Positions 1-64,000 of a stretch of DNA of 64,000 nucleotides are shown here, one piece after another (within the stretch, counting starts at the first letter, position 1; every line of letters starts with the position of its first letter). Made by a program: the position numbers and the translations under genes. Under the pieces are notes generated by a model, which saw only the letters and a program-made list of their open reading frames with translations, was not told the DNA's origin and searched no databases. Source of the DNA: Bacteroidota bacterium (GTDB lineage Bacteria > Bacteroidota > Bacteroidia > Chitinophagales > LD1); assembly GCA_018267385.1 (NCBI GenBank), contig JAFDYN010000011.1, positions 1 through 64,000 on the forward strand, given 5' to 3'.

Positions 1-1
1 G

Positions 2-253
<252 letters not shown>

Positions 254-275
254 GCAATACCAACATTCAAAATAC

Positions 276-305
276 AAAGGCAGTCCTTATGGGCTGCCTT
301 TTTTA
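276..305 (+). terminator. rho-independent terminator after rpoB
   Basis: An 8-bp perfect stem (AAAGGCAG 276-283, CTGCCTTT 294-301) with a 10-nt loop is followed by a T-rich tail. It lies 23 bp after the rpoB stop and would end the rpoB transcript before the PLD-like gene. Confidence 0.85.
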
Positions 306-366
306 TATTTAGAAGAATTATTTTAGTGTAACTCTTCGATGGGAATAACATTACTAAAAGCAACTT

Positions 367-1137
367 ATGGAATATCATTTCGATGAGATTAAGTCAAGAG
401 TTCTGCAATTAATTGAGGAAGCTGAATTTATAGTTTTCTGCGCCGTGGCTTGGATTACTGATTATGATGTAATTGCGGCGCTTACAGAAAAATCTAGGCA
501 AGGAGTTAGAATAGAACTTTTAATTAATGATGATGAAAAGTTTCTAGCTAAAAAGGATCATTTCATTCGCTTTCTTGATTCTGGAGGGAAGCTGTTTCTC
601 TATCCAAAAGGTGATGGAATAATGCATAATAAATATTGTGTTATAGATCTAGACATTACCATTACTGGATCATTTAACTGGACTTATTCCGCTGCTACCA
701 AACATGAAGAGAACATTATAGTATCGAAGGGTAATATTGAGATGGCAAAAGATTTTGCAAGACAGTTTAATAAACTAAAAAGAAAATCAGTAGTTTATCA
801 AAACATTAAAGCTCTTAATAATGATTCTTCTGATTGGATAGACGTAACCGATTCCGTTTGGTTAATGTATAAAGACGATTATTCGCAGGTTGACACCTCT
901 AAAATGGATTTTGACTTTTATGAAGCAACGATTTTCGTAAAAGATAAAACGCGTGATGGTTGCTTTACAATAAAATGTAAAGAAGACATGGAAATACCTA
1001 AAAGAGTAAAAGGATATTGGGGCGGTTTAATGATAGAGAAAGATGAAAAAAAGTCTATTACCGAATTGTGGAATTTTCATTGTACTGATGAACGATTGAT
1101 TCAATTTATTGCAGATCCGAAATCAAATGCTAAATAA
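367..1137 (+). CDS. PLD-like (single HKD) nuclease-family protein
   Basis: A 256-aa protein with one phospholipase D catalytic signature: H87-N-K89, D94, then G101-S102-x-N104, i.e. HxK(x4)D(x6)GSxN. Single-HKD proteins of this size usually act as homodimers and are mostly nucleases or endoribonucleases rather than lipases. There is no signal peptide, so it is probably cytoplasmic. The C-terminal half (about 130-256) is not recognisable to me. The coding sequence is much richer in A+T than rpoB and the genes after it, which suggests recent acquisition. It occupies the place normally held by rpoC. Its stop overlaps the start of the M28 peptidase gene by 11 bp. A defence or DNA-repair role is possible but not shown. 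Confidence 0.75.
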   Translation: MEYHFDEIKSRVLQLIEEAEFIVFCAVAWITDYDVIAALTEKSRQGVRIELLINDDEKFLAKKDHFIRFLDSGGKLFLYPKGDGIMHNKYCVIDLDITITGSFNWTYSAATKHEENIIVSKGNIEMAKDFARQFNKLKRKSVVYQNIKALNNDSSDWIDVTDSVWLMYKDDYSQVDTSKMDFDFYEATIFVKDKTRDGCFTIKCKEDMEIPKRVKGYWGGLMIEKDEKKSITELWNFHCTDERLIQFIADPKSNAK

Positions 1138-2515
1138 TATTTTCAGCCTTATTATTCTTCAATCTTTAATTGCGTTTCAATTAGGAGCGCAATCAGATTC
1201 CTCAGTTTTATCGTCCTTCTTCAAAACAGCCCTCACGCAAGATAAAGCATACGCCGACCTGCATGATCTCTGCAAGAAAGTAGGTCCGCGTCTCAGTGGC
1301 TCGGACAATGCCGCCAGAGCCGTTTTACTGACGCAGCAATTATTAAAAAATGCCGGAGCTGATACCGTATGGCTACAGGACGTCATGGTGCCGCACTGGA
1401 TCAGGGGAGGCAAAGAAAAAGCGTTTTATGAGCCCGCTTCCGGTTCAAAAACAATTTTGCCTGTCAGGGTTTGCGCCTTGGGTGGTTCGGTACCTACCCC
1501 GTTGGCCGGCATCACGGCAGAGATGGTAGAAGTGCAGGGGTTAGGTGAACTTTCAAAAATGGATCCCGCTGCTATCAGAGGCAGGATCGTTTTTTACAAT
1601 GGCGCCTTTGACCAGTCGGAGATGGAAACGTTTGAAGCCTACAGCAAGGCGGTGCAGCAGCGCTGGGGTGGCGCTATGGAGTCCGCACGCTACGGTGCTA
1701 TGGGAGTGGTGGTGCGCTCTATGTCACAGCATGTAGATGAATGGCCGCACACCGGGTCTATGGGCTATAATGACTCCATAGTGAAGATACCCGCAGTAGC
1801 TATAAGCACTGCAGACGCCGAAAATCTAAGTAAAGCATTAAAGCAAAATCAGCATCTCGTCTTCACTTTCAAAACATCCTGCCAGACACTGCCGGATGTA
1901 AGGTCAGCTAACGTGATAGGCGAGATAAAGGGCAGCGAGTACCCGAATGAGGTGATCGTGATAGGCGGCCACCTTGACTCATGGGACCTGGCCGAAGGCG
2001 CGCAGGACGACGGCGCCGGTGTGGTGCAGGCTATAGAGGTCATCAGGCTTTATAAGACATTAGGTATAAAACCTAAGAGGACCATACGCGTGGTGGCTTT
2101 TATGAATGAGGAGAATGGGCTGCGCGGAGGCAAGGAGTATGCCTCACAGGCAGCGAAAGGAGATGAAAAGCATATAGCAGCCATAGAATCGGATGCGGGA
2201 GGCTTCACGCCGCGTGGCTTTACGCTGGATGTCAAACCAGAATTGCGCGTCGCTATTCAAAAAAGCTGGAAGTCGCTGCTGGATAAATTTGAAATAGGCG
2301 ACCTGGATAATGACGGTGCAGGCGCAGACGTCTCACCGCTGAAAGATACCTGCCCGCTGCTCGCCGAGCTGCACCCGGACTCGCAGCGCTACTTTGATTT
2401 TCATCACAGTGCCAGAGATGTATTTGAAAATGTAAATGACCGCGAGTTGGAGATGGGTGCTGCCGCCATGGCATCCTTCGTTTATCTCATCGACAGGTAC
2501 GGCACGAATCCATAA
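1127..2515 (+). CDS. secreted M28-family zinc aminopeptidase with PA domain
   Basis: A 462-aa exported metallopeptidase. ATG 1127 is preferred over an upstream TTG (1109) because it gives a clean signal peptide, MLNNIFSLIILQSLIAFQLG, ending at A-Q. A protease-associated insert spans about residues 100-250. The co-catalytic zinc site is complete: H282 and D284 in GGHLDSWD, D294/D295 in the DDGAG turn, the general base E328/E329 in MNEENG, D356 in ESDAGG, and H426/H427 near the end. These are the M28 (aminopeptidase/carboxypeptidase Q) ligands. It likely trims peptides in the periplasm or outside the cell. It starts inside the end of the PLD-like gene, so translation may be coupled, although composition shifts sharply after its signal peptide. 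Confidence 0.88.
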   Translation: MLNNIFSLIILQSLIAFQLGAQSDSSVLSSFFKTALTQDKAYADLHDLCKKVGPRLSGSDNAARAVLLTQQLLKNAGADTVWLQDVMVPHWIRGGKEKAFYEPASGSKTILPVRVCALGGSVPTPLAGITAEMVEVQGLGELSKMDPAAIRGRIVFYNGAFDQSEMETFEAYSKAVQQRWGGAMESARYGAMGVVVRSMSQHVDEWPHTGSMGYNDSIVKIPAVAISTADAENLSKALKQNQHLVFTFKTSCQTLPDVRSANVIGEIKGSEYPNEVIVIGGHLDSWDLAEGAQDDGAGVVQAIEVIRLYKTLGIKPKRTIRVVAFMNEENGLRGGKEYASQAAKGDEKHIAAIESDAGGFTPRGFTLDVKPELRVAIQKSWKSLLDKFEIGDLDNDGAGADVSPLKDTCPLLAELHPDSQRYFDFHHSARDVFENVNDRELEMGAAAMASFVYLIDRYGTNP

Positions 2516-2578
2516 CAGATGGAGCTGTATGCGGTACTGACGCCCTGGCTTACATTCTAAAATTAGGATCTTAGAACC

Positions 2579-4516
2579 TTATAGCCCTTCCATCTCAGCT
2601 CCCAGCTCTTCCCACTTCTTCATCTCTGCATCCAGCTGCTTTTTCAGCCCGTCATACTTCGTGAAGAAATCAGGGTCAGCCGTCAGCTTTGAGTAGTGGT
2701 CAGGTATCTTCAGCTGGTCATCTATCAGTTGGATCTCTTTCTCCAGCTTCTCTATATTCTGCTCGGCTATACCTATAGCCTTCTTCACGCGGTTGATCTC
2801 TTTAGAGTTGTCTACGCTCGTGTCCTTCGCTTTCGCCGCAGGCGCAGCAGGTGCATTTTTGGCCTTAGACTTGGCATCCTTCTCAGCCTCCAGCGCGCGC
2901 ATATCTTCCAGGTTCTTCTTCTCGAGGAAGGCATTGATATCATCCAGGTGTACCTTGATACCATCCTTGGTGAATTCAAATATCTTATTCGTCAGCCCAC
3001 TGAGGAAGTCACGGTCGTGAGAGACCACTACCACTGTACCCTCATAGTTCTTCAGCGCGTTTTGCAGGATTTCCTTTGAGAGCATGTCCAGGTGGTTCGT
3101 CGGCTCATCCATCACGAGGAAATTCCTCGGCTCCAGGATCATGCGGCACAGCGCCAGGCGGCTCTTCTCACCACCGGATAGCACCTTCACTTTCTTGAAA
3201 ACATCATCACCCTTGAAGAGGAAGCAACCCAGCAGGTCGCGCAGCTTCGTACGGATCTCACCTACAGCTACGCGGTCTACCACCTCCAGCACCGTATCAT
3301 TGCCATCTATCGTATCGGCAGCGTGCTGCGCGTAGTAGCCCACAGTCACATTGTAGCCCAGCTCTACCTCACCGGCGTCATACGGCACATCGCCTACCAG
3401 CATCCGGCTAAAGGTCGTCTTACCCATACCGTTCTTGCCTATGAAGGCAATCTTGTCTCCACGGTCTATCTCTACAGACTGGTTGTCTATTACTGTTTTC
3501 GGGCCGTACTTTTTTGTCATACCCTTCGCCGTCAGCACCACCTTGCCGGATGGCTTGGCAGGAGGGAAGCGCAGATTCATCGCCGCTACATTCTCTTCCT
3601 CCACCTCTATGATCTCCATCTTGTCCAGCTTCTTGATCAGGCTCTGGGCAAAGGTAGCCTTGCTCGCCTTGGCGCGGAAGCGATCAATGTTGCGCTCTAT
3701 CTGCGCGATATCGCGCTGCTGGTTCTTCTGTGCATTGATCACCTGCTCTCGGCGCTCCTTGCGCAGCTCGGTGTACTTAGTGTACGGCGCGCCGTAGTCC
3801 TCTATGTCACCCGCCACTACCTCGATAGTGCGGTTCGTGATATTATCGAGGAAAGAACGGTCGTGGCTCACCATCACGATAGCGCCCGGATAGTCCTTCA
3901 GAAACTTCTCCAGCCACAGCACCGACTCGATATCCAGGTGGTTCGTAGGCTCATCGAGCAGCACCAGGTCAGGCTTTTGGAGTAGTATTTTCGCCAGCTC
4001 GATACGCATCTGCCAGCCACCGCTAAATTCCTTCACCTTCTTCACAAAGTCACTCGCCTCAAAGCCGAGTCCCTTCAGCACGCGCTCCGTCTGCTCCTCT
4101 ATGCTATAGCCATCGTGCACCTCTATCTGGTGCTCCACCTCCTGCATCTCATTGATCAGGTCCATGTAGCTGTCCGTCTCGTAGTCCGTACGCGTTTCCA
4201 GCTCATGCACGATCTTGTCCTTGCGCTCGATCATCACCAGCACATTTTCAAAGGCCCTCTTCGCCTCCTCTATCACCGTCAGCTGCGAGGTCGTATCGAG
4301 GTCCTGAGGCAGGTAGCCTATGATCGTCCCCTTCGGGAACATGATATCCCCACCATCTATCTGCTGTATGCCCTTCAGCACTTTGAGCAGTGTAGACTTG
4401 CCCGCACCATTACGGCCCACCAGGCCTATCTTATCCGATGCATTGATCAGAAACGAAACCTTGTCAAACATCACCCGCCCCGAAAAATGGAGCTCTATAT
4501 TAGAAACAGCTATCAT
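2579..4516 (-). CDS. ABC-F family ATPase (ribosome-associated type)
   Basis: A 645-aa soluble protein with two ABC ATPase domains and no membrane segments, the ABC-F layout (Uup/EttA/YdiF group) that acts on ribosomes. Domain 1 has Walker A GRNGAGKST (residues 34-42), signature FSGGW and Walker B LLDEPTNHLD. Domain 2 has GKNGMGKTT, LSGGEKSRLAL and VMDEPTNHLD. Between them lies a charged helical linker, and the C-terminal 90 residues form an Ala/Lys-rich stretch plus a coiled coil, as in Uup-like members. The start is set at the ATG giving MIAVSNIELHFSG; the longer upstream reading frame overlaps the promoter and has no domain content. It converges with the M28 gene. A good promoter lies at 4594-4624. 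Which ABC-F subgroup it belongs to cannot be decided here. Confidence 0.9.
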   Translation of the reverse strand: MIAVSNIELHFSGRVMFDKVSFLINASDKIGLVGRNGAGKSTLLKVLKGIQQIDGGDIMFPKGTIIGYLPQDLDTTSQLTVIEEAKRAFENVLVMIERKDKIVHELETRTDYETDSYMDLINEMQEVEHQIEVHDGYSIEEQTERVLKGLGFEASDFVKKVKEFSGGWQMRIELAKILLQKPDLVLLDEPTNHLDIESVLWLEKFLKDYPGAIVMVSHDRSFLDNITNRTIEVVAGDIEDYGAPYTKYTELRKERREQVINAQKNQQRDIAQIERNIDRFRAKASKATFAQSLIKKLDKMEIIEVEEENVAAMNLRFPPAKPSGKVVLTAKGMTKKYGPKTVIDNQSVEIDRGDKIAFIGKNGMGKTTFSRMLVGDVPYDAGEVELGYNVTVGYYAQHAADTIDGNDTVLEVVDRVAVGEIRTKLRDLLGCFLFKGDDVFKKVKVLSGGEKSRLALCRMILEPRNFLVMDEPTNHLDMLSKEILQNALKNYEGTVVVVSHDRDFLSGLTNKIFEFTKDGIKVHLDDINAFLEKKNLEDMRALEAEKDAKSKAKNAPAAPAAKAKDTSVDNSKEINRVKKAIGIAEQNIEKLEKEIQLIDDQLKIPDHYSKLTADPDFFTKYDGLKKQLDAEMKKWEELGAEMEGL

Positions 4517-4593
4517 CGCAATTAGTCTAGTTAGCAGTGCGCAGCAGCCAGGCAAAAAATGCCCAAACCCAATCCCCGCACCATTTAGCGGCG

Positions 4594-4624
4594 CGAAGAT
4601 ACGACATTGACAGGTCATTTGAAA
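4594..4624 (-). promoter_or_regulatory. Bacteroidota-type promoter of the ABC-F gene
   Basis: Reading the minus strand there is TTTC (4624-4621), a 19-nt spacer and TATCTTCG (4601-4594). This matches TTTG-N19-TAnnTTTG with one mismatch in each box. It would start transcription about 70 nt before the ATG at 4516. Confidence 0.5.
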
Positions 4625-4983
4625 AGGTTAAAAGTTTATGAAAATGGGCGTCTGACCGGCTGTTATCCTCCGTCGGCGGGGGCGAGGGGCGGAGGCAAAC
4701 TCCCCCTTATAGCACAAACTCCGAGCGTCCGGGCGGGCTCTCCGCTCCTAGTCCTCGCCGCAAAAGTACTACCGACCCATCATCATTCAGCGCCTGCCCG
4801 GCTGTTAAGTCCCCTTTGGGGATTTAGGGGCCGGCACTCCGGCTGTCTAGTACGAAACCTGACACAGCACGGTGCAAAACAATAATATGACACAAGTATG
4901 TCATTCTATTCCATGCAATAAACTATAGTAACCTTATATTGGATATAGCGGAATGAAGAATAACCTACGTTTCTAAGGGTAAT
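4619..4983. other. intergenic spacer with GC-rich hairpin and a repeat copy
   Basis: No credible gene in these 365 bp. It holds a GC-rich inverted repeat (CCTCCG at 4669, CGGAGG by 4695) and one copy of the interspersed CCCCTTTnGGGGATTTAGGGG element. The last 120 bp, before the T9SS protein gene, are AT-rich and probably carry its promoter, but no consensus pair stands out. Confidence 0.5.
4807..4842 (+). repeat. interspersed GC-rich repeat, copy A
   Basis: AAGTCCCCTTTGGGGATTTA at 4807-4826 followed by GGGGCCGGCACTCCGG. It is nearly identical to copy B at 5923-5965 and contains the short palindrome CCCCTTTGGGG. It is intergenic and non-coding. Confidence 0.7.
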
Positions 4984-5628
4984 ATGCAGGTCAGACAATT
5001 GATTTTTATGTGCATCTTTTCGTTAGCAAGTATTGCAGGCAGGGCGCAATACTTCTATACATATTGGGTCATCCCTCCCCATCCTACCACACAAGACTCT
5101 GTTATACTCGTAGACTCATTGACGCTTGTTTATCAGTCCATGCAATTGTACTACAATAATGTCACTGTCAGCGATAGCTTTTTTACAATTAACCACTGCT
5201 ACAACCACGCCGGCGGAGCTCAAACAGGCAGAAATACGACACAAAAAACGGCTCTAGGAAAGTTGGCCTTAGGAAGCTATGATGGAGTGATTTACTCCCA
5301 TAGTCAATACAATGCCATCGACACAGACTGCTCCCAATACGGCATCCGCGATAGCATCCGTTTTTCCTTCACCGTCACCGAGCCCACAGGACTGGAAACC
5401 ATGCCACAAACCGACCTCATCATCACCCCTAATCCCACCTCCGGCCAGCTATTCCTGTCACATCGGACGGATGATGCGCAGGTCATCGTACAGGACTTGA
5501 ATGGTCACAACTACTACCTCCCTCACACCGGAAGAGAGATAGATGTATCTAGCCTGGCCGCAGGTGTATATGTGCTGCGGCTCCAAACCAGGGAGGGCAG
5601 TGTGAGCAGGCGCTTTGTGAAAGAATAG
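4984..5628 (+). CDS. small secreted protein with T9SS sorting domain
   Basis: A 214-aa protein with an N-terminal signal peptide (LIFMCIFSLASIAGRAQ). Its C-terminal 75 residues have the features of a type A T9SS sorting domain: ITPNPTSGQLFL, a central VIVQDLNG strand, LAAGVYVLRLQT and a terminal basic RRFVKE. It should cross the inner membrane by Sec and the outer membrane by the type IX system, and end up on the surface or released. The roughly 120-residue middle part is aromatic and Thr-rich and matches no family I recognise. It stands alone between spacers. The PorT-like T9SS component encoded at 43.6 kb agrees with the presence of the secretion system. Confidence 0.82.
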   Translation: MQVRQLIFMCIFSLASIAGRAQYFYTYWVIPPHPTTQDSVILVDSLTLVYQSMQLYYNNVTVSDSFFTINHCYNHAGGAQTGRNTTQKTALGKLALGSYDGVIYSHSQYNAIDTDCSQYGIRDSIRFSFTVTEPTGLETMPQTDLIITPNPTSGQLFLSHRTDDAQVIVQDLNGHNYYLPHTGREIDVSSLAAGVYVLRLQTREGSVSRRFVKE

Positions 5629-5671
5629 TGCCAATGCCATCAAATCACTAACTTTACATGAAACACCTGCC

Positions 5672-5899
5672 ATGTCAAATCAGGAACTAAAAGAAAAGAT
5701 CGCCATCTGCATGGAGGATGCAGAAGATCATATTTTAGAGGCGGTATTGACACTTTTGATGGCTAGCACACAAAAGATAATTCCTCTGACCGAGGAGCAG
5801 ATGAAAATAGTAGAAGAGAGGCACGCGGATTATTTGGCCGGTAGAGGCGAGTATTCCACTTGGGAAGAAGTAAAAGCGCGTATTACCTCAAAACAATAA
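5672..5899 (+). CDS. orphan addiction-module-like small protein
   Basis: A 75-aa, acidic, helical protein. Its C-terminal third (LTEEQMKIVEERHADYLAGR, then STWEEVKARI) resembles the conserved tail of putative addiction-module components, the antitoxin-like proteins that usually precede a RelE/ParE toxin. No toxin reading frame follows: the next 230 bp contain a repeat and no credible gene. It may be an orphan antitoxin or a regulator. A near-consensus TAACTTTA lies at 5649-5656 just upstream. Start ATG 5672 is the only sensible one. The function is inferred from tail similarity only. Confidence 0.6.
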   Translation: MSNQELKEKIAICMEDAEDHILEAVLTLLMASTQKIIPLTEEQMKIVEERHADYLAGRGEYSTWEEVKARITSKQ

Positions 5900-5922
5900 T
5901 AGCCGGTTGTAGTTCTGCATTC

Positions 5923-5965
5923 AAGTCCCCTTTAGGGGATTTAGGGGGCGGCACATCCACTCCGG
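5923..5965 (+). repeat. interspersed GC-rich repeat, copy B
   Basis: This copy begins AAGTCCCCTTTAGGGGATTT and continues into AGGGGGCGGCACATCCACTCCGG. Against copy A (4807-4842) it has a short insertion before the terminal CTCCGG. It lies just after the orphan antitoxin-like gene. Confidence 0.7.
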
Positions 5966-6128
5966 ACTTTGGTTATACGTCAGCTCAAGCGTCCACGCCT
6001 GAACCCACCAGAAAAGGGAATAAAATGACCAAACTCACACCGATTTCACACCTCACCCCCGATTTTTGCATTTTCCCGTTTTGCCTTTTCACTTTTTCCC
6101 CTAGATTCGCACAGTAAATCAAAAAGTC

Positions 6129-6353
6129 ATGTCAAAGGTAATAGGCGGTATTTTCACAGTGATCGGTTTCATCCTCCTCGCAGTAGTATGCATGCTCTAC
6201 ATGAATAGCTCTGCCTACCTCGAGTACAATGACCCGGCCAAGCACCTCTCTTTCTTTGAGACCGGCTACGGCCCGGTAGCAGTGATCGACTTCCTGCTGC
6301 TCTCTATCGGCCTCACCTTCCTCTTTGTCTCCAAGGAGCCAAGGCTGAACTAA
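6129..6353 (+). CDS. small two-helix membrane protein
   Basis: A 74-aa hypothetical protein with two predicted membrane helices (about residues 4-26 and 48-68) joined by a polar loop rich in Tyr, Glu and Asp, and a short basic tail (SKEPRLN). Codon use matches the neighbouring genes and the GC pattern is coding-like, which supports a real gene. The family is not recognised. It sits between two repeat-bearing spacers and has no operon partner. Confidence 0.6.
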   Translation: MSKVIGGIFTVIGFILLAVVCMLYMNSSAYLEYNDPAKHLSFFETGYGPVAVIDFLLLSIGLTFLFVSKEPRLN

Positions 6354-6777
6354 GTTTTTCGACCGCGCTTCCGCTGTCTTATTGTACTGGCCATCGGCCT
6401 CTTTCCACTTATTTATAGCTGTCTATCAATGTATTGTATAGAAATGCTGTAACCATGGCTATATACTGCATTGGTTATCAGCCTCTTTGGTGGGCCAGTT
6501 TGCCCGCAGTACATCACCTGCATATCCCCCTTCAGTCGAAAAACTTGCTTCCTTACCGGCTGTTTCCCCCGTCTCCCGTCCATCGCCCTTCGTCCCACAG
6601 AGTCCCCTCTCAAACCCCGCCACCGCTTCACTCCATAGTCGAAAAACTTGCCCACTATCAGCCGTAGGGACAGGTCGAGATCTGTCCCTATCAATCCTCC
6701 CCCTACAATTGTCACTCCTCTCAAACCCCCCTCTCACAGACATTACTACCTTTGCCCCCACTAAAACATAGACCTCC
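6354..6777. other. spacer with a degenerate tandem duplication
   Basis: No gene is supported in these 424 bp. A 15-bp word AGTCGAAAAACTTGC occurs at 6534-6548 and 6637-6651, and a 13-bp word CCTCTCAAACCCC at 6606-6618 and 6717-6729. The region is therefore a decayed tandem copy of a unit of about 105 bp. The second copy holds a perfect 9-bp hairpin (TAGGGACAG 6665-6673, CTGTCCCTA 6682-6690). The spacer ends with a perfect -7 element of the next gene. Confidence 0.6.
6747..6754 (+). promoter_or_regulatory. -7 element of the DUF1015 gene
   Basis: TACCTTTG is a perfect match to the Bacteroidota -7 consensus TAnnTTTG and lies 23 bp before the ATG at 6778. The -33 region is not recognisable. Transcription would give a leader of roughly 18 nt. 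Confidence 0.45.
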
Positions 6778-8019
6778 ATGGCCATCATAAGACCCTTCCG
6801 CGCTCTGCGCCCCGCCCCGGCCCTCGCTGCCGAGGTAGCCACCCTGCCCTACGACGTGATGAATACCGCCGAGGCCCGCCAGATGGCCACCGGCAATGCA
6901 CACTCCTTCCTCCACGTCAGTCGCGCCGAGATAGACCTTCCCGAGGGTACTGATGACCACAGCCAGCAGGTCTATGACCAGGCCGCGCGAGCCTTTCAAG
7001 GCTTCATAGCAGATGGCACGCTGGTGCAGGATGCCGGCGACTACCTCTACATCTACGCCCAGACCATGGCCGGCCGCCGCCAGGTAGGCCTCGTGGCTTG
7101 CAGCTCCATAGAGGACTACTTCGCAGATGTGATCAAGAAGCACGAGTACACCCGCCCCGAGAAGGAGCAGGACCGCATAGACCATATGAAGGCCGTCAAG
7201 GCGCACGTCGGCCCCATCTTCCTCACATACCCGTCTCACACAGGTGTCAAGGATATCATCGCCCGCACCATCGCCGGCACCCCGGTCAATGACTTCACGG
7301 CTGAGGATGGCATCCGCCACCAGGTATGGGTCATAGATAACGCTGCGGACATAGCAGCTATCACAGGCTTCTTCGCCAAGGATATTCCCTACACGTATAT
7401 AGCCGACGGCCATCACCGCACCGCCTCCGCCGCCAAGGTGGGCAAGCAGCTAAAAGATGCCAATCCAAACCATACAGGTCAGGAAGAGTATAACTACTTC
7501 CTCTCCGTCCTCTTCCCGGCAGATGAGCTCGCCATCATGGACTACAACCGTGTGATCCGCGACCTCAATGGCATGACCAAAGAGCAGTTGCTCGCAAAGC
7601 TCGCAGACAGGTTTGAGGTCACGGGGATCAGTGCAGACCAGGCCAAGCCTGCCAGGCTGCATGACTTCGCCATGTACATAGACCGCCAGTGGTACCGCCT
7701 CACGGCGAAAGCCGGCACCTGGACCACCGACCCCATCGGCATCCTTGATGTATCCATCCTCTCTGATAATGTCCTCGACCCGCTCTTTGGTATCAAGGAC
7801 CAGCGCACGGACAAAAGAATCGACTTCGTAGGTGGTATACGCGGCCTCGTCCAGCTGGAGCGTCGTGTAGATAGTGGTGAGATGGCAGTGGCCTTTGCCT
7901 TGTATCCTGTCTCACTCCGGCAGCTGATGGCCATAGCAGACTCAGGCAATGTGATGCCGCCAAAGAGCACCTGGTTTGAGCCAAAGCTGCGTGATGGCCT
8001 CTTCTCTCATCTCTTCTGA
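6778..8019 (+). CDS. DUF1015 family protein
   Basis: A 413-aa cytoplasmic protein of the DUF1015 family. Family features visible are the N-terminal IIRPFRALRP and TLPYDVMN block, the glutamate-rich HEYTRPEKEQDRIDHMKA segment, the signature YIADGHHRTASA near residue 210, and the C-terminal MPPKSTWFEPKLRDGL with a final SHLF. The length is normal for the family (about 400-430 aa). The biochemical role is unknown. In many Bacteroidota the gene is linked to serine-biosynthesis genes, but no such genes lie nearby here. GC content is high and codon bias strong, suggesting good expression. The start at 6778 fits both the family N-terminus and the promoter element just upstream. Confidence 0.9.
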   Translation: MAIIRPFRALRPAPALAAEVATLPYDVMNTAEARQMATGNAHSFLHVSRAEIDLPEGTDDHSQQVYDQAARAFQGFIADGTLVQDAGDYLYIYAQTMAGRRQVGLVACSSIEDYFADVIKKHEYTRPEKEQDRIDHMKAVKAHVGPIFLTYPSHTGVKDIIARTIAGTPVNDFTAEDGIRHQVWVIDNAADIAAITGFFAKDIPYTYIADGHHRTASAAKVGKQLKDANPNHTGQEEYNYFLSVLFPADELAIMDYNRVIRDLNGMTKEQLLAKLADRFEVTGISADQAKPARLHDFAMYIDRQWYRLTAKAGTWTTDPIGILDVSILSDNVLDPLFGIKDQRTDKRIDFVGGIRGLVQLERRVDSGEMAVAFALYPVSLRQLMAIADSGNVMPPKSTWFEPKLRDGLFSHLF

Positions 8020-8042
8020 TGAGATACGTCACATCAGAAAAA

Positions 8043-8073
8043 TTTCCTGACGGACTTTTAATATGTACCTTTA
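8043..8073 (+). promoter_or_regulatory. promoter of the OmpA/TSP3 gene
   Basis: TTTC (8043-8046), a 19-nt spacer and TACCTTTA (8066-8073): one mismatch in each box against TTTG-N19-TAnnTTTG. It lies about 80 bp before the start at 8156 and has the same TTTC/N19 form as the promoters of the ABC-F and SPFH genes. Confidence 0.4.
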
Positions 8074-8155
8074 AAGTGTCTGATATCAAGGCGTGTAGGC
8101 CATGCTTTGGCATTGGATTTGCTAAACCATCTCATTATCCATCAACCCAAACTGC

Positions 8156-10543
8156 ATGAGAAAAAACTACCTCCCCGAGTTATCGTTTGTTATTCTGCTG
8201 CTGCTTTCGCTGGGACTGCACGCCCAGGTCAATGAAGTACTCAAGGCCAGCCAGTTTGGCGGCGTGTCAAACATCAGCTACAATCCTGCCATAGCAGACA
8301 ACCGTTTTCTCGTAGATATCAACCTGATCTCTATGGGCTTTGGCATGGAGAATAACTACATCGGTCTGAGCCCCAAGCCGATCACTAATCATGACTTATT
8401 CAATGATGCCAACTTCCAGAATGATTACCTACGTGAGCGGCTGAATGGCAACGCCAAGCGTGCCTTTGTAGGCATGCAGGTGCAGGGGCCGCTGTCATTC
8501 ATGTTTTCATTTGGCAAGAATCATAATAATAAAAATGCGATAGGCGTATCGTGGAATGTCAATAGCCTCGTCAACGTAGATGGTGTGGGTGAAACATTTG
8601 CGCGTAGCGCATACTTCGGCCTCGGCAGCAAGGCAGATTCTATTACACACTTCGACTACACCCACCTCAATAACCAGAACCTCGGTATCCGTACTCTGGC
8701 CTGGGCAGACTTTGGTGTGACCTACTCCCGTGTAGTGCTGGACAGAGGTCCCCATATGCTGAAGGCGGGTGTGACCGGCAAAGTAATAGTGGGTATAGCA
8801 GGTGGCTACGCCTACTCAAAAAATATCGACTATAAGATAAGCGGATATGATACAATAGACATCTATAAGTCGGACATCAGCTATGGACATAGTGATCTTA
8901 TATCTAATAACAACCCCGGTATCAATGATGTGCTCAATGGCCTGAGCAAACCATCTTTTGCTGCAGACCTCGGTCTCATATATGAGTGGCGCCCCGACAA
9001 GGAGAAGTACCAATATGAGATGGACTGCAAGAAGTGGTGGGAGAATGGAAAGAACAAATACAAACTGGCAGCAGGCTTCTCGGTCATAGATATAGGCCGT
9101 GTCAAATTTGCCAAGCCGGGCAATGTGCGCAGCTACTACGCCGATATACAAGGATATGATATAGCCAACTCAGGTATCACTGACGTGCATACCTTTGACA
9201 GTGTCTTTCATAGCTTGCCTTCAAACTTCAAGGCTGATAGCAAGAATTACTTTAACATATGGCTGCCTACACGTTTTAACCTCTTCCTCGACTGGGAGAT
9301 CTACAAAGGCCTCGGCCTGAACCTGAATGGTACGATCTCTCCGGTGTTTGCCAAGGATGGCAACCAGGTGCATTATCCCAACTCGATCATGCTCACACCG
9401 CGCTATGACTGGAAGTGGATAGGTGTATACATACCGATGACGTATAATGATTATGGCAACTTCGGTGCGGGTGTCGGCCTGCGTGCTGGTCCGCTCTTCG
9501 TCTCATCGTCCAATCTGATCACCGTATTTGCCGGCAAAGCCACTTATGCTATGAATATCCAGGCCGGCCTCAAGATCACCATACCTAACCTGAAACAAAG
9601 GGATAGGGATAAAGATGGCGTGTCAAACAGGAAGGATAAGTGCAAGAAAGAAAAAGGCACCTGTGCTACACAAGGCTGCCCTGACATGGATGGCGATAGT
9701 ATAGTAGACAGCGAGGACAAATGCCCTACTGTACCAGGACCGAGAGAGACAATGGGCTGCCCTGACCGTGATAAGGATGGCGTGTATGATATGAATGACT
9801 CCTGCCCTGATGTGGCCGGCCCGGTAGAGCTGAGCGGCTGCCCTGATACAGATGGCGACGGCATATGGGATAAATATGATGAATGCCCTACTGAGAAAGG
9901 CACGAAGGAGCTGCACGGCTGTCCTGATCGCGATGGTGATGGTGTGGCAGATAAAGATGATGCCTGTCCTGATGTGCCGGGAGATAAGGCGCACAAGGGC
10001 TGCCCTGATACCGACGGCGATGGCCTCTATGACAATGAAGACGGCTGCCCTCGCGTGAAAGGACCTGTAGAGAATAAGGGTTGCCCATGGCCGGATACAG
10101 ATGGCGACGGAATATTGGATAAGGATGACGCTTGTCCGGCTGTCTTTGGCGTAGCTGAGAATAAAGGCTGCCCTGCGCTGAGCAAGAAAGAACTGGAGAC
10201 AGTGAAGTATGCCTTTGATAATCTCGAGTTTGAGACAGGCAAAGATGTGATACGGACCAAGTCTTATGTATCACTCAATGCACTGGCCAAACTACTCATA
10301 GACAAGCCGAACTATGGCCTGAAGATAGAAGGCCACACAGATAATGTAGGCAAGGCCGAGATGAACATGGAGCTCTCACTCAAGCGCGCCGAGGCAGTCA
10401 AGAAGTACCTCGTAGCAAAGAATGTGGAAGCCTCTAAGCTCGAGACATATGGCTACGGCCTGACTCGTCCTATAGCAGACAATAGTACTGCTGCAGGCCG
10501 CCAGAAGAACCGCCGCGTAGAGATGACCATTACATTCAAGTAA
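8156..10543 (+). CDS. outer-membrane OmpA-family protein with DUF5723 and TSP3 repeats
   Basis: A 795-aa envelope protein in three parts. After the signal peptide (LSFVILLLLSLGLHAQ), residues about 25-480 are a DUF5723-like beta-rich, probably outer-membrane barrel domain. Residues about 480-680 hold eight or so thrombospondin type 3 repeats (D-x-D-x-DG-x-x-D-x-x-D-x-C-P), which bind calcium and make a stiff linker; each is followed by a Gly-Cys-Pro. Residues about 685-795 form an OmpA C-terminal peptidoglycan-binding domain with EGHTDNVGKAEMNMELSLKR and a terminal RQKNRRVEMTI. It probably ties the outer membrane to the cell wall. A hairpin terminator follows. The exact role of the DUF5723 part is unknown. 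Confidence 0.88.
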   Translation: MRKNYLPELSFVILLLLSLGLHAQVNEVLKASQFGGVSNISYNPAIADNRFLVDINLISMGFGMENNYIGLSPKPITNHDLFNDANFQNDYLRERLNGNAKRAFVGMQVQGPLSFMFSFGKNHNNKNAIGVSWNVNSLVNVDGVGETFARSAYFGLGSKADSITHFDYTHLNNQNLGIRTLAWADFGVTYSRVVLDRGPHMLKAGVTGKVIVGIAGGYAYSKNIDYKISGYDTIDIYKSDISYGHSDLISNNNPGINDVLNGLSKPSFAADLGLIYEWRPDKEKYQYEMDCKKWWENGKNKYKLAAGFSVIDIGRVKFAKPGNVRSYYADIQGYDIANSGITDVHTFDSVFHSLPSNFKADSKNYFNIWLPTRFNLFLDWEIYKGLGLNLNGTISPVFAKDGNQVHYPNSIMLTPRYDWKWIGVYIPMTYNDYGNFGAGVGLRAGPLFVSSSNLITVFAGKATYAMNIQAGLKITIPNLKQRDRDKDGVSNRKDKCKKEKGTCATQGCPDMDGDSIVDSEDKCPTVPGPRETMGCPDRDKDGVYDMNDSCPDVAGPVELSGCPDTDGDGIWDKYDECPTEKGTKELHGCPDRDGDGVADKDDACPDVPGDKAHKGCPDTDGDGLYDNEDGCPRVKGPVENKGCPWPDTDGDGILDKDDACPAVFGVAENKGCPALSKKELETVKYAFDNLEFETGKDVIRTKSYVSLNALAKLLIDKPNYGLKIEGHTDNVGKAEMNMELSLKRAEAVKKYLVAKNVEASKLETYGYGLTRPIADNSTAAGRQKNRRVEMTITFK

Positions 10544-10560
10544 GAAGTCATAGGTTATAA

Positions 10561-10597
10561 GTAATGCCATCCGCAGGAGCGGATGGCATTACTCTTT
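10561..10597. terminator. strong bidirectional terminator
   Basis: A perfect 13-bp stem (10561-10573 with 10580-10592) and a 6-nt loop CAGGAG, followed by TCTTTT on the plus strand. It lies between the converging OmpA gene and the 474-aa gene and probably serves both. Confidence 0.8.
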
Positions 10598-10608
10598 TCC
10601 GGGGTGGA

Positions 10609-12033
10609 TCACTTAGGAGCTATCTCATAGAGCTTTTCCAATATCCATGTGCGGTCAGCCGTATTGCCGGTGGCTTCTATCTCTTTGCGCAGCGCAGCTA
10701 CCTTTGCTTTATCCTTTACATCTATACGGTAGAGCTTCATCACAAAGCGGGCAAAATTGCCATAGTTGGTTTTGTTTTGCTCTGAGATCAGTTTCTTGCG
10801 GTCCAGCAGCATACGAAAGCTCTCACGCAGGGAGAGAAGGGAAGGATATGCATCCAGCTCATAGTATGTCTTCATCAGCGTGGTCTTGGAGTCCAGCTGG
10901 TAGAATACATCACTGTACTCCACATCCTGCAATAGCTGTAATACTTTGTCATACTCCCGTACTGCAAAGTGATAGCGTGCCATATTGAATGTATATGCAT
11001 TGCCGGCTTCTTCTTTTGATAGCCGGTTCTTATAGTTCTCTATAAAGGTGCGCGCCCACTTGTGATCTTTGCTCCGGATCGCTATGGTCACTATATTCTT
11101 GTAGTCCCACGGAGAGAGTACGCCATCCTGATAGATCAGCTCGTGATCGAGTGCGTATTGGTAGAGCGCGAGTATCTCATGCAGGTAGCCCAGGTGGCCT
11201 TTGTTGATACGCCGGATGGCATAGTTTAGCGCAAAGGCAAAAACCTCCCTGCGCGTATAGTCTGCCATGAGCGGGAGATAGCTAAAGAAGCATTCTTTGA
11301 GGGCTGTGAAATGTGCCTCTTCCTCAGGCGCTATCATAGTGAGTATGGCGCGGTAGTATGCATCTGCTACAGGTATATTGGCAGGGGGGTGTCGCTCCAG
11401 ATAGCTCATGATCTCTGTGAGCAGGGCTGTGTCCTCCTGCATACTCAGAAAGTGGCGGTAGTGAAGGATAGATGCACAATAACGGAGTTTATTGACCAGG
11501 TAGAAGTGGTCGAGGCTGGACATTGCCTCCGTGAGGTGCTTCTCCGGACCGCGCTCACCGCGGTTTTCTATATGGGTATAGTACTGCTCATCCAGGCGGA
11601 AGGTATGAAGGTAGTACTCATTATCGCGCAGAGGCTGCTGCTCGAGTTGCTTGCGGGCATGCAGGTATGGCTCGGTGAAATGCTTGTCAAGCTTCATGCC
11701 TGTATAAAGATCCAGCAGATGGTAGCTGCTGTCATGCGGTTGTTTCTTCAGCCGCTCAGTGACGAGGAATGACTCCAGCTTTTTTAACAGGTCTGACAGT
11801 AGCCGGGCGAAATATTGGTTAGTAAACTGGCGTCCGGGCTGAACCTTTTTCCATATTTTGTATTTGTCCGGCGGAGCCGTTTGTCCAGCTGTGTAGAAAG
11901 GCCGAAGCGCTTCATATAGTTTAATAAGCTTCTGATCCTGATTGTGGTAGGGTGATATGAGAAAGGTGTGAAACCTGTTTAACTCGTAGGCGCTCAGGCG
12001 CGCCAGTAGTAGGTGAAGCTTTGTATCGGTCAT
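10609..12033 (-). CDS. helical cytoplasmic protein, paralogue 1 of a duplicated unit
   Basis: A 474-aa protein with no signal peptide or membrane segment, largely alpha-helical and rich in Leu, Tyr and Lys. The family is not recognised. It aligns over its full length with the protein at 14447-15865. Shared blocks include KLHLLL.R.SAYELNR near the N-terminus, LSPWDYKNI in the middle, DSKTTLMKTYYEL, ISEQN..NYGNFAR, and the terminal GNTADRTWILEKL. The repeated helix pairs resemble a solenoid, but no TPR consensus is clear. It is divergently transcribed from the T9SS surface protein at 12210, and the same arrangement recurs with its paralogue. I infer a role linked to that surface protein, such as regulation or a scaffold, without direct evidence. 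Confidence 0.8.
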   Translation of the reverse strand: MTDTKLHLLLARLSAYELNRFHTFLISPYHNQDQKLIKLYEALRPFYTAGQTAPPDKYKIWKKVQPGRQFTNQYFARLLSDLLKKLESFLVTERLKKQPHDSSYHLLDLYTGMKLDKHFTEPYLHARKQLEQQPLRDNEYYLHTFRLDEQYYTHIENRGERGPEKHLTEAMSSLDHFYLVNKLRYCASILHYRHFLSMQEDTALLTEIMSYLERHPPANIPVADAYYRAILTMIAPEEEAHFTALKECFFSYLPLMADYTRREVFAFALNYAIRRINKGHLGYLHEILALYQYALDHELIYQDGVLSPWDYKNIVTIAIRSKDHKWARTFIENYKNRLSKEEAGNAYTFNMARYHFAVREYDKVLQLLQDVEYSDVFYQLDSKTTLMKTYYELDAYPSLLSLRESFRMLLDRKKLISEQNKTNYGNFARFVMKLYRIDVKDKAKVAALRKEIEATGNTADRTWILEKLYEIAPK

Positions 12034-12209
12034 AAAAAGTGATCCGTATAAATATATCTTGAAATGTTATTTTAAAGAGGTAAAATAATCAATTTATATG
12101 TAAGTGGTCCGTATAATCCCATATAAATGTGCTTTTTTAGGTGAGTGCAATGAAGTCTTTTTGTAACGAGCTATAGTAGCTCATTTGCAAAACAGATAAA
12201 CCCAATGAA
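12034..12209. promoter_or_regulatory. divergent AT-rich promoter region, copy 1
   Basis: A 176-bp AT-rich spacer between the divergent pair. It shares words with the spacer of the second unit (15866-16059): ccgTATAAAT against cggTATAAAT near the minus-strand gene, and TATAAATGT ... CTTTTTTA on the other side. It ends in a perfect hairpin GAGCTA-tag-TAGCTC (12168-12182). The shared words suggest common control of both units. Confidence 0.4.
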
Positions 12210-14372
12210 ATGATAGTATATCTGAAAAACAGCCTGCGCAGGCATCTGATACTGGTCAGCATGCTGTGTATGAGTGTAGCCTGCTACGCCCAGTGCTCAA
12301 TGGTGCTCACAGATGCAGTGACACCGGCCTGCGGTAGCCTGCACTCCGGCACGGTGACGATACATGCTAGCAATGCGGCTGCGCCATATCAGTATCGGCT
12401 GGGAGCAGGTGGTAGCTGGCAGACAGATTCCTTGTTCACCGGTCTGGGTGCGGGTAGCGCTACAGTGTACGTCATGGAGGCGGGCGGCTGCGTGGACTCT
12501 ATCGTAGTAGTGATCGGTAGTGCCGGTACGCCTTTCACACCGGCTATCACAGCCACAGCGTGGTCTGCTACGTTCTGTAATGGAGTGGGCATGGTAGATA
12601 CTTTCTGGGCATCGGGCAGTAGTGCAGTGCTTACTTATCAGTGGTATCATAATGGTGCGCCTATCTCAGGTGCTACAGCTGCTACATATACTACTACCGT
12701 GCTCAATGACCACGATAGCCTGTGGGTGGTGGGCTATACGTCATCTCCATGTGCTACGGTAGACTCTGCAGTCAGCAATACTATCCATATCACGGCGTAT
12801 ACAGGGGCCATCCCATCCGTCACTGCTACTGCGACATCCTTGTCATACTGTGCAGGAGGGAGCTTTGTAGATACCTTTTGGGCGAGTAGCTCCGGGAGCG
12901 CGGTGCTGACATATCACTGGTATCGCAATGGGGCGGCGGTGACGGGAGCTACAGGCTCATCCTGGAGTACAGCCACGCTCAGTGATCATGACAGCGTATG
13001 GGTAGTAGCTCAGGGCATAGGCCCCTGTGCCGCGCCCGTCAGCAGCAATATTCTTCATATCAGCATTTTTCCGGACACGGTGCCTGCCATTTCTATTACT
13101 GCTGCATCTTTGTCGTTTTGCGCAGGATCAGGCTTTGTGGATACATTCTGGGCCGGAGGTGGCACCAGTGCGGTACTCACCTATCAGTGGTATAGAAATG
13201 ATACTGCAGTATCAGGAGCCACCGGGACCTCATGGGCTACATCGTCGCTGGCTGACCACGATAGCATATGGGTAGTAGCGTACGGTGCTACGGGCTGTAC
13301 GGCAGGAGATTCATCCGTCAGCACGCGCGTCACTATATCGCTCATCAGCTGCGCAGATACGGTGTGGCCGGGAGATGCGGATGCTAATCACATAGCTGAT
13401 AATAACGACCTGCTACCGGTAGGACTGGCCTATGGCGCTACCGGCCCGGTACGTACAGTGCAGGGTATCGTTTGGCAGGGCGATAGTGCGGACAGGTGGA
13501 GTCAGTATTTCTCTATCTACGCACCTACGGTCAACTATGTACATGCTGACTGCAATGGAGACGGCGTGGTCAATGGTGATGACACCCTGGCTATAGTGAC
13601 CAATTTTGGCCTGACACACCCCAAAACAAATGGATATGGTACGCCGCGCAGCGGCGCGCATAGCATGCATCTGGAGTTTTCGCGGGATACGGTGTACAAT
13701 GGGCAGAGCCTGGTAGCTGCCGTCATACTGGGCGATGCGGCGATACCTTTTGCAAATATTTATGGCATCGCCTTTACGTATAACTATGATCCGCTGGTAT
13801 ACGATACCAATAGTATCTCTTTTGAATATATCAACTCGTGGCTGGGGGACTATACCAATAGTATTAATATCAGCAAGACCTTCCCGGCGCCGGGTGTCAT
13901 CAAAACCGCTATCACGGGCATAGATCACCTGGATAGAAATGGATGGGGCGCCATAGCCAGATTCAGAGGTACGATCACGACGGATAATATCAATGGCATA
14001 AGGCGGTACGTCAATACAGACTATATCACAGACATCACTGCTGTAGACATGAAAGGTGATACCATAGAGGTCAATACCTGCGTGGACTCAAACCTGATCA
14101 TACAATGGGCTACCGGTATCCATGATATCACAGAAGGCGACCATATCGAGATCTATCCTAATCCGGCTATAAACTACATACAGGTGAGCTCTGAGCATCT
14201 GATGACGCAGGTGCAGCTCTATGATCCGCTGGGAGGACTCGTGATGGATAATCATGCAGGTGGTGAGACATCGCTGTCATTTGACATCTCTGGTCTGGCC
14301 AGTGGTATCTATATAGTGCGCATATCTACCGTAAATGGAAGTACTATAAGAAAGGTCGCGATAAAGCACTAA
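12210..14372 (+). CDS. large T9SS surface protein with Ig-like repeats and dockerin-like loops
   Basis: A 720-aa exported protein. A signal peptide (VSMLCMSVACYAQ) is followed by a SprB-like/Ig-like start and three repeats of about 90 aa, each with FVDTFWASG, LTYQWYRNG, GAT..SW and DHDS.WVV; these resemble Ig-like or PKD adhesion modules. Next come two Ca-binding, dockerin-like loops (GDADANHIADNNDLL and DCNGDGVVNGDDT) and a cohesin/beta-sandwich-like domain with NIYGIAFTYNYDPL. Last is a type A sorting domain (IEIYPNPAINYIQVSS, DISGLASGIYIVRIST). The part from the first loop to the end is homologous to the protein at 16060-17946. It is probably an adhesin or polymer-binding surface protein. 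It is divergent from the helical protein gene at 10609-12033. Confidence 0.82.
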   Translation: MIVYLKNSLRRHLILVSMLCMSVACYAQCSMVLTDAVTPACGSLHSGTVTIHASNAAAPYQYRLGAGGSWQTDSLFTGLGAGSATVYVMEAGGCVDSIVVVIGSAGTPFTPAITATAWSATFCNGVGMVDTFWASGSSAVLTYQWYHNGAPISGATAATYTTTVLNDHDSLWVVGYTSSPCATVDSAVSNTIHITAYTGAIPSVTATATSLSYCAGGSFVDTFWASSSGSAVLTYHWYRNGAAVTGATGSSWSTATLSDHDSVWVVAQGIGPCAAPVSSNILHISIFPDTVPAISITAASLSFCAGSGFVDTFWAGGGTSAVLTYQWYRNDTAVSGATGTSWATSSLADHDSIWVVAYGATGCTAGDSSVSTRVTISLISCADTVWPGDADANHIADNNDLLPVGLAYGATGPVRTVQGIVWQGDSADRWSQYFSIYAPTVNYVHADCNGDGVVNGDDTLAIVTNFGLTHPKTNGYGTPRSGAHSMHLEFSRDTVYNGQSLVAAVILGDAAIPFANIYGIAFTYNYDPLVYDTNSISFEYINSWLGDYTNSINISKTFPAPGVIKTAITGIDHLDRNGWGAIARFRGTITTDNINGIRRYVNTDYITDITAVDMKGDTIEVNTCVDSNLIIQWATGIHDITEGDHIEIYPNPAINYIQVSSEHLMTQVQLYDPLGGLVMDNHAGGETSLSFDISGLASGIYIVRISTVNGSTIRKVAIKH

Positions 14373-14401
14373 ATACCATAAGGTAAACTACCATGAAAGC
14401 G

Positions 14402-14425
14402 TGGCGAGGCTTCGGCCTCGCCTAC
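14402..14425. terminator. hairpin between converging genes
   Basis: A perfect 8-bp stem GGCGAGGC-TTCG-GCCTCGCC (14403-14422) with a stable UUCG loop lies between the T9SS gene and the converging 472-aa gene. There is no real T-run on the plus strand, so termination is weaker than at the equivalent place in unit 1. Confidence 0.55.
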
Positions 14426-14446
14426 ATTCGGGTGCCGAGAGAAGCT

Positions 14447-15865
14447 TCATCCCAATTCATGGAGCTTCTCCAGTATCCATGTGCGGTCGGCCGTATTGCC
14501 TGTCTCCTCTATCTCTTTGCGCAGCGCAGCCAACTTCGCTTTGTCCCTTACATCTATACGGTAGAGCTTCATCACAAGGCGGGCAAAATTGCCATAGTTA
14601 GCCCGGTTTTGCTCAGAGATGAGCTTCTTTCTGCGGAGCAGGATGCGGAAGCTCTCCTTGAGTGACTGCAATGGCTGGTACTCGCCCAGCTCGTAATAGG
14701 TCTTCATGAGCGTGGTCTTAGAGTCTAGCAGATAGAAGATATCAGTGTACTCTACACCTTGCAGCAGGTCGAGTACCCTATCATATTGCTTCATAGCAAA
14801 GTGGTAGCGCGCCTGATTAAAAGTGTAGGCATTCTTCTGCTCCGGTTTGGCCAGCTTGTATTTATATGTTTCCAGGAAAGATGCCGTCCATTTGTACTCC
14901 TTATTGCGCAGGGCGATGGTCGTTATGTTTTTATAGTCCCAGGGCGAGAGGATACCCTTATCATATAGCAGCTCGTGGTCCAGGGCATATTTGTATAAAC
15001 TGAAGATCTCGCTTTGGTAGCTGGTGTGGCCCGTATTTATCTTTCTGATGCAGTAGTTGAGCGCGTGATCTACTGCATCCAGTTTGGTAGAGATGGCCAG
15101 TGCAGCGCTATCGCTCAGCAGTAGCTTCTTCAGGTCTCTGAAGTGTCTCTCCTCCTCGGGCTCTGTGAGGGATAGTATGATGTAGTGATAGGCGGCTATG
15201 GCCGGATCACGGGTAGGAGGATGAGCGCGCAGCCATATGAGTATCTCCCCCAGCAGGGCAGAGTCCTGCCGCACACTCAGAAACTGGCCGTAGTGCAGCG
15301 ATGCAGCAGTATAGCGTAGCTTATTGATCAGGTAGAAGCTATCCAGGTGATAGATCGTGTCCTGCAGGTTTTTATTTGTGCCGCGCTGCTTCTTATTCTC
15401 CAGAAAAGCATACTGCTGTACACTGAGCCGGAAGCTCTGGAGGTGGTAGTCGCTGTCACGCTCGGGGTTTCTGGTGAGCTTGTTTTGTGCTGAGAGTGAT
15501 GGCTCAGTAAAATGCTTACTCATACGAAGCTCATTATAGGTTTCCAGTATGAGTATGTTCTCCTCGGTAGGTTTCTGTTTGAGCTTTTCTATGGCTACAA
15601 AGTATTCTACTTTACGGAAAAGATCAGAGAGCAACCGTGCATATTTCAGGTTGGTAAATGGAATGCGGGGATACACCGCCTTCCACAACTTATTCTTTTC
15701 AGGAATACCCGCCAATGGATTTTTGTAGAAGGGAAGGAGGTAGCCATACAACCGGGTCAACACCTCATCGTCATTCAGATAGGGAGACCGCATGAATTTG
15801 TCCAGCCTGTTTAGCTCATATGCGCTAAACCTGCTGAGCAGGAGATGAAGTTTTGAGTCTTGCAC
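14447..15865 (-). CDS. helical cytoplasmic protein, paralogue 2 of a duplicated unit
   Basis: A 472-aa full-length paralogue of the protein at 10609-12033. It starts with GTG (15865), and the alignment of MQDSKLHLLLSRFSAYELNR with the paralogue's ATG-initiated MTDTKLHLLLARLSAYELNR fixes this start. Similarity is highest in the C-terminal third, where blocks such as NYGNFAR.VMKLYRIDV and NTADRTWILEKL are almost unchanged; the middle is more diverged, as if the C-terminal end were functionally critical or had been homogenised by gene conversion. There is no signal peptide and no known domain. It is divergent from the T9SS protein gene at 16060, the same order as in unit 1. Confidence 0.8.
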   Translation of the reverse strand: MQDSKLHLLLSRFSAYELNRLDKFMRSPYLNDDEVLTRLYGYLLPFYKNPLAGIPEKNKLWKAVYPRIPFTNLKYARLLSDLFRKVEYFVAIEKLKQKPTEENILILETYNELRMSKHFTEPSLSAQNKLTRNPERDSDYHLQSFRLSVQQYAFLENKKQRGTNKNLQDTIYHLDSFYLINKLRYTAASLHYGQFLSVRQDSALLGEILIWLRAHPPTRDPAIAAYHYIILSLTEPEEERHFRDLKKLLLSDSAALAISTKLDAVDHALNYCIRKINTGHTSYQSEIFSLYKYALDHELLYDKGILSPWDYKNITTIALRNKEYKWTASFLETYKYKLAKPEQKNAYTFNQARYHFAMKQYDRVLDLLQGVEYTDIFYLLDSKTTLMKTYYELGEYQPLQSLKESFRILLRRKKLISEQNRANYGNFARLVMKLYRIDVRDKAKLAALRKEIEETGNTADRTWILEKLHELG

Positions 15866-16059
15866 GAATATTTTATCGGTATAAATCTACCAGTTATGAA
15901 ATTTATTAAATGAATTTTAGATGCAGTAACTTAAAAGTAAATAAAAAATAATAGGTATAAATGTATTAAAATGTACTTTTTTAAAGGCTAGGAATATGGT
16001 TTTTTTGTGTCGTGATCAGTGGGTCACAGCACAAATCGGTCATCTATAAAAAACATATC
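15866..16059. promoter_or_regulatory. divergent AT-rich promoter region, copy 2
   Basis: A 194-bp very AT-rich spacer of the second divergent pair. It repeats CGGTATAAAT and TATAAATGTA ... CTTTTTTAAA from copy 1 and contains an imperfect inverted repeat GTGATC-agtg-GGTCAC (16012-16027) at the place where copy 1 has its GAGCTA hairpin. Confidence 0.4.
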
Positions 16060-17946
16060 ATGAAAAGGACTACTTACAAAATTACTTTCTTATGCGCTCT
16101 GCTGCTTTCATTTGGGATGCTACGCGCGCAGTATGTGCCCATACCGGACGCAGGTTTCGGAACCTGGCTATCTAATCATGGCTATTCTTCTGCCCTGACG
16201 GGCAATAGTACTGCTGGCTGGCAGCTGGATACGACCAATAGCCTCGTTTTATCTGCTACCGACCTGCAGCAGTCGGGTGACACCACTTATACAAACATTA
16301 CAGGTGTGCAGTATTTTAAAAATCTCCAGAACCTTACGTTTTCTGACAACTACAGGCTGACAGGTGTGCCACCCTATTTCAATGCTACACTGGAACACCT
16401 GGATCTCTCAAACTCAGGCGTGGCCTCACTGCCGGACCTTCCTGCTAATCTGCGGGATCTGCAGATCAATGGTACCCCACTGCAAAACCTGCCACCCCTG
16501 CCCGGCACTATCCAGCGCCTATGGATAGGCTATGGCGCTCCAAAGGTGCTCACAATACTGCCAGACAGCCTGCAGGACTTTGATGCTACCAGCGCCGGCC
16601 TGAGTAGCCTGCCTCCGGTGCCGCAGCATATCCTCTATATGTTTCTGAGCTATAACCAGCTGACCACTATCCCCGCGCTACCCGATACGATGACCACGCT
16701 GATGGTAGACAATAATGCCCTGACCTCACTGACCAATTTGCCACAGTATGCGAGTGATATAGACGTATCTGATAATACCGGCCTGACCTGCCTGCCCCCC
16801 TTCACCCGCATCACCCAGCTTAGATTTAGCAATACAGCTATAGCGTGCGTGCCCAGCTATAATGTGAGCATGGGCACGCCGGTGATCACCAGTGTGCCAC
16901 TTTGCAGTACTTCCAATCCTAATGGCTGTATATTTCAGAGACTGGTGTACCCGGGTGATGCTAATAATGACCGTACCGCCGACAATGCAGACCTGCTGAA
17001 TGTAGGGCTCGGCTATGGTACCAGCGGACCGGCGCGTACAGGCGCAGTATCTACATGGCTGGGGCAGACTGCCACAGACTGGACCGACACTTTTGTCACG
17101 GGCCTCAACTATAAGTTTGGCGACTGCGATGGCAACGGGACCATCAATGCAGATGATACGCTCCCTATTATGATCAACTTTGGTATGACACATGGCAAAA
17201 ATGAAGGCACAGCTCCCTGGCGCAGTGGCGTGCCGGGCCTCAAGGTCTCATTCTCTCAAGATACCGTACAGACAGGAGATACACTCATTACGACCTTCTA
17301 CCTCGGAGACTCAGTTTCGACTGTGAGCAATATTTATGGCCTTGCATTTACCTATCATTATGATCCTTTAGTGAATGATACTTCTTCGGTACGTTTTAGT
17401 TTTCTCTCCTCATGGCTCGGCACGAGCGCCAATAGCATATCGATCTACAAAGACCTGACCGCTGCCGGCCAGATCAAAGCCGCTATCACAGGTATCGATC
17501 ATATCAGCCGGTCGGGCAGTGGTGCTATCGCACAGATGTATTCACGTATTACCTCTGATAATATCAACGGGAAAGACCTGGCCTACTATAATAACCTAGG
17601 CTATATCTCAGATATCACAGCTGTAGATGCCGCCGGTCACGCTATACAGCTCAACGCGGGACAAGACTCTGCCCGCGTAGCATACGAGCCATCAGGCCTG
17701 CATGATCCGGATAATGCCGCTATAATACTCTATCCTAATCCTGCTTCTGGTCATGTATACATCAGATCCGGTGTACAAGTAGAATCTGTAGTGCTCTATG
17801 ACGCGCTAGGGCAGACCATACTAGCTCAAGATGCCAATAGCAAGACCTTGAGCCTCGACCTGAGCGGTATAGCCGCCGGAGCCTATACCGTGGCTATCAG
17901 GACACTGGCGGGTATCAAAAATGTTAGGTTCATTATTACTCAATAG
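16060..17946 (+). CDS. T9SS surface protein with leucine-rich repeats and dockerin-like loops
   Basis: A 628-aa exported protein. ATG 16060 gives the signal peptide MKRTTYKITFLCALLLSFGM ending LRAQ; the earlier in-frame start adds no signal. Residues about 40-285 form bacterial leucine-rich repeats (LEHLDLSNSGVASLPDLP, LRDLQINGTPLQNLPPLP and so on). They are followed by two Ca-binding dockerin-like loops (GDANNDRTADNADLL, DCDGNGTINADDT), the NIYGLAFTYHYDPL beta-sandwich domain and a type A sorting domain (IILYPNPASGHVYI, AAGAYTVAIRT). From the first loop onward it is a homologue of the 12210-14372 protein, but its N-terminal recognition module is unrelated, so the two genes look like a swap of binding heads on a common base. 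It is divergent from the 472-aa paralogue. Confidence 0.83.
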   Translation: MKRTTYKITFLCALLLSFGMLRAQYVPIPDAGFGTWLSNHGYSSALTGNSTAGWQLDTTNSLVLSATDLQQSGDTTYTNITGVQYFKNLQNLTFSDNYRLTGVPPYFNATLEHLDLSNSGVASLPDLPANLRDLQINGTPLQNLPPLPGTIQRLWIGYGAPKVLTILPDSLQDFDATSAGLSSLPPVPQHILYMFLSYNQLTTIPALPDTMTTLMVDNNALTSLTNLPQYASDIDVSDNTGLTCLPPFTRITQLRFSNTAIACVPSYNVSMGTPVITSVPLCSTSNPNGCIFQRLVYPGDANNDRTADNADLLNVGLGYGTSGPARTGAVSTWLGQTATDWTDTFVTGLNYKFGDCDGNGTINADDTLPIMINFGMTHGKNEGTAPWRSGVPGLKVSFSQDTVQTGDTLITTFYLGDSVSTVSNIYGLAFTYHYDPLVNDTSSVRFSFLSSWLGTSANSISIYKDLTAAGQIKAAITGIDHISRSGSGAIAQMYSRITSDNINGKDLAYYNNLGYISDITAVDAAGHAIQLNAGQDSARVAYEPSGLHDPDNAAIILYPNPASGHVYIRSGVQVESVVLYDALGQTILAQDANSKTLSLDLSGIAAGAYTVAIRTLAGIKNVRFIITQ

Positions 17947-18054
17947 GTGAGCGTATGCCGTGGCCGGGTAGGGCTGCGGCATTTTAGAGCGCATACCGGG
18001 CGGAGCAGCATCTCCCATTATGGGTTTTTCCCTGCTCTCTCTATTATGCAAAAA

Positions 18055-18085
18055 AATAGCCCCGCGTCTGCGAGGCTATTCTTGC
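18055..18085. terminator. bidirectional terminator before mscL
   Basis: AATAGCC (18055-18061) pairs with GGCTATT (18074-18080), and an inner CGC/GCG pair extends the stem. It is preceded by A6 and followed by CTTGCT. It lies between the T9SS gene and the converging mscL, so the A-run gives the T-tail for the minus strand. Confidence 0.7.
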
Positions 18086-18100
18086 TATACTCAGTAGTTT

Positions 18101-18529
18101 CTACTTTTTGAGGGAGTCGCGGATCTCTACCAGCAGCTTGTCTGTAGTAGACAGCTCCGGTGCTGCCGGTGCCACTACAGGTGCCTCTTCTTTCTTCTTC
18201 ATAGAGTTGATACCCTTGATAAAGAGGAAGAGCACGAAGGCTACGATGATAAAGTTGACCACTATCTGTACAAAATTGCCCCAGGCCAGTATGGCAGCGC
18301 CGGCTTCTTTTGCTTTGGCATAGGTAGTGTAGTTGCTACCATCCAGGGATACAAAGTTATCCGTGAAGCTGACACCTTTCAGGACCACCTTTGAGATGAC
18401 CGGCATGATGATGTCATTTACCATAGAGTCCACTATTTTGCCAAATGCAGCGCCGATGATCACACCGACTGCCAGGTCCACTACGTTGCCTTTCATGGCA
18501 AACTCCTTAAATTCCTTGAGCATTCCCAT
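18101..18529 (-). CDS. mscL: large-conductance mechanosensitive channel MscL
   Basis: A 142-aa inner-membrane channel that opens under membrane tension to release solutes during hypo-osmotic shock. The N-terminus [20 protein letters not shown] is the family signature, followed by TM1 with the gate region [20 protein letters not shown], a periplasmic loop ([19 protein letters not shown]), TM2 ([21 protein letters not shown]) and a charged C-terminal helix. Length is normal. ATG 18529 adds two residues before the usual MLKEF start at 18523; either is possible. It is a single-gene unit between a terminator and the pirin gene. Confidence 0.96.
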
Positions 18530-18610
18530 ATACTTAATCTTTAGGGTTAAAAAATAGTTTAGAACCTAAAGCTATAAATTAAATCTACAAAGAAGGGGAC
18601 GTATAGCATT

Positions 18611-19330
18611 CTATTGCAATATCATAGGCACATCCATCAGCAGTAATTCTGCATCAGCATCAGCCGTGATATGCAGTACATCTGTATCAGAGATGCCGAG
18701 GCCATCCCGCTTATTCAGGCTGGTGCCATTGATGGTCACATCTCCTGATATCACAAAGGCGTAGACGCCATTGCCGGGCTTCCTGACCAGATAGTCTGTC
18801 TGAAAGCCTTTCTCCAGTGATCCTATACTAAACCATGCATCCTGATGTATCCAGAGGCCGCTCTCTGCCGGTCCAGGCCCGAGTAGCTGCTGGAATTTGT
18901 TGATGCGGTCTTCCTTTTTGAAGGCGGCCTGTCCGTAGCGGGGGGTGACATTGCCCTCTCGGGGGAAGAGCCATATCTGGAGCAGCTTCAGCGGATCGGT
19001 CTTGCTCGCATTGTACTCGCTGTGGTAGATACCTGTACCAGCGCTCATCACCTGCACCTCGCCTGCCCGCACCACCTCCTCGTGCCCCATGCTGTCCTTG
19101 TGTGCCACGGCACCCTCCAGCGGGATGGTGATGATCTCCATATTGTCATGCGGGTGCTTGCCAAAGCCCATACCCGCTGCGATGGTATCATCATTCAGCA
19201 CGCGCAGCACACCGAAGTGTACGCGGGAGCGGTCAGTGTAGTCAGCGAAACTGAAAGTATGCCAGGCATTGAGCCAGCCATGATCGGCATGACCACGGGT
19301 GTTGGCTTTATGCAGTGTTGTCTTTTCCAT
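18611..19330 (-). CDS. pirin-family cupin protein
   Basis: A 239-aa bicupin of the pirin/YhhW type. The metal-binding motif is seen in GFGKHPHDNMEIITIPLEG (two His, then Glu) and MSAGTGIYHSEYN in the first cupin. The N-terminal RGHADHGWLNAWHTFSFADY block is typical of YhhW. Some family members show quercetin 2,3-dioxygenase activity, while others act as redox-responsive transcription cofactors, so the substrate cannot be assigned. The second cupin is poorly conserved, as usual. It is transcribed alone from a perfect -7 element (TATCTTTG) that lies next to a perfect 12-bp palindrome. Confidence 0.9.
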   Translation of the reverse strand: MEKTTLHKANTRGHADHGWLNAWHTFSFADYTDRSRVHFGVLRVLNDDTIAAGMGFGKHPHDNMEIITIPLEGAVAHKDSMGHEEVVRAGEVQVMSAGTGIYHSEYNASKTDPLKLLQIWLFPREGNVTPRYGQAAFKKEDRINKFQQLLGPGPAESGLWIHQDAWFSIGSLEKGFQTDYLVRKPGNGVYAFVISGDVTINGTSLNKRDGLGISDTDVLHITADADAELLLMDVPMILQ

Positions 19331-19351
19331 ATTGTTATCGTTTTAGTAGCA

Positions 19352-19383
19352 CAAAGATACAACAAAAATAAATGTTGCAACAT
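19352..19383 (-). promoter_or_regulatory. pirin promoter with overlapping palindrome
   Basis: On the minus strand a perfect -7 box TATCTTTG lies at 19359-19352, with GTTG 18 nt upstream as a weak -33. The perfect palindrome ATGTTGCAACAT (19372-19383) covers the -33 region, the position expected of a repressor operator. Confidence 0.5.
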
Positions 19384-19416
19384 ATAATTGTGCTATTTAA
19401 CGACTTTTTAGATAGA

Positions 19417-19653
19417 TCAGATATCCTGCAGGTGCTCCGTCTTGCAGCTATGCTCGAGCACGATCTTGGTAGAGGTCTCGCTGGGAGAGAGGCTGATGGC
19501 CGGGAGCTCGTCTATAGTGAGGCGTATAGCGTCCCACTCGGCGGCGAGAGCCGGGTCTGCGGCTATCTGTGCCTGCAGCGCAGCGGCTTCTTTTTCTGTC
19601 AGTTCGCCGTAGGCGAGCAGTATGAGGAGGTCAGATGTAGAGCTTTGTATCAT
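19417..19653 (-). CDS. small anti-sigma-like hypothetical protein
   Basis: A 78-aa acidic helical protein. The opening (STSDLLILLAYGELTEKEAA, then LQAQIAADPALAAEWDAI) matches the pattern of a short Bacteroidota family that looks like the N-terminal helical part of anti-sigma factors, and the tail has the usual PSETSTKIVLEHS. There is no Cys/His zinc-binding set and no membrane segment. The function is unknown. It stands alone, reading towards the pirin gene. Codon use is consistent with a real gene. Confidence 0.6.
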   Translation of the reverse strand: MIQSSTSDLLILLAYGELTEKEAAALQAQIAADPALAAEWDAIRLTIDELPAISLSPSETSTKIVLEHSCKTEHLQDI

Positions 19654-19759
19654 GTTGGTTTTTTGATGTTGATCAATCGATGCCCCTTATAAACGCCGGA
19701 TAGGTTTTTTATTGTGCTTTCGCGGCCCTTTGGCTATGAAAAGCGATACGCTGGCTGAA

Positions 19760-20110
19760 TCATCCTGCTTTTGATGGCCGTAGTAGCCAGCCTCCGGCCG
19801 GCATCAGCACCACTACGAGGATACAGATAGCGGCCAGGTGCCCATAGACCGTGTACTGGCTCCAGGCGCAGCGCGCGTGATACACAAACGGATAGATGGC
19901 GCCGATAGTATAGAGCAGCCAGCCGATCTGAGGTGGGCGCACTACACAGTACAGGCACAGACAATAGCTAATCAGGTGTACGATATGAGACCAGACAGGT
20001 TCGCTGCTGAATGGACGAGCCAGGCCTACCACATGCACACCCAGGCAGATGATCAGAAAGAGAATCATCAGTCTGCGAAAAATGACGTCTATCATAGGCG
20101 AAAGATACAT
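19760..20110 (-). CDS. small integral membrane protein
   Basis: A 116-aa hypothetical protein with about four hydrophobic helices (residues about 12-29, 41-58, 63-80 and 88-106) and a short basic end (RPSKAG). The start may be ATG 20110 or the next in-frame ATG at 20095 (MIDVIFRRLMILFL), which looks more natural. No family is recognised. It is divergent from the MbnP-like lipoprotein gene. Confidence 0.5.
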   Translation of the reverse strand: MYLSPMIDVIFRRLMILFLIICLGVHVVGLARPFSSEPVWSHIVHLISYCLCLYCVVRPPQIGWLLYTIGAIYPFVYHARCAWSQYTVYGHLAAICILVVVLMPAGGWLLRPSKAG

Positions 20111-20200
20111 CTTAAATTAACTTCATGTTTAACAAAAAATACGAAAGGATGGCCGGTGGTGGCCGTATTTATTGGTAACTTCATTGCTCATTCTGTTTTT

Positions 20201-20908
20201 ATGAGAAAGTACTACGTCCTTCTGTTCATGGGCATCGCCCTATTTCTGGCCTCCTGCCGCAAAGACCCGGCTACGCTCAGCCTGACCGTGCAGCCCAAAT
20301 GGGGATCAGATAACCTGCAACTCAATACCGTCTACTCCTCGCCTGGCGGCTATATGAAGTTCTCGGATTTCGGTATGTATCTGTCTCACATCAAACTGGT
20401 GAAGACCGATAATAGCGAAGTGGAGGTAGACTCTATGGCTCTCATAAACTATGCAAATAATGCCATCAGGATCGACCTGAAAGCAGTAGAGGGCAGTTAC
20501 AAGGGCATCAAGTTTGGGATAGGGCTGGACTCTGCACAGAATGCCATAAGCCCCGATCACGTGGATGATCAGTCTGCATATAAAAATAATGTGCTGTACT
20601 GGTCCATGGGGTTAGATCATCTTTTTATCTCTATGACAGGTTTCTCCGGCTCCAGCTCTAGCCTGGGGGACGTCTTTTTTTATCATATCGGCACTAATGC
20701 TATGTATAGGACTACTGAGGTAGACCAGCCCTTCTCTGTAGCGGCGGGCAGCAACACCAGCCTGACACTCGATGCTGATATATCAAAGGTCTTTAGTGGT
20801 GCCAATGGTGTAAATGTGCTGACGCAGCCCGGCACGCATAGCACAGACTCGGTAGCTATAGCGGTAAAAGTAGCAGACAATTTTACTCAGATATTTACCC
20901 TCCAGTAA
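20201..20908 (+). CDS. MbnP-like periplasmic lipoprotein
   Basis: A 235-aa lipoprotein: signal YVLLFMGIALFLAS then Cys (lipobox LASC). The mature part has the MbnP-family pattern: an N-terminal strand LSLTVQPKWGSDNLQLN, then SDFGMYLSHIKLV, then a Trp-containing NNVLYWSMGLDHLFI segment. Characterised MbnP proteins bind copper after a partner di-haem enzyme, MbnH, converts a conserved Trp to kynurenine. The partner gene lies just 1 bp downstream. ATG 20201 is chosen because the longer upstream frame has no signal peptide. No methanobactin genes are present, so this is the stand-alone form of the pair. Copper binding is inference. Confidence 0.8.
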   Translation: MRKYYVLLFMGIALFLASCRKDPATLSLTVQPKWGSDNLQLNTVYSSPGGYMKFSDFGMYLSHIKLVKTDNSEVEVDSMALINYANNAIRIDLKAVEGSYKGIKFGIGLDSAQNAISPDHVDDQSAYKNNVLYWSMGLDHLFISMTGFSGSSSSLGDVFFYHIGTNAMYRTTEVDQPFSVAAGSNTSLTLDADISKVFSGANGVNVLTQPGTHSTDSVAIAVKVADNFTQIFTLQ

Positions 20909-20909
20909 G

Positions 20910-22058
20910 ATGTGGCAATCATCCAGACTTTATGCTACAGTGCTATGCGCACTGACCATAGTGCTGCTGGCACAGTGCAAGCACGATCCACCGATCACGC
21001 CGGGTGGCAACGGGTCCACTGATACATTATATACCAGTACGCCATATACGTTCTCGCAGACCAGCGGTGGTATCTACTCCTATAGAAAGGTGAAAGTCCC
21101 CTCTGATAACCCTGAGACCTATGAAGGCATCAGGCTGGGGCGTATGCTATTTTATGATTCTACCCTGTCCATCAATAGGCAGGTGTCATGTGGCAGCTGC
21201 CACAAGCAGGAATATTCATTTGGTGATAATCAGAGGCTAAGCCAGAATGTACACGGCCCTACCAAGCGCAACGCCTCTACACTGGTCAATCTGGGCATCA
21301 ATTCTATTTTCTTTTGGGATGGCAGGCAGGCTACGATAGAGACTGCAGTGGATGACGCCCTGACACACGAGCAGAGTCCTGATATGTCAGCACTTTTCGC
21401 ATATCTGGATACGACCCCGGTATACAAGTACTTATTCGGCAAAGCCTTTGGGAAACCAGTGGATAATGCGCCGCTGGTGACCGAGGATAAAATAGTAAAA
21501 GCCATTGCCCAATTCATCCGTACCCTGCGGGCAGAAGACTCAAGGTATGACAAATACAACAAGGGGGATGCCAGCGCGCTGACCACCGGCGAGCTGAATG
21601 GAATGAATATCTTCTTTGATCAGCAGAAGGGTGACTGTGTGCACTGCCACATGGATGCACCCTATCTGACACTGGCCAATGTCAATGTGCCGATGCGCAA
21701 TAATGCATTGGATACAGTGGCTAATGTTTCTCAGTTTGCAGATATAGGCTATGGCCAGGTGACGGGGCTGCTGAGTGACTATGGCAAGTTTAAAATACCG
21801 GCCCTGCGCAATGTGGAGGTCTCAGCACCATATATGCATGATGGCAGGTTCACCACACTCGAGCAGGTAGTAGATCACTATGGCAGCTATGACAGCCTGA
21901 GGAAATCTCCTACTGTAGACCCGCTGATGGAGCGGCTAGTCTATCCTAATATACCAGACCTGACAGCACAGCAGAAATCTGACCTGGTAGCATTCCTCAA
22001 GACTTTGACAGATACAGCTTTCCTGCACAATCCGGATTTTTCCAATCCGTTTCATTAG
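20910..22058 (+). CDS. di-haem cytochrome c peroxidase-family lipoprotein (MbnH/MauG-like)
   Basis: A 382-aa periplasmic protein with lipobox LLAQC after a short signal peptide. It has two CxxCH haem motifs, CGSCH and CVHCH, the two-domain layout of bacterial cytochrome c peroxidases, MauG and MbnH. Other family marks are LGRMLFYDSTLSINRQVSC, FFWDGRQATIE, FKIPALRNVEVSAPYMHDGR and a terminal LVAFLKTLTD. Its start follows the MbnP-like stop by 1 bp, so the two are translationally coupled. By analogy with MbnH it may oxidise a Trp of the partner. A classical peroxide-reducing role remains possible. Confidence 0.88.
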   Translation: MWQSSRLYATVLCALTIVLLAQCKHDPPITPGGNGSTDTLYTSTPYTFSQTSGGIYSYRKVKVPSDNPETYEGIRLGRMLFYDSTLSINRQVSCGSCHKQEYSFGDNQRLSQNVHGPTKRNASTLVNLGINSIFFWDGRQATIETAVDDALTHEQSPDMSALFAYLDTTPVYKYLFGKAFGKPVDNAPLVTEDKIVKAIAQFIRTLRAEDSRYDKYNKGDASALTTGELNGMNIFFDQQKGDCVHCHMDAPYLTLANVNVPMRNNALDTVANVSQFADIGYGQVTGLLSDYGKFKIPALRNVEVSAPYMHDGRFTTLEQVVDHYGSYDSLRKSPTVDPLMERLVYPNIPDLTAQQKSDLVAFLKTLTDTAFLHNPDFSNPFH

Positions 22059-22065
22059 AAATAGC

Positions 22066-22755
22066 CTAAGCTTTCTGAAACAGGGAGGCGATACCGAAGG
22101 CGGCGCCTGCGGCCAGGGCACCGATAACCATGGTATTGAGCGCACCCTTGAAAGGAGGCTGGCCCGTGACGCGGCTTTTGATATAGCCAAAGACCAGCAG
22201 TGCGGCCAGTGTGACGATCACGGATACGATCAGCGCCATATGTACATCTGCCATGATCAGGTAGGGTAGCAGCGGTATGAGCCCGCCGGCTATGTATGAC
22301 GCTCCGATGGTCAGGGCGCTATTGCGGGCACGGTTGGCACTCGGCTGTTCCAGCCCCAGTTCATAGCGCATCATAAAGTCTACGTACTTCTTCTTATCCT
22401 TAGAGAGCTCATCTACTATCCGGTCCTGCACATCCTCTGCTATACCATAGTGCGCAAAGATCTCTTTGACCTCAGCGCGCTCCTTCTCCGGGAATGCATC
22501 TACCTCATAGTACTCCCGTGCTTCTTCTGATTTATAGTGCTCCAGCTCCGTACGGCCGGACAGGTAGCCGCCCAGGCCCATGGCTATACTGCCGGCAGCT
22601 ATCTCTGCTATGCCCGCTGTGACGATGATGTGTGTAGAGTCTACTGCGCCACTCAGGCCCGCAGCCAGTGCAAATGGCACCGTAAGGCCATCGGCCATGC
22701 CTATCACTATATCACGGACAAGGTCAGAGCTCTCAAAGTGTTTTTCCTCATGCAT
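22066..22755 (-). CDS. VIT1/CCC1-family Fe/Mn transporter
   Basis: A 229-aa membrane protein of the VIT1/CCC1 family, which moves Fe2+ or Mn2+ out of the cytoplasm. The family motif DIVIGMADGLTVPFALAAGL forms TM1, followed by IAEIAAGSIAMGLGGYLS. A cytoplasmic helical metal-binding insert rich in Glu (EEAREYYEVDAFPEKERAEV) comes next, then three more TM helices. ATG 22755 is used rather than a TTG nine bases upstream. It is divergent from the DUF2892/cco cluster, and the palindromic box at 22801-22812 sits between them, so it may share that control. Ion choice cannot be told from sequence. Confidence 0.9.
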   Translation of the reverse strand: MHEEKHFESSDLVRDIVIGMADGLTVPFALAAGLSGAVDSTHIIVTAGIAEIAAGSIAMGLGGYLSGRTELEHYKSEEAREYYEVDAFPEKERAEVKEIFAHYGIAEDVQDRIVDELSKDKKKYVDFMMRYELGLEQPSANRARNSALTIGASYIAGGLIPLLPYLIMADVHMALIVSVIVTLAALLVFGYIKSRVTGQPPFKGALNTMVIGALAAGAAFGIASLFQKA

Positions 22756-22800
22756 GCGGTGCAAATTAGGATTTAATCACAATGATATGAAACCCGATGC

Positions 22801-22812
22801 TGACAAAAGTCA
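22801..22812. promoter_or_regulatory. TGAC-N4-GTCA box 1 (cco cluster / VIT1)
   Basis: TGACAAAAGTCA, a perfect inverted repeat of a CRP/FNR-like type. A -7-like CACATTTG begins 34 nt downstream (22835-22842), which would place the box centre near -41.5 for the cco-side promoter, a class II activation site. It is also 46 bp upstream of the divergent VIT1 start. Confidence 0.6.
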
Positions 22813-22885
22813 TATGCAGTTCTAACGGCGCTCACACATTTGCTCTCCGCCAGTCGCCACCTTTGTGTCACTAAAACTAAAAGTC

Positions 22886-23086
22886 ATGAAAAAGAACATT
22901 GGCGCATTTGACGGAGTATTTCGTATGATCCTCGGATTTGTATTCCTCGCCTACGGCATCCTGGCAGGTCCGTGGTGGATCGCGCTTTTCTCTCTGATAC
23001 CATTTGTCACAGCAGCGCTCTTCTACTGCCCGCTGTATGATCTGGTAGGTGTGAGCACCTGCGACGAAAGCGAGGTACAGCAATAG
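22886..23086 (+). CDS. DUF2892 small membrane protein
   Basis: A 66-aa protein of the DUF2892 (YgaP-type inner-membrane) family: MKKNIGAFDGVFRMILGFVF is followed by a second hydrophobic helix and the conserved FYCPLYDLVGVSTC end with two Cys. ATG 22886 is chosen over an upstream GTG because it begins with the family start. The gene ends 2 bp before ccoI, so it leads the cbb3 assembly cluster. Its function is unknown; the location points to membrane redox or metal handling. Confidence 0.85.
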   Translation: MKKNIGAFDGVFRMILGFVFLAYGILAGPWWIALFSLIPFVTAALFYCPLYDLVGVSTCDESEVQQ

Positions 23087-23088
23087 TC

Positions 23089-25530
23089 ATGTCTACAGCT
23101 ACCTACAGCCTGGCTGGTAGTCAGGCTGTCTGCTATCACTGCGGGGAGCCGTGTGAGGCTGATAGCCTCGTCTATGACGATAAGCCATTCTGCTGTGCCG
23201 GGTGCAAGACCGTCTATGAGCTGCTGGCGGGCAATGACCTGAGCTGCTACTATGACCTGAATGCCAAACCCGGTACCGCCCAAAAGGCAGGCCGCAGCCG
23301 GGTAAGATATGACTGGCTGGATGATCGGCAGGCCGCCTCAAAGCTCATCCAGTACACGGATGATGAGATCGCTATAGCCAGCTTCAAGATCCCTACTATC
23401 CACTGCAGCTCCTGTATATACCTGCTGGAGAATGTGTACAGGATACAGCCTGCCATAGTCCGGTCTCAGGTAGACTTTGTGCACAAGACGCTGCGCCTGA
23501 CCTTTCGCAAGAAAGATATATCCCTGCGCCAGGCTGTAGAGCTGATAGCGAGCCTGGGGTATGAGCCGCAGCTCACACTGAATGACCTGGAGGCCAAGAC
23601 CACGTCATCATCCAATCGCTCTTATTACCTCAAAATCGGAGTAGCATTTTTTGCCTTTGGCAATATCATGCTGCTCAGTTTCCCGGAATACCTCGGCATC
23701 GATGCGCTGAGCGAGACCCCCCTGCGCCGTTTCTTTGGCTACCTCAATTTTCTCTTGTCGCTGCCGGTCATACTCTACAGCGCCCGGGAGTTCTTCCAGT
23801 CAGCGTATGGTGCCCTGCGCCAGCGCTCTACTAATATGGATATACCCATAGCGCTGGGTATGATCGTTATGTTTCTGCGCAGCAGCTATGATATCTTTAT
23901 GCTGCAGGGTGCGGGCTATATGGATACGCTGGCCAGCCTCACCCTGCTGATGCTGATAGGCAGGCTCTTTCAGAATAAAACCTATGCTACCCTCGCCTTT
24001 GACCGTGATTATAAGTCCTACTTCCCGGTAGCGGTCACTGTATCCCGTGATGGGCATGAAGCCAGCATTCCGCTCTCAGGCCTGACCATAGGAGATGAGA
24101 TCATAGTACGCAATGAGGAGCTGATACCAGCAGACTCTATCCTGCTGGCAGGTGAGGCCATGATAGATTATAGCTTTGTGACCGGAGAGTCCGTACCTGT
24201 GCCCAAGAAGGCCGGGGATATGATCTATGCCGGCGGCAAGCAAACCGGCAGCACCATCTCTATGACCGTGGCGAAGGACGTTTCGCATTCCTACCTGACC
24301 CAGCTGTGGAATGATGATGCCTTTAAGGGTGCAGAAGAGCCCGGTACCATCTCACTGGCCAACCAGGTGAGCAGATACTTCACGCCTGCGGTTTTGCTCA
24401 TAGCCATAGCGGCCGGAGCGTACTGGGCGCGCACGGATATGCACCGCGCCATGAATGCATTTACTGCTGTGCTGATCATCACTTGTCCATGTGCGCTGGC
24501 GCTATCGGCTCCTTTTACACTGGGCAATGCCATACGCATCCTGGCAAAGTACGGCGTCTACCTCAAAAACACTGCGGTGATAGAAAAGATCACGACCATA
24601 CGCTCCATCATATTTGATAAAACAGGGACACTGACAGACAAAAATGGCCGGCATATCAGCTATGCCGGAGATAAGCTCTCTTTTGAAGAGCAGATATATG
24701 TCGCTTCCCTCACGTATCATTCTTCCCATCCTCTCAGCCGCAAGGTCTATCAGTACCTGTCTGAAGTGCCGACCATGCTGGTTTCTGATTTTCGCGAGGT
24801 GCAGGGCCAGGGGGTAGAGGGATTGGTGGAGAAGCATATGGTACGGGTTGGTTCGGCAACTTTTGCCGGCGGTCAGGCAGCAGATACTGACCGTCCTCAG
24901 GCATCTGGCGTACATATATCTATAGACGGTATCTACCGGGGTCGGTATGATATCCGCAATGAATACCGCACCGGGCTGAACGGCCTGATACAGACGCTGC
25001 GTTCCCATTTTGATCTCTATGTCCTCTCCGGAGATAATGATCGCGAGAAAGAAAACCTCCGGCAGATCATCCCTGCAGACCACCTGATGTTTGACCAGCA
25101 GCCGGCAGATAAGCTGCGCTTTATAAAGCAACTGCAGGAGCAGCACACGGGCAAGGTAATGATGATAGGAGACGGGCTGAATGATGCCGGTGCCCTGCGC
25201 CAGAGCGATGTGGGCCTGGTGGTATCTGATGATACCAATAATTTCTCCCCGGCATGTGATGCGATCATAGATGCGAGGAGATTTGAAGGCATAGACCATC
25301 TGATCAGCTATGCCGGAGATGCTATGCACATCATCAAGGCCAGCTATGGCATCTCACTACTCTATAATATGGCTGGCATGTACCTGGCAGTGCAGGGCGA
25401 CATGAGCCCGCTGGTAGCAGCGGTCCTGATGCCGATCAGCAGTATTACTATTATCAGTTTTTCCACCTTTTTATCATGGATAGCAGCACGGAGGAGGCAT
25501 TTGATCAAGCCGTTCGCGGCAAAATCATGA
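23089..25530 (+). CDS. ccoI: copper-transporting P1B-type ATPase CcoI
   Basis: An 813-aa P-type ATPase of the CcoI/FixI group, which supplies copper for cbb3 oxidase assembly. The N-terminus carries the CcoI-specific Cys cluster (CYHCGEPC ... CCAGC) and a heavy-metal-associated domain with HCSSC. Membrane helices follow, with the TGES actuator motif, the ion-binding CPC in ITCPCALALSAPF, the phosphorylation motif DKTGTLT and the hinge GDGLNDAGAL. Length and domain order are standard. It begins 2 bp after the DUF2892 gene, and its stop codon overlaps the second TGAC-N4-GTCA box, which precedes ccoS. Confidence 0.95.
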   Translation: MSTATYSLAGSQAVCYHCGEPCEADSLVYDDKPFCCAGCKTVYELLAGNDLSCYYDLNAKPGTAQKAGRSRVRYDWLDDRQAASKLIQYTDDEIAIASFKIPTIHCSSCIYLLENVYRIQPAIVRSQVDFVHKTLRLTFRKKDISLRQAVELIASLGYEPQLTLNDLEAKTTSSSNRSYYLKIGVAFFAFGNIMLLSFPEYLGIDALSETPLRRFFGYLNFLLSLPVILYSAREFFQSAYGALRQRSTNMDIPIALGMIVMFLRSSYDIFMLQGAGYMDTLASLTLLMLIGRLFQNKTYATLAFDRDYKSYFPVAVTVSRDGHEASIPLSGLTIGDEIIVRNEELIPADSILLAGEAMIDYSFVTGESVPVPKKAGDMIYAGGKQTGSTISMTVAKDVSHSYLTQLWNDDAFKGAEEPGTISLANQVSRYFTPAVLLIAIAAGAYWARTDMHRAMNAFTAVLIITCPCALALSAPFTLGNAIRILAKYGVYLKNTAVIEKITTIRSIIFDKTGTLTDKNGRHISYAGDKLSFEEQIYVASLTYHSSHPLSRKVYQYLSEVPTMLVSDFREVQGQGVEGLVEKHMVRVGSATFAGGQAADTDRPQASGVHISIDGIYRGRYDIRNEYRTGLNGLIQTLRSHFDLYVLSGDNDREKENLRQIIPADHLMFDQQPADKLRFIKQLQEQHTGKVMMIGDGLNDAGALRQSDVGLVVSDDTNNFSPACDAIIDARRFEGIDHLISYAGDAMHIIKASYGISLLYNMAGMYLAVQGDMSPLVAAVLMPISSITIISFSTFLSWIAARRRHLIKPFAAKS

Positions 25531-25539
25531 CAAACGTCA
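25528..25539. promoter_or_regulatory. TGAC-N4-GTCA box 2 (ccoS-ccoNO)
   Basis: TGACAAACGTCA, a perfect arm match whose TGA is the ccoI stop codon. A -7-like TAAATCTG (7 of 8 to TAnnTTTG) starts 34 nt downstream at 25562, the same spacing as at box 1. This suggests a second, internal start for the oxidase structural genes. Confidence 0.6.
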
Positions 25540-25612
25540 GGCTTATCGTTGCCTACGGTCATAAATCTGCCTTTGGCCACCCTCTACATTTGCTACCGCT
25601 AATCACCAAGAA

Positions 25613-25792
25613 ATGAGTGTATTGTTTGTGTTGATCTCTGCCTGTCTGCTGATGGCTCTTGTGTTTCTCCTCGCTTTCGTATGGAGCGTGAAGCAAGGCC
25701 AGTATGACGACGACTATACACCCGCAGTGCGCATCCTTTTTGACGACACGACCAGATCAGATTCATCCAATAAAACAAATCCAGAACAATGA
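25613..25792 (+). CDS. ccoS: cbb3 oxidase maturation protein CcoS
   Basis: A 59-aa protein, MSVLFVLISACLLMALVFLL, with one membrane helix followed by AFVWSVKQGQYDD and an acidic end. This is the CcoS family layout (short TM, then the Gln-Tyr-Asp-Asp motif and a conserved PAVRILFDD). CcoS is needed to insert cofactors into CcoN. Its stop overlaps the ccoN start (ATGA), so the two are coupled. Confidence 0.9.
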   Translation: MSVLFVLISACLLMALVFLLAFVWSVKQGQYDDDYTPAVRILFDDTTRSDSSNKTNPEQ

Positions 25793-27921
25793 CGGTAGAA
25801 ACTTTCAAGTATGACAACAGGTGGGTGCGCAACTTCGCTTTTGCGTCTTTCCTGTGGGGCTTCGTAGGGATGCTGGTAGGGCTGATAGTAGCCTTGCAGC
25901 TTGTTTTCCCTCAGCTCAATTTCGTAGAGTGGACCACCTTTGGCCGGCTCCGCCCACTGCATACCAATGCGGTGATCTTTGCCTTTGTGGGCAATGGTAT
26001 CTTCATGGGAGTCTACTACTCCCTGCAGCGCCTGCTCAAAGCCCGTATGTGGAGTGATGTGCTCTCGGCCATCCACTTCTGGGGCTGGCAGCTCATCATA
26101 GTAGCCGCAGCCATTACGTTGCCTCTCGGTATCACAGCCGGCAAGGAATATGCAGAGCTGGAGTGGCCTATAGACATTGCCATCGCGCTGATCTGGGTGG
26201 TATTTGGTATCAATATGTTTGCCACTATCCTGACACGCAGAGAGCGCCACCTGTATGTAGCGATCTGGTTTTATATAGCTACATGGATCACAGTGGCCAT
26301 GCTGCATATTGTCAATTCATTTGAGCTGCCTATATCAGCCTTCAAGAGCTACTCTCTCTACGCCGGAGTACAAGATGCGCTGGTGCAGTGGTGGTATGGG
26401 CACAATGCGGTGGCATTCTTCCTCACTACGCCATACCTGGGCCTGATGTACTACTTCCTGCCTAAGGCAGCTAACCGCCCGGTGTATTCTTATCGCCTTT
26501 CCATCATCCACTTCTGGGCGTTGATCTTCCTCTATATCTGGGCGGGTCCTCACCATCTGCTGTACACAGCGCTGCCAGACTGGGCTCAGTCTCTGGGTAC
26601 TGTCTTCTCAGTGATGCTCATAGCCCCATCATGGGGTGGTATGATCAACGGCCTCCTGACCCTGCGTGGCGCATGGGACAAGGTACGCGAAGATCCGGTT
26701 CTGAAATTTATGGTAGTAGCTGTGACAGCATACGGTATGGCTACATTTGAGGGGCCTATGCTCTCTATCAAGAGTGTAAATGCGATCTCTCACTATACAG
26801 ACTGGACCATCGCACACGTACATATAGGAGCGCTGGGCTGGAATGGCTTCCTGACTTTTGGTATCCTCTACTGGCTGGTACCCCGCCTGTACAATACAAA
26901 ACTATTCAGCGTGCGGCTGGCCAATGCACACTTCTGGCTCGGTACGCTAGGCATCCTCTTCTATGCTATCCCGATGTACTGGGGTGGTATCTATCAGAGC
27001 CTGATGTGGAAACAGTTTACTGCGGAGGGAATCCTGAAGTATCCTAACTTCCTGGAAACTGTCAGCTACCTGCGTCCATTCTATATGGCACGCGCACTCG
27101 GCGGCCTGCTATACCTGACCGGTACCACGGTAGGTATCTACAATCTCTTCAAGACTGCTGCACAGGGCAAGTTTGTAGCAGAAGAGGAAGCCTCTGCTCC
27201 CGCACTGGAGAAGGACTATACCCCTCATGGCTCAGAAGGCTGGCACAGGGTGATAGAAAGGAGGCCGGTACAGATGCTCATCTTCAGTTTCATAGTGGTA
27301 GCCATAGGTGGTATCATAGAATTTGTACCGACCTTCCTCATAGAGTCAAATGTCCCATCTATCGCCAGTGTGAAACCATATACTCCGCTGGAGCTGCATG
27401 GCCGCGATATCTACATCCGCGAAGGTTGCTACAACTGCCACTCACAGATGATCCGCCCATTCCGCAGCGAGACCGAGCGCTATGGCGAGTATAGCAAGGC
27501 TGGCGAGTTTGTATATGATCACCCATTCCAGTTTGGCTCCAAGAGGACCGGCCCGGACCTGCAGCGCGAGGGTGGCAAATACCCTGATAGCTGGCACTAC
27601 AACCACATGCTGGATCCGACCATCATGAGCCCCGGCTCTATCATGCCCGCCTACCCGCACATCATAGACCATGACCTGGATACGACCTACACTGCTGCCA
27701 AGATCAAAGCCATGCAGATGCTGGGTGTGCCATACCCTAAAGGCTATGAGACCGTAGCAGGTACAGACCTCGTAAAGCAGGAGGCTACCATCCAGGCGAA
27801 CCTGGCCAAGGACGGTATCAAAGTGGCAAAGAATAAAGAGATCATAGCCCTGATAGCCTATCTGCAGCGCCTGGGCCATGACATCAAAATGAACCCTCAG
27901 ACTGCAGCAGCACAAAATTAA
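25789..27921 (+). CDS. ccoNO: fused cbb3 oxidase subunits I and II (CcoN-CcoO)
   Basis: A 710-aa fusion of the catalytic subunit CcoN (residues about 1-480, twelve or so membrane helices) and the monohaem subunit CcoO (about 490-710). In CcoN the haem/CuB histidines are visible in LHTNAVIF, WYGHNAVAFFLTTPYLGLMY, WAGPHHLLYTALPDW and DWTIAHVHIGALGWNG. In CcoO the haem site is CYNCHSQMIRPF with the axial Met region PGSIMPAYPHI. The fused form is common in Bacteroidota and fixes the 1:1 ratio of the two subunits. It starts in the ccoS stop codon and is followed by ccoQ and ccoP. Confidence 0.96.
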   Translation: MTVETFKYDNRWVRNFAFASFLWGFVGMLVGLIVALQLVFPQLNFVEWTTFGRLRPLHTNAVIFAFVGNGIFMGVYYSLQRLLKARMWSDVLSAIHFWGWQLIIVAAAITLPLGITAGKEYAELEWPIDIAIALIWVVFGINMFATILTRRERHLYVAIWFYIATWITVAMLHIVNSFELPISAFKSYSLYAGVQDALVQWWYGHNAVAFFLTTPYLGLMYYFLPKAANRPVYSYRLSIIHFWALIFLYIWAGPHHLLYTALPDWAQSLGTVFSVMLIAPSWGGMINGLLTLRGAWDKVREDPVLKFMVVAVTAYGMATFEGPMLSIKSVNAISHYTDWTIAHVHIGALGWNGFLTFGILYWLVPRLYNTKLFSVRLANAHFWLGTLGILFYAIPMYWGGIYQSLMWKQFTAEGILKYPNFLETVSYLRPFYMARALGGLLYLTGTTVGIYNLFKTAAQGKFVAEEEASAPALEKDYTPHGSEGWHRVIERRPVQMLIFSFIVVAIGGIIEFVPTFLIESNVPSIASVKPYTPLELHGRDIYIREGCYNCHSQMIRPFRSETERYGEYSKAGEFVYDHPFQFGSKRTGPDLQREGGKYPDSWHYNHMLDPTIMSPGSIMPAYPHIIDHDLDTTYTAAKIKAMQMLGVPYPKGYETVAGTDLVKQEATIQANLAKDGIKVAKNKEIIALIAYLQRLGHDIKMNPQTAAAQN

Positions 27922-27942
27922 TCAACGCCAAACCAGAATATC

Positions 27943-28107
27943 ATGTTCAGCTTTTTCAAAAGATATGCAGAGACGATAGCGGGTGTGAATGTATATCCCA
28001 AGATATCACTCGTCATCTTTTTCATCTTCTTCACTGCGCTGCTGTGGTTCACTTTCAGGACCAATAAGCAATACATAGAGGAGCAAGCCAATATCCCATT
28101 AGACTAA
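27943..28107 (+). CDS. ccoQ: small cbb3 subunit CcoQ-like
   Basis: A 54-aa single-helix protein (MFSFFKRYAETIAGVNVYPK, then ISLVIFFIFFTALLWFTFRT) with an acidic tail EEQANIPLD. Position between ccoNO and ccoP, length and layout fit CcoQ/FixQ, which stabilises the core complex. The sequence itself is too short for certainty. Confidence 0.75.
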   Translation: MFSFFKRYAETIAGVNVYPKISLVIFFIFFTALLWFTFRTNKQYIEEQANIPLD

Positions 28108-28126
28108 ACAAACCAATTCAAAAGAC

Positions 28127-29290
28127 ATGAGACCATCCATATATCATAAAAGTATCCTGGCGCTGGCTACGGTAGCAGTATCATGCATCAGCTATGCACA
28201 GGAGGCAGCTCCGGCCGCAGCCGCTCCGGCACCGGCCACATCAGGAGGAGGGCAGAGCTACTTTGCCTATGTGCTGATCATTTTTGCCACGCTGCTGCTC
28301 TTTGCTGTAGCTGCACTCGGGCAGATGCTGATCCGCCTCACAGAGTACGCCTACCGCAATAAGGGAACAATAGTAAAGTCAGTAGTGCTCATCATGATGA
28401 TGGCCGCTACGGCACATACCGCGATAGCACAGGACGCGACACCGGCAGCTACTGCAGCTGCACCAGCCGCCACAGCATCTACGCCTTCTATTTTTGGTAT
28501 GGATGTGACAGCAGCCATCGCTATCATCCTGCTGGAGGCCCTCGTCATAGCAGTCATGCTGATCCGTATCTGGGCACTGCTCAATACGATCAACCCACAG
28601 GCTGCTAAACCTGCTATACACTTTGAGCTACCTAAATTCCTGGATAGGTTCAATGCCTCAGTGGCTGTAGAGCATGAGCAGGATGTGATGCTGGATCATG
28701 ACTATGATGGTATCAAGGAGCTGGATAACTCCCTGCCACCATGGTGGAAGTACGGCTTCATATTCACCATCATCTGGGCATTTGGCTATATCGGCTACTA
28801 TCATGTAGCTGAGGCTGCACCGCTGAGTGCCGGTGAATATGCCAACGAAATGGAGGCTGCCAAAAAGGCCAAGGATGAGTATATGCGTACCGCAAAAAAT
28901 AACGTGGATGAAAACACGATCAAGTTTGATCAGGCGTATGTAGCAGAAGGTGCCAAGATATTTGCAGATAACTGCAAGGCATGCCACGGAGAGAAGGGCG
29001 AGGGCGGTGTAGGCCCCAACCTGACCGACCAGTTCTGGCTGCATGGTGGCAAAATCAACGATGTATTCAAGACCGTAAAATACGGATGGCCTGCCAATGG
29101 TATGAAGAGCTGGCAGAGTGACCTGTCATCCGTGCAGATAGCCCAGGTGGTGTGCTATGTCAAATCGCTGAAGGGGACTAACCCTCCTAATCCTAAGGCG
29201 CCACAGGGCACTATCTATAGTGAGGGTGATAGCACGCAGACCGCTGCTGCTCCTGCCGCTCCGGTAGATAGTACAGCCAAGAGCAACTAG
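28127..29290 (+). CDS. ccoP: cbb3 oxidase subunit III CcoP (monohaem, extended N-terminus)
   Basis: A 387-aa membrane-anchored cytochrome c that passes electrons to CcoO. The C-terminal domain has a single CKACH haem motif with the GEGGVGPNLTDQFWLHGG block; a second CxxCH found in proteobacterial CcoP is absent, as in other Bacteroidota. The segment DHDYDGIKELDNSLPPWWKY and the following TM are family hallmarks. Unusual is the N-terminus: a signal peptide plus Ala/Pro-rich stretch and TM (about 1-75) is followed by a second signal-like, Ala/Pro-rich stretch and TM (about 88-150). This suggests an internal duplication. It lies between ccoQ and ccoG. Confidence 0.92.
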   Translation: MRPSIYHKSILALATVAVSCISYAQEAAPAAAAPAPATSGGGQSYFAYVLIIFATLLLFAVAALGQMLIRLTEYAYRNKGTIVKSVVLIMMMAATAHTAIAQDATPAATAAAPAATASTPSIFGMDVTAAIAIILLEALVIAVMLIRIWALLNTINPQAAKPAIHFELPKFLDRFNASVAVEHEQDVMLDHDYDGIKELDNSLPPWWKYGFIFTIIWAFGYIGYYHVAEAAPLSAGEYANEMEAAKKAKDEYMRTAKNNVDENTIKFDQAYVAEGAKIFADNCKACHGEKGEGGVGPNLTDQFWLHGGKINDVFKTVKYGWPANGMKSWQSDLSSVQIAQVVCYVKSLKGTNPPNPKAPQGTIYSEGDSTQTAAAPAAPVDSTAKSN

Positions 29291-29303
29291 TTACTATACA
29301 TAT

Positions 29304-30695
29304 ATGAGTGAGAAAAATGAGGAATTCAGGGATTCGATAGGGACAATAAAAAAAGACGGTAAGAGGAACTGGCTTTTCCCTAAACGTCCGAAAGGATGGT
29401 ATTATAATGCAAGAACGGTCGTTAGTATTTTCTACATCATCATCTTCCTGGTGCTGCCATGGCTGAAGTATGATGGAGAGCCGCTGTTCCTTCTCGACGT
29501 GATAGACCGGAGGTTTATCCTGTTTGGCAAGATATTCTGGCCGCAGGACTTCTTCATCTTCATGGTTGGGATGCTGACATTCATTGTCTTTATTGTTGTT
29601 TTTACGGTCGCATTTGGCCGGTTGTTTTGCGGGTGGGTATGCCCCCAGACGATCTTTATGGAGATGATATTCCGCAAGATCGAGTACTGGATAGAGGGAG
29701 ATGCCGACCATCAGCGCAAACTGACCAATGGACCATGGAATGGTGAAAAGATCTTGAGGCGCGGAGGTAAGCACATTGTGTTTTTCCTGGTCTCCTTTAT
29801 CATAGCCAATTACTTTCTGTCCTACTTCATCAGCATGGATCGCCTGGTGAGCTACATGAGGGACGGGATCTTTGCCCACTGGGATGTGCTGCTGCCACTG
29901 CTGTTATTTACTACAGTATTCTTTTTCGTCTACTCATGGTTCAGGGAGCAGGTATGCCTCATCGTTTGCCCGTATGGCCGCCTGCAGGGTGTGATGCTGG
30001 ACAGGGATAGTGTAGTAGTAGCATATGACTACGTACGCGGTGAGGAGCGAAAGCGATTCCGCAAAAACGAAGAGCGCACAGCCGGTGACTGCGTAGACTG
30101 CATGGAGTGCGTGAAGGTGTGCCCTACCGGTATAGATATCCGCAACGGGACACAGCTCGAATGCATCAACTGTACCGCCTGCATGGACGCCTGCGATGCG
30201 ATCATGGACAAGTTTGAATTTGACAAGGGTCTGATCAGGTACGCCTCGGAGAATAATATAGCCAAGAAAGAAAAACTCCACTTTACCCGGCGCATGGCTG
30301 CCTACAGTATCGTGCTGGCGCTGCTGGTCAGTGTTTTGACTACACTGCTCGTGACCCGCAAGGATGTATCTGCTACTATCATGCGTGCGCGAGGTATGAT
30401 GTATCAGGAGCAGCCTGATGGCCGCGTGAGCAATCTCTACAACATCAAGCTCGTGAATAAGACACGCCACCAAATACCTATCACACTGAGGCTGCCGGAG
30501 GGTTTTCACGGAGAGATCAAAATAGTAGGTAAGGATATCAAAGTAGAGAAGGAAAGTGTAGGAGATGGTATGTTCTTCATATATGCGGACAAGGGCTACC
30601 TGCACGAGAGAAAGAATACAGTAGCTGTAGACGTCTATAGCGGAGACAAAAAGATCAGTACGGTCAAGACAAATTTTTTCGCACCAACAGAATAG
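29304..30695 (+). CDS. ccoG: cbb3 assembly ferredoxin-like protein CcoG
   Basis: A 463-aa membrane protein with five or so helices and two [4Fe-4S] clusters: CVDCMECVKVCP and CINCTACMDAC. The N-terminal CGWVCPQTIFMEMIFR and the CLIVCPYGRLQGVMLDRDS stretch are typical of CcoG/RdxA, a cupric reductase that helps deliver copper to the oxidase. The C-terminal 110 residues form the usual Ig-like periplasmic domain (FixG C-terminal). It starts 13 bp after ccoP and is followed 6 bp later by fixH. Confidence 0.95.
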   Translation: MSEKNEEFRDSIGTIKKDGKRNWLFPKRPKGWYYNARTVVSIFYIIIFLVLPWLKYDGEPLFLLDVIDRRFILFGKIFWPQDFFIFMVGMLTFIVFIVVFTVAFGRLFCGWVCPQTIFMEMIFRKIEYWIEGDADHQRKLTNGPWNGEKILRRGGKHIVFFLVSFIIANYFLSYFISMDRLVSYMRDGIFAHWDVLLPLLLFTTVFFFVYSWFREQVCLIVCPYGRLQGVMLDRDSVVVAYDYVRGEERKRFRKNEERTAGDCVDCMECVKVCPTGIDIRNGTQLECINCTACMDACDAIMDKFEFDKGLIRYASENNIAKKEKLHFTRRMAAYSIVLALLVSVLTTLLVTRKDVSATIMRARGMMYQEQPDGRVSNLYNIKLVNKTRHQIPITLRLPEGFHGEIKIVGKDIKVEKESVGDGMFFIYADKGYLHERKNTVAVDVYSGDKKISTVKTNFFAPTE

Positions 30696-30701
30696 AGGGT
30701 T

Positions 30702-31151
30702 ATGGGATCAAAATTTAACTGGGGCTGGCGCATAGGCTTGCTATATGGAGGTTTTGTGGCAATGATCATTTTCATGGTCATGCGAGCCTCATCTGAGAAA
30801 GTAGAATTGGTCACAAAGGACTACTATGAAGAAGAACTGAAGTATCAGGACCGGATAAACCGCGCACACATGGCAGACTCTCTGCACCTGCGCCCGGAGT
30901 GGACGGTAGGCAGTGGCCAGGTATCTGTGCGGATACCATCTATGGGACATGCAGAGCAGGTATCGGGTACCATCAAATTTTACTGCCCGTCTGACGCGGC
31001 AAAGGATTTTAATTACCCATTCACTGCAAAGGCCGATAGCGACCTGGTCATCTCTCATAGCAGCATGGCACATACCCTCTACCGCGTCAATGTAGAGTGG
31101 AGTGAGGATAGCCACCAACTACTGGCTGAGAGCGTCCTTAAAATAGATTGA
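30702..31151 (+). CDS. FixH/CcoH-family protein
   Basis: A 149-aa protein with a single N-terminal membrane helix (IGLLYGGFVAMIIFMVMRAS) and a periplasmic beta-rich domain. The segment VELVTKDYYEEELKYQDRIN right after the helix is the FixH (CcoH) hallmark. CcoH assists assembly of the cbb3 complex. Its TGA overlaps by one base the TGATATG that begins the next gene, so translation is probably coupled to safE. Confidence 0.9.
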   Translation: MGSKFNWGWRIGLLYGGFVAMIIFMVMRASSEKVELVTKDYYEEELKYQDRINRAHMADSLHLRPEWTVGSGQVSVRIPSMGHAEQVSGTIKFYCPSDAAKDFNYPFTAKADSDLVISHSSMAHTLYRVNVEWSEDSHQLLAESVLKID

Positions 31152-31152
31152 T

Positions 31153-31869
31153 ATGTCATTCTTACTCGTGGCATTGGTTTTGGGCTTTGCCGGCAGCTTT
31201 CACTGCATAGGCATGTGTGGCCCTATAGCGCTGGCCTTGCCGGTGGGCAGGTACAGCTGGTCCGGCAAGGTGGGCGGCATCCTGCTGTACAATGCGGGCC
31301 GGATGACCACCTATAGTATTCTAGGCCTGGTCTTTGGCCTGATAGGCCGCGGTTTTTCACTCATGGGGCTCCAGCAGGTTTTATCCATAGTTTTGGGAGT
31401 ACTCATCATTGCCGCTGTGGTTTTCCCTACCGGCCTGATGGCAAAGATGGAGCAGCGAGTGTCTGATATCCCGCTGCTCGGATCGGTCAAAAGTGGCATA
31501 CAGTCACTCTTCCGTCGCCCGGGTTTTTCTTCCTTTTACCTGATCGGTGTGCTGAATGGCCTTCTACCATGCGGTTTTGTATATATGGCGCTACCCATGG
31601 CCATGGCAGTGGGCACGGCCGGTGAGGGTGCAGCTTTTATGGCCGCTTTTGGCGCCGGCACGGTCCCCGCTATGATGCTGGTATCCTTCAGCCACAGTAT
31701 ATTTTCTACCACTTTTCGCAGCCGGGTGCGTCAGGTCTTGCCCGTTTTTATGCTGGTACTTGGCTCGCTGCTCATCATTCGCGGGCTTAATCTCGGTATC
31801 CCATACCTCAGCCCCGAGGCCAATAGCCAGGGCAAGGTGCTTCATAGTTGCTGCCAGAGGCATCACTGA
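31153..31869 (+). CDS. TauE/SafE (UreH-type) membrane protein of the cco cluster
   Basis: A 238-aa inner-membrane protein with six or more helices of the sulfite exporter TauE/SafE, urease-accessory UreH-like group. Diagnostic are FAGSFHCIGMCGPIALALPV in the first helix and the mirrored LNGLLPCGFVYMALPMAMA in the second half. Members in cco clusters are thought to act in cytochrome or copper handling; the Cys pairs fit this. It is the last gene of the cluster. Its C-terminus ends in CCQRHH, a possible metal-binding tail. Confidence 0.85.
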   Translation: MSFLLVALVLGFAGSFHCIGMCGPIALALPVGRYSWSGKVGGILLYNAGRMTTYSILGLVFGLIGRGFSLMGLQQVLSIVLGVLIIAAVVFPTGLMAKMEQRVSDIPLLGSVKSGIQSLFRRPGFSSFYLIGVLNGLLPCGFVYMALPMAMAVGTAGEGAAFMAAFGAGTVPAMMLVSFSHSIFSTTFRSRVRQVLPVFMLVLGSLLIIRGLNLGIPYLSPEANSQGKVLHSCCQRHH

Positions 31870-31872
31870 TCC

Positions 31873-31884
31873 TGACAAAAGTCA
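31873..31884. promoter_or_regulatory. TGAC-N4-GTCA box 3 (universal stress protein)
   Basis: TGACAAAAGTCA, identical to boxes 1 and 4, placed 70 bp before the stress-protein start and just after the cco cluster. The -7 element is less clear here: TAATTGAT starts 38 nt from the box start. Confidence 0.6.
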
Positions 31885-31953
31885 TAGAAAGAAATAATTC
31901 GGGTCAGCGATAATTGATGTTTAGCTACCCATTTTTGCCTTATCAATTTTGAA

Positions 31954-32793
31954 ATGGAAAAGAGACTTCTTCTGGTCATAGATGGCAATCACTACTCCGA
32001 TAGTGTGGTAGACTATGGTATCTACCTGGCACGTATGTCTGGCTCTCAGGTAGAGGGCGTCTTTATGCGGGACCTGCGCAATACGCAATATATCTACCCT
32101 ATCCTTTTTGATCAGCCTTTTGTAGACACGACAGTCTATACGGAGCTGATGGATATGGAGCGGGCCAATATCACGAAGAGCATCCAGAAGTTCCGGGACA
32201 GGTGCGAGAAAGAAAAGGTGACTTACAAAGTACACTTTGACGAGCAGCGGCCTCTGGAGAGTGTCATAGCCAGGAGTGCCTCTGCAGACCTCATCATCAT
32301 AGACGGCGATACTGATATATCTGATATATTCCCTGATACACCTAGCTCCTCGCTGAAGGAGTTGCTCGTAGACGCTTTGTGCCCCCTGCTGATAGTGCCA
32401 AAGGAATCTCACCCGATAGATGACATCATACTGACCTCAGACGGTAGCTACTCCAGCGTCTATGCGGTCAAAATGTTCAGCTACCTTTTCCCGGAGCTGC
32501 GCGGCCTGAGGGCTACCGTACTCAGCATAGAGCACGCCTCCAGCCACAATCAGGTGAGCCATGACCCGGATATAGCAGATATGATCAAAAGGAAATTTGA
32601 CAATGTCAGCTACCATATAGAGTACGGCAAAGCTGCACATCAACTGAAAACCTATATCTCAGATCACGGCAGCAATACACTGGTAGTGATGGGCGCCTAT
32701 GGCCGCAATGCGGTATCACGCCTGTGGCGCCAAAGCCTGGCCAACGGCCTGATCAGGGATGCAAAAGTACCTGTATTTATTTCTCATACATAA
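31954..32793 (+). CDS. universal stress protein, two USP domains
   Basis: A 279-aa cytoplasmic protein made of two tandem USP folds (about 1-150 and 155-279). The first opens with RLLLVIDGNHYSDSVVDYGI. The second ends with the ATP-binding type signature VVMGAYGRNAVSRLWRQSLA and PVFISHT. In many bacteria such tandem proteins are induced under low oxygen or starvation, consistent with the FNR-like box upstream. It is followed 11 bp later by a small helical protein gene. Ligand binding cannot be judged. Confidence 0.88.
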   Translation: MEKRLLLVIDGNHYSDSVVDYGIYLARMSGSQVEGVFMRDLRNTQYIYPILFDQPFVDTTVYTELMDMERANITKSIQKFRDRCEKEKVTYKVHFDEQRPLESVIARSASADLIIIDGDTDISDIFPDTPSSSLKELLVDALCPLLIVPKESHPIDDIILTSDGSYSSVYAVKMFSYLFPELRGLRATVLSIEHASSHNQVSHDPDIADMIKRKFDNVSYHIEYGKAAHQLKTYISDHGSNTLVVMGAYGRNAVSRLWRQSLANGLIRDAKVPVFISHT

Positions 32794-32804
32794 AAACTAA
32801 AACA

Positions 32805-33203
32805 ATGGAGACCACAGCTAAAACACAGAAAGTATCACTGCATACCCTATATGATACCTACAACTCGCACGTGCGTGCTTTGGATTTTTATAAAGAAGAA
32901 TTGCAATACCTCGAAATGAGGCTCGGCACGATCGTAAATGCTAATACAGGCCAGGAAGTCCTGAGCCAGGCAGAGCACTTTCAGAATGTTTTCCTGATCA
33001 CGTCAGACAATATAGCTGAGCTCAAGGGCCGGGTGCAGAGGGGCCTGCAGCATATAGAGGAGGTGATCAAGGTGAAGCCGACTCATGCAGATGAAAAGAC
33101 CATCAATGACCTCGGCATATACAGCAGAGATCTGCACGAACTGGAAAACAGATTTTCAGCTATGAAGCTGCAGTTCAATTCATTTTTGGCAAAATACTTG
33201 TAA
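32805..33203 (+). CDS. helical hypothetical protein co-transcribed with the USP gene
   Basis: A 132-aa protein that is almost entirely helical, with heptad-like Leu spacing (LDFYKEELQYLEMRLGTIVN and DLHELENRFSAMKLQFNSFL), so probably a coiled-coil bundle. ATG 32805 is used because upstream codons of the frame lie inside the USP gene. The family is not recognised. It sits 11 bp after the USP gene and is closed by a terminator, so it likely belongs to the same stress transcript. Confidence 0.75.
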   Translation: METTAKTQKVSLHTLYDTYNSHVRALDFYKEELQYLEMRLGTIVNANTGQEVLSQAEHFQNVFLITSDNIAELKGRVQRGLQHIEEVIKVKPTHADEKTINDLGIYSRDLHELENRFSAMKLQFNSFLAKYL

Positions 33204-33227
33204 GACTTTCGGGTCGGGTTTCCTGAG

Positions 33228-33264
33228 CAGGCGGGGAGTGTAATGGCTCCCGCCTGTATTTTTT
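33228..33264 (+). terminator. terminator after the USP pair
   Basis: CAGGCGGGGAG (33228-33238) pairs with CTCCCGCCTG (33247-33256) with one bulged G, and is followed by a T-rich tail (33257-33264). Confidence 0.8.
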
Positions 33265-33278
33265 AAAAGGGTCAGGCG

Positions 33279-33632
33279 ATGAATATTGAGATATCAAATG
33301 ATAAAAGTGTAGGCGAGGTCCAGAAGGAATTCAGGGCAGCTTTCCCCTTTCTGAAAATAGAGTTTTTCAAAAAGAATGGGGCCGGTCTGCGCAACGGTAT
33401 GCAGACCATACCGGATAAGACTACGATCGGCATGATACGCGCTGCGCGCGCTGCAGATAGTGTAGATATAGATCCGGCGCGTCGTGTAGGAGAGGTAGAG
33501 GCCGATTTCCTCACAAAGCTCGGGCTTCTTGTACGCATTTTCAGAAAGTCAGGTAATATGTGGATAGAAACTACCCTGACAGATAACTGGTCTCTGCGGC
33601 GCCAGAACCACGAGGGTGAGCAGATGTCCTGA
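33279..33632 (+). CDS. conserved hypothetical protein upstream of ackA
   Basis: A 117-aa soluble alpha/beta protein: an N-terminal EFRAAFPFLKIEFFKKNGAG strand-helix unit, a central basic part and a C-terminal GLLVRIFRKSGNMWIETTLT, then DNWSL..QN.EGEQMS. I recall similar proteins near respiratory and stress genes in Bacteroidota but cannot name a function. It lies 14 bp after a terminator and 23 bp before ackA, so it may lead the ackA-xfp operon. Confidence 0.7.
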   Translation: MNIEISNDKSVGEVQKEFRAAFPFLKIEFFKKNGAGLRNGMQTIPDKTTIGMIRAARAADSVDIDPARRVGEVEADFLTKLGLLVRIFRKSGNMWIETTLTDNWSLRRQNHEGEQMS

Positions 33633-33655
33633 TTGCGTTGCTATTTAATACCTTC

Positions 33656-34864
33656 ATGCCTGACATGAAAGCAGCAGAACCACATGCTCTTCTGATCCTG
33701 AATACAGGATCATCCAGTATCAAGTTTGGTATATATGATGCTGCATCACTAAGCCCCCTGCTCACGGGCAGGATACAAGACCTGAAAGGGATAAGTCCCC
33801 GTTTCACAATTGTGGATTATGCTGGGGCCGGGCCTGCAGAGCGATCAGAACGCATAGGCGGCGAGCATATCCCCAGCAGTCTGGCTATATGGCTGGCAAG
33901 GTGGGTGGCAGATAATGGCTTGACTCTCGATGCAGCTGCGCATCGTATAGTATCAGCCATGCAGCATTCAGCTCCGGTAGAGATTTCTGAAGAAATACTG
34001 GAAGATATTAAAATCACCGGTACTACAGATCCCGAACACTCGTTAGCCATTCTGGAGCTGATAAGCGCCTGCATAACAAAGTTCGGAGGCGTACCCCAGG
34101 TAGCTTTGTTTGATAGTGCTTTTCATGCTTCACTCCCTGACAGGGTGCGGTTGCTACCCATTCCAAAGGTATATCGCCAGATGGGGATACGCCGCTATGG
34201 TTTTCATGGGCTATCATACGCTAGTATCATGGTCCAGGTCAAGGCCGTCTATGGACAAAGCGTACATAATGGCAAAGTGGTTATTGCTCATCTGGGTAAT
34301 GGCTCCAGCCTGGCTGCTGTGGAAAGTGGTATCTGTATTGATACTACGATGAGTTTTTCACCGACAGGTGGCATCCCTATGAGCACGCGCAGTGGTGATC
34401 TTGATCCATCTATAGTGGTATACCTGCTGCGACACAGTCACGGTGATACAGCCTATCTTACCAGTATGCTAAATAATGAATCCGGCCTGAAGGCCATATC
34501 TGGTACTACAGGAGATATTAGCGCACTGCTACAGCAGGAAGGGGAGGATATCAGAGCAAAAGACGCTGTCGACATGTTTTGCTATCAGGTGCGTAAAGTG
34601 ATAGGCAGCTACGTAGCAGCTTTGGGGGGGCTGGATATGCTTGTTTTCACTGGTGGTATAGGAGAGCATCTGCCTGAGGTTCGCTCTCGTATATGCGAGG
34701 GACTGGCTTATATGGGTATCCATATAGATGATGATAAAAATAGGGCTAATCAGATGCAGATATCTCCGGATCAGCGCGGCCCTATGGTATGCGTCCTGCC
34801 ATCGCAGGAGGAATATGAAATGGTACGGATACTCAGAGATTTTATGATATATAAACAAGAGTGA
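33656..34864 (+). CDS. ackA: acetate (or propionate) kinase
   Basis: A 402-aa enzyme that converts acetyl phosphate and ADP to acetate and ATP. Signatures seen are LILNTGSSSIKFGIYD (N-terminal ASKHA motif), RRYGFHGLSY, VIAHLGNGSSLAAV, DTTMSFSPTGGIPMSTRSGD and VFTGGIGEH near the end. Length is standard. Start ATG 33656 is used; ATG 33665 (MKAAEPHA) is an alternative. The phosphoketolase gene follows after 3 bp, so acetyl phosphate made by that enzyme would be used here for substrate-level ATP synthesis. Confidence 0.95.
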   Translation: MPDMKAAEPHALLILNTGSSSIKFGIYDAASLSPLLTGRIQDLKGISPRFTIVDYAGAGPAERSERIGGEHIPSSLAIWLARWVADNGLTLDAAAHRIVSAMQHSAPVEISEEILEDIKITGTTDPEHSLAILELISACITKFGGVPQVALFDSAFHASLPDRVRLLPIPKVYRQMGIRRYGFHGLSYASIMVQVKAVYGQSVHNGKVVIAHLGNGSSLAAVESGICIDTTMSFSPTGGIPMSTRSGDLDPSIVVYLLRHSHGDTAYLTSMLNNESGLKAISGTTGDISALLQQEGEDIRAKDAVDMFCYQVRKVIGSYVAALGGLDMLVFTGGIGEHLPEVRSRICEGLAYMGIHIDDDKNRANQMQISPDQRGPMVCVLPSQEEYEMVRILRDFMIYKQE

Positions 34865-34867
34865 TTT

Positions 34868-37243
34868 ATGATAAATAATGTGATACCAGTTTCTGAGGCG
34901 CTCTTGCAAAAAATGAATGCTTATTGGCGCGCGGCTAACTATCTCTCCGTAGGCCAGATATACCTGCTTGGCAATCCACTCCTCAAGGAACCACTGGAAC
35001 TGAAGCATGTTAAGCCGCGCCTGCTAGGGCATTGGGGTACTACGCCGGGACTCAACTTCATCTATGTACATCTCAATAGGATTATCAGGCAGTACGATCT
35101 GGATATGATATATGTGACCGGCCCCGGTCATGGAGGCCCCGGTCTCGCGGCCAATACCTATCTGGAAGGAACCTACACAGAGCACTATCCGGATATCTCA
35201 GAGGATGAAGATGGTATGCGGAAATTATTCCGTCAGTTCTCATTCCCGGGTGGTATACCGAGTCATGTAGCTCCGGATATACCAGGCTCGATACATGAGG
35301 GAGGAGAGTTGGGATACTCTCTGGTGCATGCTTTTGGAGCAGTGTTTGATAATCCCGGCCTGATAGCTGCCTGCGTGATAGGAGATGGAGAGGCTGAGAC
35401 AGGGCCACTGGCTACTAGCTGGCACTCCAATAAATTTCTGAATCCTGTGCATGATGGTGCGGTACTACCCATACTGCATCTGAATGGATATAAAATAGCG
35501 AACCCTACTGTACTCGCCCGTATACCTGAGGAGGAGCTGACTAGCCTGCTCACCGGATATGGATATAGACCATACTTTGTCAGCGGTGAAGAGCCGGAAA
35601 AAGTGCATCGTATCATGGCAGACACCTTGGATATCGTGATAGCTGAGATCAAAGCGATACAAAAAGAGGCACGGGACAATGGGTTCACGCAGCGGCCACA
35701 GTGGCCTATGATAGTGATGCGTACACCCAAAGGCTGGACCGGACCACATGAGGTGGATGGCCTGCAGGTAGAGGGTACATGGCGGTCACATCAGGTGCCA
35801 CTCGCAGAGCTAGGCACCAAGCCTGGCCACCTACAGCTATTGGAGCGCTGGATGAAGGGCTATAAACCGGAGGAGCTTTTTGATGAAAAGGGAGCGCTGA
35901 TAGCAAACCTGAAAGAGCTGGCACCACAGGGGCAAAAAAGAATGGGAGCCAGTCCGCATGCCAATGGCGGATTGCTCAAGCATGACCTGAAGCTGCCGGA
36001 CTTTCGCCAGTATGCATTGGATATAAAAAATCCGGGCACAATAATAGCGGAAAGCACCACTGTGATGGGTCAGTACCTGCGCGACATCATCAGGCTGAAT
36101 GCTGACCGGCGAAACTTTCGGGTGATGGGCCCTGACGAAACAGCGTCTAACAGATTAGCTGCTGTGTTTGAAGCTACGGATCGGGTATCATCCGCAGAGC
36201 TACAAAAAGGTGACGATCACCTGGCGCATGACGGTCGTGTGATGGAGGTTCTCAGTGAGCATCTTTGTCAGGGTTGGCTGGAGGGGTATTTGCTTACCGG
36301 CAGGCATGGGATCTTCTCGTGCTATGAGGCCTTCATACATATTGTCGACTCAATGCTCAATCAACATGCAAAGTGGCTGCAGGCTGCCAGGGATATACCG
36401 TGGCGGCAGCCTATCGCTTCGCTCAACTATCTGCTCACATCACATGTATGGCGCCAGGACCACAACGGCAATAGCCATCAGGATCCCGGGTTTCTCGATT
36501 TGGTGGCCAATAGATCTGCAGATGTAGCCCGCATCTACCTGCCGCCGGATGCCAATACACTGCTATCAGTGACTGCCCACTGTATGGGTAGTAAAAATCT
36601 GATCAATGTAATAGTAGCGGGTAAGCAACCCGAGCTACAATGGATGGGGATGGACGATGCGGTACGTCACTGTACTATCGGTCTCGGTATCTGGGACTGG
36701 GCCAGCAATGATGATGGATGTGAGCCTGACCTCGTGATGGCCTGCGCCGGTGATGTACCTACGCTGGAGGTGATAGCTGCCACACAGCTGCTACGTGAGC
36801 ATCTGCCTGAGCTGAAAGTGAGAGTAGTAAATGTGGTAGATCTTATGACCCTTCAGCCTCAATCCGAGCATCCCCATGGACTGAGTGACAGTGATTTTGA
36901 TTCCATTTTTACGAAGGACAGACCGGTGATTTTTGCCTTTCACGGCTTCCCGCTGCTGATACACAGGCTCACATACAGGCGTACTAATCATCACAACCTG
37001 CACGTGAGAGGATATAAAGGTTTTGGTACTACCACTACTCCATTTGATATGGTGGTGATGAATGACATGGACCGATACCGGCTGGTGATAGATGCTATAG
37101 ACCGCCTGCCACAGATAGGTGCCAAAGGTGACCATCTCAAGCAGGAAATGAAAAATAAGCTCATAGACCATAAGCGCTACATCTGCGAGCATGGAGAAGA
37201 TATGCCGGAGGTCAGGGACTGGATGTGTACGCTTAGAAAGTAG
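34868..37243 (+). CDS. xfp: phosphoketolase (D-xylulose 5-P / fructose 6-P)
   Basis: A 791-aa thiamine-diphosphate enzyme that splits xylulose 5-phosphate or fructose 6-phosphate with phosphate, giving acetyl phosphate. Marks are [40 protein letters not shown], the ThDP motif region [27 protein letters not shown] and the C-terminal [20 protein letters not shown]. Length is normal (about 790 aa). It is coupled to ackA, completing a short route from sugar phosphate to acetate and ATP that needs no respiration. Its place beside cbb3 and stress genes suggests use under oxygen limitation. It converges with the response-regulator gene. Confidence 0.95.
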
Positions 37244-37263
37244 CCAAAGTAGCTAGCATGATG

Positions 37264-38319
37264 TTAGTTCATCATATTAGCCAGCTTGCTCTCGTTTTTG
37301 ACTGTGATCTTACCCTCTTGTATAGTGATCAGGCCCTCGCTCTTGAAATCACTAAGCGTCCTGATCAGGGACTCTGTGGCAGTACCCACTATATTAGCCA
37401 GATCCTCTCGCGATATCTGGATGAGCGGCGTATCGCCTTCATTCTTTTTGTATCGGTTATTGATCAGTACCAGTGCATCCGCTACGCGCTTGCGCAGAGA
37501 GTTGTATGCGAGTTTTACCAGCTGGGTTTCCCGCTCTGATACATTGTTGGCCAGCATGCGGATAAACTTCTTTGATATCTCGGGGTTACTATTCACCAGC
37601 TGTGTGAAGTCAGATTTGGGTATCAGCATCAGCTCAGTACCCTCCAGTGCTTCGGCGCTGTCTTTATAAAGACTCTCCTCCAGCAGGGCTATATAGCCGA
37701 CAAAGTCTCCATCCTTATACATACCCGTGATGAGTTCTTTGCCATCATCATTGGTGCGATAGGTTTTGACCTTGCCGCTCACTACATAGTAGAGGTATAG
37801 AGGCCTGTGTCCCTCACTGTAGATAGAGGCTTTCTTTTTATAACTAGTAGTCTCCCGCTCATCAGAGATCAGCTTTAACTGTGCAGCTCCGTCCAGAAAC
37901 TGGGCGATGCCCGTAGAGCTATTGGCAAATTCTTTCTTGACCAGGTCATTTTTACGGAAGCGTGTTTCTATAGCGTTTAGCAGCTCTATATCGTCAAAGG
38001 GTTTGGTCAGGTAGTCATCAGCACCCATCTCCATGCCCTTGCGTATATCCGCCCGTTCTGTTTTGGCAGTGAGGAATATAAAGGGTATAGAGGCAGTCTC
38101 GGTCTGCCTGCCCAGCATATGCAGCACACCATAGCCATCCAGCTCCGGCATCATGATATCGCAGATGATGAGGTCCGGCTTTTCTTTGATAGCCATATCC
38201 ACCCCTATCTTACCATTGGCGGCAGTGATCACCTGAAACTTGGCCAGCTCCAGTATCTCTGCTGTATTCTCGCGTACGTCCGCATTATCTTCTATGAGTA
38301 GTATCTTTTTCATGATCAT
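37264..38319 (-). CDS. response regulator fused to a CRP/FNR-type DNA-binding module
   Basis: A 351-aa regulator in three parts. The receiver domain (about 1-125) has D54 in IICDIMMPELDG as phospho-acceptor, with T84 and K106. A cyclic-nucleotide-type sensor fold (about 140-240) includes VVSGKVKTYRTNDDGKELIT. The C-terminal winged helix (about 280-340) has recognition helix SREDLANIVGTATESLIRTL. The ExxxR spacing in that helix resembles CRP/FNR, which read TGA cores. No Cys cluster for an iron-sulfur centre is present, so signalling likely comes from the cognate kinase. It overlaps the kinase gene by 4 bp (ATGA). It is the best candidate for binding the TGAC-N4-GTCA boxes; that link is inference. 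Confidence 0.9.
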   Translation of the reverse strand: MIMKKILLIEDNADVRENTAEILELAKFQVITAANGKIGVDMAIKEKPDLIICDIMMPELDGYGVLHMLGRQTETASIPFIFLTAKTERADIRKGMEMGADDYLTKPFDDIELLNAIETRFRKNDLVKKEFANSSTGIAQFLDGAAQLKLISDERETTSYKKKASIYSEGHRPLYLYYVVSGKVKTYRTNDDGKELITGMYKDGDFVGYIALLEESLYKDSAEALEGTELMLIPKSDFTQLVNSNPEISKKFIRMLANNVSERETQLVKLAYNSLRKRVADALVLINNRYKKNEGDTPLIQISREDLANIVGTATESLIRTLSDFKSEGLITIQEGKITVKNESKLANMMN

Positions 38320-39566
38320 TTATTGAAGGTTAAAAAGACTTTTGTTCCTTGATTGAGTTTAGAGCTGAAGCGTATGTCGCCATTCATGATCTCCAGGTAT
38401 TTCTTTACGATATGGAGACCCAGGCCGGTGCCTTGTATGTTGATCGCATTGGTACCGCGAAAGAAGCGGTCCGTCAGGTGCTTCATATCTTCCTCAGAGA
38501 TACCGATCCCATTATCCTCTATGAGGATCGTCAGCGCCTTGTCGGTATGCTCTGCGGTGATGTTTATCTCGCTGTTTTCTCCCGAGTATTTGATGGCGTT
38601 AGACACGAGGTTGGTTAGTACATTGTGCAGCAGGTTTTTGTCTACGTATACTTTCTCCAGGCCATTGCAGTGGATGAAGGCTTTCTGACCTGGTTTTGAC
38701 ATGTTTGCTACCTCGGCCAGTAGCTCCTTGAGCATCTCCTTGATATTAAACTCAGATTTGCGGTCATACACGGTACCCTCTTCCAGTTTACCCAGAGAGA
38801 GAAACTCCTCCAGGATATTGGTCAGGATCCGCACCTGGCTTTTGATGCGCTCGATGTGTTTTTGTCTTTTCTCCTGCTCACTCTCCAGGGTATATTTATC
38901 TATCAGCGAAACTGAAGAAAGTATCGTACTCAGTGGCGTGCGAAACTCATGCGAGGCCATGGAGACAAAGCGAGACTTCAGGTCATTGAGTTCTTTCTCT
39001 TTCTCGAGGGCTGTGGATAGTTCGTCACGGCTCTTCTCCAGTTGGTGCAGTGTTTCGCGCAGCATCATCGTGCGGTCCTCTACTTTCTGCTCCAGCTGTT
39101 CGTTGAGGGTTTTCAGCTCCTGTGCTATGCGGGCTTTCTCATCCTGCTGCTCCTGCAGGGAGCGTTCATGCTCCTTGCGCGCAGAGATGTCTATGATAAA
39201 GGCGATAATATAAACCCGGTCTTCGATCTTGTAGTTGCTGAGGCTGATCTCCACAGGAAACTCTGTTCCGTCCTTCCTTTTGGCATACAGATCCAGTCCG
39301 AGACCCATGGGCCTATTTCTCGGTTTATCTACGAACTGGTCCCGTTTTGACTGATGATTATGGGCAAAACGGCTGGGGATCAGCATCTCTATCTTCTGGC
39401 CTACCAGTTCTTCTTTTTCATAGCCAAACTGAAACTGGGCATAAGGGTTGGCCAGAATAATGTTGCCTTTGCTATCTACTGTCACGATACCTATCGTAGC
39501 GTAGTTAAACAAGGCTTCGAAGGCGATGTCATTGAGCTGTTTGTGTATTTCCATGATACCGGTCAT
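38316..39566 (-). CDS. PAS-domain sensor histidine kinase
   Basis: A 416-aa soluble kinase with no membrane segment. It contains one PAS domain (about 15-135), a coiled coil (about 140-190), a DHp domain with phospho-His in FVSMASHEFRTPLSTILSSV, and a catalytic domain with N box (LTNLVSNAIKYSG), G1 DNGIGIS and G2 GTGLGLHIVKKYL. The PAS domain is of the FixL-like sequence class: IPSRFAHNH places a His where FixL has its haem-binding His, but the FixL distal Arg position is Leu. Haem binding is therefore open. It starts inside the stop of the beta-CASP gene (ATGA) and overlaps the regulator gene, giving a three-gene coupled operon. Confidence 0.93.
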   Translation of the reverse strand: MTGIMEIHKQLNDIAFEALFNYATIGIVTVDSKGNIILANPYAQFQFGYEKEELVGQKIEMLIPSRFAHNHQSKRDQFVDKPRNRPMGLGLDLYAKRKDGTEFPVEISLSNYKIEDRVYIIAFIIDISARKEHERSLQEQQDEKARIAQELKTLNEQLEQKVEDRTMMLRETLHQLEKSRDELSTALEKEKELNDLKSRFVSMASHEFRTPLSTILSSVSLIDKYTLESEQEKRQKHIERIKSQVRILTNILEEFLSLGKLEEGTVYDRKSEFNIKEMLKELLAEVANMSKPGQKAFIHCNGLEKVYVDKNLLHNVLTNLVSNAIKYSGENSEINITAEHTDKALTILIEDNGIGISEEDMKHLTDRFFRGTNAINIQGTGLGLHIVKKYLEIMNGDIRFSSKLNQGTKVFLTFNK

Positions 39567-40966
39567 AGCGGATAGGTTTGATGTAGTGCCGGTATCTCAA
39601 TTTGTGAAAATCCTTTCTTCAATAACTTACTCCGGAAAACCTGCTGTACATCGTATTCGCCATGTACTAAAAATAGCTTTTTTATTTGTCCGGTCTCCTG
39701 ACAGCCCAAAAATGTGCAGAGGTCCTCATAATCTCCATGAGCACTGAAGGATCTGATCTCTTTTATCTCGGCCTCTACCCTGTATGGATCGCCAAAGATG
39801 GTCACCTCTCTGACGCCCGATAGCAGCCTGGCACCCAGTGATCTCGGCTCACAGTAGCCTACCATCAGGATCGTATTGCGCTGATCACTGATATTGTGGG
39901 CTATGTGGTGCTTCACACGGCCTGCATCGGCCATGCCTGATGCGGCTATGATCACGCAGGGAGCTTTATGCTCGGCTATGGCCTTAGACTCTTCCACATC
40001 CTTCACATAGTGCAGGTTTTTGAAATCAAACGGCTGAGGGTCTTTTTTCATAAACTCCAGCAGTTCTTCATTGTAGCACTCCGGGTGGTCTTTGGTGACC
40101 TGTGTGGCCTCCAGTGAGAGCGGGCTATCTATAAAGAAATCCAGTGGCGGCAGTACTTTGGCAATATCCATCCGGTTCAGCGCATAGATCAGCTCCTGTG
40201 TGCGGCCCACGCTGAACGCTGGAATGACCAGGTTGCCCTTTTTGCGCAGGCAGGTATCTACTATCACCTCGAGCAGTTTCTGTGCAGATAGCTGGCTGGG
40301 TTCGTGCAGCTTGTCTCCGTAGGTAGACTCGCACAGGATATAGTCCGCCTGCGGAAAGACCTCCGGTGAGCGGATGATATCATCTCCATACCGGCCTACA
40401 TCTCCTGAGAAGGTAAGGCGCACGATGTCGCCATTCTGGCGCTTCAGGCGCAGATTGACCGCTGCACTGCCTATGATATGGCCTGCGTCTGTGTAGGTCA
40501 GCTCTATATTGTCAGCTACATTGTAGGCAGTATGATAGGGCACAGGTACGAAGCGCTCCATAGCTACATCTACATCTGCCTCCGTGTAGAGCGCGGACAC
40601 GAGCGGTTTTTTCTGCTTCGCCAGCTTCTTATTGAGGAAGAATACATCGCCCTCCTGTATACGCGCGGAGTCATAAAGCAAGATACGGGTGAGATCCAGC
40701 GTAGATGGTGTGCAGAATATCTGCCCCTTGTAGCCGTCGTTCACCAACTTTGGTATCAGGCCGCAGTGGTCTATGTGGGCATGGGAGAGGATCAGGTAGT
40801 CTATCTGAGCAGGGTCAAAACCCCAGTCACGGTTGAGCTGGTCTGCCTCCTTTGGCTGGCCCTGAAACATACCACAATCCAGCAAAAGCTTTTTGCCATT
40901 GTCCAGCTCTACCAGATGCTTGCTGCCCGTCACACAGCGCGCAGCGCCATGAAATGAAATTTTCAT
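39563..40966 (-). CDS. beta-CASP metallo-beta-lactamase-fold hydrolase (RNA-processing type)
   Basis: A 467-aa soluble enzyme. The MBL motifs are LSHAHIDHCGLIP (HxHxDH), GHIIGSAAV, FSGDVGRYGDD and the late SAHGDYEDL. The beta-CASP cap carries CESTYGDK, AFSVGRTQEL and VIIAASGMADAGRVKHH, followed by the RMMBL region. Relatives include CPSF-73-like and bacterial RNA-processing nucleases. Genes of this type often sit with phosphoketolase, stress-protein and Crp/Fnr genes in other phyla. Here it opens the operon with the kinase and regulator, starting 58 bp downstream of box 4. RNA as substrate is a family inference. Confidence 0.9.
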   Translation of the reverse strand: MKISFHGAARCVTGSKHLVELDNGKKLLLDCGMFQGQPKEADQLNRDWGFDPAQIDYLILSHAHIDHCGLIPKLVNDGYKGQIFCTPSTLDLTRILLYDSARIQEGDVFFLNKKLAKQKKPLVSALYTEADVDVAMERFVPVPYHTAYNVADNIELTYTDAGHIIGSAAVNLRLKRQNGDIVRLTFSGDVGRYGDDIIRSPEVFPQADYILCESTYGDKLHEPSQLSAQKLLEVIVDTCLRKKGNLVIPAFSVGRTQELIYALNRMDIAKVLPPLDFFIDSPLSLEATQVTKDHPECYNEELLEFMKKDPQPFDFKNLHYVKDVEESKAIAEHKAPCVIIAASGMADAGRVKHHIAHNISDQRNTILMVGYCEPRSLGARLLSGVREVTIFGDPYRVEAEIKEIRSFSAHGDYEDLCTFLGCQETGQIKKLFLVHGEYDVQQVFRSKLLKKGFSQIEIPALHQTYPL

Positions 40967-40994
40967 TATGCGAAAGTATTTACATGACTAAAAT

Positions 40995-41020
40995 CCGCCA
41001 TTGATGCGTATCAATGGCGG
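40995..41020. terminator. 26-bp palindrome, terminator or second FNR-like site
   Basis: Perfect 11-bp arms (40995-41005 and 41010-41020) around GCGT. On the minus strand it follows the flavodoxin gene and precedes ATTTTAG, so it can act as its terminator. Its core TTGATGCGTATCAA (41001-41014) also matches the E. coli FNR consensus TTGAT-N4-ATCAA exactly. It lies 3 bp from box 4. Confidence 0.65.
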
Positions 41021-41023
41021 TTA

Positions 41024-41035
41024 TGACAAAAGTCA
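41024..41035. promoter_or_regulatory. TGAC-N4-GTCA box 4 (beta-CASP/kinase/regulator operon)
   Basis: TGACAAAAGTCA inside the longer palindrome ATGACAAAAGTCAT, between the flavodoxin gene and the beta-CASP start 58 bp away. A TACTTTCG sequence on the minus strand (40978-40971) could be the -7 element, putting the box near -60. This suggests that the regulator controls its own operon. Confidence 0.6.
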
Positions 41036-41065
41036 TGTTTTCGCCGGAAACTTACGGTATAGATT

Positions 41066-41647
41066 TTAGCAGACTGCCTCAAAGTCAGACTCTTCAGGCC
41101 TTACAGTGACAGGAGCCGATGCGGCGAGCTGTATTATTTTTGCACCAAAAAGTTTCAGCGCATTCCAGTCGGTATACTCTTTATCCTCACCCGTACCGGC
41201 ACTTTGACTGGCGCGTTTAGCTATCTGGCGCATGATAAATTTTTTGAAGAAATCATATTTGGTAAACCGCAGTGCACCTGCTACATATTCTATCAGGGCG
41301 GGACGCCAGTGACCGGCTATGAGAAAGCGCTCCGTGATATGGCGAAGGTCCTGCCAGGAGGCCTCATCATCTGAGGCGGCTGTCAGGCTCACAGAGTAGA
41401 AGGCGGAGGTGGTCGCATTGAGCGCTGCGTGATGCTCGCGTATGTAGTAGAGCACAGGCTCCTGATAGCGCTCCATGTGCATAGATGCTCCGATGATCAC
41501 AGCGTCAAATCCGGAGGGAGATAAAGGCGTACCATTAGCGTCACTCAGTGTGACATTATGATTCAGGTTTTGAAATTCTTTGCCGAGAAAATCGGCCACC
41601 CGGCGGGTCTGGCCCTCTGTCGTACCGTATATGATCAGGATATTCAT
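41066..41647 (-). CDS. flavodoxin-domain protein (HemG-like)
   Basis: A 193-aa flavoprotein. The N-terminal MNILIIYGTTEGQTRRVADF holds the FMN phosphate-binding loop (GTTEGQT), and FDAVIIGASMHMERYQEPVL and AFYSVSLTAAS form the other FMN loops. The pattern matches menaquinone-dependent protoporphyrinogen oxidase HemG and related class-10 flavodoxins. ATG 41647 is used because the upstream extension has no domain content. The HemG-type reaction would feed haem synthesis, which suits the nearby cbb3 genes; a general flavodoxin role is also possible. Confidence 0.8.
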   Translation of the reverse strand: MNILIIYGTTEGQTRRVADFLGKEFQNLNHNVTLSDANGTPLSPSGFDAVIIGASMHMERYQEPVLYYIREHHAALNATTSAFYSVSLTAASDDEASWQDLRHITERFLIAGHWRPALIEYVAGALRFTKYDFFKKFIMRQIAKRASQSAGTGEDKEYTDWNALKLFGAKIIQLAASAPVTVRPEESDFEAVC

Positions 41648-41725
41648 GGGAGCATTGTGTTTTGTACGAATGCAAAAATACCTGTTGCCATGCACGCCGG
41701 ATATGACCATCATCAGCAGGACCGG

Positions 41726-41768
41726 TGGCAGAAGTCATAGCCACTGCATATACGTATAGCGAATTTTG
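41726..41768 (+). promoter_or_regulatory. weaker TGAC-N4-GTCA-like box 5 with -7 element (DUF962 gene)
   Basis: TGGCAGAAGTCA (41726-41737) has one mismatch in the left arm. GAATTTTG, 7 of 8 to TAnnTTTG, begins 35 nt downstream of the box start at 41761, almost the same spacing as boxes 1 and 2. It lies between the divergent flavodoxin and DUF962 genes. Confidence 0.4.
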
Positions 41769-41799
41769 GTTCATTCTATCATCATAAAAAAGGAATAAT

Positions 41800-42267
41800 A
41801 TGAGACCACTCAGGGACTGGCTGCACGAGTACGCGCTCAGCCACAGCAATCCAACCAATAAGATCGTTCACTTCATCTGTGTGCCTTTGATTTATTTTAC
41901 CGTGATCGCATTTCTGTATTGTGTACCGCTGTACACTTTTTCGGGAGGCTTCACCCTCACACTGGCTCATGTAGCTTTTGTATTTGTTTCCATCTATTAC
42001 CTGATTCTATCGGTACCTCTGGCCATAGGCATGATACTTTACAGCATCATCTGCATCCTGGCATCTATGGGTATACAGGCTGCCAGCGGCGGCTATCTGG
42101 GCTATATAGCCTTAGCTATTTTCTGCACCGCTTGGGTATTTCAGTTTTGGGGTCACGGAGTAGAGGGTAAGAAGCCTTCTTTTTTTAAAGACCTGCAGTT
42201 TCTGCTCATAGGTCCCATGTGGGTGCTGAAAAGTATGCTCTGGAAAGCCGGCCTGCATATAAACTAG
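41800..42267 (+). CDS. DUF962/Mpo1-like membrane protein
   Basis: A 155-aa membrane protein of the YGL010w/Mpo1 family. The signature LHEYALSHSNPTNKIVHFIC is at the N-terminus and the second motif FQFWGHGVEGKKPSFFKDLQ near the C-terminus, with four helices between and after them. Yeast Mpo1 is an Fe2+-dependent dioxygenase that shortens 2-hydroxy fatty acids; the His residues in both motifs are conserved here. AGGA lies 6 bases before the ATG. The gene is followed by a strong bidirectional terminator shared with ssrA. Confidence 0.88.
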   Translation: MRPLRDWLHEYALSHSNPTNKIVHFICVPLIYFTVIAFLYCVPLYTFSGGFTLTLAHVAFVFVSIYYLILSVPLAIGMILYSIICILASMGIQAASGGYLGYIALAIFCTAWVFQFWGHGVEGKKPSFFKDLQFLLIGPMWVLKSMLWKAGLHIN

Positions 42268-42286
42268 TTCAAGTAATAAGGTCATG

Positions 42287-42319
42287 AAAAAGCCCGCTTT
42301 ATGAAAAAGCGGGCTTTTT
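42287..42319. terminator. bidirectional terminator, DUF962 gene / ssrA
   Basis: A perfect 14-bp stem (42287-42300 with 42306-42319) with a 5-nt loop, A-run before and T-run after. It serves the plus-strand gene and the minus-strand tmRNA. Confidence 0.9.
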
Positions 42320-42321
42320 AT

Positions 42322-42693
42322 TTGTGGAGCAGGTGGGAGTTGAACCCACGTCCGGACAAGTGACAGATAGACTATCTACGGTGCGTAGTCACTTGTTGAT
42401 TGTCGGGAGACGGCAGGTCAAGTGACCCACCAACCGGCTCCTTACATCTGTCATTCATAGCGGGTGCAGTAGATGAAGCTACAGCCCGTACGTTACCAAG
42501 TTTTGAGTGCCAGCGCGCTGTGTATGGTACCTCAAGCGCGGGGCACATGGTGGCTAATCAGTATATGATTAGGCAGCCATAGCAAGAGTATTCTCGCCAA
42601 TTAAAAGTGTTCGCATCATGGATTCGAGAGGTACGATACACCCTCTGCACGCCGGTCTACCTCTCAGGCCTCCCGTCAATACCTGGCTGCCCC
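42322..42693 (-). ncRNA. ssrA: transfer-messenger RNA (tmRNA)
   Basis: tmRNA rescues stalled ribosomes and tags unfinished proteins for proteolysis. The 5' end GGGGCAGCC ... TTGACGGGA and the 3' end with the T-arm GGGTTCAACTCCC are typical. GGGGCAG pairs with CTGCTCC (one G-U) as the acceptor stem. The bases after the discriminator A are CAA rather than CCA, so CCA must be added after transcription. The tag frame reads GGC GAG AAT ACT CTT GCT ATG GCT GCC TAA (42598-42569), i.e. GENTLAMAA. Bacteroidota tags often start with GE and some end AMAA. A perfect TATCTTTG lies about 58 nt upstream of the mature 5' end, suggesting a processed leader. Confidence 0.92.
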
Positions 42694-42836
42694 TGAGGCG
42701 ATATGACAGTCTGTAGACGACCACAGGCTGCAATACTGACAGTGCAAAGATACGAAATCCGGAGCGGTTCTATACACACCTAGACCTGAGAACCGACATA
42801 CCCTGCGTATGAATTGGCACATTGCCACAAAATCCC

Positions 42837-42844
42837 GACCTTTG
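42837..42844 (+). promoter_or_regulatory. -7 element of menG-porT
   Basis: GACCTTTG matches TAnnTTTG in 7 of 8 positions, with ATTG 20 nt upstream (42813-42816). It lies 8 bp before the ATG at 42853, so the transcript would be nearly leaderless. Confidence 0.35.
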
Positions 42845-42852
42845 CCGCCCCG

Positions 42853-43578
42853 ATGGCCAAGACAGTCACCCCATACAATAGCGAGGAGAGCAAGAAGCAG
42901 CAGGTAGAGCAGATGTTTGACAATATCGCGTCGACCTATGATTTTCTCAATCACTTCCTCTCTGCCGGCATAGACCGTACCTGGCGGAGAAAGGCTGTGG
43001 ATTCCATCGCCTCTATACAGCCAAAGGTGATCCTCGATCTTGCTACCGGTACCGGAGATTTTGCCGTAGAGAGCCTCCGGCTAAAGCCTGCACAGGTGAT
43101 AGGTGGTGATATCTCAGACCAGATGATGAATGTAGGCAGGGAGAAAGCCGTAAAGCTGCAAGTGGCTGATGTGCTGAGCTTCCAGCGTGTGGACTCCGAG
43201 AATATGCCTTTTGAGGACAATAAGTTTGACGCCATCACCGTTGGGTTTGGTGTGAGAAATTTCGAGCATCTGGAGGAGGGACTCCGGGAGATGCACCGGG
43301 TACTCAGGCCCGGTGGCAGGGTGGCCATACTGGAGGTAGCTCAGCCGGAGCACTTTCCCATGCGTCAGTTGTATCATATCTATTTTCATTTTATCTTGCC
43401 TCTGGTAGGCAGGCTGTTTTCTAAAGACGTCCGCGCCTATACCTACCTGCCGGAGTCGGTCAGCGTATTCCCGCAGGGAGGTGATTTTACAGCTATATTG
43501 GAGCGGGTTGGTTTCAAAAATGCCGTTTACCGCCCCCTCACGTTTGGTATTTGTGCCTTCTATACATGCGAAAAGTAA
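42853..43578 (+). CDS. menG: demethylmenaquinone methyltransferase (UbiE/MenG)
   Basis: A 241-aa SAM-dependent methyltransferase making the last step of menaquinone synthesis. Motifs are MFDNIASTYDFLNHFLSAGI with DRTWRR (UbiE start block), SAM motif I ILDLATGTGDFAVE, the FDAITVGFGVRNFEHLEEGL signature and RPGGRVAILEVAQP. ATG 42853 (MAKTVTPYNSEE) fits the family; an earlier start has no support. It overlaps porT by 13 bp, a linkage conserved in Bacteroidota. Menaquinone also serves the respiratory genes found earlier in the window. Confidence 0.94.
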   Translation: MAKTVTPYNSEESKKQQVEQMFDNIASTYDFLNHFLSAGIDRTWRRKAVDSIASIQPKVILDLATGTGDFAVESLRLKPAQVIGGDISDQMMNVGREKAVKLQVADVLSFQRVDSENMPFEDNKFDAITVGFGVRNFEHLEEGLREMHRVLRPGGRVAILEVAQPEHFPMRQLYHIYFHFILPLVGRLFSKDVRAYTYLPESVSVFPQGGDFTAILERVGFKNAVYRPLTFGICAFYTCEK

Positions 43579-44450
43579 CCGTCATACTGCTGCTGTCTGT
43601 GCTGAGCCTGCTGGCCCGTGCACAGGAGATGCCTGCGCTCAAGGCACCTGCACTGGCAGCTAAATGCCTCGTGTGCAAGACCACCATGTATCCGCCGCTG
43701 AGCATGATGCTGGAGGACGGTGTAGACCGTCATGGCCGCTATCACCCGCCTCACAAGGCCGACTATTGGAGCAAGATCAAAAATTTCTACAAGCCCAATG
43801 GCGATGAAGCCAATGACAGGGAGGGATTCAACGTACACGAGCTGGGGCGTAAGCAGATCTACTTTGGCATCGCCCTGGGGGTCAATGTGGCCAACTACCG
43901 CATCGTGCATAAGCCTTTCAACGGTATCAATGATACGATCAGGAGCATGCACCCTAGTATTGGCCCCGGTTTCAATCTCGGTATCATAGCCAACTGGCAA
44001 TTTCACCGCTACTTTGACCTCAGGTTGATCCCCACCTTGTCTTTCTCAGACAAGTCTATCGTGTATAATACGGTAGTGCGCAAGGAGCCGGTGGTCAAGC
44101 AGACGATTAGTTCTATCTATCTCGACTTTCCCCTCCAGATCAGATTTAAGAGTGACCCTATCCGCAATACACGTATCTACGTGATAGGCGGTGCCCGCTA
44201 CGACTATGACCTGGCGTCCAACTCCAGTACGCGTTCTAATACACTACTCAAGGTAAAGAAGAACGATGTAGCTGTAGAGTATGGCATGGGGGTGATGATT
44301 TACTTTCCGTACTTTATCATGAGTCCAGAGTTTAAGGTCAGCCAGGGCGTGGTCAATGTCAACTCTCCTACACAGGGCTATATCTACAGCCGCGTGATAG
44401 AGCGGCTCTACTCCCGCACCTACACCTTCACCCTCAATCTGGAAGGGTAA
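43566..44450 (+). CDS. porT: PorT-family T9SS outer-membrane protein
   Basis: A 294-aa exported protein; the start MRKVTVILLLSVLSLLARAQ gives a signal peptide. The mature part is a beta-barrel-like sequence with the PorT pattern: GRKQIYFGIALGVNVANYRI, then GPGFNLGIIANWQFHRYFDL, then LDFPLQIRFKSDPIRNTRIY and a C-terminal TYTFTLNLEG. PorT (SprT) is required for type IX secretion in Porphyromonas and Flavobacterium. Its overlap with menG is the standard Bacteroidota arrangement and strengthens the call. It would serve the T9SS substrates encoded elsewhere in this window. Confidence 0.87.
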   Translation: MRKVTVILLLSVLSLLARAQEMPALKAPALAAKCLVCKTTMYPPLSMMLEDGVDRHGRYHPPHKADYWSKIKNFYKPNGDEANDREGFNVHELGRKQIYFGIALGVNVANYRIVHKPFNGINDTIRSMHPSIGPGFNLGIIANWQFHRYFDLRLIPTLSFSDKSIVYNTVVRKEPVVKQTISSIYLDFPLQIRFKSDPIRNTRIYVIGGARYDYDLASNSSTRSNTLLKVKKNDVAVEYGMGVMIYFPYFIMSPEFKVSQGVVNVNSPTQGYIYSRVIERLYSRTYTFTLNLEG

Positions 44451-44465
44451 TCTTATTTGGATTTT

Positions 44466-44498
44466 CCTTTCGGTTCTTTTTACTTTAGACCATAAATA
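44466..44498 (+). promoter_or_regulatory. promoter of the secreted helical protein gene
   Basis: TTTG (44466-44469), a 21-nt spacer and TACTTTAG (44491-44498, 7 of 8 to TAnnTTTG) just before the ATG at 44504. The leader would be very short. Confidence 0.4.
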
Positions 44499-44503
44499 TA
44501 ACT

Positions 44504-45535
44504 ATGATCAACGTCAAAACCTGCCTCCTATCGGCACTGCTCTGCCTGTCAGGCATCACTGTATCAGCAGAGTCTGCAGTAGAATATAACAATACGATAG
44601 TTCGCGAACTGATTTCTGCAAAAGCCGCCACTGCCGCCTATCTGGACGCTGCCACCCATGGTCGCAATGTACCGGAAGCCAATGCCAAACTCGCCCTAAT
44701 GGTTCACGCTCTGGAAACGGCCAGGACACACCTACAGGCCATCAAACCATACAAAGGCTATACAGGGCTGCGTGACTCTATCCTGAGCTATGTAGAGCTG
44801 GGATACACATCTGCAGCAGCTTTCAGTGGCATACTGACAGATGAGCAGATGTCAGCACTCTCCTATGAGGAAATGAAAGAATACATGGAGACCTCAGATG
44901 TGCTCAATGACCGGTTGATCGCATTCGGCTCTATGATCAGGCGCGAGCAAAAACGTTTTGCTGATAAAAATGGCTTTGAGATAGAGAAAGAGCAAAACCC
45001 TATGCAGGAGAAGTTTAAGCAGGTGCAGAAAGTTTTTAGTTACTATCATCAGGTCTTCTTGATTTTCTTCAAATGCAATAAGCTGGAAAACTCCTTCGTA
45101 GAAGGGCTGACCACCACCAATCCTGAGTCACTGGAGCAGACCCGCATCCAGTATCAGCAGGCGGCCGGGGAGGGACTGAAAAAGCTCGAATCTCTTCCTC
45201 CGTTTGACAGTGACCCAACCCTCGGTACCGCTGGTAAAGAAGCGCTTCAGTTTTTTGAATCAGAAGCGAAAGATAAATTCCCGCTACTGATCGCCTACTT
45301 TCAGAAAAAAGAAAAACTCGACAAGCAAGCCGCCGCTATCAATAAACTGGCCGAAAAGGATCGCACAGACAAGATGATAGAATCATACAATGCCAATATC
45401 AAAGCTATGAACGAAGCGATAGGAGTATACAACACTACCAATCAGGAGTTGAATACTAAAAGAGAAGTGGTGATAGACCGTTTCAATAAGACTGTCGTGG
45501 ATTTTCTGGACCGCAATAGCCCCAAAATGAAGTGA
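44504..45535 (+). CDS. secreted helical protein, LIC11966-like
   Basis: A 343-aa exported protein: signal peptide LSALLCLSGITVSAES, then an all-helical mature part rich in Lys, Glu and Ala with several long amphipathic helices. The layout and the SYYHQVFLIFFKCNKLE segment resemble the LIC11966-type surface-protein family, but I cannot confirm this without a search. There is no lipobox and no T9SS domain, so it is probably periplasmic. It has its own promoter and no operon partner. It ends 6 bp before a patatin gene remnant on the opposite strand. Confidence 0.65.
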   Translation: MINVKTCLLSALLCLSGITVSAESAVEYNNTIVRELISAKAATAAYLDAATHGRNVPEANAKLALMVHALETARTHLQAIKPYKGYTGLRDSILSYVELGYTSAAAFSGILTDEQMSALSYEEMKEYMETSDVLNDRLIAFGSMIRREQKRFADKNGFEIEKEQNPMQEKFKQVQKVFSYYHQVFLIFFKCNKLENSFVEGLTTTNPESLEQTRIQYQQAAGEGLKKLESLPPFDSDPTLGTAGKEALQFFESEAKDKFPLLIAYFQKKEKLDKQAAAINKLAEKDRTDKMIESYNANIKAMNEAIGVYNTTNQELNTKREVVIDRFNKTVVDFLDRNSPKMK

Positions 45536-45541
45536 TAGGCT

Positions 45542-45592
45542 CTACTTCAACGCCTCCTGCAGAAGATTGAAGCGCTCTGCATTATGAGGCCG
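45542..45592 (-). pseudogene. remnant of a patatin-like gene 3' end
   Basis: Read on the minus strand, this 51-bp stretch encodes RPHNAERFNLLQEALK followed by TAG. It matches the last residues RPNNAEGFRLLQETLK of the patatin-like protein encoded at 48341-50575, with matching DNA (CTACTTCAnCGnCTCCTGCAG). Upstream codons do not match, so only the end of a former second copy survives. Confidence 0.75.
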
Positions 45593-45692
45593 CTATCGGG
45601 GCTTCGGATTGGCTGCCATGATCCCTGACACTCACGTGCCATTCTACAGCTCTCAAAGTTTTCCGATAACAGGGCTATTCGTAGCATATACT

Positions 45693-47087
45693 TTACATTC
45701 CCTCCCTGATAGCCGCCAGCTTCTCTGCATGCTCTGGCCTGTAGAAGAGGTTCATCGTCTCAAACGGAATTATCCGGCCATCGTCACTGACGATGTGTAC
45801 ACAGGATTTCTTGATAGCCCGTACATCAAAGTCGTAAGCATCCATGAAGTTCATGATGATAATGCGGAAGAGATTGTCATAAGAGAGGCCCGGCGCGGAT
45901 ATCTCGGGCAGGCAGCACATGAGGTGATGCAAGGTCTCTCTGACACGGTCCGTAGAGCGGCCGGTCGTGAATACCTGTAGCATGTGCTCGCGCAGCTGCT
46001 GGTCCTGCTCGTAGACAATTGTATTTCTGGATGCGTTTAGCAATATATCGGGGTCTATCATATGCGTGAGCGGGTAGACGGTATCGCCGTACTTCAGTGC
46101 ATAGGCCATGGTCAGTGCATCGGGATTGCACGGTACGGGTATCAGGTCGTTCGGTTTGAATATATCACACTGTGCAAGGATCTGCTGGCGTATCTCCGTA
46201 CTTGTCATGCGGTGGACAGCCGGGTCAAAGTCCAGGAGTCTCCCGCTGATCTGCGTAGGCTGGAATGTCACTCCACGCACGCATTTCTGCTTAAGCGCAA
46301 AATCTATTATCTGGCCTATCTCGTCATTGTTGAGGCCCTTCTCCAGCGTCACCACTAGCGTGGTGGACAGGTTGTACTTGTTGAGATTCGAGAGTGCTTT
46401 CATGCGCACCTCTGACAGATCCTTACCGCGCAGCTTCTTCAGTGCCTCGGGTTTGAATGAGTCAAACTGCAGGTATACCTCAAAGTCCGGCATATACGAG
46501 GTCAGCCTTTCGGTGAATGCCTCATCCGCAGCGATCTTCATACCATTCGTATTGACCATGAGGTGCTTGATAGGCTTCCGTTTCGCTATGTCCAGTATCT
46601 CAAAGAACTGTGGATGTATAGTCGGCTCACCGCCGCTTATCTGCACTACGTCAGGCTCTCCCTCGCTGCGCACGATCGTATCTAGCATCACCTCTACCTC
46701 CTCCGGCGTGCGGTGTCTGCCGTGAGTGGGAGAGGAGCCTGCGTAGCAGGTAGGGCAGGTGAGGTTGCAGCGGTCGGTGATCTCTACCAGGCTGAGGCAG
46801 GAGTGCTGCTCGTGATCCGGGCAGATGCCGCAGTCATAGGGACAGCCCCATTTCGTTTCAGTGTGAGGCTTAAGCGGATATTCACTGGCCTTGTTATAGT
46901 TGCGTATCTGCTTGTAGTATTCTATGTCCGTAGCTATGAGTACCTTTTGGAATCCGTGCTCACGGCACGTTTTTGTCATATAGACATTACCCTGCTCGAA
47001 AATGATTTTAGCGCTTATCTGCTTATGGCAGGTCGTGCAGAGGCTGATGGTGTGATCGTAATATATGTAGTCCCTTGTAGCTGGCAT
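45693..47087 (-). CDS. radical SAM enzyme, Tes/MJ0619-like
   Basis: A 464-aa enzyme. The radical SAM cluster motif is CNLTCPTC in EITDRCNLTCPTCYAGSSPT, preceded by a Cys-rich front: CTTC near residue 18, TCREHG, and CPYDCGICPDHEQHSC. This front plus SGGEPTIHPQFF is the pattern of the MJ0619/Tes family, whose members join or modify lipid chains (tetraether synthase) or methylate pterins. It ends the minus-strand operon after an Lgt-like protein gene, 9 bp away, which favours a lipid substrate. Length is typical (450-500 aa). The actual reaction is unknown. Confidence 0.85.
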   Translation of the reverse strand: MPATRDYIYYDHTISLCTTCHKQISAKIIFEQGNVYMTKTCREHGFQKVLIATDIEYYKQIRNYNKASEYPLKPHTETKWGCPYDCGICPDHEQHSCLSLVEITDRCNLTCPTCYAGSSPTHGRHRTPEEVEVMLDTIVRSEGEPDVVQISGGEPTIHPQFFEILDIAKRKPIKHLMVNTNGMKIAADEAFTERLTSYMPDFEVYLQFDSFKPEALKKLRGKDLSEVRMKALSNLNKYNLSTTLVVTLEKGLNNDEIGQIIDFALKQKCVRGVTFQPTQISGRLLDFDPAVHRMTSTEIRQQILAQCDIFKPNDLIPVPCNPDALTMAYALKYGDTVYPLTHMIDPDILLNASRNTIVYEQDQQLREHMLQVFTTGRSTDRVRETLHHLMCCLPEISAPGLSYDNLFRIIIMNFMDAYDFDVRAIKKSCVHIVSDDGRIIPFETMNLFYRPEHAEKLAAIREGM

Positions 47088-47096
47088 AGCTTTTAT

Positions 47097-47885
47097 TTAT
47101 GGTTTAAAGGATTCACCCCTCGGGTCAGTATGAGGTCGCAGCACCCATAGCATCAGCCTGATAATGGTCTGAATGTAATACAAGATCCCTATCACGCAGG
47201 CTAGCTGTATAGAACTCAAAATACCCAGACTAAGATGTACCGGCTTGATGAAGTCTATTGCAAATCTGAAGATTAGGTAGAAGATCATAAAGAGCTTAAA
47301 GATGTCACCGCTCTGTAGAGCGGAGTTATACCCATTGATAAGATAAAGGACAAGCCACAGAATGAGCAGGAAAGCTATCTCATACAGCGCTATCGGATGG
47401 CGCATCAGGCCATCACCCAGATTCATACCCAGCATGGATGTCGTCTCCACACCGTATGTAGGCTCTGTGATGCCTGATGTAAAGCAGCCAATACGACCGA
47501 TGATCATAGCCAGTATGATAGGGAAGGTAAACAAGTCTCCCGAGGAGCGCTTCTCACCGATGATGAGCTTGGCTATCTCCACACCCCACAGGCCACCGAG
47601 CAGTCCGCCCACGATCGTCTTGCTGCTGTAGAAGTATAGCAGCTTGTGTGCCGAGTGCACAAAGGCATACGGATCTTCCAGCGCTCCCAGCATACGTGAC
47701 CCGATGAAAGCCCCGAAGATCGCGCCAATGATGATCTTCACACGCGTATCGTCAGACATATAGTCTGTAGACCGGGCGCGCAGGTATGTGAAGTAGCGGA
47801 ACCCTATAGCAAAGGCGAGCATCTCAAATACAGGATGAAGGCTCAGGTGTATATCACCCACACGTATCTCTATAGGAAAGGTCAT
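47097..47885 (-). CDS. Lgt-like membrane protein lacking key residues
   Basis: A 262-aa membrane protein with seven or so helices, related to prolipoprotein diacylglyceryl transferase (Lgt). Family parts seen are the first-helix region IHLSLHPVFEMLAFAIGFRY, GGLLGGLWGV, GRIGCFTSG and RHPIALYE. From memory of E. coli Lgt, the essential His103 (FHGG) is Val here (TIVGGL) and Asn146 of the RxGN motif is Cys (RIGC). It is therefore probably not the housekeeping Lgt but a paralogue with another lipid reaction. ATG 47885 is used rather than a start 45 bp upstream. It is in an operon with the Tes-like radical SAM gene. Confidence 0.8.
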   Translation of the reverse strand: MTFPIEIRVGDIHLSLHPVFEMLAFAIGFRYFTYLRARSTDYMSDDTRVKIIIGAIFGAFIGSRMLGALEDPYAFVHSAHKLLYFYSSKTIVGGLLGGLWGVEIAKLIIGEKRSSGDLFTFPIILAMIIGRIGCFTSGITEPTYGVETTSMLGMNLGDGLMRHPIALYEIAFLLILWLVLYLINGYNSALQSGDIFKLFMIFYLIFRFAIDFIKPVHLSLGILSSIQLACVIGILYYIQTIIRLMLWVLRPHTDPRGESFKP

Positions 47886-47946
47886 CTGGTTTTGAACATA
47901 GTAAAGTTTGCCGGTAGGTAGAAGTCGCACTATATTTCACAACAGG

Positions 47947-48219
47947 TCACAAAGCCGCACCTCCGAGACAGGAGGAGAATCCTACCAGCAGGGTCAATCC
48001 GGCACTCGTGAGGTAGGCATTGCGCCTGGGCTTTTCCCCTCGGACTGCGAAGCTAATGCCTGCGGCAAAAAGCGCAACCACATGCAGCGCGATACATAGC
48101 ATCATGAGCAGCATAAAACCAAGCTGCTCCGATGGGCCGCCACAGTATACTTTGCACAATACCCAGTAGGCTGCCAGTATGAGCAGATTGATGAATAGTA
48201 CTTTTCTTAAGTATGGCAT
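47947..48219 (-). CDS. small membrane protein leading the radical SAM/Lgt-like operon
   Basis: A 90-aa hypothetical protein with three predicted helices (about 6-22, 33-56 and 68-88) and a short basic cytoplasmic loop (RGEKPRRN). No family is recognised. It lies 61 bp upstream of the Lgt-like gene on the same strand and follows a perfect -7 element, so it is probably the first gene of that operon. A role in the same lipid-related process is inference from position. Confidence 0.65.
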   Translation of the reverse strand: MPYLRKVLFINLLILAAYWVLCKVYCGGPSEQLGFMLLMMLCIALHVVALFAAGISFAVRGEKPRRNAYLTSAGLTLLVGFSSCLGGAAL

Positions 48220-48246
48220 AAGCTAACAAGCATTTAAGTTCATCTT

Positions 48247-48254
48247 CAAATATA
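48247..48254 (-). promoter_or_regulatory. -7 element of the radical SAM/Lgt-like operon
   Basis: TATATTTG on the minus strand matches TAnnTTTG perfectly, 28 bp before the start at 48219. ATTG lies 17 nt upstream, a weak -33. Confidence 0.45.
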
Positions 48255-48340
48255 CTAAAGAACACATTAGGCAATCCGGCAGAGTACTTTCTCTTGCGGG
48301 TCTATTATGAATCTAGTTGGATTAAGGCTAGCAGCTTTGC

Positions 48341-50575
48341 CTACTTCAGCGTCTCCTGCAGTAGCCGGAAACCCTCCGCATTATTAGGCCGTTGTAGGGC
48401 ATAGACGATGTTGTCTTTCTCCCGCTCTGTGAGGTGGAAACTGAGCGCCGCCTTCTGGCTTTGTTCATCTGCTGTATACTCAAAGGCGATCATTTGCACC
48501 TTGCCCATCAGTGACTCATTGGCATAGCCGAGCTTCTGGTCCACTACAAAATCCTCATTGCTCATCTGATTGCTAAAGATCGTACCCAGCGGATTGGTGA
48601 TCATGGTGAAGAGGTCTTTTTTATCCTGGCTCAGATCGTCGTACTCGTGGCGGGCATTGTCCCTGATCTGTATGATCACTACACCGTCAGTATTCTCATT
48701 GATCCAGTCTTTGAAGGCACCCAGCACGCGAAAGGTAGCCTCATGGCCCACGTTGTCCAGCGCGCCACCATCCAGTATGTATACCTCCGGCTCGGTGGGC
48801 ATCACAGAGTTGGGCAGGATCAGGGGAAAGGTAGCATTCATCCTCAGGGCGCTGAGCATGGTCAGGTTTTCGCCATGCTGCTGCTTGAAGAATGGCACGA
48901 AGTCTATCGCATCTACATCCATATTGCGGTTCGTCGTGTATTTGCCCACCGGCCGCATCATAAAGCTGACCGGCTGCGGACTGATAAAAAACCGCCTGGC
49001 GTCATTTGTGATCTCCGTGTGCATCACCATCAGTGGTATATGAGCCAGATATTCATCCTGGTAGTAGTCTTTGATGCGCTTGTCCATGATGTGGTCTGTA
49101 TTGGCAGAGAGCTTGCGCTCCATCATATAGCCACGGTCTTTAAAGTAGAGCACACTATCCATATCAAACTGGTGGAAGGGTAGCAGGAGGTCATTGCTCA
49201 TCAGCGCCACCAGGATCGGATTTAGCAGGTCTTTGGTGATATTGTAATAGTACTTCCGGTCCCAGATATTGATCGGATCTCCTTTGCTTTTGCGCAGATA
49301 GAGCTCACGCATATAGGCCGCACCAAACATACCGCCCGAGGCGCCCGATATCATAAAGGTCTTGTCAAACAGATGCCCTTTCAGCAGGCTGTCCGCGTGC
49401 TGCATCACGACTGTGGCAAACCCCGCCGCGCGCATACCGCCACCGCTTACATTGATAAAGACGAGCTTTGGCTTTTTGCCTGCAGGCAGGTGGCGTACAT
49501 TTTTTTTACGCCAGTTGTCCAGTATCGTTCTGAAGTGGGCGAGATCATTTTGTATATTCTTGTTAGATGCTATCTCGCGAAAGTGGTCTATGTCATATTT
49601 CGCTTTGGGCTGGTAGCTGATACCGTAGGCGTGGCTCTCATAGCCCAGCACATCTACTTTGTACAGCGCATTGACAGCTACAAAAAACAGTACGATGGTG
49701 GTCGTAGCCCACCCCTCGGCCCAGTACATCAGCACACCAAAGAGCGACATCACGATAGACAGGAAGAGGAAAACACTCGCCGCCGCCGGTATCTGAAAGA
49801 GGTTATTCTCCATAAAGAAGCCGATACCGACGATAGCAAACAGCGTCACGATCTGCACGAAGAGGGCATTGGTATGATGCTGGCGGTAGATGAGCCTCAC
49901 AGTCTCGGGGTGGTACCGCTCTAGGGCTGCTACAGTGCGGATGCGCAGATTGTAGGCTATGTAGTGATCTGCAAACCGCTCGCCCTGATGCTCATTGCTG
50001 ATCTCCTCAGAGGCAGGCCGGAACCATTTCATCCGCCATCCGCCTTTCTTGCGCTGCTGCTCGGCCTCCAGGGCATTGCGGTTGGTAAAGGTGAAATACA
50101 CGGTGGTCAGCAGCAGTACGGTCACAAAGCCAATGGCGAAGCCCACGAGGCTGAAAAATATTTTGGCAGTGGAGTAATTCTGGCTCTCTGTCTGAAACCG
50201 GACGATAGCCGTAAAATAGGTAATGAGGAAAGCGATCGGAATGATCGAGTTATTCAGAAAGAAAACGCCCATAGGTCGCTGAAACCGCGCCATAAAGCGA
50301 AAACGGTAACTATGCAGCATGTAGCAGTTGAGATTCCACGACACGTAGAAAGCCCCGAAGCCAATACCCACCAGGGTAAAGGCAAGATAGCCCGTATGAT
50401 CCAGGTACTCCGGGTCATAAAACAGATAGGGAGCACCATAGCTGATACCCAGATTGCCGGCTACGAGAAAGAACAACAAGACCCAGAAAGCCAGTAATAG
50501 CTGGTAGCGCTTCAGCGATACGAGGACCAGCTGTACCGGAAAAAAGTAATATATCTTCCTCAATATCTGCGGCAA
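48341..50575 (-). CDS. patatin-like phospholipase with membrane N-terminus
   Basis: A 744-aa protein. The first 310 residues hold several membrane helices. The C-terminal 400 residues form a patatin-like lipase domain with the oxyanion loop VSGGGMRAAGFA, the nucleophile motif GASGG (Ser) and the dyad Asp in DGGALDN. It probably cleaves membrane lipids at the inner membrane. The start is TTG 50575: an in-frame stop lies shortly upstream, no earlier ATG exists, and a -7-like CAACTTTG is at 50605-50598. The gene is followed by the small membrane protein/Lgt-like/radical SAM operon on the same strand, which may be functionally linked. A second copy's 3' end survives at 45542-45592. Confidence 0.85.
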   Translation of the reverse strand: MPQILRKIYYFFPVQLVLVSLKRYQLLLAFWVLLFFLVAGNLGISYGAPYLFYDPEYLDHTGYLAFTLVGIGFGAFYVSWNLNCYMLHSYRFRFMARFQRPMGVFFLNNSIIPIAFLITYFTAIVRFQTESQNYSTAKIFFSLVGFAIGFVTVLLLTTVYFTFTNRNALEAEQQRKKGGWRMKWFRPASEEISNEHQGERFADHYIAYNLRIRTVAALERYHPETVRLIYRQHHTNALFVQIVTLFAIVGIGFFMENNLFQIPAAASVFLFLSIVMSLFGVLMYWAEGWATTTIVLFFVAVNALYKVDVLGYESHAYGISYQPKAKYDIDHFREIASNKNIQNDLAHFRTILDNWRKKNVRHLPAGKKPKLVFINVSGGGMRAAGFATVVMQHADSLLKGHLFDKTFMISGASGGMFGAAYMRELYLRKSKGDPINIWDRKYYYNITKDLLNPILVALMSNDLLLPFHQFDMDSVLYFKDRGYMMERKLSANTDHIMDKRIKDYYQDEYLAHIPLMVMHTEITNDARRFFISPQPVSFMMRPVGKYTTNRNMDVDAIDFVPFFKQQHGENLTMLSALRMNATFPLILPNSVMPTEPEVYILDGGALDNVGHEATFRVLGAFKDWINENTDGVVIIQIRDNARHEYDDLSQDKKDLFTMITNPLGTIFSNQMSNEDFVVDQKLGYANESLMGKVQMIAFEYTADEQSQKAALSFHLTEREKDNIVYALQRPNNAEGFRLLQETLK

Positions 50576-50672
50576 TGGAGCGAAGTGTTTGTGACTTCAA
50601 AGTTGTCGAAACTTCCTCTCTGTCAGTAGCTTTTTGACAATATTTATGCACGGAGGAATGTGCTTTTGACTG

Positions 50673-52160
50673 CTAATTTCCTTGCCACTCTATGGCCCCT
50701 ACACTATGCCTGGTACCACGGGTATAGTCATACAGATCGTCAGGGCGCTGTGTGGCAGGATTGCCCTTATTGTATAGTGGCGAGGTGAGGCTATCGGGAC
50801 GGAAGTCTCCATACTGAGGGTTATAAAAGAGCTGATTGAGATTGCTATTAAAAACACAACTATCCGGCAGAGGTTGCAGTAAGGAGAAGGTATCCTGGTT
50901 CATGCTAAGATTGCAATAACTGAAATGAGCTGCGAGCATAGATGGGGCAGGCGTGAAGGCTATCTCATTATCTTGCGAGCCGACCACAGTACTATTGCTT
51001 ATTGATACAGTGGTAGTATAAGGCCCGACAGGTGTATTGGTGTTGAGATAGGAGAGGCGGTCCGTGAGCGTGAGGGATGGATTCTGGTGATTGATATAAG
51101 GATTAAACTGACTCGCATCTACCATCGTACAGTTATTCATAGTATAGGTGCCACCCATGCCCAGTACCACCATCTGCCCGCCGGAGGAGTGTATCAGGCA
51201 GTTGGTAGCGGTGAGGTTGGTCTGTATGGCTGTCAGCGCATTGCTGGAACAGTTGCGGATGATACACTTATCCAGTGTCACCGTAGGGGTAGCGCTGCTG
51301 CTATAGTTTCGCAGGTCGCTGGTGGTGATCTGAGCGCTGGCCAGCAGGTCCAGCACATACTCGTCAGAGACGCCAAAGGTAGACTGGTCTACGATCACGT
51401 GGTCCATATTGATCGTAGCTCCCCGGCTATACGTGATACCCAGCCACTGCCCCGGCGCATTCTGATAGTCGCGGCGGATATACTGGAAAACTATTGAGTC
51501 ACTCCAGTCACCACCGTGGGCATTGAGGGTTCCGTCTACGGTGATGACAGCATTAGGACCCATGAAGATCTGTGCTTTCGGTTGAATAGTCAACGTAGCA
51601 CCAGGTTTTACAGCGAATATGGGAAGGCCCCCATTTCTATTTACAATGATGTTTGGTTTGTCATTATAAAAAGTGACTGGGGATGTCATTGTAGCACTAT
51701 CACTAAAATAATAGTGCGCATTCTGCCCCATCGCCTCCAGCACCACGTTCTGGGTATTGCCATTGGTGGTGAACTGTATCTGGTCCAGGATGACAAATGG
51801 ATTATTCTGATTGTTTGGGTTCACCGTCACCTCTACAAATACATAGATACTATCATGCGCCGGTATATCCACATTGGTAAACTCCGTCCCCGCCACACCA
51901 TCTACATTGATCCGAAACTGGTTGCCCTGTAGCTGGAGCAGCTTGATGTCTGATACCAGCAGCGACTTGCTCTGCGTATTGCGCACTTTAAAGTAGCGCG
52001 TAGTTGACCCCAGTGTGGTGAAAACAGTGTCAAAGGTCAGCGTATCGGTAGAAAATGACAAAGCCCCCGACTTAGCGAATTGCTCTTTGTGGCAGCTATT
52101 CATCAGCAGGGCAGCGATCAATATCGGGACAATGACTATAAGGGCCTTGGCTATTTTCAC
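50673..52160 (-). CDS. beta-helix lipoprotein
   Basis: A 495-aa exported lipoprotein: LIAALLMNSC is the lipobox. Residues about 35-150 form a beta-sandwich typical of Bacteroidota surface lipoproteins (FSTDTLTFDTVFTTLGSTTR). Residues about 175-430 form a right-handed parallel beta-helix (GATLTIQPKAQIFMGPNAVI, MDHVIVDQSTFGVSD, CIIRNCSSNALTAI). The C-terminal LYNKGNPATQRPDDLYDYTR with GAIEWQ is a recurrent ending of such proteins. It is probably on the outer-membrane surface or periplasmic face; no active site can be named. The start codon is GTG. Confidence 0.8.
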   Translation of the reverse strand: MKIAKALIVIVPILIAALLMNSCHKEQFAKSGALSFSTDTLTFDTVFTTLGSTTRYFKVRNTQSKSLLVSDIKLLQLQGNQFRINVDGVAGTEFTNVDIPAHDSIYVFVEVTVNPNNQNNPFVILDQIQFTTNGNTQNVVLEAMGQNAHYYFSDSATMTSPVTFYNDKPNIIVNRNGGLPIFAVKPGATLTIQPKAQIFMGPNAVITVDGTLNAHGGDWSDSIVFQYIRRDYQNAPGQWLGITYSRGATINMDHVIVDQSTFGVSDEYVLDLLASAQITTSDLRNYSSSATPTVTLDKCIIRNCSSNALTAIQTNLTATNCLIHSSGGQMVVLGMGGTYTMNNCTMVDASQFNPYINHQNPSLTLTDRLSYLNTNTPVGPYTTTVSISNSTVVGSQDNEIAFTPAPSMLAAHFSYCNLSMNQDTFSLLQPLPDSCVFNSNLNQLFYNPQYGDFRPDSLTSPLYNKGNPATQRPDDLYDYTRGTRHSVGAIEWQGN

Positions 52161-52254
52161 ACAATGATTTTGGGCGATAAACGTAAGGAAAAAGAAATTA
52201 TTACGCAGCGGGCTGTTTGCATTAGTCTGATATCGATCGTCTCATGTCTCACAT

Positions 52255-52635
52255 CTATTTCACCGCTATGCAGCTGATCTCTACATTCACGTCCTTGGGC
52301 AGGCGGCTCACCTGTACCGTCTCCCGTGCCGGGAAATCATCCTTAAAGTAGCTGCCATAGGCCTCATTGACCACGGCAAAGTCGTTCATGTCCTTCAGGA
52401 AGATGGTTGTCTTTACGATATGCGTATAGTCCATATGATATGCCTTTAGCACACCGCCTATGTTCTGCATCACCAGCGCAGTTTCTCCCTCTATAGCTCC
52501 CTTGAATACCTCACCGGTAGATGGGTTGATAGCTATCTGGCCCGACATGTACAATGTGCCGTTCACCATCACGGCCTGGCTATAGGGTCCGATAGGGGCG
52601 GGGGCTGCTGCTGTGGGGCTGATATGTTTCTCCAT
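52255..52635 (-). CDS. ridA: RidA-family enamine/imine deaminase
   Basis: A 126-aa trimeric cytoplasmic protein that hydrolyses reactive enamines/imines such as 2-aminoacrylate. The signature AAPAPIGPYSQAVMVNGTLY begins the protein, FKGAIEGETALVMQNIGGVL holds the middle, and the C-terminal ARETVQVSRLPKDVNVEISC contains the catalytic Arg and the family motif. Length is normal. It starts 24 bp after higA on the same strand, so it may be read through from the higBA operon, an unusual pairing. Confidence 0.93.
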   Translation of the reverse strand: MEKHISPTAAAPAPIGPYSQAVMVNGTLYMSGQIAINPSTGEVFKGAIEGETALVMQNIGGVLKAYHMDYTHIVKTTIFLKDMNDFAVVNEAYGSYFKDDFPARETVQVSRLPKDVNVEISCIAVK

Positions 52636-52659
52636 GATTTAAAGTTGAATTATTTTAAT

Positions 52660-52959
52660 TTAAGCTGCGTCTGAAATGTGCGTTTTGATTGCTGATAGCT
52701 CATTTTCTATAGACAAGCGCTCTTCCTCTATATCAAAATCATCTTGCAAGCCCAGCCAGAATTTTGGGGAGTTTCCAAAATACTTGCTTAGCCTGAGCGC
52801 TGTGTCTGCAGTGATCCTTCTTTTCTCTTTCAGGATCTGCGATATCCTGGTTTGAGGTATCGCGATATCCTTGGCCAATTTATAAGCTGAAATATTGAGC
52901 GGGGTCAGAAACTCTTCTAGGAGTACTTCACCGGGATGTATGTTCTTAAGCCTTTTCAT
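52660..52959 (-). CDS. higA: HigA-type antitoxin
   Basis: A 99-aa XRE-family DNA-binding antitoxin. IHPGEVLLEEFLTPLNISAY followed by KLAKDIAIPQTRISQILKEK is the HigA helix-turn-helix, and TADTALRLSKYFGNSPKFWL completes the family pattern. It neutralises the HigB toxin and represses its own promoter. It lies 10 bp downstream of higB, the toxin-first order typical of higBA. Confidence 0.93.
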   Translation of the reverse strand: MKRLKNIHPGEVLLEEFLTPLNISAYKLAKDIAIPQTRISQILKEKRRITADTALRLSKYFGNSPKFWLGLQDDFDIEEERLSIENELSAIKTHISDAA

Positions 52960-52969
52960 TTTCTTCTTT

Positions 52970-53251
52970 TTAGTGGTAATCCATTATTTCTACCTGCATT
53001 GCATTGTTATTGATCCATTGGAAAACGATACGCCATTGATCATTGATACGGATGCTGTAGAAGTCTTTTAAATTCCCTGATAGCTTCTCCAATCGGTTCG
53101 CCGGAGGTATTTTCAGATCTGCGAGATTCACCGAGTTATGCAGCATCCTGAGCTTTCGCCTGCCTGTTTGTTGGATTTCTATTGGTATTTTCTTTACACG
53201 CTCACCGTTCCAGATCTTTTCTGTGTCTTTGTCTCCAAAGGATAAAATCAT
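52970..53251 (-). CDS. higB: HigB/RelE-family mRNA interferase toxin
   Basis: A 93-aa toxin that cleaves mRNA on the ribosome. It opens with MILSFGDKDTEKIWNGERVK and ends with the RelE-fold strands LKDFYSIRINDQWRIVFQWI and an MDYH tail, the HigB family pattern. Length is normal and the frame intact, so the module is probably functional. It reads divergently from the 3HCDH-like gene. Confidence 0.93.
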   Translation of the reverse strand: MILSFGDKDTEKIWNGERVKKIPIEIQQTGRRKLRMLHNSVNLADLKIPPANRLEKLSGNLKDFYSIRINDQWRIVFQWINNNAMQVEIMDYH

Positions 53252-53289
53252 ACTGACGTGATGGATTACTAACGCCTAAGGTAAGCATT

Positions 53290-53322
53290 TTTGCTGACAA
53301 ATCCAATGTTTGTTTACATTTG
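53290..53322 (+). promoter_or_regulatory. consensus promoter of the 3HCDH-like/FemAB-like pair
   Basis: TTTG (53290-53293), a 21-nt spacer and TACATTTG (53315-53322): both boxes are perfect. They lie just before the ATG at 53339. Confidence 0.6.
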
Positions 53323-53338
53323 GCAAAAAGTATCCCCG

Positions 53339-54061
53339 ATGAAAGTACTCATCATAGGCGAAGACGACCGTTTCGCCGATCTCAAGGCCCGGCTGGCCAC
53401 CAATCCTGCCCTGGAGGTGGAGCGCTCTGATGGCGATAGCGAGGAGGACTTCGATCTGTATGATGTGATATTCGATCTCAATTTTGATGATGATCCGTCT
53501 AATATGGAGATATATGCGGATCTCAAAGAGGTGCCGGTTTTTGTCAGCGCGGTCAAGCTTTCGCTGGCAGAGGCCGTCTACGCTAGTGGTGCCAAGGTGA
53601 AATGCCAGCTCTTTGGCATCAATGCCTTGCCTACTTTTATGGCCCAGTCAAAGTGGGAGGTGAGTGCCTACCGCAAATTTGAGATACCTGCACTCACAGA
53701 GCTGATGAAGGCTTTCAATATTGATTTCCTCACAGTAGAGGACCGCGTAGGCATGGTCAAGCCCCGTGTCATCTTTATGATCATTAACGAGGCTTGCTAT
53801 ACCCTACAGGAAGGCACGGCCTCTATAGAAGATATCGATATGGCCATGAAGCTGGGCACTAATTACCCTTTCGGCCCGTTTGAGTGGTGTGACAAGATTG
53901 GTATCACCAGCGTATTTGAGACGCTGGCTGCTATGTATGAGGATACGAAGGACGAACGCTATAAGATCTGTCCGCTGCTCAAGACCAAATATCTGAAGGG
54001 TGAAACCTTCTACCGTGCACCTAAGAAAGAATCAAAGAAAAAAGGAGAATTGGATTTCTGA
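53339..54061 (+). CDS. 3HCDH C-terminal-domain protein with degenerate NAD-binding half
   Basis: A 240-aa protein. Its second half (about 115-220) matches the C-terminal domain of 3-hydroxyacyl-CoA dehydrogenase: VGMVKPRVIFMIINEACYTL, then EGTASIEDIDMAMKLGTNYP and FGPFEWCDKIG. The first half begins MKVLIIGEDDRFADLKARLA and keeps a strand-helix start, but has no GxGxxG nucleotide-binding loop and is very acidic, so it may not bind NAD as usual. It is far shorter than FadB-type multidomain enzymes. It is coupled to the next gene by a TGATG overlap. The catalytic ability is doubtful. Confidence 0.8.
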   Translation: MKVLIIGEDDRFADLKARLATNPALEVERSDGDSEEDFDLYDVIFDLNFDDDPSNMEIYADLKEVPVFVSAVKLSLAEAVYASGAKVKCQLFGINALPTFMAQSKWEVSAYRKFEIPALTELMKAFNIDFLTVEDRVGMVKPRVIFMIINEACYTLQEGTASIEDIDMAMKLGTNYPFGPFEWCDKIGITSVFETLAAMYEDTKDERYKICPLLKTKYLKGETFYRAPKKESKKKGELDF

Positions 54062-54978
54062 TGATCACGCCCAAGATACGCGTACTAAAGCGCACCCAGA
54101 TCAATGAAGCGAAGTGGAACGATGTGATCCGCACTGCCTGCAATAGCCTGCCCTATGCCTACACCTGGTACCTCGATGCCCTATGCCCTAAGTGGATGGC
54201 GCTGGTGGTGGGAGAGTATGAGGCAGTGATGCCCCTGCCTATAGGTCGCAAGTGGGGGATGCTCTTCGTTTATCAGCCTCTTTTTTGCCAGCAGCTCGGC
54301 GTGTTTTACAAGCGCCGCAGTGATGTAATACTAGAGGCTCTGATCAAAGAAGCACTTAAAAAATTCTTCTTTGTCAATCTGAATCTGAACTATGACAACC
54401 GCCTTACCTCACTGCCAGCCAAAACACTGGCAAAAAAGCGCAATCTCACACTTCAGCTCAGCGGCAAGCATTCAGCGCTGCAAAAAGGTTTCTCTGAAAA
54501 TACAGTGCGCAATATCAAGAAAGGCCAGAAGGCCGGCCTCTTGTTTGAAGAGCTAGGCACAAAGGACTTTGCCTCTTTCACTGACTTCTATATAGGGCAT
54601 ACAGCTGTCAAGGATAAAACGTTCAAGACCAGGCATGGAGAGTTTCTGCATCGCCTTACTCAGCAGTTTGCTATACATGAGTGCGGCAGGCTATATGCTG
54701 CCAAAACTCCTGAAGGCGATATCTGCGCCGGCGTGATAGTATTAGAAAACGGCAACCGGATCATACATCTGCTGCCAGCAGCAGATGAGCATGCCCGGCA
54801 GAATGGAGGGATGCACTATCTGGTAGATCAGATCCTGGTGTCCTATGCAGGCACAGATAAACTATATGACTTTGAGGGTTCTTCGGTGGATTCTATTGCC
54901 CGCTTTTACGAAGGTTTCGGCGCAGAAAATCAGCCTTTCTTCATGCTGAGCAAATCACTGTTCAAGCGCAGCAAGTAA
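54061..54978 (+). CDS. FemAB/GNAT-like acyltransferase
   Basis: A 305-aa soluble protein with a double GNAT-type layout as in FemAB proteins. The N-terminal half includes RTACNSLPYAYTWYLDALCP (ligand-contact style) and the C-terminal half ECGRLYAAKTPEGDICAGVI, then NGGMHYLVDQILVSYAGTDK and YDFEGSSVDSIARFYEGFGA, the usual end of FemAB-like folds. Substrates in Bacteroidota are unknown; peptidoglycan or amino-acyl lipid transfer is known for relatives. It is coupled to the 3HCDH-like gene. It converges with the fatty-acid hydroxylase-family gene. Confidence 0.75.
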   Translation: MITPKIRVLKRTQINEAKWNDVIRTACNSLPYAYTWYLDALCPKWMALVVGEYEAVMPLPIGRKWGMLFVYQPLFCQQLGVFYKRRSDVILEALIKEALKKFFFVNLNLNYDNRLTSLPAKTLAKKRNLTLQLSGKHSALQKGFSENTVRNIKKGQKAGLLFEELGTKDFASFTDFYIGHTAVKDKTFKTRHGEFLHRLTQQFAIHECGRLYAAKTPEGDICAGVIVLENGNRIIHLLPAADEHARQNGGMHYLVDQILVSYAGTDKLYDFEGSSVDSIARFYEGFGAENQPFFMLSKSLFKRSK

Positions 54979-54988
54979 GACCCTTGCC

Positions 54989-56233
54989 TCAGGCCAGCCA
55001 GCCCTCTTCCTCAGCGTGGCGAGATACGGATATGACAAACCACACCATGAATACAGCAAAAGCCGTCGCGGACACGATCTCTACGATGGTCAGCCAATGA
55101 TTGTACCAGTAGTAGTAGTAGCTATTCAGTGCGGCCAGTACGAGCATCAGGCGGATCACCTCTGCCCATACGGTCCATTTCTTTCGCTCAAAAATGCCGC
55201 CTATGATCATGATAGACACCGTCAGTATCGAGGCAAAGAACCATTTGTAGAAAGTGGTGATGGAGGCAAAGTGATCCAGATAGACGATACTGCCCGCCAG
55301 TGTGATGATAAACTGTACCGTACCATACACACGGAATAGATCTGTGGTATCTGCGTCATATTTGGTATAGGTTTCTTTGTCTACTTCTTTTACAGATTGA
55401 AAGCCGCCCAGGTATTCCGGCAGCCACCCCGGCCGCGCAGTGATCATACGTAGGCGGTCTGCCCACTTCATCTGCTTCATCTTCTCGCCCATCTCGGCGT
55501 AGTAGTGCAGATTGGCCCATACTGGATTCCAGCTCTTAAACTGCGTCGTGATGCCATAGGTGATCTCCTCTGCATCATCCTCTACTCGGAAGGTGCCAAA
55601 AAGCCTGTCCCAGATGATGAATACACCAGCGTGGTTCTTGTCTATGTACTTAGGGTTCACGGCATGATGTACCCTATGGTGAGACGGAGTATTAAAGAGA
55701 TACTCTATCAGCGGGTGCATCTTGCCTATGGCGCGCGTATGTATCCAGAACTGATACAGCGTATCTACACCGGCAGCGATACCAAAGGTAAGCGGATCGA
55801 AACCCAGGATCGGCAGCGGCAGGAAGATGAAAAACGCGATGAGGTTGTGTATCCATGACTGGCGGAGCGCTACAGAGAGGTTGTACTCCTCGCTCTGATG
55901 GTGTGCCACATGCGCACCCCAGAAGAAATTGATCTCATGGCTCAGCCTGTGCGCCCAGTAGAAGAGGAAGTCAAAAAGCACCAGGCACAGCGCAAAAGCC
56001 CACCACGTGCGCGGCAGATGTGTGAGCGCAAAATGATTGTGCAAGTAGACGTATATGCCAAAGATCAATCCTTTGCTCAGGGCACCAGATAGTTGGCTAC
56101 CTATACCCATGGCAAAATTGGAGATCGTGTCATTCAGGCGGTAGTAGTTTTTCTTCTTGCGGTAGCCGTAGTATGCCTCTAGCAAAACGAGGATAATAAA
56201 GGCAGGGATAGCATAAAATATCGGACTTTTCAT
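54989..56233 (-). CDS. fatty acid hydroxylase/sterol desaturase-family membrane protein
   Basis: A 414-aa membrane protein. The di-iron histidine motifs are intact: HRLSHE, HVAHHQSEEYN and SHHRVHHAVNP, with FIIWDRLFGTF after them. The layout resembles alkylglycerol monooxygenase (TMEM195)-type members, common in Bacteroidota. The C-terminal 140 residues add four further helices. ATG 56233 is used rather than GTG 56242. It may hydroxylate or cleave lipid chains; substrate unknown. Confidence 0.88.
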   Translation of the reverse strand: MKSPIFYAIPAFIILVLLEAYYGYRKKKNYYRLNDTISNFAMGIGSQLSGALSKGLIFGIYVYLHNHFALTHLPRTWWAFALCLVLFDFLFYWAHRLSHEINFFWGAHVAHHQSEEYNLSVALRQSWIHNLIAFFIFLPLPILGFDPLTFGIAAGVDTLYQFWIHTRAIGKMHPLIEYLFNTPSHHRVHHAVNPKYIDKNHAGVFIIWDRLFGTFRVEDDAEEITYGITTQFKSWNPVWANLHYYAEMGEKMKQMKWADRLRMITARPGWLPEYLGGFQSVKEVDKETYTKYDADTTDLFRVYGTVQFIITLAGSIVYLDHFASITTFYKWFFASILTVSIMIIGGIFERKKWTVWAEVIRLMLVLAALNSYYYYWYNHWLTIVEIVSATAFAVFMVWFVISVSRHAEEEGWLA

Positions 56234-56391
56234 GTAGCGCACTGTTTTGGGATAGTAAATTTAACGCATCTCCATGAGTCGGTAAAGCGCAAAAATCAAT
56301 CGGCAGACGAATAATTCAGTTAAATAGCAAGATATTCCACTCAATCAGATCCTATCCAGACTTACTTCAAAATAGTATTTTGTAGTCTCTT

Positions 56392-56838
56392 ATGATTCGA
56401 AAAATATCAATATCGGCAGTAGTTGTCCTCTCGCTAAGTGTTTTGTTTCTATTGGGAGGCATACTATCTTTCATACTCGCCTTTATCGTCAGGATTAGAA
56501 ACCTTGAACCCGTTCAGCCTCTATCCTTCTATATTGAATATCTTGGCACTGGGACTGTAATAATCATAATTGGCTTTACCTTATTGCTTACAGGATTAGG
56601 AATGCTGCGTCGTGGTAAGGCCGGTTTTTCCTACTCGCATTATCTCAAAAAGATGGTGATAGGCGCATTTTTTATGTTTTTAGGACTTATGCTGTTACTA
56701 GTGGTATGGAAAAATCTATTGCTAACGGATACATGGAGGTTTAGCGAAGCTATGCTAGCTCATTTGTTTACGATATTCATTGGTATTTCACTTTTGTGGC
56801 TGGCTGCAAAGCGTTTCGTAGAGGCTAAAACTTTATAA
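56392..56838 (+). CDS. hypothetical four-helix membrane protein
   Basis: A 148-aa membrane protein with four hydrophobic helices (about 5-33, 48-70, 86-107 and 120-141) and short basic loops (RRGKAGFSYSHYLKK). It is AT-richer than its neighbours and uses less biased codons. No family is recognised. It is followed 30 bp later by a second small membrane protein gene on the same strand. Confidence 0.6.
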   Translation: MIRKISISAVVVLSLSVLFLLGGILSFILAFIVRIRNLEPVQPLSFYIEYLGTGTVIIIIGFTLLLTGLGMLRRGKAGFSYSHYLKKMVIGAFFMFLGLMLLLVVWKNLLLTDTWRFSEAMLAHLFTIFIGISLLWLAAKRFVEAKTL

Positions 56839-56868
56839 TCCGGAAACGATATACTAAACTGATTCAAG

Positions 56869-57090
56869 ATGGCAAGTATGAAGCACCAACTCAAGGTACT
56901 ATTCACACTCTGCAGCATACTTTTTGCCTTTACGGGCTGCTTTTTCCTATTCACTGCACTTATCTCCTTTTTGCGTCCGGACATACTGCTCTACGATACC
57001 AAGGGATACCTGATCTCGGTCTTTGTGGCTGTCGTTTGCTTTTCTTTCGCATACACCCTCTTCGGATTGAGCCGCAGGATACAGGTATAA
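56869..57090 (+). CDS. small two-helix membrane protein
   Basis: A 73-aa protein with two membrane helices (about 10-32 and 46-65) and an Arg-rich end SRRIQV. ATG 56869 or 56878 may start it. It may form a pair with the preceding membrane protein. The family is not recognised. Confidence 0.55.
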   Translation: MASMKHQLKVLFTLCSILFAFTGCFFLFTALISFLRPDILLYDTKGYLISVFVAVVCFSFAYTLFGLSRRIQV

Positions 57091-57092
57091 AA

Positions 57093-57117
57093 AATGCCCC
57101 TCGGCAGGGGCTTTTAA
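57093..57117. terminator. bidirectional terminator
   Basis: A hairpin GCCCCT-CGGC-AGGGGC (57097-57112) is flanked by an A-run and TTTTAATT. It lies between the small membrane protein gene and the converging SPFH gene. Confidence 0.8.
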
Positions 57118-57135
57118 TTGTCAGGTGTATCGGAT

Positions 57136-58086
57136 CTATTTCTTAGGGCTGTTATCCTTTTGCACATGCAGCTTGTCCATAGCCATCATCTGGCGCACAG
57201 TCTGCTGCATGCCCTCGGTACTGCCATCCAGGAAGATCACGTTGCCATTAGACACTTCAGCAAACTGCTTGATCGCATCCGTCCACATGTTAAACATGAT
57301 CATGCTGGCATCGAGGTTGGCCTGCTCCATTTCTTTAGCAGCAGATGACATACCCTTGGCCACCTCCTCGCGGAAGAGGGCCACACCCTGGCCACGCAGT
57401 TGCGCAGCGATCTTCTCTGCCTCTGCGGCTATCTTGATCGCGTTACCTTCAGCCTCCGCAGCTTTGGTCTTAGTGATCAGAAGCGCCTGGCCTTCGTTTT
57501 CGGCAGCAGCCTTCAGGTTATTAGATGCTACCACACGGCTCATAGAGGTCATGATCGCCTCGTCAAAGGTGATGTCATTCAGCTGCAGATCCTGCAGGTG
57601 GTAGCCCCACTCCTCCAGCTGGCGGTCTATCTGGTCCTTTACATAGTCTATGATCTCTTTGCGCAGGCTCAGGATCTCGGCCTGCCTCTTGGTAGCTACA
57701 AAGGAGCGGATAGAGCCCTCTATCGTGCGCGTCAGCGCCTGCATCAGGTTCTTGTCATCTATAAATTTGAAAGCCACATTCTTCAGCGTATCTTCTTCCT
57801 GGTTGAGCACAGAGTAGAGCAGCATAGATTTAAAATATACATTGGCCTGGTCTATCGTGATAGCCTGAAACTGGAGTTCTACAGAGCGGTTTTGTATAGA
57901 GATGATGCGAAAGATGGTCTCTACCCACGGCAGTTTGAAGTTCAGCCCCGGCATCATGATGCGGCGGTACTTGCCGAAAAAGGTGATGACTGCTACATTG
58001 CCTTGCTGCACGGTGACAAAAGAGCCCAGCGCGGTGAAGACAATGAGCAGGATAACAATGACGGAGAAGATGGATCCGAGTGCCAT
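57136..58086 (-). CDS. SPFH/band 7 (stomatin-like) membrane protein
   Basis: A 316-aa protein with one N-terminal membrane helix (FSVIVILLIVFTALGSFVTV), then the band 7 domain (VQQGNVAVITFFGKYRRIMM, PGLNFKLPWVE). A long Ala/Glu coiled coil follows (NLKAAAENEGQALLITKTKA and onward). Such proteins oligomerise into membrane microdomains and scaffold proteases or other partners. Some relatives are paired with NfeD proteins, but none is encoded next to it here. It has a clear promoter directly upstream and a terminator downstream, so it is a single-gene unit. Confidence 0.9.
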   Translation of the reverse strand: MALGSIFSVIVILLIVFTALGSFVTVQQGNVAVITFFGKYRRIMMPGLNFKLPWVETIFRIISIQNRSVELQFQAITIDQANVYFKSMLLYSVLNQEEDTLKNVAFKFIDDKNLMQALTRTIEGSIRSFVATKRQAEILSLRKEIIDYVKDQIDRQLEEWGYHLQDLQLNDITFDEAIMTSMSRVVASNNLKAAAENEGQALLITKTKAAEAEGNAIKIAAEAEKIAAQLRGQGVALFREEVAKGMSSAAKEMEQANLDASMIMFNMWTDAIKQFAEVSNGNVIFLDGSTEGMQQTVRQMMAMDKLHVQKDNSPKK

Positions 58087-58103
58087 AAGTATTTTGTTTT
58101 CTC

Positions 58104-58134
58104 CAAAGGTAAACGTATTTCAGACCTGACGAAA
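58104..58134 (-). promoter_or_regulatory. promoter of the SPFH gene
   Basis: On the minus strand TTTC (58134-58131), a 19-nt spacer and TACCTTTG (58111-58104, perfect). It lies 18 bp before the ATG at 58086. Confidence 0.55.
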
Positions 58135-58216
58135 TTTATTCTATACGTATGGCCGGATACTTAAAGCCATCGCCGCCCGCTATAATTCATTCCTCCTTTT
58201 TCCGTTTATTAGTACA

Positions 58217-60184
58217 GTGAAAGAGCGGCGGCTGTACATATTGATCATATGCCTTTTCATAGGAGGCTTCATCCAGGCACAGCAGCGCAGGGACTTCTCT
58301 TTTGATTCCCTTTTTGCAAAATATCCGGAGGCCTTTGATTCTGTGCTGGCGCATAGATCCGACTACAGGTTACAAATCCTCTATACTCGCATAGACCGCG
58401 ATGCGCACAACAGACCGCATCTGACCACCTATGATCTCGATGCGGATAAATACTACTACTACTGCGCCAGCATGATGAAGCTGCCCGCCTGCGCCCTCAC
58501 ATTGGAGAAGCTCAACGACCTCTCACAATACCGGGTCACCATGTTTGACTCACTGGGCATCGACAGCATAGCCTGCACACAGCTCAGCCCCGAGGCCATG
58601 ATGCTCGGCACGCCCTATTCTTGCCTTGCGCAGTATATCAAAGAGATGCTACTTGTGAGTAATAACAATGCTTTCAACCCTGTTTACGATTTCCTCGGGC
58701 AGCATGCCTTTCAGGATCGCCTGCACGAGATCGGCTGCCCGCGTGCTGTGGTGAGCAACCGCTACGCTAACTGTGATACTATATCTAACCGCAAATGCTC
58801 GCCCGTCTCGCTTTTTGACCGCCACACGCACCGGCTCCGCTATATACAGCCCTGCATTATCAACGAGCGTCCACAATTCTACGATGGCCCGCTATCGCCA
58901 CTGGTGGGCGATGGCTATATGTACGGCGGTACTCTGATCGGCGCTCCCAAGAGCTTTAAGTATAGCAACTATATCCCCCTGTCCGAGCTGCACAGGCTGC
59001 TGACCCGGATCATACTGCCGGAGACACAGCCTGCGTCAGAGCGCCTGCGCCTCACGCACAATGACTACCAGTACCTCTACAAATGCATGGGCATGTTTCC
59101 CAGGGAGTGTGCCTACCCTACTTTCGACTCTATCCACTATCCCGATAGCTATATGAAGTTCTTCATGGGTCAGGATACTACCACCTACACGATGCCTACC
59201 AACCTCCGCATCTTCAATAAAGTGGGCCAGGCCTATGGTTTTATGACCGATTGCAGTTACGTAGTGGACACGCTGAATAAGGTTGAGTTCTTCCTCTCCT
59301 GCTCCATGTACCTCAACGCTAATAGCATCCTGAATGATGGTAAATACGAATACGACCAGATCGGCTTCCCTTTTTTCAAAGATCTCTTCAATGCCGTCTA
59401 TGCTGAGGAACTAACACGTCATCGTGATTACAAGCCTGTCTTGCATCTTCCGGATTTCACGGACACACTCCTCGTTAAACCCGGCCCGCCTAAATGGCTG
59501 CGTATAGACAGCACCGCCAGCGCCGCACAGATGGAAACTGTCCTCGCATCGCTCGCTGACTCCATGTGGGACGACCGTAGACTGCCTATCAACTATGACA
59601 ACCCGACCTTAGACGAAGTTTTTTATCGTAATCTGACCATCGCCCTCCGCCAGGCGGCATCCGGACAGTATCCATTTGAAGCCTTACGGCAAAAGCAGAT
59701 CAGCATCGCTACAGCTGCTGATAAAAAACTACGCGTCTTCTCATGGGACAAAAACTCAGAGCGCGAAAACTACGCTCTCCTCCAGTTTGCCGAAGGCGAT
59801 AAGATCACTGTATCCCTCCCGCCATCCGCCCGCGAGCAAACACCCAAACTCATCTACACAAATGTCTACACCCTCCCGGCCAAAACCGGAACGATCTATC
59901 TCCTCCTCGGCGAAACAGGCATAGGCACCGGCGGCACGCAATACCTCCAGGCCTGCACCTATCAGTCAGAAAAGATCATAGGGCAGGATATATTTAAGTC
60001 AGGTGAGGTGAAAAAGAACTACAGTGCACTGCTGATAGAGCGCGCCGACAGCAAGCAAGGCATCAGATACGATGCAAAGCACAAGACGATTTCCTATCCT
60101 GTCATCATCAGGTCTGGCAAAAGGAATCGCACACAGATCCGAAAGATAAAATTCAATGGAGAAGTATTCCCCTCAGTTATCTGA
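58217..60184 (+). CDS. secreted serine hydrolase, beta-lactamase-like
   Basis: A 655-aa exported protein beginning with GTG; no ATG precedes the signal peptide MKERRLYILIICLFIGGFIQ ending AQ. The region about 25-400 resembles the serine beta-lactamase/PBP fold: CASMMKLP supplies the SxxK pair, SNNNAFN matches the SxN motif, and FNKVGQAYGFMTD takes the place of KTG. The C-terminal 200 residues are beta-rich and not recognised. It is much longer than a true beta-lactamase, and a role in cell-wall or peptide hydrolysis is more likely than resistance. The TPR protein gene follows after 23 bp. Confidence 0.72.
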   Translation: MKERRLYILIICLFIGGFIQAQQRRDFSFDSLFAKYPEAFDSVLAHRSDYRLQILYTRIDRDAHNRPHLTTYDLDADKYYYYCASMMKLPACALTLEKLNDLSQYRVTMFDSLGIDSIACTQLSPEAMMLGTPYSCLAQYIKEMLLVSNNNAFNPVYDFLGQHAFQDRLHEIGCPRAVVSNRYANCDTISNRKCSPVSLFDRHTHRLRYIQPCIINERPQFYDGPLSPLVGDGYMYGGTLIGAPKSFKYSNYIPLSELHRLLTRIILPETQPASERLRLTHNDYQYLYKCMGMFPRECAYPTFDSIHYPDSYMKFFMGQDTTTYTMPTNLRIFNKVGQAYGFMTDCSYVVDTLNKVEFFLSCSMYLNANSILNDGKYEYDQIGFPFFKDLFNAVYAEELTRHRDYKPVLHLPDFTDTLLVKPGPPKWLRIDSTASAAQMETVLASLADSMWDDRRLPINYDNPTLDEVFYRNLTIALRQAASGQYPFEALRQKQISIATAADKKLRVFSWDKNSERENYALLQFAEGDKITVSLPPSAREQTPKLIYTNVYTLPAKTGTIYLLLGETGIGTGGTQYLQACTYQSEKIIGQDIFKSGEVKKNYSALLIERADSKQGIRYDAKHKTISYPVIIRSGKRNRTQIRKIKFNGEVFPSVI

Positions 60185-60207
60185 CCGCTAATGTTTTAAT
60201 TCAAATC

Positions 60208-61917
60208 ATGAAAACGACTTTGAAATATATCCTCCTCGCTCTCCTAGCCTTGTCTATCGGCACGACTTACGCTCAGACCATGTCCTGCTGTCGCGCAGCC
60301 TATTTCGATATTGATACTGCGCCTGATCCGCCGCTCTTCACAGGCATAGGTGATAGCCATTGGCCCATTGTCACCACTTCAGATTCCTGTCAGTTGTACT
60401 TCGATCAGGGCATCCGGCAGGGCCATTGCTTCAATGACTTTGAGGCCCGCCGCGCCTTCCGTTTGGCACTGCGTCTCGACCCTACCTGCGCCATGTGCCA
60501 CTGGGGCCTCGTCTCGTCCAATGGCAACATGGACTTTGACCGCAAGTGGACAAAAAACGAACTCGACACCGCCACCCTGCTCAATGAGCGCAACCACGAC
60601 AGCCTCTACGACTACCAGCGCATCATCATAGAGGCCACGCGCCACAGCCTCCTCGATAAGCCCCAACGCCGCGCAGATAAGCAACATGAAAAGATACTCC
60701 GCGCCATGCCGGAGCGCTATCAGAATAACCTGGAGTACCTCCTGCTTCTCGGCAATAGCATCATAAGCGAATATGACATGAATGGCAAGCCGCTAGGCAG
60801 AGGGGAAGATGCAGTCGCCATGCGCAGGCGTACGCTGCAGCTATATCCCCGCAGCCTCGCCGCACATCACTACTGGATACATGAGGTGGAGAAGGGCATC
60901 TACATGGACTCGGCCAGCGCTTCCGCTGCCTTGCTGCCATCACTCGCGCCGGCCTCGCCGCATATCCTGCACATGCCCGGTCATATCTATCACAGGCAGG
61001 GCCTGTACCTCCGTGCAGACAGCGCTTTCAAACGCGCCTTCCTTGCAGACTCTATCTACATGCAGCGCTACCACATTTCATCATACAATGACTGGAACTA
61101 CATCCACAATCTCTACTTCCTCATCGGCAATCTCTCTGAGATGGGCTGCCTCAGCGAGGCCCTCCTCTGGCAGCAAAAGCTAGACTCTATTCCCCCACTC
61201 GATTATTGTGCAAACTCCGGTATCAATCACACCGGCTATCACGTCTACTTCCCACGGATAGATAGCTATATGAAGGCACACGACTGGAGCAATGCAGCTG
61301 AGACTGCTGAAGATATCAAAGGAAAAATTGCTGCCCCTGCCGTCGATCGCGATCATCCTGTAGTAGCGCTTACATTGACCTTTCTCGAAGGCTACGCCAA
61401 CTTCAACGCAAGCCTCGACTCGGGAGATCTGGACAACGCACTGCGTCAGGCCACGGAGTTGACTTATAATGCCAAGCACTACTACTTTAAAAAGTGCAAC
61501 TACTGGGATCAATATTACGGCACTTTCGAGTTTCCGGTCTCCACTTATCTCCGGCAGTGTAAGGCTTTCATGGCCGAGCAGAATGGCGATCAGAAGAAGG
61601 CAGAGAAAATACTCAAGAGCGCAGTAGAAAATCAGAAGTATGACTTTCAGGCGGAGCCACCCGGTCTCTTCTGCTCGCCTTACGAGTGGTATATCAAATA
61701 CCTGATCCGCCAGCACCGTGCTGCCGATGCTTCTGCGCAGGCAGACGAGTACATGAAGCTCAAGCGTGGCTCACCCTACGCCGCCTACTGCAAAGCACTC
61801 GCTGCCGAGGCTGCCGGCTCCACAGATGCCCGCGCTCAGTACCGCGTTTGCCTGCAGAAATTTGCCACAGACGAGGATTTCCCCCTTATCAATTTTGTCA
61901 GGGCAAAGGCAAAATAG
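60208..61917 (+). CDS. exported TPR-family protein
   Basis: A 569-aa protein with signal peptide ILLALLALSIGTTYA. It belongs to a recurrent TPR-like family: YFDQGIRQGHCFNDFEARRA, then FRLALRLDPTCAMCHWGLV, SLAAHHYWIHEVEKG, PSLAPASPHILHMPGHIYHR and QGLYLRADSAFKRAF. Helical repeats run to the end. Such proteins act as protein-interaction scaffolds; no enzyme activity is known to me. CAMCH formally matches a CxxCH haem motif but probably arises from the family's CAMxYWG block. It is probably co-transcribed with the serine hydrolase. Confidence 0.8.
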   Translation: MKTTLKYILLALLALSIGTTYAQTMSCCRAAYFDIDTAPDPPLFTGIGDSHWPIVTTSDSCQLYFDQGIRQGHCFNDFEARRAFRLALRLDPTCAMCHWGLVSSNGNMDFDRKWTKNELDTATLLNERNHDSLYDYQRIIIEATRHSLLDKPQRRADKQHEKILRAMPERYQNNLEYLLLLGNSIISEYDMNGKPLGRGEDAVAMRRRTLQLYPRSLAAHHYWIHEVEKGIYMDSASASAALLPSLAPASPHILHMPGHIYHRQGLYLRADSAFKRAFLADSIYMQRYHISSYNDWNYIHNLYFLIGNLSEMGCLSEALLWQQKLDSIPPLDYCANSGINHTGYHVYFPRIDSYMKAHDWSNAAETAEDIKGKIAAPAVDRDHPVVALTLTFLEGYANFNASLDSGDLDNALRQATELTYNAKHYYFKKCNYWDQYYGTFEFPVSTYLRQCKAFMAEQNGDQKKAEKILKSAVENQKYDFQAEPPGLFCSPYEWYIKYLIRQHRAADASAQADEYMKLKRGSPYAAYCKALAAEAAGSTDARAQYRVCLQKFATDEDFPLINFVRAKAK

Positions 61918-62246
61918 AACGGGAAGTATACTGTCTGATAGCACAGCATATTGCAGGCTCAAAAGCTTCATGCACTTTTTATCATTTCTACGTATCGGTT
62001 CACTCTGAACCACTTATCCCAGACTCTCTAAAATAATCAGATATCCAGACGGAAGGTGCTTCCCTCTCCCTCGGAGAGGGAAGCTGCCGAAGCCTGCCTG
62101 CCGGTAGGCAGGGCTGATGGGTGAGGTGCATTCATCCCCCGTCTCGGGCCCTTCGTCCCCCGCATTTTCCCGTTCACTGACCATTTCTACCCCCGTTCGA
62201 TTTCTTTTTTATATTTACCACACTCTTAAAATTTCATTACCCTATC
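61918..62246. other. spacer with paired hairpins
   Basis: No gene is supported in these 329 bp. The middle holds the hairpin repeat at 62058-62126; the rest is AT-rich near the end and likely carries the acyl-CoA synthetase promoter, with no clear consensus. Confidence 0.5.
62058..62126 (+). repeat. REP-like double hairpin element
   Basis: Two adjacent inverted repeats: perfect 11-bp arms at 62058-62068 and 62074-62084 (loop CCTCG), then CCTGCC (62093-62098) with GGCAGG (62107-62112). They are followed by GCTGATGGGTGAGG. The element resembles intergenic repeats common in Bacteroidota genomes. Confidence 0.6.
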
Positions 62247-64000
62247 ATGAAGGACTACACCAGGCTATTTGACATTATCTACTATCAGCAGGACCAGTTT
62301 CCACAGGAGGATGCCTTCTGCCGCAAGGAAAACGGACAGTGGACCAAATACTCTACTGCAGACGTGATCCGCATAGGCACAGAGGTGAGCCTCTCCCTGC
62401 TGGCGCTCGGCGTGAAAGCAGATGACAAGATAGCAGTGGTCTCCAGCAACCGGCCTGAGTGGAACATAGTAGATCTGGGGGTGCTGCAGATAGGTGCCGT
62501 ACTGGTGCCGATCTACCCTACCATCACCGAGGAGGAGTATGAGTTTATCCTGAAGGATGGCAATGTGAAGTACATCTTCGTAGGAGACGCTGGCCTCGCT
62601 ACCAAGATCAATAACATCAAGGCTAAGACTGAGTTGATAGATATATTCAGCTTTGACAAGGTGGCAGGGACCAAGAGCTTTGAGGAGTTTCTCGCACTAG
62701 GCCGCGGTGGCGATATAGCTACAGTCACTGCTGCCCGCGCAGCGGTAGACCCTATGCAGCTCGCTACCATTATCTATACCTCCGGCACCACTGGCAATCC
62801 TAAGGGCGTGATGCTCTCTCACAACAACGTAGTGAGCAATGTCAAGGCCGTAAAACCTATCCTCCCCGTAGATCATACCATGAAGGTCCTTAGCTTCCTT
62901 CCGCTGTGCCATATCTTTGAGCGCATGGTAGTCTATGTATACATGGCTAATGGTGTGTCCATCTACTATGCCGAGAGCCTGGAGCTGATAGCCGACAACC
63001 TGAAAGAAGTGAAACCGGACTTCTTCACCTCCGTGCCGCGCCTGCTCGAGAAGGTATTTATGAAGCTCGAGGCAGCCTCTGCCAACCTGAGTGGTATCAA
63101 GAAGAAACTCTATCTCGCCGCCATGGACTTTGCCGTAAACTATGACATAGAGAAAGAATACGGCTGGTGGGATAACTTCCTCTACAAGAGCGTATATGAC
63201 AAGCTCATCTTTGCCAAGTGGCGTGAGGCGCTGGGTGGCAATGTGAAAGGCATCGTGACCGGTGCTGCCAAGCTCAATCCAAAATTGGCGCGTGTCTTCA
63301 CAGCAGCCGGTATCTTCATCAGCGAGGGCTACGGGCAGACTGAGAGCTCACCTGTGATCACAGTCAATCCATTCACACCTGACAAGATCAAGTTTGGCAC
63401 TGTAGGCCCTGTGATAGGAGGTGTAGAGGTACACCTGGATCATCGTGAGGGCATGGGGCCTGGCGAAGGCGAGATCCTGGCCAAAGGTCCTAATGTGATG
63501 ATGGGCTACTACAATCGTCCCGATGCCACCGCAGCTACTGTGAAAGATGGCTGGCTGTATACCGGCGATGTAGGCAAATTTGTAGACTACAAGGGCGATA
63601 AGTACCTGCAGATCACCGACCGTGTCAAAGAGATATTCAAGACCTCTGGCGGCAAGTATGTAGCGCCACTCTCTCTGGAGAGCAAGATGAAGGAGATACC
63701 ATTCATAGAGCAGATGCTGGTGATAGGTGAGAACCGCAACTATGTCTCTGCCCTCATCGTGCCAAACTTCCCGGCGCTCACAGACTGGTGCAAGCAGCAT
63801 GGCGTGACCGCTACCAATAAGGAGGCTATAGTCAAGTCGCCGGAAGTAAAGAAGATGATGCAGGCTCAGATAGATGAGAAGAACAAGAACTTTGGCAGCT
63901 GGGAGACCATCAAGCGCTTTGAGCTGCTGCCTGACGAGTGGACCACGGAGACCGGCGAGCTGACCCCTACTACCAAGGTGCGCCGCAAGGTAGTAATGGA
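62247..64000 (+). CDS. long-chain acyl-CoA synthetase (partial, cut by window end)
   Basis: 584 codons without a stop before the window ends; the full protein is probably about 600 aa. It activates fatty acids to acyl-CoA with ATP. AMP-binding motifs are TIIYTSGTTGNPKGVMLSHN (P-loop), ISEGYGQTESSPVITVN, GWLYTGDVGKF and ITDRVKEIFKTSGGKYVAP, ending in a late ELTPTTKVRRKVV where the catalytic Lys region begins. This is the FAA1-like bacterial long-chain form (AMP-forming). The start ATG 62247 fits the family N-terminus. The spacer before it carries the double hairpin element. Confidence 0.95.
   Translation, partial: MKDYTRLFDIIYYQQDQFPQEDAFCRKENGQWTKYSTADVIRIGTEVSLSLLALGVKADDKIAVVSSNRPEWNIVDLGVLQIGAVLVPIYPTITEEEYEFILKDGNVKYIFVGDAGLATKINNIKAKTELIDIFSFDKVAGTKSFEEFLALGRGGDIATVTAARAAVDPMQLATIIYTSGTTGNPKGVMLSHNNVVSNVKAVKPILPVDHTMKVLSFLPLCHIFERMVVYVYMANGVSIYYAESLELIADNLKEVKPDFFTSVPRLLEKVFMKLEAASANLSGIKKKLYLAAMDFAVNYDIEKEYGWWDNFLYKSVYDKLIFAKWREALGGNVKGIVTGAAKLNPKLARVFTAAGIFISEGYGQTESSPVITVNPFTPDKIKFGTVGPVIGGVEVHLDHREGMGPGEGEILAKGPNVMMGYYNRPDATAATVKDGWLYTGDVGKFVDYKGDKYLQITDRVKEIFKTSGGKYVAPLSLESKMKEIPFIEQMLVIGENRNYVSALIVPNFPALTDWCKQHGVTATNKEAIVKSPEVKKMMQAQIDEKNKNFGSWETIKRFELLPDEWTTETGELTPTTKVRRKVVM

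What the first reader, a model, noticed from the sequence alone, without database searches (positions are those of the whole stretch)
10609..17946. Tandem copies of a divergent unit: helical cytoplasmic protein plus T9SS surface protein
The order minus-strand 474/472-aa protein, AT-rich spacer, plus-strand T9SS protein occurs twice in a row. The cytoplasmic proteins are full-length paralogues; the surface proteins share their C-terminal halves; even the spacers share TATAAATGT-type words. A duplicated pair that keeps both members suggests that the partners work together. Neither cytoplasmic protein has a recognised domain. It could be a variable surface-protein system with a dedicated regulator or chaperone.
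Basis: partly seen in the sequence, partly recalled or inferred. Interest (0 to 1): 0.72.

Follow-up and report, generated by a model that had tools for sequence, protein, structure and literature searches.

The report
Private regulators paired with surface proteins
Two neighbouring gene pairs, each a helical cytoplasmic protein beside a secreted surface protein, belong to an unnamed system found across the bacterial class Bacteroidia, in which each surface protein appears to have its own regulator with its own matching DNA switch.

Summary
The two helical proteins are 57% identical along their full length, and the two T9SS proteins share a 46%-identical C-terminal module. The unit is not local: this genome has 8 helical ('HEL') genes, 7 divergent from a T9SS gene. 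In 61 sampled HEL genes, 46 of the 57 with an intact 5' flank have a divergent secreted neighbour (other genes: 4 of 330). In a class-wide sample, 22 of 27 HEL loci do.

The spacers hold a shared switch. Two directly repeated sites (class-wide TCCGAYAAA; CCGTATAAAT and GGTATAAAT in the window) lie in each spacer. The second starts 17 bp before a TGTRCTTTTTT box and 49 bp before the TTTG of a Bacteroidetes -7 box. In this genome that composite promoter occurs five times, always between HEL and T9SS genes. Site sequences co-vary within each locus (p = 5e-5). In one genus where HEL and the T9SS gene have separated, both keep sites.

HEL is predicted as a basic N-terminal domain weakly resembling winged-helix DNA-binding domains plus a TPR-like array. 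Best reading: HEL is a local one-component regulator that activates its surface-protein gene and controls itself. DNA binding is inferred. The family is unnamed in Pfam and NCBIfam.

The parts
10609..12033 (-). HEL1, 474-aa all-helical cytoplasmic protein, proposed regulator of the divergent T9SS gene
   Evidence: fold
11743..12033 (-). N-terminal domain of HEL1 (residues 1-97), basic, predicted helix-turn-helix-like
12044..12053 (+). Site A of unit 1, CCGTATAAAT, next to the HEL1 start
12109..12118 (+). Site B of unit 1, CCGTATAATC, starting near -57 of the T9SS promoter
12128..12139 (+). TGTGCTTTTTTA box of unit 1, at about -40 to -29
12160..12163 (+). TTTG of the -7 box of unit 1, 32 bp after the box start
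12210..14372 (+). T9SS surface protein 1, 720 aa: signal peptide, Ig_7 repeats, C-module, Por_Secre_tail
13362..14372 (+). Conserved C-module of surface protein 1: two dockerin-like calcium-loop sequences, beta-type region and T9SS sorting tail
14447..15865 (-). HEL2, 472-aa paralogue of HEL1
15877..15886 (+). Site A of unit 2, CGGTATAAAT, next to the HEL2 start
15953..15962 (+). Site B of unit 2, AGGTATAAAT
15972..15983 (+). TGTACTTTTTTA box of unit 2; TGTACTTTTTT occurs only 5 times in the 4.55 Mb genome, 4 of them in HEL spacers
16004..16007 (+). TTTG of the -7 box of unit 2, 32 bp after the box start
16060..17946 (+). T9SS surface protein 2: signal peptide, leucine-rich repeats, C-module, Por_Secre_tail
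16945..17946 (+). Conserved C-module of surface protein 2

Best explanation
Each HEL protein is a local one-component transcription regulator dedicated to the T9SS surface-protein gene from which it diverges. Its basic N-terminal domain binds a short asymmetric DNA site. The site is present twice in the spacer, in the same orientation. Site B starts near -57 of the surface-protein promoter at a fixed distance from a TGTAYTTTTTT box (about -40) and the -7 box, the position of an activator that touches RNA polymerase. Site A lies at the start of the HEL gene, the position for self-repression. The TPR-like C-terminal part would sense a signal, perhaps a peptide or the cargo itself. Because regulator, sites and cargo duplicate as a block and the sites diverge together, a genome can carry several separately controlled surface proteins. 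Shown by computation: the pairing, the promoter with its fixed spacing, the site co-variation, and the retention of sites after unlinking in one genus. Inferred: that HEL is the protein that binds, that it activates, and what it senses.
For: Pairing: 7 of 8 own HEL genes are divergent from a T9SS gene; 46 of 57 HEL genes with an intact flank against 4 of 330 other genes; 22 of 27 class-wide loci. HEL and C-module trees agree (Pearson 0.85, Spearman 0.92; 2000 permutations never above 0.43). Composite promoter: site to box 17 bp in 21 loci, box to TTTG 32 bp in 23 loci. The 52-bp pattern has 5 hits in the own genome, all HEL-T9SS spacers, none with the reversed control there, and none in 7 family members without HEL. 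Within-locus similarity of sites A and B exceeds between-locus similarity: p 5e-5 in 24 loci, inverted control p 0.40, 27 ordinary divergent spacers p 0.09, own genome alone p 0.0016. Class-wide second set: the commonest 7-mer is CGATAAA (13 of 23 loci, 0 on the other strand, 1 of 46 controls); CGAYAAA 29 sites against 1; 17 of 23 loci against 3 of 46 (Fisher 1.4e-8). Trans case: in genus g22 the HEL gene has no T9SS neighbour, yet a T9SS gene elsewhere (0.76 Mb away in the single-contig genome G083) has the promoter and further CGATAAA copies, and the HEL upstream region carries CGATAAA pointing to HEL. Protein: model pLDDT 90.9; N-terminal domain model 88.2, mean net charge +5 over ~97 residues; the highest Foldseek probabilities for it are TcpP, CadC and PhoP DNA-binding domains (0.44, 0.33, 0.21), CadC Z 5.3 over 75 residues, 3.5 A; TPR part closest to Rap/NprR regulators, Z 14.5.
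Against: No sequence family match to any DNA-binding domain passes a cut-off, and the HHalign comparison with OmpR-type domains gives 2% probability. The model has no beta wing. Foldseek E-values for the N-terminal domain are all above 1, and for helical models Z up to about 14 can be a common arrangement. An unlinked HEL clade exists. Some clades (L032/L052/L053, several Saprospiraceae loci) lack the box or a recognisable repeat. In the class-wide second set the inverted-repeat control is also somewhat elevated (p 0.015, against 0.002 for direct). A general test for direct repeats in each spacer alone was not significant (Fisher p 0.077).
Confidence: 0.66

Rival explanations
1. HEL is a dedicated cytoplasmic chaperone or export escort of its T9SS cargo, its TPR groove holding the cargo until Sec export. 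The shared promoter merely co-regulates the two genes through some other factor.
For: TPR-like array; tree agreement between HEL and the cargo C-module while N-terminal domains are swapped, as expected if HEL recognises the C-module; a one-to-one pairing.
Against: It does not predict site sequences that differ between loci of one genome yet match within each locus, nor the basic N-terminal domain. Partners with quite different C-terminal parts (956-aa type, ~270-aa type, dockerin-ended without sorting tail) are paired with HEL too. In genus g22 the two genes are far apart but keep the sites.
Confidence: 0.14
2. The composite promoter is read by an alternative sigma factor or a global regulator encoded elsewhere; HEL is a co-regulated protein of unrelated function.
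For: Fixed spacing to the core promoter; in two genus members the promoter also precedes T9SS genes with no HEL next door (G025:C6, G022:C59).
Against: The sites have different sequences at different loci of the same genome, matched to the local unit. The -7 element is the ordinary TAnnTTTG type (PMC9723704). Seven family members without HEL have no such promoter, and 7 of the 8 class genomes with the CGAYAAA version are among the 45 of 197 with HEL.
Confidence: 0.15
3. The pairs are ordinary tandem duplicates kept together by linkage, with no functional link between the two genes.
For: The two units in the window are adjacent duplicates, and linked genes co-diverge.
Against: The arrangement recurs in families across the class with about 70-fold enrichment over other genes. 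Cargo N-terminal domains have been replaced between the two conserved parts. A HEL copy without a partner is internally deleted (L040). The promoter is conserved in spacing and sequence.
Confidence: 0.03

Closest known systems
Rap/NprR/PlcR (RRNPP) peptide-sensing TPR regulators of Firmicutes
   Same: TPR-type array; local regulator encoded beside the gene of a secreted product; best structural neighbours of the TPR part.
   Different: No recognisable Xre-type HTH; different phylum; the partner is a large T9SS surface protein, not a short peptide precursor; no peptide signal shown.
OmpR/PhoB-type winged-helix regulators with helical C-terminal parts (CadC, HilA, SARP/AfsR)
   Same: N-terminal helices superpose on CadC, PhoP and TcpP DNA-binding domains; direct-repeat sites upstream of the core promoter are typical of that kind (general knowledge).
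   Different: No Pfam Trans_reg_C match above cut-off, no predicted beta wing, HHalign probability 2%.
PorX/PorY-SigP and ECF-sigma control of T9SS in Bacteroidota
   Same: Control of T9SS-related genes.
   Different: Those act on the secretion machinery as a whole (PMC9723704 reports ECF-type promoters for T9SS components); here each cargo gene has its own local candidate regulator and site.
T9SS type A cargo proteins with dockerin-like repeats
   Same: Both surface proteins carry the Por_Secre_tail sorting domain and dockerin-like calcium-loop sequences.
   Different: The pairing with HEL and the special promoter; no Pfam dockerin match was reported.

Membership tests
T9SS type A cargo (Por_Secre_tail) | C-terminal sorting domain PF18962/TIGR04183 above cut-off | tested here: met
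   51.0 and 38.8 bits against cut-off 27 in Pfam; 43.2 and 39.9 against 23 in NCBIfam
T9SS type A cargo (Por_Secre_tail) | Exported by the T9SS to the cell surface | not testable with these tools
   needs an experiment
Dockerin type I | Pfam dockerin model match | tested here: not met
   no dockerin family reported at E up to 1; the calcium-loop-like sequences are visible by eye
OmpR/PhoB winged helix (PF00486) | Profile match above the gathering score | tested here: not met
   one of 50 members at E 0.0078; HHalign probability 2%
OmpR/PhoB winged helix (PF00486) | Helix-turn-helix with beta wing | tested here: inconclusive
   helices align with CadC (Z 5.3, 75 residues, 3.5 A), PhoP and TcpP; no strands in the model
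RRNPP regulators (Rap, NprR, PlcR) | TPR sensor domain fold | tested here: inconclusive
   best rows Rap/NprR, Z 12.7-14.5, but other TPR proteins score 11-12
RRNPP regulators (Rap, NprR, PlcR) | Binds a re-imported secreted peptide | not testable with these tools
Local divergently transcribed regulator | Divergent orientation, shared spacer with conserved sites, few targets | tested here: met
Local divergently transcribed regulator | Protein binds the spacer sites | not testable with these tools
   needs binding assays

The most novel reading that the evidence does not exclude
HEL closes a feedback loop with its own cargo: its TPR-like groove recognises the C-terminal module or tail of the cognate, not-yet-exported surface protein (or a fragment released during export), and this sets transcription of that cargo. 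Each genome would then hold a set of privately sensed and privately controlled surface proteins. It would be a Gram-negative counterpart of Rap-Phr pairs, in which N-terminal effector domains can be exchanged while the recognised C-module and the regulator stay matched.
Probability: 0.15. Interest if true: 0.9.

Novelty: new variant of a known kind. Interest (0 to 1): 0.74.

Why it matters
Bacteroidota display large, variable surface proteins through the type IX secretion system, but how individual cargo genes are switched is mostly unknown. Here an unnamed protein family is tied, across the class, to individual T9SS cargo genes through a promoter with fixed geometry and locus-specific sites. 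This gives a concrete regulator, a concrete DNA site and testable paralogue-site specificity. It also shows surface proteins whose N-terminal domains are exchanged while regulator, promoter and C-terminal module are kept.

Tried and rejected
Pfam, NCBIfam and PADLOC gave no identity for HEL. PDB sequence search found only TPR consensus proteins for the TPR part and nothing for the N-terminal part. A general direct-repeat search in each spacer alone was not significant, so the comparison within against between loci was used instead. HHalign of the N-terminal domain with OmpR-type domains was not significant. The pair-of-sites pattern CCGAYAAA-N73-103-CCGAYAAA over whole genomes gave many coding-sequence hits besides six HEL loci, so it is not specific alone. 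The TGTACTTTTTT site outside HEL loci (C25:410894) lies inside a gene of a plasmid- or mobile-element-like region and was dismissed. Literature searches found no description of such a pair; PMC9950754 was checked and concerns unrelated genes.
Full report
What is there. The window holds two consecutive units, each made of a minus-strand helical gene (HEL1 10609-12033, HEL2 14447-15865), an AT-rich spacer and a plus-strand T9SS gene (12210-14372 and 16060-17946). HEL1 and HEL2 are 57% identical over their full length. The surface proteins share only the last ~330 residues (46%): two dockerin-like calcium-loop sequences, a further conserved region and the Por_Secre_tail sorting domain. Their N-terminal parts differ: Ig_7 repeats against leucine-rich repeats.

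Copies in the genome. The 4.55 Mb genome has eight HEL genes. The T9SS C-module occurs in exactly six copies, each divergent from a HEL gene. The seventh HEL (C19:22223) is divergent from a 956-aa T9SS protein without that module. The eighth (C2:130428) has a same-strand neighbour and no T9SS gene; its orthologues in L065-L067, L069 and L073 are likewise unlinked, so it is one clade of its own.

Relatives. A scan of genome contigs gave 54 related loci, all Bacteroidota. Of 61 HEL genes (own and related), four are cut at the 5' side; 46 of the other 57 have a divergent secreted neighbour, 11 have a same-strand neighbour. Among 330 non-HEL genes in the same loci, 4 have a divergent T9SS neighbour. 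The scan was seeded with linked copies, so a second survey was made with a profile of 50 members over 197 genomes drawn evenly from the class: 45 genomes (35 of 119 genera) have HEL. Of 27 loci read from these, 22 have a divergent protein with a T9SS sorting domain. One more is cut by a contig end, one has a tail resembling the type B sorting signal, one has a T9SS gene on the same strand, and two have no T9SS neighbour. The profile includes linked copies, so some bias may remain.

Evolution of the unit. Trees of HEL and of the cargo C-module from 29 units agree closely (Pearson 0.85; best of 2000 permutations 0.43). Orthologous loci with HEL 72-85% identical and C-modules 48-64% identical can carry N-terminal parts with no or only partial detectable similarity (L031, L049, L050, L051: NHL/Ig, Ig, short, LRR). 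So the outward-facing part is exchanged, including the signal peptide, while promoter, HEL and C-module are kept. The window's tandem arrangement is present in L036 (81% and 79% identical HELs). One HEL without a partner (L040) is internally deleted, as expected of a decaying copy. One genome has a leftover promoter between a unit and mscL.

The spacer. The spacers contain two short sites in the same orientation, one near the HEL start, one before the T9SS promoter. In the window they read CCGTATAAAT/CCGTATAATC and CGGTATAAAT/AGGTATAAAT. Site B begins 17 bp before a TGTRCTTTTTT box, and the box begins 32 bp before TTTG; these distances are the same in 21 and 23 loci. Given the Bacteroidetes -7 box TAnnTTTG at -12 to -5 (PMC9723704), site B starts near -57 and the box near -40. 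TGTACTTTTTT occurs five times in the genome, four of them in HEL spacers. The full pattern TATA-N12-TGTRYTT-N25-TTTG occurs five times, all in HEL-T9SS spacers. In four other genomes of the genus it gives 9 of 11 hits at HEL loci; a fifth gives one hit, before a T9SS gene without HEL. Seven family genomes without HEL have no hit.

Local matching of the sites. If one factor served all loci, sites within a genome should be alike. Instead site A resembles site B of the same locus more than site B of other loci: mean score 11.74 against 8.74 in 24 loci under 68% HEL identity (p 5e-5), and 11.23 against 8.74 within the own genome (p 0.0016). The inverted orientation (p 0.40) and ordinary divergent spacers (p 0.09) do not show it. 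In the class-wide set the same test gives p 0.002, with a weaker signal in the inverted control (p 0.015). An unbiased word count there gives CGATAAA as the top 7-mer (13 of 23 loci on the oriented strand, none on the other, 1 of 46 control spacers), and CGAYAAA has 29 sites on one strand against 1. Residue 76 of HEL, at the start of the candidate recognition helix, is Ala where the sites are of the GTATAW type (18 of 19) and mostly Arg where they are CGAYAAA (25 of 44 Arg proteins have CGAYAAA). This is largely one clade and therefore only suggestive.

A natural separation. In genus g22 the HEL gene has no T9SS neighbour. A search for the CGAYAAA form of the promoter in 197 genomes returned nine hits, eight of them in HEL-bearing genomes and four at the HEL locus itself. 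Two of the others are the same place in both g22 genomes: directly before a ~295-aa T9SS gene, with further CGATAAA copies upstream. In the single-contig genome this is 0.76 Mb from HEL. The HEL upstream region in g22 keeps CGATAAA words pointing towards HEL. This speaks for action in trans. HEL in G083 itself is interrupted by a frame change, while G042 has an intact copy.

The protein. The HEL model is all-helical with mean pLDDT 90.9. Residues ~140-474 are TPR-like: PDB sequence hits are TPR consensus proteins, and the best structural rows are Rap and NprR (Z up to 14.5, other TPR proteins 11-12). The N-terminal 137 residues, modelled alone at pLDDT 88.2, give no Foldseek match with E below 1, but the highest probabilities are the DNA-binding domains of TcpP, CadC and PhoP at 1.8-3.2 A over about 57 residues, with CadC at Z 5.3 over 75 residues. 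The domain is basic. This is a lead to DNA binding, not proof, and membership in the OmpR/PhoB family is not claimed because its profile and wing criteria are not met.

Mechanism proposed. HEL is a local one-component regulator: it activates the T9SS promoter from site B and controls its own gene from site A; its TPR part takes an input. The regulator reading rests on the sites, the class-wide pairing and the trans case; the activating sign rests only on the geometry. The chaperone reading remains possible, since it explains the C-module agreement, and the two could be combined if HEL senses its cargo.

Novelty. No Pfam, NCBIfam or PADLOC model covers HEL, and the literature searches found no such pair in the open-access library. 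Subscription papers were not searchable.

Noticed in passing
G000:C2:130428-131825 (L033:6402-7829): An unlinked HEL orthologue clade with conserved same-strand neighbours (GNAT-like 385-aa gene upstream) and no site repeat; may show what HEL does without a cargo gene.
   Followed up: partly
L030:975-2486, L128:2031-3563, L129:1035-2519: More distant ~500-aa relatives of HEL with a similar N-terminal pattern in the own genome; the one in L128 is divergent from a 616-aa secreted protein.
   Followed up: partly
L202:691 (G025:C6) and L203:1569 (G022:C59): The composite promoter precedes T9SS genes with no HEL beside them, so a regulon beyond the pair may exist.
   Followed up: partly
L201:4309 (G025:C243:19308): A vestigial composite promoter with no gene behind it, between a unit and mscL.
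   Followed up: yes
L040:4944-6242: A HEL copy without a T9SS partner is internally deleted to 432 aa.
   Followed up: partly
L215:1859-3293 (G083:C1:2756373-2757792): The HEL gene of G083 is interrupted by a frame change near residue 353; sequencing error or decay not resolved.
   Followed up: no
window 8156-10543: OmpA-like protein with a long run of calcium-binding (DxDxDG) repeats lies directly beside the tandem unit; L043 has a similar gene beside its HEL.
   Followed up: no
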